Origin: Bacteroidaceae bacterium
Lineage (GTDB): Bacteria > Bacteroidota > Bacteroidia > Bacteroidales > Bacteroidaceae
Length of the DNA stretch: 32,460 nucleotides
Assembly: GCA_018054715.1 (NCBI GenBank)
Contig: JAGPIY010000003.1
Coordinates: 1 to 32,460 of the forward strand
Reading direction: 5' to 3'
The translations under genes and the position numbers were made by a program. Each line of letters starts with the position of its first letter. The first letter of the stretch is position 1. The notes below the pieces were generated by a model. It did no database searches and was not told where the DNA came from. It worked only from the letters and a program-made list of their open reading frames with translations. This document shows positions 1 through 32,460 of this stretch, one piece after another.

Positions 1-1104
1 TTCCGTTTAAACCAAGCAACCGATTTGTCAAATGCTACCGTTTCATTAGGATCCGGTTTAACGATGGGTCATTATACACAAGGTTCAGCGAGTGCTTTTT
101 CTGCAACTACTAAAATAGGAGCATTAACAGGCGTAAGTGGTTCAACATTAGCTAGCGGCATCTATAACATTGGATACAATAGCAAAGATGCAACATTTGA
201 TGGAACATTAGGAAGTGTGACGATTAATAAATATGGTGACGGAATATGGACACTTACAGGTACTGCCAATACTTGTTCAAGTGTTACTGTAAACGCAGGT
301 ACTTTAAAGCTTACAAACACTACCGGCACAGCAGTAGGTAGTGGCGTTGTGAGCGTAAAAGACGGTGGTACGCTAAGTCTCAGCAAATGTACAGCAACCG
401 GCATGGGCAGCGTGATTGTATATTCGGGTGGTGTTGTACAATCACCTATTGCTTCTACCATAAATAGTCGAATCACCCTAAAAAGTAACGCTATGTTAAC
501 TACGGGAACAACTGTAATTCCGGTGACTTTTAGCGTAGGCAGCATCAGCGCAGAAAGTGGTTCTACCATTCATTTCGACTTGCGGAGCATCTCACGCTAT
601 GACAAGTTACTTACCACAAATGGTAATGTAACCTTCACCACAGGATCCATCCTGAAAGTAGAATATTACCAAAATTATGTTCCGGTTGTAGGCGATGCAT
701 TCGTTCTTATTAGCCCCGCGCCCAAAGGAACCGAGCCAATGTACATTTTCCAAGATCTTCCTGCAGGATTCGGATGGGATACTTCTACCTTCATGACAGA
801 TGGAACTATACGTGTTTGTGCGCAAGGAGTCGGCATCAACCAAGTTGCTTGGGCAAACGAAGTAAAAGCTTATCCAACTCCCGCTGAAAGCGAACTTTAC
901 GTAACATTACCGGAAGCGGCTCTCGGGCAAGAAGGCATCACCCTTACAATCACAAACATGGAAGGAAAAACGCTTCTCCATCAACCTGCCGAAAGTGGTT
1001 CTGCTACACAAACAATGGCAGTGAGCAGTCTTACTACGGGAAACTATATTTTAATTATAGAAACCCCACAAGGAAAAGCGATACAACGAATCGTAAAGAA
1101 ATAA
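1..1104 (+). CDS. T9SS cargo with autotransporter-like beta-strand repeats (3' end only)
   Basis: The frame is open from the first base, so the gene starts outside the window and only its last 367 codons are here. The visible part first holds Gly/Thr/Ser-rich beta-helix sequence. One unit (GDGIWTLTG, then TVNAGTLKL, then VSVKDGGTLSL) matches the autotransporter-associated beta-strand repeat pattern. The last 80 or so residues form a type A C-terminal sorting domain: AYPTPAESELYV, then ITNMEGKTLL, then LTTGNYILIIET, ending in the basic tail IQRIVKK. In Bacteroidota such a domain directs export through the type IX secretion system and anchoring at, or release from, the outer membrane. The biological role of the passenger part cannot be told. 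A strong hairpin terminator follows the stop codon. TTG at 25 is not the true start. Confidence 0.85.
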   Translation, partial: FRLNQATDLSNATVSLGSGLTMGHYTQGSASAFSATTKIGALTGVSGSTLASGIYNIGYNSKDATFDGTLGSVTINKYGDGIWTLTGTANTCSSVTVNAGTLKLTNTTGTAVGSGVVSVKDGGTLSLSKCTATGMGSVIVYSGGVVQSPIASTINSRITLKSNAMLTTGTTVIPVTFSVGSISAESGSTIHFDLRSISRYDKLLTTNGNVTFTTGSILKVEYYQNYVPVVGDAFVLISPAPKGTEPMYIFQDLPAGFGWDTSTFMTDGTIRVCAQGVGINQVAWANEVKAYPTPAESELYVTLPEAALGQEGITLTITNMEGKTLLHQPAESGSATQTMAVSSLTTGNYILIIETPQGKAIQRIVKK

Positions 1105-1112
1105 ATAAAAAT

Positions 1113-1148
1113 AGGCGATCTCAGTTTTTTGAGATCGCCTGTTTTTTT
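1113..1148. terminator. Bidirectional hairpin terminator between the T9SS cargo and upp
   Basis: An 11-bp perfect stem (AGGCGATCTCA with its complement, 1113-1123 and 1130-1140) closes a 6-nt loop and is followed by seven T residues on the plus strand. On the minus strand the stem is followed by an A/T-rich run, so it can serve both converging genes. Confidence 0.85.
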
Positions 1149-1170
1149 AAGATCAGATTCCGACTTCTTA

Positions 1171-1824
1171 TCAATCTTTCACTCCATAACAAAGATCACC
1201 GGCATCACCAAGTCCGGGTATAATATAAGAATGTGAATTCAATTCATGATCAAGCGCAGCTGTCCAAATCGTGATCTCACTTTCCGGTAGCTTACTCTTT
1301 AGATAAGCAATGGCCTGATCTGTTGCAATTACCGAAGCAATATGTACATGCGCGGGTATTCCCTTAGTAAGTAATGCATGATAACTAGCTGCCAGCGAAC
1401 GACCTGTGGCCAACATAGGGTCTACGATAAGAAGATTTTTTCCATCTAAGCGAGGAGAAGCAAGATACTCTGTTCTAATTTCAAAATGTTCATCATCAAT
1501 ATAATGCCGATAAGCAGATACAAAAGCATTCTCAGCACGGTCAAAATAATTTAAGAAACCTTGGTGAAGAGGCAAGCCGGCACGAAGTATAGTAGCTAGT
1601 ACCAATTTTTCTGAAGAATTTTGGCAAAGTGCCACTCCAAGAGGTGTTTGTACATTACGCTCTTCATACTGAAAAGTCTTGCTTATCTCATAAGCCATAA
1701 TTTCGCCAATACGTTCAATATTCCGACGAAAACGAATGGGATCACTTTGAATATCAATGTCGCGAATTTCAGAGACAAACTGACTAAGTACAGAATTCTG
1801 CTGAGTAAGATTGATAACGTTCAT
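1171..1824 (-). CDS. upp: Uracil phosphoribosyltransferase
   Basis: Salvage enzyme that joins uracil to PRPP to make UMP in the cytoplasm. The 217-residue protein is close to the usual 208-220. The PRPP-binding loop is at about residues 133-143 (LIVDPMLATGR), and the uracil-binding C-terminal motif GLGDAGD is at 204-210. ILRAGLPLHQG near residue 80 is the other conserved PRPP contact region. The ATG at 1824 lies 29 bp downstream of the polysaccharide deacetylase stop. No separate promoter is obvious in this short gap, so upp may be read from the promoter near 3126-3158. Transcription would end at the shared hairpin 1113-1148. Confidence 0.93.
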   Translation of the reverse strand: MNVINLTQQNSVLSQFVSEIRDIDIQSDPIRFRRNIERIGEIMAYEISKTFQYEERNVQTPLGVALCQNSSEKLVLATILRAGLPLHQGFLNYFDRAENAFVSAYRHYIDDEHFEIRTEYLASPRLDGKNLLIVDPMLATGRSLAASYHALLTKGIPAHVHIASVIATDQAIAYLKSKLPESEITIWTAALDHELNSHSYIIPGLGDAGDLCYGVKD

Positions 1825-1853
1825 AATTGTTTATCTGTTTTTATTATTTATTT

Positions 1854-3080
1854 CTATTTTATTTGTGCATATTCCAGTTCCAAATAATGCACTATACGTT
1901 CGTACATTTTCCTCCATCCTCTCCATTCCGCAGATTCTGACAGTGACGAATTATGAAAGAGTAACGTGAAATCTCCTCCCACCTCTTTCGTATTTTTCCA
2001 AAGCTGCTTTATCTTTTCTTCTGCTCTTTCTGGCGACAAATGCAAATCACGCTGCAATGTAACATCCATCACTACAAGAGGATGTAATATAAGAGTTGTT
2101 TCTTCCTCACGTTCCAAATCATAATAAGGAAAAGGAATACTTGTTCCGGCACGAAATCCAATGCGTGTACTATATCCCAACGAATAATCATGAATAATAC
2201 CCGAAGCGAGTAAAGCACGCGGCGTTTCGGGAATACGAAAACAAAGATAATGTTGACGACTCTCTGTAATTAATTTGGGAGCAATCCATTGCTCCAATTT
2301 GGCTTTCTCTGCCACAATTTGTTCCGGTTTCGATTGAGAAGCATATGATGGGTGAAGCCCCAACTCATAATGCTTTGCCAACTCTCTTAAAATATTCCGG
2401 TAACGAAAAGAAGGATACAAATATTTACGATCGTATCGACCATACGGTCCTACATGAATAAAGAACTTAGGATTCAAATTTCCACCTTTATATAAGGACG
2501 ATAAACGCTCAAAACAGAAATAAGGATCTTCCCTCAAATTAAGAAGAACACATAGACGATCTTTCAAAGTTGAAAAATTACTCTTCAAGATGTCGCGGAT
2601 CATTCCATATACTGTTAACAGAAGCCCTTTATTTCGATATAAAAAAGGATGATCAATATCGTGCGTTAAAACAATCTTAGGCTTTCGACCCGGAAGGCCA
2701 AGATAGCTCGGATACTCAGAAAGAATTTGCGTTCGAAGCTGCATCGCATACACATCAATTACCGGTCGCTCGAGTAATCCATCTCTCGAGAGACAAGATG
2801 CTTCGGGAATATAACGTCCATGTAAATCGAAAGGCCCTAAAAGCTCTTCCTCACGAGCCAAAAGCGAGAATACCCACATCAAAGGATCTTCTCCTTTGCG
2901 CTCAATCCATACTCCACGCCCAATATATTCAGAAGAATAACAGATACCCGGTTCAGATGACTTTAGATACTTCTCACGGTTTTCAGTCGTAAGAAATTGT
3001 CCTCCCAGCGTACGTACCAATATATGCCGTAGTACAAATTGTAAGCGAGGATTATCTTTATCAGTATATACAAATATCAT
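1854..3080 (-). CDS. Polysaccharide deacetylase-family protein
   Basis: A 408-residue protein with a NodB-like carbohydrate esterase core. The metal-binding start of the fold is visible as VLTHDIDHP near residues 137-145, where the Asp pair is typical. FIHVGPYGRYD and LGLHPSYAS, at about 208 and 238, correspond to later strands and the metal-binding His. TLLFHNSSLSES near the C-terminus supplies the last conserved His region. The N-terminal 120 residues (VYTDKDNPRLQFVLRHIL at the start) match the extra domain found ahead of the deacetylase core in many Bacteroidota homologues (DUF7033 type). The substrate is unknown; surface polysaccharide or peptidoglycan modification is an inference. The ATG at 3078-3080 follows a well-formed promoter. 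Confidence 0.75.
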   Translation of the reverse strand: MIFVYTDKDNPRLQFVLRHILVRTLGGQFLTTENREKYLKSSEPGICYSSEYIGRGVWIERKGEDPLMWVFSLLAREEELLGPFDLHGRYIPEASCLSRDGLLERPVIDVYAMQLRTQILSEYPSYLGLPGRKPKIVLTHDIDHPFLYRNKGLLLTVYGMIRDILKSNFSTLKDRLCVLLNLREDPYFCFERLSSLYKGGNLNPKFFIHVGPYGRYDRKYLYPSFRYRNILRELAKHYELGLHPSYASQSKPEQIVAEKAKLEQWIAPKLITESRQHYLCFRIPETPRALLASGIIHDYSLGYSTRIGFRAGTSIPFPYYDLEREEETTLILHPLVVMDVTLQRDLHLSPERAEEKIKQLWKNTKEVGGDFTLLFHNSSLSESAEWRGWRKMYERIVHYLELEYAQIK

Positions 3081-3125
3081 ATTTCGGGAAAAGCATTTGG
3101 CTAGAGTTTATATCTTTACCACGCG

Positions 3126-3158
3126 CAAAAGTAACAAAAAAAATAGAGAGAGGCACAA
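3126..3158 (-). promoter_or_regulatory. Bacteroidales-type promoter for the deacetylase-upp unit
   Basis: Read on the minus strand, TTTG (3155-3158) is followed by 21 bp and then TACTTTTG (3126-3133). This matches the Bacteroides consensus TTTG, 19-21 bp, TAnnTTTG. It lies about 45 bp upstream of the deacetylase ATG. Confidence 0.55.
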
Positions 3159-3247
3159 ATGAAGCACAAAATTGTTACATAAATAAAAAAATGTATGCAA
3201 TTAAAGAAATTTTTCTCTAATATGAATCCTCTTTCCAAAATAAGTCG

Positions 3248-3255
3248 TATCTTTG
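3248..3255 (+). promoter_or_regulatory. Probable -7 box of the pckA promoter
   Basis: TATCTTTG matches the Bacteroidales -7 consensus TAnnTTTG. No good TTTG is found at the -33 position. It implies a leader of about 85 nt before the pckA ATG. Confidence 0.4.
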
Positions 3256-3348
3256 TAGCCGATTAACAAGGATGCGATGCAAATGCTTCCCTTTTTTGTG
3301 AATCGTGCGAGTTGAAATATTACTAACATTACATTAATAAACAAAAAA

Positions 3349-4953
3349 ATGGCAAACGTAGATTTAAGCAAGTACGGTATTACCGGTGCTACTGAAGTTA
3401 TTTACAATCCTTCATATGAAGTATTGTTTGAGGAAGAGACCAAGGCTGGCCTTGAAGGTTACGAATTAGGTCAAAACACCGAACTAGGTGCAGTAAACGT
3501 AATGACAGGTGTATACACTGGTCGTTCACCTAAGGATAAATTCTTTGTAATGGATGAAACCTCTAAGAATACAGTATGGTGGACTTCTGACGAGTACAAG
3601 AATGACAACAAACCTGTAACTCAAAACACTTGGGATGTTCTAAAGAATATTGCTACAAAAGAGCTTTCTAATAAGAAGTTATTTGTAATGGACACTTTCT
3701 GCGGTGCAAACGAAAACAGCCGTATTAAAGTACGTTTCATTATGGAAGTTGCTTGGCAAGCTCACTTTGTAAAGAACATGTTTATTCGCCCAACCGAAGA
3801 AGAACTGGCTAATTATGGAGAACCTGATTTCGTTTCTTTCAACGCTTCTAAAGCTAAAGTTACAAACTACGCTGAACTTGGTTTGAACTCTGAAACTGCA
3901 GTCGTATTCAATCTAACCGACAAAGAGCAAGTTATTATTAATACTTGGTATGGTGGTGAGATGAAAAAAGGCTTATTCTCTTATATGAATTATCTTCTCC
4001 CGCTTAAAGGCATGGCTTCTATGCATTGCTCTGCTAACACAAACGAGAAAGGTGAAACAGCTATCTTCTTCGGCCTATCCGGTACTGGTAAAACTACTCT
4101 TTCTACCGATCCTAAGCGTCAACTAATCGGTGACGATGAGCACGGTTGGGATGAAGAAGGTGTATTCAACTTCGAAGGTGGTTGCTATGCAAAGGTTATC
4201 AACCTAAGCAAAGAGAACGAACCTGACATTTATGAAGCAATCAAACGTGATGCTCTCTTAGAGAACGTTACAGTAGATGCTAGCGGCAAAATCGACTTCG
4301 ATGATAAGAGCGTAACCGAGAATACTCGTGTTTCTTATCCTATCTACCACATCAAGAACATCGTGAAGCCCGTTTCTAAGGCTCCTGCTGCAAAGAAAGT
4401 TATCTTCCTTTCTGCTGATGCATTTGGTGTATTGCCTCCTGTTTCTATCTTGAACGCTGAGCAAACTAAATACTACTTCCTTTCTGGTTTCACTGCTAAA
4501 TTGGCAGGTACAGAACGTGGTATCACTGAACCTACTCCTACATTCTCTGCATGTTTCGGCGCTGCATTCCTTTCTTTGCACCCTACAAAATATGCTGAAG
4601 AGCTCGTGAAGAAGATGGAGAAGAGCGGTGCAACTGCTTACCTTGTAAACACAGGTTGGAACGGTACCGGCAAACGTATCTCTATTAAAGATACTCGTGG
4701 TATTATTGATGCAATCCTTGACGGTTCTATCGACAAAGCTGCAACTAAGACTATGCCTTTGTTCTCATTCGTAGTACCTACTGCTCTTCCAGGCGTAGAT
4801 CCTGCTATCCTTGATCCTCGTGATACTTATGCAGACGCTGCTGAGTGGGATGTAAAAGCTAAAGATCTTGCTGCTCGCTTTATCAAGAACTTCTCTAAGT
4901 TCACCGGTAACGAGTCTGGTAAAGCTCTTGTAGCTGCTGGTCCTCAGCTTTAA
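3349..4953 (+). CDS. pckA: Phosphoenolpyruvate carboxykinase (ATP)
   Basis: Interconverts oxaloacetate plus ATP and PEP, CO2 and ADP. In fermentative Bacteroidota it usually runs toward oxaloacetate, feeding succinate and propionate production while making ATP; that direction is family knowledge, not visible here. The protein has 534 residues, the normal size for the ATP-dependent class. The phosphate-binding loop GLSGTGKTT is at 242-250 and the metal-binding segment IGDDEHGW at 260-267. The substrate-side segment [10 protein letters not shown] is at about 56-65. Codon use looks that of a highly expressed gene, with many GCT, GGT and AAC codons compared with neighbours. The gene stands alone between its own promoter and a strong terminator. 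Confidence 0.97.
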
Positions 4954-4996
4954 TTTGCTGAAATTTCGGAATACGAAATTATCTGATATGATTTAA

Positions 4997-5032
4997 TTAG
5001 ACTGTGTCGCTTCGACACAGTCTAATTTTTTT
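4997..5032 (+). terminator. Rho-independent terminator after pckA
   Basis: A 13-bp perfect stem (TTAGACTGTGTCG and complement, 4997-5009 and 5013-5025) with a 3-nt loop is followed by seven T residues. It may also serve the convergent Mrp operon, though the T-tract favours the plus strand. Confidence 0.88.
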
Positions 5033-5043
5033 CTCAATAGATG

Positions 5044-5946
5044 CTAGGAACAACAATCTCCCTTACAGGTTTTCCTTGCCTTGCAATCCTTCTTTTCACA
5101 ACTTTCAGTAAAAGAAGCTTTATCACTTACTCCATCCAAATTGGGTAAACAATCTCCTATAGGAACTTGCAAAAGAAGATTATCAGCTAGCTGTTCAAAA
5201 ATAATGCTAAACTCAATATTCTCAGACAAAAGATCATCTCCCTTTTCAACAAATTCACCAACTTCTTTTATTAAAGGAATCTGAGCTATCAAAGAAGTTT
5301 TAAATTCATCTGCTAATAATCTACCACCATCTTTCCCAAATAAAAAGTATTTCTCTTCAGGATGCTGCTGTGGTGTAAACCATGACATATTTTCAACAAT
5401 CCCTATTAATGGAATATTGATTTTTGAATTAATCAACATCTCAGCACCCTTTCGAGCATCATTCAAAGCCAAAACCTGTGGAATTGTTACAATAATAGCA
5501 GCATCAATATAAAAACTTTGCACCGTTGTTATTTGAACATCACTAGTACCAGGAGGAAAATCAATAATCATGTAATCAATATCTCCCCAATAAGTGTCCG
5601 TAAACAGCTGTGAAATCGCATTTGAGGCCATTGGACCTCGCCATATTACAGCTTTATCCTTATCCGTGAAAAATCCTAAAGAATTTATTTTCACTCCAAA
5701 TTTTTCTATCGGTTGCATCATATTTATGCCATCGTGCATAACTAAACAGGGATGCTCAGACTCTATTCCGAAAATTTTCGGAATAGACGGACCATAAATA
5801 TCCGCATCCACAAGAGCTGTTTTAAAACCTTTCTTTGCTAACGTAATTGCTAAGTTAGCAGAAACTGTAGACTTTCCAACTCCACCTTTTCCTGAAGCAA
5901 TAATAATACAATGCTTTACTCCTTTTATTACTTTCTTCTCAATCAT
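5044..5946 (-). CDS. Short Mrp/ApbC-type P-loop ATPase with a cysteine-rich tail
   Basis: A deviant-Walker ATPase of the Mrp/NBP35 family, whose members bind and transfer Fe-S clusters. The Walker A motif GKGGVGKST is at residues 19-27, DADIYGPSIPKIFG follows near 48, and DFPPGTSDVQ lies near 129. The usual housekeeping Mrp of Bacteroidota carries an N-terminal MIP18/DUF59 domain of about 100 residues. That domain is absent here, so this is likely a second, specialised copy. After ENMSWF, where many family members have a CxxC that holds the bridging cluster, this protein has no cysteine. Instead its last 18 residues contain six cysteines (CEKKDCKARKTCKGDCCS). It is the last gene of the nine-gene operon, 15 bp after the ferredoxin gene. 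Confidence 0.85.
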   Translation of the reverse strand: MIEKKVIKGVKHCIIIASGKGGVGKSTVSANLAITLAKKGFKTALVDADIYGPSIPKIFGIESEHPCLVMHDGINMMQPIEKFGVKINSLGFFTDKDKAVIWRGPMASNAISQLFTDTYWGDIDYMIIDFPPGTSDVQITTVQSFYIDAAIIVTIPQVLALNDARKGAEMLINSKINIPLIGIVENMSWFTPQQHPEEKYFLFGKDGGRLLADEFKTSLIAQIPLIKEVGEFVEKGDDLLSENIEFSIIFEQLADNLLLQVPIGDCLPNLDGVSDKASFTESCEKKDCKARKTCKGDCCS

Positions 5947-5961
5947 TTTCCTTTTTTTTAT

Positions 5962-6351
5962 TTAAGAAATAGCTCCTTTAGGGCATGCATTTACACAAAT
6001 TCTGCATCCCTTACATTGGTCTAGACTTATAGTAGCGACAGAGTTAACTAGTTTAATAGCTCCTTTAGGGCATATATCCACACAATTCCCACAACCTACA
6101 CACAAATCAACATCAATATTAGGATATTTTCTACTATTCTTTAGATTTCTTTCTTTAATTTGATCCTTTTCAATAAGATGCTCTTCCGAACCAATCGTTT
6201 GTGTTTCACCAATAGGATAAATCGACTCAAAAGAAGAAACGACGTATTCATGACCAATTACCTTACCACACGTGTTGGGACATACGCCTTTATGCTGCTG
6301 CATAAAACCAGGCCCCCTTCTATTCTGCATTTTCTTTTTCTTCCCAAACAT
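5962..6351 (-). CDS. Two-cluster [4Fe-4S] ferredoxin-like protein
   Basis: The 129-residue protein ends with two canonical CxxCxxCxxxCP motifs (CVGCGNCVDICP and CKGCRICVNACP), a bacterial 2[4Fe-4S] ferredoxin module. The N-terminal 80 residues are unusual. They start with a lysine-rich stretch, then RRGPGF and CPNTCG, then a segment with no recognised fold. Its place between the VOC protein and Mrp suggests that it feeds electrons or clusters to the operon's ATPases; this is inference. The gene starts 18 bp after the VOC gene and ends 15 bp before Mrp. Confidence 0.85.
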   Translation of the reverse strand: MFGKKKKMQNRRGPGFMQQHKGVCPNTCGKVIGHEYVVSSFESIYPIGETQTIGSEEHLIEKDQIKERNLKNSRKYPNIDVDLCVGCGNCVDICPKGAIKLVNSVATISLDQCKGCRICVNACPKGAIS

Positions 6352-6369
6352 TGTATTCTTTATTAAAGA

Positions 6370-6756
6370 TCAATTCGCTTGCTTTATCTCGAAAATATTT
6401 CTATTTGAATCTTTTATAAAATAAGTCTTAGATTTATTCTCTTTTTCACGCAATATTACCTCATAACCTTTTCCCGAAGCTGTATTAGCAAATAATAAGG
6501 GTTGATCCAATTCAATACATAAATGTGCAAATGAAATTTTTAAAGGTGCTTCCTCAACTACGAATAACTCAAAATCACAGAATTCCGATTTTGCATAAAT
6601 AATTGAAACAGCCTGCTCTTTATTAAAAATTTTGTACGAATCATCCTTTGATAAAATAAAAGTTGATTGAAATTCCATCTTAAAAACTTCTTGATAAAAA
6701 GGCAAAAGGTCTTTCTGTACAACTTGCAGTCCAATATGTTTTAAAGATCCATTCAT
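6370..6756 (-). CDS. VOC (glyoxalase/bleomycin-resistance fold) family protein
   Basis: A 128-residue single-module protein. The opening LKHIGLQVVQKDLLPFYQEV and the closing KTYFIKDSNRNIFEI are typical of the vicinal-oxygen-chelate fold, with the usual His near the N-terminus (HIG) and Glu near the C-terminus (FEI) that bind metal. Single-module VOC proteins normally work as dimers. The substrate is unknown. The start codon overlaps the end of the C_GCAxxG_C_C gene by 4 bp, so the two are translationally coupled. Confidence 0.7.
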   Translation of the reverse strand: MNGSLKHIGLQVVQKDLLPFYQEVFKMEFQSTFILSKDDSYKIFNKEQAVSIIYAKSEFCDFELFVVEEAPLKISFAHLCIELDQPLLFANTASGKGYEVILREKENKSKTYFIKDSNRNIFEIKQAN

Positions 6757-7214
6757 TTTATTTCCCTTTGAGATTGAATATATTCAGCCCAAATTCGCGC
6801 TGCAGACTCAACCGTTTTCACACAAGGACGTTTTAAATAATAAGCTTCAGTACGTTCCTCAGGAACATGCGAAATAGAAGCCTTCTTCAAACCAAGTAAC
6901 TCTCCACAAATTAAAGATCCATTTTCTTGTTTAAAGACACAGGCTAAATCCTGCACTAATTTATAATTTTCTCCTTTCCCTTTTGAATCTTTTGGCAAAA
7001 TACTCCCTTTCTCAAGGCCAGCTAAAAGGAACATTCCACAAGCAGCACCACACGTTTCGCGCATACGTCCTATGCCAGCACCAAAAGAAGCGGAAATGCG
7101 CAAAGCTTGTTCCTCGCTGTAGCCATACAAATCAGCAAAAGCCACAAATACAGATTGAGAGCAATTATATCCACTTTTAAAAAGTTGAACTGCGTTATTA
7201 ATTCTATCTTCCAT
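6753..7214 (-). CDS. C_GCAxxG_C_C family redox protein
   Basis: The 153-residue protein has the cysteine layout of the C_GCAxxG_C_C family (PF09719). YNCSQSVF is at about residue 18, CGAACGMFLLAGL near 56-68, ICGELLGL near 102 and RPCVKTVESA near 130. Such proteins are found in anaerobes, often next to redox or metal genes, and their activity is not established. Conserved cysteines and a helical, amphipathic layout suggest cluster or metal binding; this is inference. It starts 2 bp after the second MinD-type ATPase gene. Confidence 0.85.
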   Translation of the reverse strand: MEDRINNAVQLFKSGYNCSQSVFVAFADLYGYSEEQALRISASFGAGIGRMRETCGAACGMFLLAGLEKGSILPKDSKGKGENYKLVQDLACVFKQENGSLICGELLGLKKASISHVPEERTEAYYLKRPCVKTVESAARIWAEYIQSQREIK

Positions 7215-7216
7215 AA

Positions 7217-8080
7217 TTAATTTTTAATAATTTGATAATATGCATTTTGAAGTAATTTTACTATTTTATGATCAGGCTGATATTCAACAATGGTTTTTTC
7301 AGCCACCATTGCCTTCACAACTTCTATATCAAAGGGTAAATGAGCCACTACTGGAATATTTTCATCCTGACACCATCTTTCAATCTGAATGGTCATCGTA
7401 AGGTTTAAATCACATTTATTGATAATAACAAAAATCGGGAGCGAAAATTGACGAACAACTATAATAATACGTTGTAAATCATGAAATGCGGAAAGACTTG
7501 GCTCAGTAACTACTACAACTCGATCCACTCCCGTGATCGTAGAAATAGCAGAGCAGCCAATACCTGGAGGGCCATCTATGATAAGAGTATCACAACCATT
7601 TTTACGAGCTTCTTCATGAGCCTTACGCCGTATCTTACTTACCAATTTCCCTGAATTTTCTTCACCCGGAGCTAAATATCCATATACCATTTTTCCATAT
7701 CGGAAAGTTCCCACATAAAAGCGGCTCTTATCTGCAGGAAGCATCTCTATAGCCTGTGTGGGGCAAATTCGCGAACAAAGAAAACAGCCTTCGCAACTCG
7801 TTTCCGATATTTTGATTTCTTCATCATATAAAGTAATCGCGCCAAAACGACAAGATTCAAGACACAAACCACAATTATTGCAACGTTGAGAATCAATTAC
7901 AGCTTGATAGCCTGATACAAAAACATATTCCTGATCTCGGATAGGCGAAAACAACAAATATAAATTGGAAGCATCCACATCGCAATCAATTGCTATTGCT
8001 TTCTGAGCAATAGTGATAAAAGCAGCACACACACTCGATTTTCCTGTACCACCCTTTCCACTAATTACAGCTATTTCCAT
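7217..8080 (-). CDS. MinD-type ATPase with inserted ferredoxin domain (second copy)
   Basis: A 287-residue ParA/MinD-superfamily ATPase. The deviant Walker A motif GKGGTGKSS is at residues 8-16 and the switch/Walker B region IDGPPGIGCSAIS near 168. Between these, two ferredoxin-like clusters are inserted: C67, C70, C73, C77 and C96, C99, C102, C106. The architecture matches the COG1149-type proteins encoded as pairs in ORP operons of Desulfovibrio and in many anaerobes. It overlaps the upstream paralogue by 20 bp. The two copies share their layout but differ clearly in sequence, so a heterodimer is plausible. Exact function is not established; Fe-S or metal-cluster loading onto the small NifX-like proteins is the leading idea. 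Confidence 0.9.
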   Translation of the reverse strand: MEIAVISGKGGTGKSSVCAAFITIAQKAIAIDCDVDASNLYLLFSPIRDQEYVFVSGYQAVIDSQRCNNCGLCLESCRFGAITLYDEEIKISETSCEGCFLCSRICPTQAIEMLPADKSRFYVGTFRYGKMVYGYLAPGEENSGKLVSKIRRKAHEEARKNGCDTLIIDGPPGIGCSAISTITGVDRVVVVTEPSLSAFHDLQRIIIVVRQFSLPIFVIINKCDLNLTMTIQIERWCQDENIPVVAHLPFDIEVVKAMVAEKTIVEYQPDHKIVKLLQNAYYQIIKN

Positions 8081-8933
8081 AATTTATAATAGTTTGAGCA
8101 AGATTTTCAAATACAACTTGCAACGTTTTCATTTTTCGTACAGCAATCTTTCCATTCGAATATAATTGCGCAATCTCTTTCTCGAACGGAATCTCAGCTA
8201 ATAAAGGAATTGATTCCTTAGCCAAATAATCATAAACGGCTTTATCACCAATATCAGATCGATTTAAAACAACTCCTATTTTTTTATTTAAAACTCGTAA
8301 CGTATTAACAGCTTGCTTTAAATCACTTAACCCAAAAGGAGTAGGTTCTGTAACAAGAACCACATAATCTGCATGAACAACTGTTTGAATAAAAGGGCAA
8401 GAAGTTCCGGGAGGAGAATCTAAAAGAAGATACTCAATACTCTCCTCCGAAATAAGTTTAAAAGCTTCTTTAATTACTGGAACAGGAGATGAAACACCTG
8501 GAATTATTTGAGTTTCAAGCAAAATATTTTCCTTTCTATCAGGCTCATAAAAAGTAATTTTCCCTATGGTTGCATACGAATCTTCAATTGCAGAGAAATC
8601 GCAAGCAAAAGAACAAGCTCCACAACCATGACATAAGCTCTCAAGGAATTTTAATTTCTTTATTTTTCCTACAAATAAAAGAGCATTGTAATGACAATAT
8701 TCTGCACATTTTCCACAAAACACGCATTTCGAAAGATCTAATATTGGACGATATTCTACAACCGGAACTTCTTTTACTTTCTTTGAAGTAAAAAAAAGGA
8801 AAGAATTTGGAGCCTCTGCATCACAATCTATTAAACCCGTAGAAAGCCCCATACGAGAAAAAGTATCATATAAATTTGTAGACACAAACGTTTTACCCGT
8901 TCCTCCTTTCCCGCTAGCAATTGCTATCTTCAT
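8061..8933 (-). CDS. MinD-type ATPase with inserted ferredoxin domain (first copy)
   Basis: A 290-residue partner of the next gene, with the same order of parts. The Walker A motif GKGGTGKT is at 8-15. Two inserted [4Fe-4S] motifs are C70, C73, C76, C80 and C101, C104, C107, C111. LLDSPPGTSCPF comes near 197 and a DNA-free MinD-like C-terminus follows. In the second cluster the last cysteine is followed by Asp rather than Pro (ACDFSA), a mild departure from the ferredoxin consensus. Its ATG lies inside the 3' end of the upstream NifX-like gene (4-bp overlap), and its 3' end overlaps the second ATPase gene, so expression is tightly coupled. Confidence 0.9.
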   Translation of the reverse strand: MKIAIASGKGGTGKTFVSTNLYDTFSRMGLSTGLIDCDAEAPNSFLFFTSKKVKEVPVVEYRPILDLSKCVFCGKCAEYCHYNALLFVGKIKKLKFLESLCHGCGACSFACDFSAIEDSYATIGKITFYEPDRKENILLETQIIPGVSSPVPVIKEAFKLISEESIEYLLLDSPPGTSCPFIQTVVHADYVVLVTEPTPFGLSDLKQAVNTLRVLNKKIGVVLNRSDIGDKAVYDYLAKESIPLLAEIPFEKEIAQLYSNGKIAVRKMKTLQVVFENLAQTIINYGNSCN

Positions 8934-9271
8934 TTATGAGTACAAGCATTAGCTCCAGAAGAAAGAGTTCCTTCTAGATAATCGAGTATTAATTCTTTGG
9001 GACTTTTCGTTATTGCTCCAATTCGCAATTCTATATTTTCTTTTCGAAAAAGTTCTTTAGCTTTTTCGCCCATTCCACCGGCAATAACTAGAGTTACCCC
9101 CTTCTCAGCTACCCAAGCAGGATAAAGCCCCGGTTCATGAGCAGGAGGAATAACTTTCGTTTCTTCTAAAATTTCATGGTCATTTACTTCTGCAATATAA
9201 AAATATTCACAATGTCCAAAATGCAAACATAGCATTTCGTTTTCTACAGGAATAGCAATTCGTTTATTCAT
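8930..9271 (-). CDS. Dinitrogenase iron-molybdenum cofactor-type (NifX/NifB-C) protein
   Basis: A small 113-residue protein of the DiNase fold (PF02579) shared by NifX, NifY, NafY, the NifB C-terminus and the orange protein ORP. The visible signature includes IAIPVENEMLCLHFGHCEYFY, TLVIAGGMGEKAKELFRKE and GAITKSPKELILDYLEG. ORP of Desulfovibrio holds a Mo-Cu-sulfur cluster, but whether this protein binds a metal cluster is unknown. It has cysteines at about residues 14, 22 and 110. It lies 9 bp after a divergent paralogue and overlaps the first MinD-type ATPase by 4 bp. Confidence 0.88.
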   Translation of the reverse strand: MNKRIAIPVENEMLCLHFGHCEYFYIAEVNDHEILEETKVIPPAHEPGLYPAWVAEKGVTLVIAGGMGEKAKELFRKENIELRIGAITKSPKELILDYLEGTLSSGANACTHK

Positions 9272-9280
9272 GTTGCTTAA

Positions 9281-9607
9281 TTATTCATTATTATTTTTTA
9301 AAAGTAAAACGATATCCTCCACTGTAACTGCAATATCCTTTACTGCAATCATTTGAATTTTCAGTTCTACTAACAAAGATTTTATCTTGAATCCGAATTC
9401 CCCTGAAACAATTTTCTCTACCGGAATTGAAGCCACAAACTGAACTGCAGCAGGGCCAGCCCCTTCTTCTACCTCTTTGCTAGAATTCTGAATAAAATCC
9501 ACTTGTTCTGTTTCAGTATCATAAATAGCAAAATAAGAGCATCTACCAAATCTTCTATCGAGTTTACTCTTTAAAGTGTTTCCACTGCTTGTAATAGCTA
9601 CTTTCAT
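9281..9607 (-). CDS. Second NifX/NifB-C-type protein
   Basis: A 108-residue protein of the same DiNase fold as its neighbour. It shows VAITSSGNTLKSKLDRRFGRCSYF at the start, GAGPAAVQFVAS in the middle and IVSGEFGFKIKSLL after that. It keeps the RFGRC motif where the next copy has HFGHC, a difference that might mean different ligands for a metal or cluster. It starts 12 bp after the DUF134 gene, immediately downstream in the operon. No nitrogenase structural gene is in the window, so nitrogen fixation is not implied. Confidence 0.88.
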   Translation of the reverse strand: MKVAITSSGNTLKSKLDRRFGRCSYFAIYDTETEQVDFIQNSSKEVEEGAGPAAVQFVASIPVEKIVSGEFGFKIKSLLVELKIQMIAVKDIAVTVEDIVLLLKNNNE

Positions 9608-9619
9608 AAATTTATAGAT

Positions 9620-10144
9620 TTAAAAATTATTTGTCTTACAACATTTGGCTCTTCGCCTCCGATTCGAACAAAGCCCTCTTCCACACCCAGAGTTGCCAAA
9701 ATGAGTAGAAACACTAGCTTCATTCCCAATTGACTCATCGCAAGTATGAAAATCAACACTACCGCATAAAGGACATTTCTTAGGCGCTTCTTCTTTAGGA
9801 TCGTTAAAAAAACTTTTGCAAGAATCGCACACATACCATTCATTATTAAAACAGACTTTTCCACCTTCAATAATAATGTTTCTTCCCTCTACAAAAGCTT
9901 GCGCTATTTTTTCTCTTGCAGAAATATATATTCGCGTTAATGTAGGACGAGATACATTCATAAAAACAGATGCTTCTACTTGTGTATACTTTTCATAGTC
10001 GCAAAGCCGCAAAGCTTCATATTCTTCATAATATAAAAAAATAGAATCTTTTTTCTTAGCCGCCTGAACCATACCATAAGGTCTAAAACCAGAAGCAATT
10101 GGGGCAATAGCTATTTTCCGTGTAATTTTGGGTCTTCCTGACAT
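9620..10144 (-). CDS. DUF134 helix-turn-helix protein with zinc ribbon, probable operon regulator
   Basis: The 174-residue protein starts with the DUF134 domain (PF02001): RPKITRKIA, then LYYEEYEALRLCDYEKYTQVEAS at 38-60 and the recognition-helix region VSRPTLTRIYISAREKIAQA at 64-83. This resembles sigma region 4-type helix-turn-helix proteins. A zinc-ribbon-like pair follows, C106/C109 and C124/C127. The tail after residue 135 is rich in Cys and Arg (CGRGLCS, then CC near the end) and could sense metal or clusters. As first gene of the nine-gene operon, with a palindrome inside its promoter spacer, it is a good candidate for autoregulation. DNA binding by DUF134 proteins is predicted rather than well tested. 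Confidence 0.85.
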   Translation of the reverse strand: MSGRPKITRKIAIAPIASGFRPYGMVQAAKKKDSIFLYYEEYEALRLCDYEKYTQVEASVFMNVSRPTLTRIYISAREKIAQAFVEGRNIIIEGGKVCFNNEWYVCDSCKSFFNDPKEEAPKKCPLCGSVDFHTCDESIGNEASVSTHFGNSGCGRGLCSNRRRRAKCCKTNNF

Positions 10145-10164
10145 CGTTTTATTTATTTATTCGG

Positions 10165-10197
10165 CAAATATAATGAACATTTGTTCATAATAGACAA
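10165..10197 (-). promoter_or_regulatory. Promoter of the DUF134/MinD/Mrp operon
   Basis: Read on the minus strand, TATATTTG (10165-10172) matches the -7 consensus, and a weaker TTG (10195-10197) lies 22 bp upstream. The predicted transcription start is within about 20 bp of the DUF134 ATG at 10144, giving a short leader. The 16-bp palindrome 10173-10188 directly abuts the -7 box and fills most of the spacer. Confidence 0.6.
10173..10188. promoter_or_regulatory. Palindromic operator, copy 1
   Basis: The sequence is ATGAACATTTGTTCAT, a perfect 7+2+7 inverted repeat. It sits between the -33 and -7 boxes of the DUF134 operon promoter, the classical place for a repressor site. The same motif recurs at the psd promoter and, with one mismatch, at the promoter of the His-rich protein and TonB receptor. 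Confidence 0.7.
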
Positions 10198-10340
10198 GAG
10201 AAGTAAAACATTTAACTTTCTTTATATCGCCCCTAAATGAACTGTATAAAGATATAAATAGAACCCACTAAGCGAATAACTGCATCTCATTATAAAATGC
10301 ATCCATCTTCTTGTCAATCTCTATTTCTCAGAATACAATC

Positions 10341-11042
10341 TCAATTTTCAGAACAACAATCTTTTTTTATATAAGCAATGACTGTCTTATTGCCTTTCAC
10401 TTTCTGCCCGTTTTTTATTACAAGATCCGCTCCAATGGGCAAAAACAAATCAACTCGAGAACCAAATTTAATAAATCCTAAATCCTCACCCTGCACAACA
10501 TTTCTACCAACATTTGCATAACAAACGATTCTTCTAGCAACTGTACCTGCTATTTGTTTTACTAAAACAGATTCGCCTTCTTCCGTTTCAATTACTATTG
10601 TATTATGCTCATTAAATTCAGAAGCCTTTGGATAATGCGCAATAAAATATCGACCAGGATGATATTTGCTATATTTAATCACACCGCTTATTGGATAACG
10701 ATTAACATGAACATTAAGCATCGACATAAAAATAGATACTTTTATACAGTTCTTCTTCAAATACTCATCCTCAAAAGATTCAGCTATCATAACTATTTTA
10801 CCATCCGCTGGAGCATATACAATTTGATTATTAAAAGCAACTATCCGCTCAGGATTTCTGAAAAAGTAAAAGAAAAAAAGGAATGTAACACAGCCTATTA
10901 TGACTAAAAAAAGAAAATATTTATCTTTCACGAAATTTAAGCTCAACAAAAAAAGAATTAAATACAAAACAGACACAACAAATAAAATAATCCTGCCAGC
11001 TGGATGAATAAACAAGCTCATTCTTCTAAAAACTTTTTCCAT
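10341..11042 (-). CDS. psd: Phosphatidylserine decarboxylase proenzyme
   Basis: Makes phosphatidylethanolamine from phosphatidylserine at the inner membrane. The 233-residue protein has two N-terminal membrane segments (about residues 16-35 and 42-60), then FRNPERIV, the start of the catalytic part. IFMSMLNVHVNRYPISG at about 103-119 carries the conserved His residues. FIKFGSRVD near residue 196 contains the Gly-Ser pair where family members self-cleave to form the pyruvoyl group. Size fits the short PSD-A type. In many Bacteroidota a phosphatidylserine synthase gene follows directly; here it does not. Instead psd sits under its own palindrome-bearing promoter, 196 bp upstream of the DUF134 operon on the same strand, so readthrough is possible. 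Confidence 0.92.
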   Translation of the reverse strand: MEKVFRRMSLFIHPAGRIILFVVSVLYLILFLLSLNFVKDKYFLFLVIIGCVTFLFFFYFFRNPERIVAFNNQIVYAPADGKIVMIAESFEDEYLKKNCIKVSIFMSMLNVHVNRYPISGVIKYSKYHPGRYFIAHYPKASEFNEHNTIVIETEEGESVLVKQIAGTVARRIVCYANVGRNVVQGEDLGFIKFGSRVDLFLPIGADLVIKNGQKVKGNKTVIAYIKKDCCSEN

Positions 11043-11119
11043 ATATGATTTTCTAATGGGTTAATAATTAAAACGTATAAATAAATCTCTTCTAAAAAAT
11101 TATATATACTCTTAGCGCA

Positions 11120-11150
11120 CAAAGATAATGAACAAATGTTCATTATCAAA
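11120..11150 (-). promoter_or_regulatory. Promoter of psd
   Basis: On the minus strand TTTG (11147-11150), a 19-bp spacer and TATCTTTG (11120-11127) form a near-perfect Bacteroidales promoter. The spacer is filled by the palindrome. The leader to the psd ATG at 11042 is about 70 nt. Confidence 0.7.
11124..11147. promoter_or_regulatory. Palindromic operator, copy 2 (extended)
   Basis: A perfect 24-bp palindrome: half-sites GATAATGAACA (11124-11134) and TGTTCATTATC (11137-11147) around AA. Its 16-bp core 11128-11143 matches copy 1 exactly except the two central bases, and abuts the -7 box in the same register as copy 1. Confidence 0.75.
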
Positions 11151-11450
11151 ACATTTAATCTTTTTTTAACGAAGGATGGGAAATCAGAATAAAAGCACAA
11201 AGAAGAGAAAAACTTTCATTTTATATTTTCAAGCATGTAATGAGCGACACTTAGGCCTATTTTGCCCAAAAAGAGACTCAATTCATTTGCCAATAATTGC
11301 CTCAAGAGAATCATTAATGGATGCCAGAAATGTATCCACATTTGTCCTGCCGGTGCATTCCAGCAAAATAACAAAAGAATGAAGATTAGTCTACTAGCCT
11401 TTTCCCGAAAATGGCATCGTTTTTATCAATACAAGGATAGATAAAAACTG

Positions 11451-11482
11451 TTTGATTTGTATTTTCTTTATTCGTATTTTTG
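11451..11482 (+). promoter_or_regulatory. Promoter of the peroxiredoxin gene
   Basis: TTTG (11451-11454), a 20-bp spacer and TATTTTTG (11475-11482) fit the Bacteroidales consensus well. The leader would be about 50 nt. No copy of the palindrome is present here. Confidence 0.7.
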
Positions 11483-11537
11483 TAAAAAGAAAATTCTCAA
11501 AAGAAAAGAGTCATTAATAAATTAAAAAGAAAAGAAT

Positions 11538-12251
11538 ATGGAAACGAACGAAGTAAACGTAATGCCACGCATCGGCGAGCCAGCTCCCGAGTTCAAAGCG
11601 GTAACAACACAAGGTCCTATCAATTTTCCTTCTGACTATAAAGACAAATGGAAAATCCTGTTCTCCCATCCTGCTGATTTTACACCCGTATGCACATCGG
11701 AATTTATGACTTTCGGTAAAATGGCACAGGAATTTGAAGATTTAAATTGCCAATTGGTTGGTATCTCTATCGATGGAATTCACAGCCACATTGCTTGGTT
11801 ACGAACTATTAAAGAGAAGATTGAATTTAAAGGGATGAAAAATATTGAGGTTAAATTTCCTCTTATTGAAGATATCTCGATGAATGTAGCAAAACTCTAC
11901 GGAATGATTCAACCAGGTGAAAGTACAACATCTGCTGTACGTGCTGTATTCTTTATTGATCCAAAAGATAAAATTCGCACTATTATGTACTACCCTTTAT
12001 CATTAGGACGCAATTTCGATGAGATAAAAAGAGTATTAATCGGTTTGCAAACTGTCGATAATTTTGGTGTAGCACTACCTGCTGATTGGCGCCCGGGTGA
12101 TGAGGTTATTATTCCACCTGCAGGTTCTTGCGGTGTAGCCAAAGATCGTGTTGACGGAGTAGAAAAAGACCTTCATTGTTATGATTGGTTTTTCTGTACA
12201 AAGAAAATATCAAAAGAAGAGGTAGAAAGTAAATTAGGGAAACATCTTTAA
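11538..12251 (+). CDS. Peroxiredoxin, Prx6-like (AhpC/TSA family)
   Basis: Thiol peroxidase that reduces hydrogen peroxide and organic hydroperoxides in the cytoplasm. The 237-residue length and long C-terminal domain place it with the Prx6/archaeal type rather than classical AhpC. The active-site segment HPADFTPVCTSEF places the peroxidatic cysteine at residue 52. Three further cysteines lie near the C-terminus (GSCGVAKD, then HCYDWFFCTKK), like the extra cysteines of archaeal members that form disulfides with the active site. The gene has its own promoter and a hairpin after the stop, and it diverges from psd. In an anaerobe it probably serves oxygen tolerance. Confidence 0.93.
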   Translation: METNEVNVMPRIGEPAPEFKAVTTQGPINFPSDYKDKWKILFSHPADFTPVCTSEFMTFGKMAQEFEDLNCQLVGISIDGIHSHIAWLRTIKEKIEFKGMKNIEVKFPLIEDISMNVAKLYGMIQPGESTTSAVRAVFFIDPKDKIRTIMYYPLSLGRNFDEIKRVLIGLQTVDNFGVALPADWRPGDEVIIPPAGSCGVAKDRVDGVEKDLHCYDWFFCTKKISKEEVESKLGKHL

Positions 12252-12257
12252 ATGATT

Positions 12258-12294
12258 AATTCGGCCACTATAATTTGCGTATAGTGGCCGAATT
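12258..12294. terminator. Bidirectional hairpin between peroxiredoxin and the TonB receptor
   Basis: A 14-bp perfect stem (AATTCGGCCACTAT with its complement at 12281-12294) closes a 9-nt loop. The T-tract after it is short and interrupted, so termination efficiency is uncertain. It lies exactly between the two convergent genes. Confidence 0.7.
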
Positions 12295-12327
12295 ATTAAA
12301 TGCTACTGCGAGCTTCTCTACCTAATA

Positions 12328-14553
12328 TTAGTTGCCAAATGGTATGCTAAGAGCAAAGCTTATATTTCGCCCCGAATTATAGATACCTATTGACTTCAAA
12401 GTGGAAAGGTGATCATAATATTTCACATCGAAAAGATTGCTTGCTATAAACGATAAATTTATATCTCGGTAAAATGATTTAATTTTCAAATCAATTCCTG
12501 CATCACAAAGTGTATAACCATCAGTTTCTGTTTCATACAAAGAAGGATGAGTCTGTTTAAACGTTTTCGAAATACCGAACCAAACTGAAGGCTTTTTTAT
12601 GAAGCCAAGTTTTTCTTTTCCTGCAAAAATTTTCAATCGCACTTTTTGAGCAGGAATAAAAGGCAGATAATCTCCTCCTTTTTCTTTTCCAATAACGATA
12701 GAATAATTTCCTTTCACAGACAAGCAAGGCAAATAAACAGAGCGATATTCAAATGCAGTTTCTCCACCATATAATCGGGCATCAGTTTGTGAAAATTGAT
12801 AAATAGAAACTCCATCATTGGTTTGTTCGTTTGTAGGAGAAATGAAAATATAGTCATTAACATGATTATAGAAACCTGCCAAATCGAAAGAAAAATTCTT
12901 TATATGATAATGTAGACTTAAATCGGCTTCATATGCTTTTTCGGGGTTTAAATTACTATTACCAATTTCGTAGCGGCTACCATGAAGCCCATTCGAGGTT
13001 AGTTCCGATAAATTAGGCACACGGTAAGCTTTTGCAAAATTTGATCGTATAAAAAGTTGTTCGCTAAGATTATAAGTAAATCCAGCAGATCCATTGAAGC
13101 TATGAAAATCCTTTTTTAAAGGAGCACGATAACTGGAAGCATCTTTGTCACCCATACTTTTCGTTTTTGTGCTATATCCATCATATCTAAGCCCCCCTTG
13201 CACTTTTAATCGAGAGAAAAAGTTGTGTTGTGCAAGTAGCAAAGCTCCTAGTGAATTAACATCAGCATTAGGTAAAAACTCTGAAATCCGATGATGCTGA
13301 TTTCTATTTGTCTGGTTCATTCCTTGTAAAGCTAATGTGTACTCAGAGTTCTTTGTAGAAGGGAAATAGAGTTTAGATTCGTAAGTTAGCGTATTTAATC
13401 TCATTTGAACTGTTGGGTCTTCGAGCACTGTTTTTAGTTTTCGAAATGCACTTTGCAGAGCTATATTATTTTCCCACCTAAATGATCCTAGTAGCAGAAT
13501 ATTTTTTGAGGAAATCAAGTAATGATCCAAGTCCTGATACCATATTTTGTTTTTACGCCCTCTTTCCGTAATTAACGATTGCACAGCGGGAACACACATA
13601 CCTAATTTTTGCCCAAAATAATCGTAATTCAACTTGAAACTTCCTATTTTTGCTGTATATCCAATATTTGCATTTAAAGATAGTTCGTTAAATCTACTGT
13701 TTTTAGCTATATCGCCTCCTCCTTGCTTATAGTCCGCATTATTTTTTTTTGAGAATGCAATTCCTCCAAAAAAATGCTTTGATGCGCCTTTTACTTTAAA
13801 TGAATTATTGATCCCAAGCGTATTCGAATGCAATTGAAGTCCATACTCTCCTTCTATCTTGTCAACAGGCGCCGGACTTTCTTTCACAAAGTTTAGAACT
13901 CCACCAATTGCATCAGAGCCATATAACATTGAAGCCGGCCCTTTCACTATTTCTACTTTATCAAGATTAACATCATCAACTCCCAATGGGTGATTCTCAC
14001 TAAACTGGTAATTCTCTATACGAACCCCATCGTTTAAAACAAGAATGTCATTCATTGAAAGTCCCCGAATTACCGGCTTTGAAATACCCGATCCTTTAGA
14101 AATCATATCTACTCCTGGTACAGAAGTAATTGACTCCATTAAATTAGGTGTTCCAACTAGCGATAAATCACTCTTTTTTATCGCATCAATTTTTATTGCA
14201 TTTTCATGTTGTGAGGAACTTGTTCCTCCAGTTACAACAATTTCTTCAATTTGTATAAAAGCGGGTTTTAAAGAAATCAGCAATTCAGTTTCTTTTTTAG
14301 AATCGAGTATTTGAATACTTTTTTCATACCCTGAACGGGAAAATACCAATCGAGTTTTTTCATGAGAAATATTCGTAAAAATGAATATTCCTTCAGCATC
14401 GGTACTTACTGTTCTATTTAGGTCGGGAGCATATACATTTACTCCGACAAGTGGTTTTTTATCTTCATTGTCAATAACTTTTCCCTTTAAAATTTGTGCA
14501 TTTAGCTTTATAGAGAATACTGTTATAAGGATAAATAAAATATATTTTTTCAT
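12328..14553 (-). CDS. TonB-dependent outer-membrane receptor, probably metal or metal-chelate uptake
   Basis: A 741-residue receptor. It has a signal peptide (about 1-19, ending LNAQ) and an N-terminal carboxypeptidase-regulatory-like domain (about 22-98: LKGKVIDNEDKKPLVGVNVY). A TonB box-like EEIVVTGG and the plug domain (IRGLSMNDILVLNDGVRIE, VEIVKGPASMLYGSDAIGG) follow, and then a 22-strand barrel to the C-terminus. It lacks a SusD partner, so glycan uptake is unlikely. The plug carries SENHPLGVDD, and HPL segments at this place occur in zinc- and heme-type receptors. Together with the upstream His/Cys-rich protein this suggests metal import, but the ligand cannot be named. The gap to the upstream gene is 136 bp and contains a hairpin, and both likely share the operator-bearing promoter at 15098-15128. 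Confidence 0.87.
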   Translation of the reverse strand: MKKYILFILITVFSIKLNAQILKGKVIDNEDKKPLVGVNVYAPDLNRTVSTDAEGIFIFTNISHEKTRLVFSRSGYEKSIQILDSKKETELLISLKPAFIQIEEIVVTGGTSSSQHENAIKIDAIKKSDLSLVGTPNLMESITSVPGVDMISKGSGISKPVIRGLSMNDILVLNDGVRIENYQFSENHPLGVDDVNLDKVEIVKGPASMLYGSDAIGGVLNFVKESPAPVDKIEGEYGLQLHSNTLGINNSFKVKGASKHFFGGIAFSKKNNADYKQGGGDIAKNSRFNELSLNANIGYTAKIGSFKLNYDYFGQKLGMCVPAVQSLITERGRKNKIWYQDLDHYLISSKNILLLGSFRWENNIALQSAFRKLKTVLEDPTVQMRLNTLTYESKLYFPSTKNSEYTLALQGMNQTNRNQHHRISEFLPNADVNSLGALLLAQHNFFSRLKVQGGLRYDGYSTKTKSMGDKDASSYRAPLKKDFHSFNGSAGFTYNLSEQLFIRSNFAKAYRVPNLSELTSNGLHGSRYEIGNSNLNPEKAYEADLSLHYHIKNFSFDLAGFYNHVNDYIFISPTNEQTNDGVSIYQFSQTDARLYGGETAFEYRSVYLPCLSVKGNYSIVIGKEKGGDYLPFIPAQKVRLKIFAGKEKLGFIKKPSVWFGISKTFKQTHPSLYETETDGYTLCDAGIDLKIKSFYRDINLSFIASNLFDVKYYDHLSTLKSIGIYNSGRNISFALSIPFGN

Positions 14554-14614
14554 ATTTTTCTTTGTTTTTGTTCTTAAATATTGATAGCAAGAAAGTAACA
14601 GAAACCAAAAACAG

Positions 14615-14650
14615 TCAGGACGATTTTCTTTTGTCTTAAAATCGTCTTGA
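14615..14650. other. Hairpin between the His-rich protein gene and the TonB receptor gene
   Basis: TCAGGACGATTTT (14615-14627) pairs with AAAATCGTCTTGA (14638-14650) with one G-T pair. On the minus strand the hairpin lies in the leader of the TonB gene and could reduce readthrough or stabilise the receptor mRNA. It is too short and simple for a known riboswitch. Confidence 0.45.
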
Positions 14651-14689
14651 TTATTTTATTCTTTCTGCCGAATCTGCATGTATATAAAA

Positions 14690-15004
14690 CTAAAAAAACA
14701 AAGGAGGTGCCCGAAGACCGTACGAATAATGTGGAGTTTGATAAAACGCCAAAATTTTCAGAACGAGATAATTATACTCCTCTAAGTGTAAGAATGAGAA
14801 AGTAATATACTCTACTTCTGAAAAAGGAAATAAAACAAAATGGCAAATAAAACAATCATCCTCAATATCATTTTTGTGATCATGATGTTGAATTGTCTTT
14901 GCTTCATGCGAATGAAATGCTTTAACCACATAAACAGGCATGAGTGTTAAAAGGAACACCCATGCGTATAAAACTCTTTTATATGATTCTTTCTGCAATT
15001 TCAA
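14690..15004 (-). CDS. Small secreted His/Cys-rich protein, DUF2946-like, paired with the TonB receptor
   Basis: The 104-residue protein begins with a signal peptide or membrane anchor (about 10-28, VLYAWVFLLTLMPVYVV). A metal-binding-like stretch follows: FHSHEAKTIQHHDHKND with six His, then DDCFICHF with a CxxC. The C-terminus ends in LRAPPLFF, and a terminal RAPP motif is typical of the small DUF2946-like proteins often found beside metal-related TonB receptors. A role as periplasmic metal chaperone, sensor or buffer is inferred. It is the first gene after the third operator-bearing promoter, with a leader of about 85 nt. Confidence 0.65.
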   Translation of the reverse strand: MKLQKESYKRVLYAWVFLLTLMPVYVVKAFHSHEAKTIQHHDHKNDIEDDCFICHFVLFPFSEVEYITFSFLHLEEYNYLVLKILAFYQTPHYSYGLRAPPLFF

Positions 15005-15097
15005 CTTATCGTATGTTCACTTTGTAAAAGAAGTCAGCATTATTTAAAAGAGAAACTAATTTGCGATGAATTCCTTTCCCTCTTGTTTGTTATTTTG

Positions 15098-15128
15098 CAA
15101 AGTAATGAACAAAAGTTCATAATAGCAA
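15098..15128 (-). promoter_or_regulatory. Promoter of the His-rich protein/TonB receptor unit
   Basis: On the minus strand TTTG (15125-15128) is followed by about 20 bp and TTACTTTG (15098-15105), a -7 box with one mismatch to TAnnTTTG. The spacer is occupied by the third palindrome, as in the psd and DUF134 promoters. Confidence 0.55.
15105..15120. promoter_or_regulatory. Palindromic operator, copy 3
   Basis: ATGAACAAAAGTTCAT: the 6-bp arms ATGAAC/GTTCAT are intact and one position of the 7-bp arm is changed (A for T) relative to copies 1 and 2. It abuts the -7 box like the other two, shifted by one base. Confidence 0.65.
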
Positions 15129-15444
15129 ATTCTTTTGATGTTATTTTTATTAAGGCTCTCGTTTTTTGCATCTATTTACATTCATCAATATAAATATCTT
15201 ACTTATCGATTCTTCCTTTTGAGACAACTATAGCTCTCAGTCATTCTATAAATCTTCTGTTCAAATCGTGATCTTAAGCTTACAAATGAACTACTTTACA
15301 TCAACTCTAAAATAATTTTATTGATATATTACAAAAAAGAGCTCTATTCTATTTAAAACAAGATTTCTGGAAAAGATCTTTCAATCTTTCAGAATCACCG
15401 TAAATAGCTGATATACAATTGATTTAACCTGAATAGTTTGAAAA

Positions 15445-15657
15445 AATCTTTCAGGTATCTTTCAGCCGAAATTTTTCACCCCTTCATCACCGCACTACTT
15501 GCAAACAAACCACGCGATAACGGTTTCCTTGCTCTGCATAAATTCGCTCCACGGCGAGTTTCATCAAGGTACGGCTCAACGATTTACTTCTACACAAAGG
15601 AAACGACGGCTACCGGTAGGGTCGGTCAAGAAGTCGCGACGGATGAATGCCAGTTGG
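15445..15657 (-). pseudogene. Remnant of a VapE/VirE-type primase-helicase gene
   Basis: On the minus strand, about 15590-15657 reads RQLAFIRRDFLTDPTGSRRF and then LCVEVNR before a stop. This is the sensor/arginine-finger region of the P4-like VapE helicases common in Bacteroidales mobile elements, where the family has LTDPSGSRRFICVEV. After the stop, a shifted frame continues as LMKLAVERIYAEQGNRYRV, which fits the next part of the family weakly. Both ends and the reading frame are lost, so this is a non-functional fragment. Confidence 0.5.
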
Positions 15658-15670
15658 CGAAATCATATTC

Positions 15671-15724
15671 GCCAGCTGCTGAATTCATTTTTACCAGCTG
15701 GTAAAAATGAATTCAGCAGCTGGC
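15671..15724. repeat. Perfect 54-bp palindrome
   Basis: Bases 15671-15697 are the exact reverse complement of 15698-15724, with no spacer at the centre (CCAG|CTGG). Each arm contains CAGCTG and GAATTC. A second imperfect hairpin (CAGTTGGCGAA with TTCGCCAGCTG, about 15650-15678) overlaps its left end. Confidence 0.95.
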
Positions 15725-15979
15725 AGTAATTGTTTCGATAAGGACGTAATTTTCATTTTTCTGCAAGAACTGAGAAAAAGACTTTTATTACATCCTAACA
15801 CAGAATATTTTAAAGATACGGATTGCATCACATGTACACAGTTTCAGAAAATCAGTTTTTCTACTCGCAGCACTGCAACCCACCAACTTGATACGCTCGT
15901 GGAAGAAGGCCGCCTGATTCGCATCGGTACATCGCGCATGCCGTATTATCAACCTGCACCGAGAAATTATCATAAATAA
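15707..15979 (+). CDS. Small winged-helix-like protein of unknown function
   Basis: An intact 90-codon frame whose ATG lies inside the right arm of the 54-bp palindrome. Residues 20-85 read like a compact winged helix: FLQELRKRLLLHPNTEY, then RSTATHQLDTLVEEGRLIRI, then TSRMPYYQPAP. The N-terminus (MNSAAG) is encoded by the palindrome, so the same six codons also start a divergent minus-strand frame that stops after 20 codons. GC content is higher than in the surroundings, which fits foreign origin. It may be a truncated regulator from a mobile element; expression is uncertain. Confidence 0.4.
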   Translation: MNSAAGSNCFDKDVIFIFLQELRKRLLLHPNTEYFKDTDCITCTQFQKISFSTRSTATHQLDTLVEEGRLIRIGTSRMPYYQPAPRNYHK

Positions 15980-16018
15980 TCCTGAAAGATCTCTGAAAGA
16001 TGATGTTTCAGGATTATT
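15975..16018 (+). terminator. Inverted repeat after the winged-helix-like ORF
   Basis: AATAATCCTGAAA (15975-15987) and TTTCAGGATTATT (16006-16018) are exact reverse complements with an 18-nt loop that contains a CTGAAAGAT copy. It directly follows the stop codon. There is no T-tract, so it could be part of the repeat unit rather than a terminator. Confidence 0.4.
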
Positions 16019-16089
16019 ACCCTAAAAAACAGGTGTTTGTAAGCGAACTGAAAGATGAAAGAGGAATCCCGACAAACGCTATTTGTGCT

Positions 16090-16630
16090 TTATAATAGAA
16101 TTTTGTACTCTTTTTCTCCAACTTTCAAGACATAAATCTGACCTTGTGGTAAAGTGACAACGAGTTTATTATTGGCAGCTGTTCCGGAATAGACTAAGAC
16201 TCCTGCCATGTTATAAATACGGACATCTACATGGTAGGGTAAATCGGAAAGGGTTAACTGACCTTGGTCTGAACTAATTTTCAGTTGGGAAGATTCGATT
16301 TCGTTTATCGAGGTGGTGGTGGCATGGACAAAGAAACTTGTTTCTGCTAATTTCCCGTTTAAGTTTATTTGAAGTGTTATTTTTGCAGTGCCACTTTCAC
16401 TCGCTGTCGACTGGAGCTTTAAGGTTAGGGTATTTCATTACTTGCACAACTCCTGGTTCACACCATTGTCCATAGAAGTTACCCCCCCAAAAAAAGAATT
16501 TCCTTCTATAGAGAAATCCACGCCATAAGGATTTTGTGGATTGTGGACTATAGGACGATCAAAGCCTACGATGAGATAGCCTCCAAAACTTCCAAGAGAC
16601 ACCATGCTGGAAGTGTTGCCTACAACAAAA
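16090..16630 (-). pseudogene. Broken surface-protein gene, 3' part only
   Basis: Minus-strand frames can be joined into the end of a Bacteroidales cell-surface protein. The first part reads VGNTSSMVSLGSFGGYLIVG, then FDRPIVHNPQNPYGVDFSIE and GNSFFGG, then a stop. After a frameshift at a run of seven G/C bases near 16485 comes GNFYGQWCEPGVVQVMKYPN. After a further shift, the end reads LKISSDQGQLTLSDLPYHVD, VRIYNMAGVLVYSG and LPQGQIYVLKVGEKEYKILL, followed by TAA. The last part looks like a T9SS- or DUF6383-type C-terminal domain. The 5' part is missing, at least two frameshifts are present and some internal sequence is lost, so the gene is dead. Confidence 0.65.
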
Positions 16631-16781
16631 AAAAAGAAAAACGAATAAAAATTATTAGATTCTCTATCAAGTCAAAAATAATTCACATTGAATAAGGATC
16701 TGCAAAGTTCCATTTATATGCATCATTTATTTAAACTGGTTTGATGTTCATAATGAATTTTCACCATATAAACTATTCACC

Positions 16782-17089
16782 ATGGATAGCAAAAAAAAAG
16801 TAAGTGTCTCCGCAGCAGCGTATTTGCAGCTTTCTAAAAGTCTTGAAACATCGATTTTGAGCGCTTTTCCCACTTATCAGACGGTAGTTTTTATACTCTT
16901 TGTCAAGAGCATCTTCCGGCAGTGAATTATTACATTTGGGAGATAATCAAAGACCTGTATGCCTCTCATTACGCATCAACAGACCAACGGATGCTTGAGA
17001 CCTATAATAAATATAAGGGGGTAGTTACTATAGACGGTAAAACCTTGCGTGGAGGCAGCAAATGTACAGGTATAAAATATTTGAAATGA
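16782..17089 (+). pseudogene. ISAs1-type transposase remnant
   Basis: The fragment starts MDSKKKVSVSAAAYLQLSKS in one frame, which stops at about 16920. The adjacent frame (16922-17089) continues WEIIKDLYASHY, then RMLETYNKYKG and VVTIDGKTLRGGSKCTG before a stop. DGKTLRG is the catalytic-core signature of ISAs1/H-repeat transposases (first acidic residue of the triad). The normal protein has about 370-400 residues, so both an internal part and all of the C-terminal half are missing. No terminal inverted repeats were found around it. Confidence 0.7.
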
Positions 17090-17104
17090 TATATTACACG
17101 GTAT

Positions 17105-17142
17105 AAAAACAAAAAGTGCAGCTTTCATAGAAAGTTGCACTT
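17105..17142 (-). terminator. Terminator downstream of the tRNA gene
   Basis: A 13-bp stem with one G-T pair (17114-17126 with 17130-17142) and a 3-nt loop. On the minus strand it is followed by TTTGTTTTT. It lies 8 bp after the tRNA 3' end. Confidence 0.8.
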
Positions 17143-17150
17143 AATTAACG

Positions 17151-17224
17151 TGGACCAGCTAGGGCTTGAACCTAGGACCTCCAGATTATGAGTCTGTTGC
17201 TCTAACCAACTGAGCTACAAGTCC
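17151..17224 (-). tRNA. tRNA-Met (anticodon CAT), probably elongator
   Basis: The minus strand folds as a cloverleaf of 74 nt: acceptor GGACTTG/CTGGTCC plus discriminator A, D-arm with AGCTCAGTTGGTTAGAGC, anticodon loop CTCATAA (anticodon CAT) and T-arm CTAGG-TTCAAGC-CCTAG. CCA is not encoded. The anticodon stem lacks the three G-C pairs typical of initiator tRNA, so elongator Met is most likely. A tRNA-Ile with lysidine-modified CAT is the alternative. The acceptor stem has a T-T mismatch at pair 6-67. Confidence 0.9.
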
Positions 17225-17252
17225 GGAATACCATTCTCTGATATTTCGGGCA

Positions 17253-17284
17253 CAAAGGTATAACTTTCTGTTGAAACTTGCAAG
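17253..17284 (-). promoter_or_regulatory. Promoter of the tRNA gene
   Basis: On the minus strand, CTTG (17281-17284), 20 bp and TACCTTTG (17253-17260) resemble the Bacteroidales consensus. The start would lie about 20 bp before the mature tRNA 5' end. Confidence 0.55.
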
Positions 17285-17329
17285 TAAAACGACAAAAATA
17301 TCTTTTTTCTTTAAGAATCTTTAAAAACC

Positions 17330-17360
17330 TTGCGTAGATTACATATTATATATAACTTTG
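17330..17360 (+). promoter_or_regulatory. Promoter of the ftsX operon
   Basis: TTG (17330-17332), a 20-bp spacer and TAACTTTG (17353-17360). The leader to the ftsX ATG is about 37 nt. Confidence 0.6.
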
Positions 17361-17403
17361 CACGATTTTATATACACTGTGCTAATTAGGCTACTTAAAA
17401 TAG

Positions 17404-18285
17404 ATGAAAAAAAAATATAAAGCAAGCGTTAGTGTGCACCTCGGAATGCAAGGAGTAACCAGCGGAATCAGCATCACACTCGTACTGTTATTAATTGGTA
17501 CGATCGTAATGTCATTACTTACCGCCCACAACTTAAGTCAATTTGTGCGTGAAAACATCAGCTTTTCGATCTATGTAGATCCGGATATGAAAGAGGCGGA
17601 ACTAATCAAGATGCAAACCGAGCTACGCAAAGAGCCTTTTGTGAAGCAATTAACCTACATCAGCGCAGATCAAGCTTTAAGAGAGCAAAGCAAGGAATTG
17701 GGTATTGATGCCAGAGAGTTTCTAGGATATAACCCCTATACTCCCATGTTAGAAGTTCAACTTACTGCAAATTATGCGAATCCGGATAGTCTCTCTATAA
17801 TAGAGAAACGAATTAAAAAGCGCACACAAATAGCAGAAGTGGTATATCAAAAAGAACTCGTAAAAAGCGTAAACCATAACATTCAATTTATAGCAATCGT
17901 TTTAGGTGCATTAGCAGCACTATTTGCACTGATTTCATTTGCTCTAATCAATAACACGATGCGTTTGGCCGTATTCAGTCAACGATTCTTAATCTATACG
18001 ATGTATTTGGTAGGGGCCTCATGGGGCTTTATACGAAAACCATTCTTGATACGCTGCATTGTTATTGGCTTATTAGCCGGCGTCATCGCCTCCTGTATAT
18101 TAATGGGAGGAGCCATTTGGCTATTAAATTACGAACCTGAACTGTCCTGCATCATCAGCCCTGAAATTCTGCTAATTGTTTGCGGATCAGTACTAGGCTC
18201 AGGCATCTTTATTACCGGATTTGCAGGTTTACTGAGCATCAACCATTTTTTAAAAATGAAAAATAATCAAATGTTTCATAATTAA
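17404..18285 (+). CDS. ftsX: Cell division protein FtsX
   Basis: Inner-membrane component of the FtsEX ABC-type complex, which controls peptidoglycan hydrolases at the division site. The 293-residue protein has the usual layout. The first membrane segment is at about residues 22-40, followed by a periplasmic domain of about 120 residues (NISFSIYVDPDMKE, then VKQLTYISADQA). Three more membrane segments follow from about 160 to the end. FIAIVLGALAALFALISFALINNTMRLAVFSQR is the conserved start of the FtsX core. ftsE is not adjacent, as is common in Bacteroidota. It is the first gene of a plus-strand run that continues at least to metK. Confidence 0.9.
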   Translation: MKKKYKASVSVHLGMQGVTSGISITLVLLLIGTIVMSLLTAHNLSQFVRENISFSIYVDPDMKEAELIKMQTELRKEPFVKQLTYISADQALREQSKELGIDAREFLGYNPYTPMLEVQLTANYANPDSLSIIEKRIKKRTQIAEVVYQKELVKSVNHNIQFIAIVLGALAALFALISFALINNTMRLAVFSQRFLIYTMYLVGASWGFIRKPFLIRCIVIGLLAGVIASCILMGGAIWLLNYEPELSCIISPEILLIVCGSVLGSGIFITGFAGLLSINHFLKMKNNQMFHN

Positions 18286-18319
18286 AGCGCTTTCATTACT
18301 TCAACTAAAAAATAACGTC

Positions 18320-18604
18320 ATGGATAAAAATAAACTCGCATTTGGGAAAACAAACTTCATTGTTCTAGCTATAGGCATGGCAATTGTCATCTTTGGATTC
18401 ATATTAATGTCGGGAGCCGGATCTACAGCAACCCATTTTGATTCTGATATCTTCAGCTTCCGCCGCATTCGCGTTGCACCACTAGCTTGCCTAGTTGGTT
18501 TCATTACCATCGGAATTGCAGTGATGCTGAAACCAAAAACAAATTTTAATAGCGCAACGGAAGATAACAAGGCTGAGAATGTAACCACCAATAAGGTTAA
18601 ATAA
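18320..18604 (+). CDS. DUF3098 membrane protein
   Basis: A 94-residue protein with two predicted membrane helices (about 13-32 and 52-70) separated by [20 protein letters not shown]. This is the DUF3098 family, which in Bacteroidota typically sits between ftsX and uppP, as here. Its role is unknown; linkage to division and undecaprenyl phosphate recycling suggests cell-envelope work. It starts 34 bp after ftsX and ends 1 bp before uppP. Confidence 0.85.
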
Positions 18605-18605
18605 A

Positions 18606-19460
18606 ATGGGAGATATGACTATTTTCCAAACAATAATGATTGCCATTGTTGAAGGGCTTACTGAATTCTTACCCGTATCAAGTACCGGGCATATGATAAT
18701 TACCCAAAATATATTGGGCGTTGAAAGTACCCCTTTTGTGCGGGCTTTTACTGTCATCATTCAGTTCGGAGCAATTCTTTCGGTGGTAGTGCTTTATTGG
18801 AACCGCTTTTTCAAATTCAACCGAAAGCCCTGTCCGGAAAATACCAGCGCATTAAAACGCTTTTTGCACAAATGGGATTTCTATTGGAAGCTTCTGGTTG
18901 CGTTCATTCCGGCAGCAATTATCGGATTTCTACTTAAAGATTTCATCGATACGCTACTTGAAAGTGTAACTGTAGTAGCTGTGATGCTTGTGCTTGGAGG
19001 TGTGTTCATGCTTTTCTGTGACCGCATCTTCAAAGAAGGAAAAGAAGACACTAAAGTAAGCGAAAAGAAAGCCTTTATAATAGGAGTCTTTCAATGCATT
19101 GCAATGATTCCGGGAGTATCGCGCTCCATGGCAACCATTGTGGGGGGAATGTCACAAAAGATGACGCGTAAAGCTGCTGCTGAATTTTCATTCTTCTTAG
19201 CTGTACCTACCATGTTTGTTGCTACAGTATATAGTGTTCTGAAATTCTTTAAAGAAGGAGACGGAAGCGTTATTACAGATAATTTGACCACTTTGCTAAT
19301 CGGGAATGTAGTTGCATTCATAGTAGCAATGATGGCTATCAAATTTTTTATTAGCTTTCTTACAAAATATGGATTCAAAGCTTTTGGATGGTATCGTATC
19401 ATTGTGGGAGGTATTATACTCATTATGCTCCTAAATGGGCATAATCTTCAAATTCTTTAA
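18606..19460 (+). CDS. uppP: Undecaprenyl-diphosphatase
   Basis: Integral membrane enzyme that dephosphorylates undecaprenyl pyrophosphate, recycling the lipid carrier for peptidoglycan and surface glycans; extra copies confer bacitracin resistance. The 284-residue protein has the two family signatures: [15 protein letters not shown] at residues 15-29, with the catalytic Glu and Ser/His, and [11 protein letters not shown] at 168-178. It has about seven or eight membrane helices. An ATG six bases downstream (codon 4) is an alternative start; 18606 is preferred only because it is the longer frame. The stop codon directly abuts the truB ATG. Confidence 0.95.
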
Positions 19461-20252
19461 ATGAATCAAAAACAAGATATACCGCAACTAGTAGTTACTC
19501 GCGCCTCATTGCCTACTCAGATTACTCCTGAGCAAGCTAAAGAAGGACTTATTTTTTGTTTAAACAAACCCTTAAATTGGACATCATTTAACCTTGTTGC
19601 CAAACTTAAATATCCACTGCAACATCGGCTATATGAAAAGAAATTAAAGGTAGGCCATGCCGGAACCCTCGATCCTCTTGCTTCAGGAGTAATGATTGTA
19701 TGTACTGGAAAAGCCACTAAACGAATTAGTGAATTCCAAGAAGGAACAAAAGAATATATTGCAACATTGAAATTAGGAGCTACTACGGCTTCTTTCGATC
19801 TTGAAAAAGAAATTGATGCAACCTATCCTTGGGAACATATTACTCGGGAGAAAATAGAAGAAATATTACCCCATTTTTTGGGCCAAATAGAACAAGTTCC
19901 ACCAGCTTTTTCTGCCTGCAAAATTAATGGTAAAAAAGCATACGAATTAGCTAGAGCCGGAGAAGAAGTCGAACTAAAAACAAAAATACTCGTTATCGAC
20001 GACATCGAAATTCTACACTGCGAATTACCCGTATTAAAACTAAGAGTGGTATGCAGTAAAGGTACTTACATAAGGGCTCTAGCACGTGATATCGGACTAG
20101 CACTAGGAAGTGGAGCACATCTCATTGCGCTAGAACGTACAAAAATAGGAGAAGCACATTTAAATATGTGTCTTTCAGTAGAAGAACTACAAGAGTGGAT
20201 AGATAATGTGTTGCCGCATAAAAAAAGCGACATCGAAATAACTTCAAAATAG
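19461..20252 (+). CDS. truB: tRNA pseudouridine(55) synthase
   Basis: Isomerises U55 in the T-loop of nearly all tRNAs. The 263-residue protein carries the catalytic motif VGHAGTLDPLASGVM with Asp at residue 71. The opening LNKPLNWTSFNLV and the later CSKGTYIRALARDIG segment are also family hallmarks. The first 27 residues precede the usual family start, and no later ATG fits better. It follows uppP without any gap and is 8 bp before queA. Confidence 0.96.
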   Translation: MNQKQDIPQLVVTRASLPTQITPEQAKEGLIFCLNKPLNWTSFNLVAKLKYPLQHRLYEKKLKVGHAGTLDPLASGVMIVCTGKATKRISEFQEGTKEYIATLKLGATTASFDLEKEIDATYPWEHITREKIEEILPHFLGQIEQVPPAFSACKINGKKAYELARAGEEVELKTKILVIDDIEILHCELPVLKLRVVCSKGTYIRALARDIGLALGSGAHLIALERTKIGEAHLNMCLSVEELQEWIDNVLPHKKSDIEITSK

Positions 20253-20260
20253 ATTAAAAA

Positions 20261-21316
20261 ATGAAACTGTCACAATTCAAATTCAAATTACCGGCTGAGA
20301 AGATTGCACAACGCCCTTCTTATTACCGCGATGAGTGTAAACTGATGGTAGTGCACCGCAAAACAGGAGAGATTGAACACCGTCTCTTCAAAGATTTAAT
20401 CGAGTATTTCGATGATAAAGACCTTTTTGTGTTCAATGATACTAAAGTATTTCCGGCAAGATTGTATGGAAACAAAGAAAAAACAGGAGCTCGAATAGAG
20501 GTCTTCTTACTTCGTGAACTCAATTCGGAAATGCGTCTTTGGGATGTATTGGTAGACCCTGCACGAAAAATACGTATCGGAAACAAACTTTATTTCGGTC
20601 CAGACGATTCGTTGGTTGCAGAGGTTATCGACAATACCACCTCACGCGGGCGAACATTGCGCTTCCTTTACGACGGATCGCACGAGGAATTTAAAGAGAC
20701 ACTTTATAGCTTGGGCGAAACACCACTGCCACATGCCATCCTTAATCGGCCGGTAGAACCGGAAGATGCAGAACGTTTTCAAAGTATTTTTGCCCGGAAT
20801 GAAGGGGCTGTAACTGCGCCTACTGCCAGTCTGCACTTCTCACGCGAGCTAATGAAACGCCTTGAAATTAAGGGTGTTGAATTTTCTTTTCTCACCATGC
20901 ATGCCGGATTGGGAAACTTCCGGGAAATTGATGTGGAAGATCTGACAAAACACAAAATGGATTCCGAACAAATGGTGGTTAACGAACAAACCGTACAAGA
21001 AGTAAACACTGCTAAAGAACGCGAAAGTAAAGTCTGTGCGGTAGGAACTACGGTAATGCGGGCAATAGAAAGCACGGTAAGCACAGACGGAAAAATAAAA
21101 GCATACAACGGATGGACTAATAAATTTATTTTCCCTCCTTATGAATTTACCGTAGCAGATGCGATGATTACAAACTTCCACATGCCACTTTCTACCTTGC
21201 TCATGCTAGTTGCTGCCTTTGGAGGATATGAAGTAATCATGAAAGCATACGATGTTGCACTAAAAGAAGGCTATTCATTTGGCACATACGGTGATGCCAT
21301 GCTGATTATTGATTGA
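20261..21316 (+). CDS. queA: S-adenosylmethionine:tRNA ribosyltransferase-isomerase
   Basis: Transfers the ribosyl part of SAM to 7-aminomethyl-7-deazaguanine at tRNA position 34, giving epoxyqueuosine. The 351-residue protein matches the usual 340-355. Signature segments are [15 protein letters not shown] near 57-71, [10 protein letters not shown] near 187, [11 protein letters not shown] near 214 and the C-terminal [22 protein letters not shown]-using enzyme placed two genes before metK may reflect simple operon history. The gap to folK is 44 bp. Confidence 0.97.
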
Positions 21317-21360
21317 TTTCATATACATCTTAAGAACAAACAAGCAAAATAAAGTATATT

Positions 21361-21804
21361 ATGGCAAAAGTGTACCTCTCGTTAGGTTCCAATTTAGGTA
21401 ACAAAGAGCAACAAATGCAACAGGCTATTGAGAAAATAAAAAAATATTGCGGGGAAATCGTTGCACAATCCTCCTTTTATACCACAGAGCCATGGAATAT
21501 GCAAACAAAAAATTTGTTTCTAAATGCCGCTGTTGAACTTGAAACGAACTTAACTCCCTTTTCTTTGCTGCTAAAATTGCAAGATATTGAAAAAGAAATG
21601 GGACGAATAAATAAAACAAAAAATCAGGAATACGAAGATCGTATTATTGATATCGACATCTTGATGTATGATGATTTAAAAATAGATACTTTCGAACTGA
21701 GCTTGCCTCACCCTTCTATGTGGGAAAGACCTTTTGTATTAAAGCCGCTTGTTGAAATCTATCCGGATATCTTAAATCAAAAACCCATGACAAACATGAA
21801 ATAG
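21361..21804 (+). CDS. folK: Hydroxymethyldihydropterin pyrophosphokinase
   Basis: Transfers pyrophosphate from ATP to 6-hydroxymethyl-7,8-dihydropterin in folate synthesis. The 147-residue protein has the opening VYLSLGSNLGNKEQQ, the pterin-binding FLNAAVELET, the metal/ATP site RIIDIDILMYDD near residues 95-106 and LPHPSMWERPFVLKPL near 116-131. The final residues are short relative to some homologues, but the core is complete. Confidence 0.94.
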   Translation: MAKVYLSLGSNLGNKEQQMQQAIEKIKKYCGEIVAQSSFYTTEPWNMQTKNLFLNAAVELETNLTPFSLLLKLQDIEKEMGRINKTKNQEYEDRIIDIDILMYDDLKIDTFELSLPHPSMWERPFVLKPLVEIYPDILNQKPMTNMK

Positions 21805-21847
21805 CACAAATGAAAAAGATAAAATCCATTAAATAATAATTGATAAT

Positions 21848-23116
21848 ATGGCTTATTTATTCACATCCGAATCGGTGTCCGAAGGACACCCCGACAAGGT
21901 AGCCGATCAAATATCGGATGCCGTACTTGATGAACTTTTGGCTTTCGACCCTAGTTCAAAAGTAGCTTGCGAAACACTCGTGACCACCGGACAGGTGATC
22001 ATGGCTGGAGAAGTGAAATCTACGGCGTACGTGGATCTTCCTGAAATTGCTCGTCGCCAAATTAAACGTATTGGCTATACGAAAGGCGAATATATGTTCG
22101 AAGGAAACTCTTGTGGCGTTTTGAATGCCATTCACGAACAAAGTGCTGACATCAACCGTGGAGTAGAACGCGAAGACCCCATGAATCAAGGTGCAGGCGA
22201 CCAAGGTATGATGTTTGGTTATGCCACTAATGAAACTGAGAACTTCATGCCTCTAGCACTCGACTTAAGTCACCGTATTCTTTTTGTACTGGCAGAAATC
22301 CGCCGCGAAGAGAAGGTTATGACGTATTTGCGCCCGGATGCTAAAAGTCAGGTGACCATTGAATATAGTGACGAAGGAACACCTTTGCGTATTGACACGA
22401 TTGTGGTTTCTACCCAACACGATGAGTTCCTTAATGAGGACGAAGCTATGCTTGCGAAAATCAAGAAAGACGTCATTGAAATCCTTATTCCTCGCGTAAA
22501 AGCAGGAATCTCTCGCCCCGAAATCTTAGCCCTTTTCAACGATCATATAATTTATCATGTAAACCCAACCGGAAAATTTGTAATCGGTGGCCCACACGGT
22601 GACTCCGGACTTACAGGACGAAAAATAATCGTAGATACCTATGGAGGAAAAGGAGCACACGGAGGAGGTGCTTTCTCGGGTAAAGATCCTTCGAAAGTAG
22701 ACCGTAGCGCTGCCTATGCCGCACGTCATATCGCTAAAAACATGGTGGCTGCCGGAGTAGCAGACGAAATTCTGGTACAACTCTCGTATGCTATCGGAGT
22801 AGCAGAACCTATTAGCATCTATGTAAATACGTATGGACGCAATAAGGTAGCACTCAGCGATGGTGAAATTGCTAAAAAGATTCAGAAGCTTTTCGATTTG
22901 CGACCTAAAGCAATTGAAGACCGACTGAAACTACGGAATCCTATTTATGTAGAAACTGCTGCATACGGACACATGGGACGTACACCTAAAACCGTAACCA
23001 AACATTTCGAAAGTAAGGATCCTCACTTTCCAAGTCGCGAACTTACTGTCGAGCTTTTTACATGGGAGAAACTCGATGCTGTTGACATTATTCGCAATGC
23101 ATTTTTTAAGAAATAA
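21848..23116 (+). CDS. metK: S-adenosylmethionine synthetase
   Basis: Makes SAM from methionine and ATP. The 422-residue protein has [15 protein letters not shown] at 11-25, [12 protein letters not shown] at 115-126 and the P-loop-like [19 protein letters not shown] near 272. The 43-bp gap before it is too short for a SAM riboswitch. An imperfect AAAAACG/CGTTTTT inverted repeat in the 43 bp after the stop might be a weak terminator. Confidence 0.98.
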
Positions 23117-23159
23117 AAAACGCTTCAAAAATGAGTCTCTTAATTCTCGTTTTTAAATT

Positions 23160-23738
23160 ATGAAGAATATATGTGTGTATGCCGCATCAAGCACCAAAAT
23201 TGATGCGGCATATTTTCAAGCCGCCCAGGAATTGGGCACACTAATTGCCCAAAAGAAATGGAATTTAGTGAATGGTGCAGGAAATATGGGGCTAATGGCA
23301 GCTACCTCTGATGCGGCATTGGCTGAAGCAGGACATGTAATAGGCGTTATTCCTCATTTTATGATAGAACGGGGATGGCAACACATCGGCTTAAGTGAAC
23401 TTATTGAAGTAAACGACATGCACGAACGCAAAAAAACAATGGCCGATTTAAGCGATGGTACCATTGCCTTGCCGGGAGGCATCGGCACGCTGGAAGAAAT
23501 TCTTGAAATAATTACTTGGAAGCAACTGGGACTCTTTGTAAAACCCATTGTCATACTAAATATCAATGGGTTTTATGACAACCTGATTCAACAATTAAGT
23601 CATTGCATTGATGAACAATTCATGCGAAAATTACATGGTGAATTATGGCAAGTGGCAAAGACTCCCAAACAAGCACTTACATTTATTGAACAAACTCCAG
23701 ATTGGGATCTAGCACTTAGTAAATTTGCTACAATATGA
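23160..23738 (+). CDS. LOG family (TIGR00730) nucleotide phosphoribohydrolase
   Basis: A 192-residue Rossmann-like protein with the two LOG signatures, GAGNMGLM at 39-46 and PGGIGTLEE at 105-113. These bind the phosphoribosyl group and carry the catalytic Arg/Glu. The family releases a base from nucleoside 5'-monophosphates such as AMP or cytokinin ribotides. It was long misnamed lysine decarboxylase. In this organism the substrate is probably AMP or a related nucleotide. Its stop overlaps the next gene by 4 bp. Confidence 0.9.
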   Translation: MKNICVYAASSTKIDAAYFQAAQELGTLIAQKKWNLVNGAGNMGLMAATSDAALAEAGHVIGVIPHFMIERGWQHIGLSELIEVNDMHERKKTMADLSDGTIALPGGIGTLEEILEIITWKQLGLFVKPIVILNINGFYDNLIQQLSHCIDEQFMRKLHGELWQVAKTPKQALTFIEQTPDWDLALSKFATI

Positions 23739-24424
23739 ATGGTCGACTCATTCCATATTATCTCATCCACGACTCATGGATAGGCATCCTTATCCTCCTC
23801 TGCTTTATTTGCTGTTGCTATTTTTTGTCGAAAGGAGGAAAAACGATCATGCGAGAATTGAAAGATCTTTTCGATAATCAATCCTATCCATATCCATCTC
23901 CTACCACAAGAGAAGAAATACAATTTCGTATATTTTTTGAAATACAATTATGTCTCATCGGAAGTCTCTTCTTCTTAGAATATACTACAAACGATGTTGT
24001 AACCTACAGAAATTCATTCGATCCATTTACAAAATTGGCTATATATACAGGACTCATATTCGTAGGAAAAACTATAAAAATCCTTATTTACAAATTTATT
24101 GGTTGGATTTTCTTTAATAAAGATGTTACCGAAGCTTGGATTAAATGTTATTATGCAACAGATCTTGCACTTCTATTTTTCTCCTTCCCATTGGTATTAA
24201 TCACCATTTATCACAACCTTCCTTCGCAAATTTATCTTTTTATTGGTGTTGTTTTGTTAATATTGGTAAAATCTATACTGTTTTTCAAAGGTTCAAAGCT
24301 TTTTTCTCTCCATTTTCATGGAAAAATCTATTTTATTTTGTACCTTTGTGCCCTTGAAATAATACCACTTGTACTGATAGTATTAGGATTATTCGAAACT
24401 AATAACTTTTTGCAATTAAAATAA
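23735..24424 (+). CDS. DUF4271 integral membrane protein
   Basis: A 229-residue protein with about six predicted membrane helices, the first at residues 12-30 (WIGILILLCFICCCYFLS). It matches the DUF4271 family, which in Bacteroidota is regularly found directly ahead of the hemD-like gene, as here. Function unknown. It overlaps the LOG gene by 4 bp and ends 7 bp before hemD. Confidence 0.82.
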   Translation: MNGRLIPYYLIHDSWIGILILLCFICCCYFLSKGGKTIMRELKDLFDNQSYPYPSPTTREEIQFRIFFEIQLCLIGSLFFLEYTTNDVVTYRNSFDPFTKLAIYTGLIFVGKTIKILIYKFIGWIFFNKDVTEAWIKCYYATDLALLFFSFPLVLITIYHNLPSQIYLFIGVVLLILVKSILFFKGSKLFSLHFHGKIYFILYLCALEIIPLVLIVLGLFETNNFLQLK

Positions 24425-24431
24425 AAAGATT

Positions 24432-25178
24432 GTGAGCATAAAGAAAGTCTTGATTTCCCAACCGAAACCCACTTCGGAAAGATCACCCTATTTTGATATT
24501 GCATCAAAATACAATGTGGATATCGATTTCCGCCCATTTATAAAGGTGGAACCTCTGTCATCGAAGGAGTTTAGACAACAAAAAATTTCTATTCTAGATT
24601 ACTCTGCAATTGTTTTTACTTCACGCCATGCTATTGATCATTTCTTCCATCTCTGTGAAGAACTTAGAGTAAATATTACTGAGGATATGAAATATTTTTG
24701 TGTATCAGAGGCCATTGCACTTTATATTCAAAAATATGTGCAGTATCGCAAACGCAAAATATTCTTTGGCGCGACGGGTAAATTTGAAGATTTGAAGTCT
24801 GTAATATTAAAGCATCCCAAAGAAAGTTATTTCACCCCAATGAGTGATGTACACAACAATGAAGTATTCGACTTCATGGAAAACAATAAATTAAAACATA
24901 CAGAAGGTGTAATGTATCGTACGGTGAGCACTACATTCGATGATAACGACCCGTTCGATTATGACATGCTTGTTTTCTTCACTCCTTCCGGAATTAATTC
25001 TCTTTTAAAGAACTTCCCCAAGTTTGATCAAAAAAACACAAAGATAGGATGTTTTGGCCCGCAAACTGCAAAAGCAATATTAGATGCCGGATTACGTCTT
25101 GATATGGAAGCACCTACTCCTCAAGCGCCTTCAATCACCGTAGCTTTAGAACAGTTTATAAAGAACAACAACAAGTAA
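24432..25178 (+). CDS. hemD: Uroporphyrinogen-III synthase-like protein
   Basis: A 248-residue protein with the two-domain HemD fold. KKVLISQPKP opens the first domain, IVFTSRHAIDHFF near residue 61 and MLVFFTPSGINSLLKNF near 180 are the conserved ligand-cleft segments, and CFGPQTAKAILDAGL near 205 marks the last helix region. HemD closes hydroxymethylbilane into uroporphyrinogen III. The other early heme genes are absent from the window, so it could act in siroheme or cobamide synthesis instead. Translation starts at GTG. Confidence 0.85.
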   Translation: MSIKKVLISQPKPTSERSPYFDIASKYNVDIDFRPFIKVEPLSSKEFRQQKISILDYSAIVFTSRHAIDHFFHLCEELRVNITEDMKYFCVSEAIALYIQKYVQYRKRKIFFGATGKFEDLKSVILKHPKESYFTPMSDVHNNEVFDFMENNKLKHTEGVMYRTVSTTFDDNDPFDYDMLVFFTPSGINSLLKNFPKFDQKNTKIGCFGPQTAKAILDAGLRLDMEAPTPQAPSITVALEQFIKNNNK

Positions 25179-25199
25179 ATAGACTTGTTCGAAATAAAG

Positions 25200-25226
25200 A
25201 AGGGTGCTTTTGCACCCTTTTCTTTT
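25200..25226 (+). terminator. Terminator after hemD
   Basis: AAGGGTGC, loop TTTT, GCACCCTT, followed by a T-rich tract (TTTTCTTTTC). It separates hemD from rnpA. Confidence 0.8.
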
Positions 25227-25259
25227 CTAAATATATTACATCTTTGAAAAGTCATCAGT

Positions 25260-25754
25260 TTGAATACTACATCTAATAAGAATACAACTGCAAAAAACTG
25301 CATAGAAAAAAGCAATTTGTTCTGCTTTCCTAAAAGTGAACGAATTTGTAAGAAAAAGGTAATAGAAAATCTTTTTAATAAAGAACATTCAGAATCATTT
25401 GCCATTTTTCCAATTCGTGTAGTATATTATATTACCACAGCTTCAAAAAAAGCAGAAGAAACATGCATGCAAACTTTAAACGATAAAGAACTTGCAGAAC
25501 CGGTTTCTGTACTTTTCAGTGTAAGTAAGCGTCATTTCAAACGTGCAGTAAAGCGTAATAGAATAAAACGCCAATTACGAGAGACCTATCGTCTGCAAAA
25601 AATAGCACTTAGAACTACTGCAAAGAACTTAGATATTCACGTAGATGTGGCTTTTCTTTGGCTTAGTAATGAACTCTGGGAAACTTCTAAAATAGCCAGC
25701 AAAATGAATGCAATTCTTGAACGATTAGAAAAAAGAATAAACATTCCCCAATAA
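25260..25754 (+). CDS. rnpA: Ribonuclease P protein component
   Basis: Protein subunit of RNase P, which trims the 5' ends of tRNA precursors. The frame of 164 codons contains SVSKRHFKRAVKRNRIKRQL near residues 85-104, including the RNR signature that contacts the RNA subunit. No ATG starts the frame. It opens at TTG 25260, and a second TTG at 25317 (residue 20) would give 145 residues, nearer the family length of 110-140. The true start is unresolved. rpmH and yidD, frequent neighbours, are not next to it; the gene downstream is on the other strand. Confidence 0.88.
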   Translation: MNTTSNKNTTAKNCIEKSNLFCFPKSERICKKKVIENLFNKEHSESFAIFPIRVVYYITTASKKAEETCMQTLNDKELAEPVSVLFSVSKRHFKRAVKRNRIKRQLRETYRLQKIALRTTAKNLDIHVDVAFLWLSNELWETSKIASKMNAILERLEKRINIPQ

Positions 25755-25769
25755 ATTCAAAAGAACAAA

Positions 25770-26309
25770 TCACCACAATATTTTCTTCAACTTTTGAAAC
25801 ATCTCCCAAAGAACAATGCCCGTTGTTACCGAAACATTTAAAGAATGTTTTGTACCATATTGCGGAATTTCGATACAACCATCACACTGATTAACCACTT
25901 CTTGCTTTACTCCTTTCACTTCATTGCCCATTACTATGGCATATTTTTCAGTAGTAGAAAGTTCAACGTTTTGCAGCATACAGCTGCCTTCTACTTGTTC
26001 GATGGCAAAAACTTTATATCCCATTTTCTGTAAACTGCATACTGCTTCCAACGTATCTTTAAAATAAATCCAGTCTACTACATCCTCTGCACCCAATGCC
26101 GTTTTATGAATTTCCGGCTGTGGGGGAGTAGCTGTTATTCCGCACAGATATATTGCAGCCACACGAAATGCGTCTCCTGTGCGAAATACAGATCCAATGT
26201 TATTCATACTTCGCACTTCATCAAGCACTACAACAAGAGGTATCTTATTCGCATTTTTAAATTCATCAGAAGTCATTCGCTGCAATTCGAGCACAGACAA
26301 TTTACGCAT
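25770..26309 (-). CDS. TrmH/SpoU-family RNA 2'-O-methyltransferase
   Basis: SAM-dependent methyltransferase of the SPOUT class, acting on rRNA or tRNA ribose. Its three motifs are NNIGSVFRTGDAFRVAAIYL, AIVMGNEVKGVKQEVV and IEIPQYGTKHSLNVSVTTGI, the last with the trefoil-knot SAM-binding residues. The frame could begin at 26363. However, the -7 box at 26350-26357 would lie inside such a gene, and family members start with MRKLSVLEL. The ATG at 26309 is therefore chosen, giving 179 residues. It converges on rnpA with a 15-bp gap. Confidence 0.9.
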   Translation of the reverse strand: MRKLSVLELQRMTSDEFKNANKIPLVVVLDEVRSMNNIGSVFRTGDAFRVAAIYLCGITATPPQPEIHKTALGAEDVVDWIYFKDTLEAVCSLQKMGYKVFAIEQVEGSCMLQNVELSTTEKYAIVMGNEVKGVKQEVVNQCDGCIEIPQYGTKHSLNVSVTTGIVLWEMFQKLKKILW

Positions 26310-26349
26310 ATCATTATATCTTTTAATTTTAAGAGAAATCTTTGTCATG

Positions 26350-26357
26350 CAAAGATA
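26350..26357 (-). promoter_or_regulatory. Probable -7 box of the TrmH-family gene
   Basis: On the minus strand TATCTTTG, matching TAnnTTTG; no clear -33 box. It gives a leader of about 34 nt to the ATG at 26309 and helps decide that start. Confidence 0.45.
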
Positions 26358-26363
26358 CAACAT

Positions 26364-26836
26364 TTATTTTGAAAAAGTAGTGCATTAAAAGTCGAAAAGT
26401 ACCTCTACTTATTAATCAACACCTGTTGATAACCTTGTTGAAAGTGTGCATAATAGATTCATAACTTCTGAAAACTTATAGCTTATAATTCAATTACAAT
26501 TAGTATATAACATTGATTTTCAAACCACCAAAAAAGTTAGCTATAAAATATAATCCATTCATCAACGTACTTTTTAACCGATTTTAAATACGTAAAAAGA
26601 AAAAAGTTATTAACTTTGCAGGTATAAACAGTCTGTTCATAAAAAATGTTATCTCATTCATTTACAGAAATATGATGAAAAAATAGTTGTTTATAACTTA
26701 GTAGTAACTTTTATTCTATAGGTAATAACTTAAAAAACAAATAAACCTTCAAAAAGTTACAAACAGTTTCAACAGCCTATTATTATTATCATAAGTTTTT
26801 AAAGAATTAAAGAATAAATAATATATATATAATGAT
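26364..26836. other. 473-bp AT-rich intergenic region with DnaA-box-like 9-mers
   Basis: No gene is visible. The region holds TGTTGATAA (26424), TGTGCATAA (26445, an exact match to the reverse of TTATnCACA), TGTTCATAA (26634) and TGTTTATAA (26688), all in the same orientation. It also holds a 16-bp palindrome ATCAACACCTGTTGAT (26415-26430), a 15-bp palindrome AAAGTTATTAACTTT (26603-26617) and several AACTT/AAGTT repeats. TAACTTTG at 26611-26618 could be a -7 box. The layout could serve as a replication origin or as a complex control region for nadA; neither is proven. Confidence 0.5.
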
Positions 26837-27787
26837 ATGAAGAATAAAGAGGAGTTAATTCATTCTATTGAAAAACTAAAGAAAGAAAAGAATGCTGTTA
26901 TCCTGGCTCATTACTACCAAACAGGCGATTTACAGGATATAGCTGATTTTGTAGGTGACAGTTTAGCACTTGCTCAATGGGCTTCTCAAACTACTGCAGA
27001 TATTATTGTTATGTGTGGTGTACATTTTATGGGAGAGACTGCTAAGGTTCTTTGTCCAAATAAGAAGGTTTTAGTGCCCGATATGGCCGCCGGATGTAGT
27101 TTGGCTGATAGTTGTCCCGTAGATGAATTTGCGGCCTTTGTAGGGCAGCATCCAGGGCATACCGTTATTTCGTATGTAAATACCACAGCAGCTGTTAAAG
27201 CATATACTGATGTAGTGGTTACTTCAAGTAATGCACGTCAAATAGTGGAAAGCTTTCCTCAAGATACTCCTATTATATTTGGCCCTGATCGTAACCTAGG
27301 AAATTATATAAATAGTGTAACGGGTCGCAATATGATACTTTGGGATGGTGCCTGCCATGTGCATGAGCAATTTTCGGTCGAAAAGATAGTAGCACTAAAA
27401 AAAGAACATCCAAACGCACTTGTATTAGCTCATCCCGAATGTAAGAGTGCAGTATTAAATATAGCTGATGTAATTGGTTCTACTTCGGCTCTCTTGAAGT
27501 ATGCAGTGAATCATCCCGAGCAAAAAGAATTTATTGTAGCTACAGAAAGCGGTATTTTGCATGAGATGCAAAAACAATGTACTTCGCAAGTATTTATTCC
27601 TGCACCTCCTAACGATAGTACGTGTGCTTGCAATGAATGTAATTTTATGCGTTTAAATACTCTGGAAAAGCTTTATACTTGTTTAAAGAATGAGCAGCCG
27701 GAAATAATAGTTGATCCTGAAGTGAGTAAAAAAGCTGTAAAGAGCATTGAAAAAATGTTGCAAATTTCTGCTGAATTAAAATTATAA
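26837..27787 (+). CDS. nadA: Quinolinate synthase
   Basis: [4Fe-4S] enzyme that condenses iminoaspartate with dihydroxyacetone phosphate to quinolinate, the NAD precursor. The 316-residue protein has AHYYQTGDLQDIADFVGDSL near 24-43 and MAAGCSLADSC near 83-93. LVLAHPECKSAV and CACNECNFMRLNTLEKL hold the remaining cluster cysteines. nadB and nadC, its usual partners, are not next to it. It has a long AT-rich upstream region and is followed 15 bp later by a secreted protein. Confidence 0.96.
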   Translation: MKNKEELIHSIEKLKKEKNAVILAHYYQTGDLQDIADFVGDSLALAQWASQTTADIIVMCGVHFMGETAKVLCPNKKVLVPDMAAGCSLADSCPVDEFAAFVGQHPGHTVISYVNTTAAVKAYTDVVVTSSNARQIVESFPQDTPIIFGPDRNLGNYINSVTGRNMILWDGACHVHEQFSVEKIVALKKEHPNALVLAHPECKSAVLNIADVIGSTSALLKYAVNHPEQKEFIVATESGILHEMQKQCTSQVFIPAPPNDSTCACNECNFMRLNTLEKLYTCLKNEQPEIIVDPEVSKKAVKSIEKMLQISAELKL

Positions 27788-27802
27788 TATAAAAAAGAGA
27801 AA

Positions 27803-28405
27803 ATGAAAAAGGTTTTATTGGGGATTCTTTTCCTCCTACTTTGTATCCCTGCAGTAGCAGATAATATTAAATTATATACTACGCTCAATAATTATATAAA
27901 TAATGTGTGTGAAGTTCCTTCCGGAGTAGAGTTACGTAGTCTTGATGAGCCACATCAATTACTTCAAAAAAAAGCAGCTTATTATTTTTGGACAACTGAT
28001 CGTAGTCTGGCTTATACCATTGCTCGTAAAACATTCATTGTAGAATGTGAAGGACAATTATATGCTAATGCTCAATTATTATCGTATGAACGAGAATCCT
28101 TATCAAAGGGTTTTGTTGCTTTTTATTTTAAAGATGGAAAATTCTTTTTTGAATGTGTAAATAAAAAAAATTTGAAAGCATTTGTATTTTCACCGATCAA
28201 TAAAAAAGTTTCAGAATTAAAAGCAGAGGATTTGAAAGCTCTTTTGCAAGATAATGAAGAACTGCTAACAAGTTATATGCAGTTAGAAAAAACAGCTACT
28301 CCCAAAGATCTATTATATTATATGCGTACTTATTTTATACAGAAAGCAAAAAATAATAAATCTACGGAAGAATGGAGTCCTAATGAAAAAGTGATAAAAC
28401 GATAA
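27803..28405 (+). CDS. Secreted protein of unknown function
   Basis: A 200-residue protein with a clear signal peptide (about 1-20, LLGILFLLLCIPAVAD). The mature part reads as alpha/beta with SLAYTIARKTFIVECEGQLY, FKDGKFFFECVNKKN and a helical, lysine-rich C-terminus. I do not recognise the family. It is 15 bp after nadA on the same strand, probably read with it, and converges with the PorZ-like gene. Confidence 0.7.
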   Translation: MKKVLLGILFLLLCIPAVADNIKLYTTLNNYINNVCEVPSGVELRSLDEPHQLLQKKAAYYFWTTDRSLAYTIARKTFIVECEGQLYANAQLLSYERESLSKGFVAFYFKDGKFFFECVNKKNLKAFVFSPINKKVSELKAEDLKALLQDNEELLTSYMQLEKTATPKDLLYYMRTYFIQKAKNNKSTEEWSPNEKVIKR

Positions 28406-28419
28406 TATTTGATCCTAAA

Positions 28420-31362
28420 TTAGCGGATAACGACTATTTTAGTAACAACTCCGCTTTTACCTTCACTATCTGCAGCAAAAACCATATATACTCCCGAAGT
28501 GACCCTTTTTCCTTGCATATTATACCCATTCCAAGTAAAAGTACCACCAATTGAAGTACCCTTATTTACTAGTTTCCCTGCTGCATCAACAATTTTTACA
28601 TCACTGTCATAAACTAAACCTGAAATAGTAATCGACCCAGAATAATCTGGTTTTACCGGATTTGGAAAAGCGTGTACGTCACTCGAAAATTCGGCTTCCG
28701 CTTCAGTGGCATCGCTTCGGTAAGAAATAATACCTTTTCCTGTACCGAAAAAAACTTCACCGGTTTGAGGAAGAATGGCAACACTTTTTACTTGATCGGA
28801 AGGTAATGGACTATTACTAGTGGTAAAATGGTGAATTTCTTCCGTGCCATCAGCGCTCATCAAATAAACACCGTTATTTTGTGTAGCAAACCATTTACGA
28901 TTTCCTCCATCGATTGCGATGTCATTAATACGTTGTCCGGAAAGAAGATAATCGGCAAGACCTGTTCCATCGTTACGAGGAATCTTTACTTGAGTAACAG
29001 TGAAGCTGTCATTAAACCATTTTGAAGGATTGCTTACTAATAATGGACCCATAGCTGTGCCAATCCAAATTTGTCCATCCATGTCTTCTGCAATAGCATA
29101 AGTGCGTAATGCTTCACTAGATCCGCTGATGGTAGTTCCGTCTTGATTTGTATACGAAGATCGAAATTTAGTATCATCATCTGAAGTATCCTCTAATGTA
29201 CCGTTTGTATCTACGCAAAACACACCATTGGTACTTCTACTACATACTACCCAAATGCGACCACTTGTATCAATAAGTGTTCGGGTAGGAGTTGGTGTTT
29301 TTGCAATATCCGAATAATAAAGACTTGTAAATGTACCATCTTTTTTAAGTATGTTGAGTGTATTGGTACTTACATTTGTCATCCATAAATTACCATTCGA
29401 ATCATAGTTTAGTCCATTTACACGTACAAAATGTTTTGGATCGCTAGATAAAGCTGTATTAAGTGTACTATTATTAATAGAATATAGTTTTACATATTTG
29501 CCATTACGAAATTCGTATAATCCTTCTCCGGCAGAAGAAGCAAATACATGTGTTGGATCGTTTGGATCAATAGCTACAGTAGTGATATCTCGATAAGATC
29601 CTAATCCGGTAGAGTCCGAGATGCCGTCTTCTTGAAAAGAAGTCCATTTTTCGTTTTCGAAAACCATGATTGTACCTTGGTTATTATATCGATCTGCAGA
29701 AATACCTCCTCCACAAACAAAAACACGATTATGATCTACTCGCATATAATCGGCTAAATTGCGTATTGGGCCTTCGGGAGTGGTGATTGTGTTGTCTACT
29801 GTTATTTGATTCGTACTTGCATTCAAAGTTGTTTGTAATAATTCGTTCTTTGCATTTACCGTCCAGTAATGATTATTTAAATAACTAATATTTTTAAACC
29901 AGACTGTAGGAGTAAATGTAACGCTAGTGTTATAAGTGGAGAAAGAAAAACTATCCCATCCATCTGAAACAATCAGATACTTATCGCAGTTGTGAGTTAA
30001 ATTAAAATTTCCACTTTTTACTAATGTAAGTGCATTATCATCTGTGTTGAACAAGAAAAGACCTTCATCTGCTTTTGAAAGAAATATATGAGAATCGAAA
30101 AGTGAAACACACTTGTATTGTGTCGTATTAATTTGCTGCCAATTATTTATATCTAACAAATTATCCGTGCTATTGCCTTTTAACAATCCACTCGTAGTAG
30201 CTGCAAGGAAGATTCCATTATATAAGATGCTACTATTTATTGGTTTATCTAAAATATAAGTGTTGTTTATTAGTTTATTTTTCACATCTACTTCTACAAT
30301 TCCAAAATTGGTATTCAGTAAAACTTTGTCACCTACTGTACTAAGGCTATTTACTGTTTTATCTTGCGAAAGTGTTTTATTCATGTAGTCGGGAATGTTG
30401 TAAGCAGTTCCGTCGGAAGTCAACAAATCTATATTATAATTTGAATAAAGAATAAAAAGAAGATTTTGATTTTTATTGTAAACAATAAATGAAATATCTT
30501 GATCATTAAGCTGTTTTGCTTTATTATACGTAGTGATCGATTCATCGTTTATATCGTACGAAAAGAGAGCACCTGAGGCCAATACATACAAACGATCGTT
30601 AGCTGGTTCTGAATAAGTAACTTCGCTATACGCCAAATGTGTACGCCATTCACCTATGGCTAATTGTGCCTTTAAAGGTAATTGATAGCCACAAAACAGG
30701 ATGAAAAGTGCAATAAATAATGAAAGCCGTGAAGCTAAAAAAGTACAAAGTTTTTCAATTGATCGTGCACGGTGACTAATTGTATTTTTTGTCTCTGCAG
30801 AAAGTTCTGCAAAAGTCTGTGTATATCCTTCAGGTACAAAGATAGGATCGTAACCAAAACCGTGATCACCTTGTTTGGTAGAAATTATTTTACCACGTAC
30901 AAGGCCTTCAAAGAAATGTTCTTCCTCTCCTTCTATTAAGGCAGTAACGGTACGGAATTGTGCAGATCGATCAATTTTATGATTTGAATCCAATTCTAAT
31001 TTCGCCAATTTTAGAAGTAATTTGTCCATATTTGCTCCCGAATCGTGGCTTGCTGAGGTGGTAAAACCTAATTTCTCATCTGAAATAGAAGCATATCTTG
31101 CGGAATAAATACCCGGTTCTCCATGTAGTGCATCCACTTCCAACCCACTGTCATCAGCAAAACAATCGTATCCAAAATGCTCTTTAACAAATCGGGCTTT
31201 TAGCAGTGCATTTCCGGCAAAAGTATTTGCTGTTTCAGGAATATCTTCTTCGCAACCTATGTCGCTTAGGCTCAATAATTCATATTTTTCCCCCAACATA
31301 GCTTTCACTTCTTCCAGTTTATGACGATTATTGGTAGCAAAAATCAATTTCTTTTTCGGCAT
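28420..31362 (-). CDS. rdgB-porZ: RdgB/HAM1 nucleotide pyrophosphatase joined in frame to a PorZ-like T9SS protein
   Basis: One 980-codon frame contains two normally separate proteins. Residues 1-211 are a complete RdgB (XTP/dITP pyrophosphatase, cleans the nucleotide pool): [15 protein letters not shown] at the start, [12 protein letters not shown] at 68-79, [20 protein letters not shown] at 168-187 and [10 protein letters not shown] at 197-206. Residues 212-232 look like a signal peptide ([21 protein letters not shown]). The rest is a PorZ-type protein with beta-propeller repeats of the two-component-regulator kind and a C-terminal sorting-type domain ([17 protein letters not shown] to the end). 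PorZ is a surface part of the T9SS attachment complex. A fusion would bury the signal peptide inside a cytoplasmic enzyme, so one frame is odd. A six-base A/T run at 30737-30742 lies at the joint; losing one base would end RdgB at once. Confidence 0.85.
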
Positions 31363-31478
31363 ATTTTCTTTCTTTTATTTGAGGATCTTATATATACTGT
31401 ATAAACGCTAATATAGCTGTTTTATTTTTTTTAAATGCAATAATCCATATTGATAAGCTTTGTTTTTCTGAAAATTAG

Positions 31479-31486
31479 TATCTTTG
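31479..31486 (+). promoter_or_regulatory. Probable -7 box of the heparinase-like gene
   Basis: TATCTTTG matches TAnnTTTG and lies 26 bp before the ATG. The nearest upstream TTTG (31459-31462) is spaced 16 bp, shorter than usual. Confidence 0.4.
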
Positions 31487-31511
31487 TATTCTGAATTTTA
31501 AAATAGGAGGA

Positions 31512-32460
31512 ATGAAAATAAACTATCTTGGCCTATTAGTAGGTATTCTATTTATTGGAATTAATCCAATTGTAACGTATGCGCAAGTTGGGAAATTATA
31601 TATCGAGAAGCATTATTCTGAAAATTTGTGGAGTGAAAAATTAGTTGCTCCTCAAAAGTTTACACCAATACCACAGGCTGGATCAACGTATTGGTGCGAT
31701 TCTATTCCTAGTGTAATGCAACAAAGTTATATTTCATTGGGTGAAAAGTATTTAGGAAAGCCCTGGCAATCTCTTCCAGCAAGTGTGTTTAGTGAATATC
31801 GTACGAATGGGAATAGAGTAAATTTTGAAGGACTTAGTTTTGCTAAACGAAAACAATTGGCTTGCCTTGTGATGGCAGAAGTAATGGAAGGAAAAGGTAG
31901 ATTCTTGCCGGATATAATTAATGGGATACAAAGCATTTGCGAAGAGAGTTGGTGGGGTATTCCGGCTCATTATGGAGCTAAAGTACCAGTTCCTGAAGAT
32001 CAGACTGTCGATTTATTTAATGCAGAAACTGCAGGTTTTTTAGCTTGGACTACTTATATGCTGCGTCCGCAACTTGATGCCTTTTCACCACTTGTAGCAA
32101 AGCGTGTAGATAGTGAGATAGAGCGTCGTTTATTAGTACCGGCTTTAGAAGGAAAATATTGGTGGAAAACAGCAGGCATGAATTGGAATCCTTGGATTTG
32201 TAGCAATTGGTTAGCTTGTATATTGTTCAACGAAACGAATCGTGAACGGCAATTGCAAGGAGTTTCTGCAGTGATGAAGTGTATAGATGCTTTTATGGAT
32301 GCCTATCCTGCCGATGGAGGTTGTGATGAAGGTCCTCATTATTGGGATCGTGCTGCAGCTTCACTCTCTGAAAATTTAATCATGTTGCGTCAAGCTACGC
32401 AAGGTATTATTGATTTGAGTTCTTCTCAAAAGGTGAAAAACATGGCAAGTTTTATTTATA
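31512..32460 (+). CDS. Heparinase II/III-like polysaccharide lyase (5' part, cut by window end)
   Basis: The frame is open from ATG 31512 to the window end (316 codons). It has a signal peptide (about 1-24, ending VTYAQ) and then an alpha/alpha-toroid region with FLAWTTYMLRPQLDAFSPLV, NWNPWICSNWL and DAYPADGGCDEGPHYWDRAA. In heparinase II/III-family lyases such Trp/Tyr/His-rich segments line the substrate cleft (family knowledge). The beta-sandwich C-terminal part lies beyond the window, and the substrate (glycosaminoglycan, alginate or other uronic polymer) cannot be told. An AGGAGG sits at 31505-31510, unusual for Bacteroidota, but only 1 bp from the ATG. Confidence 0.8.
   Translation, partial: MKINYLGLLVGILFIGINPIVTYAQVGKLYIEKHYSENLWSEKLVAPQKFTPIPQAGSTYWCDSIPSVMQQSYISLGEKYLGKPWQSLPASVFSEYRTNGNRVNFEGLSFAKRKQLACLVMAEVMEGKGRFLPDIINGIQSICEESWWGIPAHYGAKVPVPEDQTVDLFNAETAGFLAWTTYMLRPQLDAFSPLVAKRVDSEIERRLLVPALEGKYWWKTAGMNWNPWICSNWLACILFNETNRERQLQGVSAVMKCIDAFMDAYPADGGCDEGPHYWDRAAASLSENLIMLRQATQGIIDLSSSQKVKNMASFIY

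Follow-up and report, generated by a model that had tools for sequence, protein, structure and literature searches.

A single uninterrupted open reading frame on the minus strand of the window (the whole stretch of DNA analysed, 32,460 nucleotides from a Bacteroidaceae bacterium) encodes RdgB followed by PorZ over 980 codons. A search of the whole genome, of a gut-type Bacteroidales, found this frame intact and in a single copy, and its product appears to be a genuine double protein, not the outcome of a sequencing error or of a frameshifting device. A true fusion was one of the options listed by the first-pass annotation, and it is supported by in-frame RdgB-PorZ fusions in 15 other assemblies, the joints of which were read individually and which belong to at least four further lineages. 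We regard it as probable that the neighbouring rdgB and porZ genes have undergone a genuine translational fusion giving one precursor, from which PorZ would be exported and RdgB retained. The positions of the relevant features are collected in Table 1.

The two parts of the fused protein

The N-terminal part matches the Ham1/RdgB profile PF01725 over residues 6–207 (E 5.2e-60) and scores 157.9 bits with TIGR00042, for which the cut-off is 145.35. It keeps N12, K15, E18, E43, N51, K55, D70, D71, F169–D172 and S196-H197-R198, all invariant in relatives, and its best solved relative is 4bnq. By profile and conserved residues it is thus a member of the RdgB/HAM1 family of non-canonical purine NTP pyrophosphatases, with predicted activity. 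The residues that are invariant in separate copies, including SHR and FGYD, are intact in 16 of 16 fusions, and in all 15 of the fused genomes searched, namely that of the window and 14 of the genus g11 (see below), the fusion is the sole rdgB. The whole domain and the invariant residues are shared with family members such as 4bnq and 2pyu, which differ in that RdgB/HAM1 proteins are normally free soluble enzymes ending a few residues past the last helix. Relative to the other fused RdgBs, that of the window has extra residues at about 92–105 and 119–126 (window 30984–31089), and the AlphaFold model is of low confidence at residues 81–106.

The remainder of the protein matches the PorZ profile NF052228 (an NCBIfam equivalog) over residues 218–980 with an E value of 1.8e-234 and 780.6 bits against a cut-off of 260; its best solved relative is 5m11. 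The mature part satisfies this profile although the product does not begin with a signal peptide, the signal-like stretch being internal, behind RdgB. Porphyromonas gingivalis PorZ (5m11) is homologous over the mature protein and likewise has the C-terminal sorting domain, but it is not produced behind an enzyme. It is itself carried to the cell surface by the type IX secretion system (PMC5121618), and it is reported to deliver anionic LPS to PorU (PMC8545088). PorU and 19 sorting-domain matches are found in the window genome, which therefore has a type IX system for PorZ to serve. The PorU sortase match is split across two contigs (C109:2946-5342 and C93:55742-56728). Downstream of porZ and convergent with it, a DUF6563 protein is encoded at window 27803–28405, ending 14 nt from porZ.

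Table 1 Features of the RdgB-PorZ reading frame in the window
Feature	Position	Strand	Basis or remark
Single fused ORF RdgB-PorZ, 980 aa	28420..31362	-	Stop codon at 28422-28420
RdgB/HAM1 (dITP/XTP pyrophosphatase) domain, residues 1-209	30736..31362	-	Profile and conserved residues
Last helix of RdgB, residues 197-209	30736..30774	-	AlphaFold model; joined with the hydrophobic core in a single helix, 197-223
TTG	30746..30748	-	Would share the PorZ frame only with a five-T run; overlooked in the first-pass annotation
Run of six T at the joint, phase T TTT TTA	30737..30742	-	Ordinary for the window; not common to other fusions
Internal signal-peptide-like stretch, 23 residues, 210-232	30667..30735	-	R212 flank, hydrophobic core 215-224 (30720-30691)
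Predicted signal peptidase I site A232/Q233	30664..30669	-	Invariant in 16/16 fused proteins; cleavage predicted
Mature PorZ, residues 233-980	28423..30666	-	Alignable with structure 5m11 (P. gingivalis PorZ) over residues 236-980
Type IX C-terminal sorting domain of PorZ (Por_Secre_tail)	28465..28668	-	23.6 bits, just above cut-off 23

Fused and separate genes among relatives

In most of the loci examined rdgB and porZ adjoin, with a median of 18 nt (quartiles 6–52 nt) from the rdgB stop to the porZ ATG. In the only other species of the genus compared (G001), as in most other relatives, the two genes are ordinary and there is an ATG, which in 117 of 124 separate porZ genes lies 42–100 nt upstream of mature PorZ. 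The separate pair of the Bacteroidales has the same genes in the same order and on the same strand, mostly with the same Ala-Gln end to the signal peptide; it differs in having a stop and an ATG between the genes and a PorZ with its own N-terminal signal peptide. In one order-level relative, rdgB is followed by a tandem pair of porZ-like genes (G038:C20:212655-214925 and 215023-217296).

The 15 further fusions comprise one in Tannerella sp. L047, a metagenome-assembled genome whose lineage is known from one contig, and 14 in assemblies of the genus g11, found by family-wide and genus-wide searches. The fused g11 genomes represent 12 species of one clade, within which one two-gene species is nested, and two further g11 lineages. 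All of the fused assemblies are drafts, and in one (L145, G475) a run of N follows shortly after the joint, so that the joint is continuous but the whole gene is not. In an order-wide sample of 393 genomes the window gave the only joined stop-free match, a count to be read with the proviso that a divergent fusion can escape such a search when its halves are listed separately. The early picture of g11 was biased towards fused genes, whose higher scores brought them up first; 60 more g11 loci were therefore added, and none of these 60 was fused. Two loci (G058 and G060) appeared fused from their open-frame figures, and reading of their joints showed separate genes.

A tree of 140 concatenated RdgB and PorZ sequences requires five changes of state, and a 100-row tree without Tannerella again requires five. 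In the latter, the clade of 12 fused species also takes in a two-gene species (L213, G445) in which rdgB and porZ overlap by ATGA, and another two-gene species, L219, lies at its base. L145 forms a long branch. A more careful tree supports a g11 clade of 14 (100/99), the inner position of L213 being less certain. If L213 is counted as a re-split of the fusion, then according to these sequence trees the two genes were joined independently at least five times: in the window, in Tannerella L047, in G425, in G475 and in the g11 clade. The first-pass annotation had held that orthologues with two ordinary genes and a nearby ATG would speak against a fusion. Such genes are indeed what most relatives have, yet because the fusion recurs independently they do not refute it.

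The joint and its run of six T

Across the junction the window reads TGT ACT TTT TTA GCT TCA CGG, with ACT at 30744–30742, the T run at 30742–30737 and TTA (Leu209) at 30738–30736. Reading through this sequence we found no stop, ATG, GTG or TTG in frame, and the closest in-frame ATG, GTG or TTG upstream of Q233 is a TTG 327 nt away, within RdgB. The open frame and the joint sequence thus bear out the original description of an in-frame fusion lacking both a stop and a standard start.

The idea that gave that description its title, a functional slippery run, fares less well. Transcriptional slippage or −1/+1 frameshifting at the six T would yield RdgB alone in addition to the fusion. T TTT TTA has the phasing of a known −1 slippery heptamer, a +1 event would give ACT TTT TAG, and the RNA downstream of the joint folds slightly better than shuffled sequences (z −1.76). 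The window is, however, AT-rich, and runs of this kind are ordinary in it: its reading frames of at least 100 codons contain 67 A or T runs with a length of six or more, and TTTTTTA occurs in phase six times. Nor is the run conserved among relatives of the same architecture. Of all the fused joints, only that of the window has six T directly after the last RdgB helix; the joint of L047 also has six consecutive T, although these lie deeper in the joint, within the signal peptide, and most of the others have shorter runs and more GC. In addition, the −1 product would be only a 28-codon tail and the +1 product would lose a conserved residue. With such runs common in the window and not common to the other fusions, we rejected slippage and frameshifting as the explanation and consider them extremely unlikely.

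The lost residue bears equally on the claim that dropping one T would end RdgB at its natural length. Instead, this change deletes Leu209, a residue shared by all 16 fused relatives and by 118 of the 124 separate ones. Every one of the 124 separate RdgBs extends at least one residue beyond the Leu209 position, and the five-T version would be shorter than all of them. This counts against an assembly or sequencing indel, in which the true run would be five T, rdgB would end ACT TTT TAG and porZ would start at an overlapping TTG (Table 1) with a 28-residue N-terminal stretch. One T fewer does give both a stop and an in-frame TTG, so the five-T sequence would be a workable overlapping gene pair, and the only congener compared has two ordinary genes. 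The usual porZ start is, however, an ATG at the distance given above, and the independent appearance of the fusion elsewhere means that no error is needed to explain the data. Assembly error, which had been listed as an option, is thus unlikely as a general explanation, and for the window alone we judge the indel very unlikely.

The internal signal-like stretch and a proposed export of PorZ

In the fused proteins the last RdgB helix leads into a hydrophobic core directly or through a short linker. Ahead of this core a K or R is present in all 16 fused joints, as it is in all 124 separate signal peptides, and the mean core hydropathy is 2.86 for the fused joint peptides vs 2.91 for the separate signal peptides. 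The Ala-Gln pair (A232-Q233 in the window) is invariant across the fused set. A positive flank, a hydrophobic core and a small residue at the expected cut are therefore all found within one reading frame. In the AlphaFold model, for which the 16 fused sequences were the input, residues 197–223 form one helix and confidence falls at residues 218–236, around the expected cut, which is no more than suggestive.

The genuine fusion that we favour would have arisen by loss, in frame, of the rdgB stop and the porZ ATG, giving one precursor. The RdgB part would fold in the cytoplasm, its last helix running into the PorZ signal sequence, now internal, with R212 as the positive flank. Sec would take this internal signal with its N-terminal side in, and signal peptidase I would cut after Ala232. 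PorZ from Gln233 onwards would pass to the periplasm, where its sorting domain would direct it to the type IX system; RdgB would keep a hydrophobic tail of about 23 residues, probably on the inner face of the membrane. The precursor is thus probably cut apart during export. The open frame, its recurrence and the conserved features of the joint are observed; the N-in insertion, the cleavage and the final location of RdgB are what we infer. The first-pass annotation found it difficult to square a cytoplasmic enzyme in front of a secretion signal with export, an objection that loses force because an internal signal inserted N-in and cut by signal peptidase would free PorZ.

A comparable arrangement is the Bradyrhizobium FbcH precursor of cytochromes b and c1, in which one gene contains an internal signal sequence and signal peptidase frees the exported part. 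It works similarly, but its N-terminal part is a membrane protein and it has no homology to RdgB-PorZ. Counting against the proposed route is one eukaryotic case, Trypanosoma cruzi GP82, for which signal peptide recognition is reported to have required an N-terminal position (PMC6513831). In the open-access literature searched we found no report of an RdgB-PorZ fusion, nor any paper dealing closely with a cleavable signal that lies internally, after a folded bacterial enzyme. Here a signal sequence has come, naturally and repeatedly, to stand behind a soluble housekeeping enzyme while both parts stay conserved, so that the distance from the N-terminus at which a bacterial cleavable signal can work becomes directly testable. 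N-terminal signal-peptide prediction would overlook PorZ in the fused genomes, and a long reading frame of this kind in a draft genome need not be an assembly error.

PorZ might instead be started separately. With two starts, RdgB would be read through into PorZ and the functional PorZ would be initiated close to the joint, from a codon that is either internal or non-standard: ATG, TTG or GTG in some fused species, and in the window ATT, ATC or CTG. Many of the fused g11 members do carry a standard start codon in this region, in several cases an ATG immediately ahead of the core and in some a TTG or GTG within the last RdgB helix, and in these a second PorZ start is possible. Such a codon is not conserved, however. 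Reading of the joints of the window, L103 and L122 found no ATG, GTG or TTG from which a short signal peptide with a complete core could arise, and in these three and in L129, L130 and L145 there is no ATG that retains the hydrophobic core. A start at the core would also leave the signal peptide without the K or R present in all of the separate ones, and this applies to the rare-codon start suggested for PorZ in the first-pass annotation. Moreover, no stop ends RdgB in any of the fused species, so RdgB must still be made within the fusion. We consider two starts unlikely.

The genuine fusion has a stronger form, in which RdgB-PorZ would be a functional polyprotein that has evolved repeatedly. 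Its internal signal peptide would pass PorZ to the type IX system and RdgB would stay anchored at the inner membrane, so that the amount or location of an enzyme that cleans the nucleotide pool would be coupled to a secretion component. This we advance tentatively, as doubtful but plausible. The fusion is not strictly kept in the fused set, as the nested two-gene L213 demonstrates; this species suggests that a fusion can be undone, and that it is perhaps neutral rather than selected.
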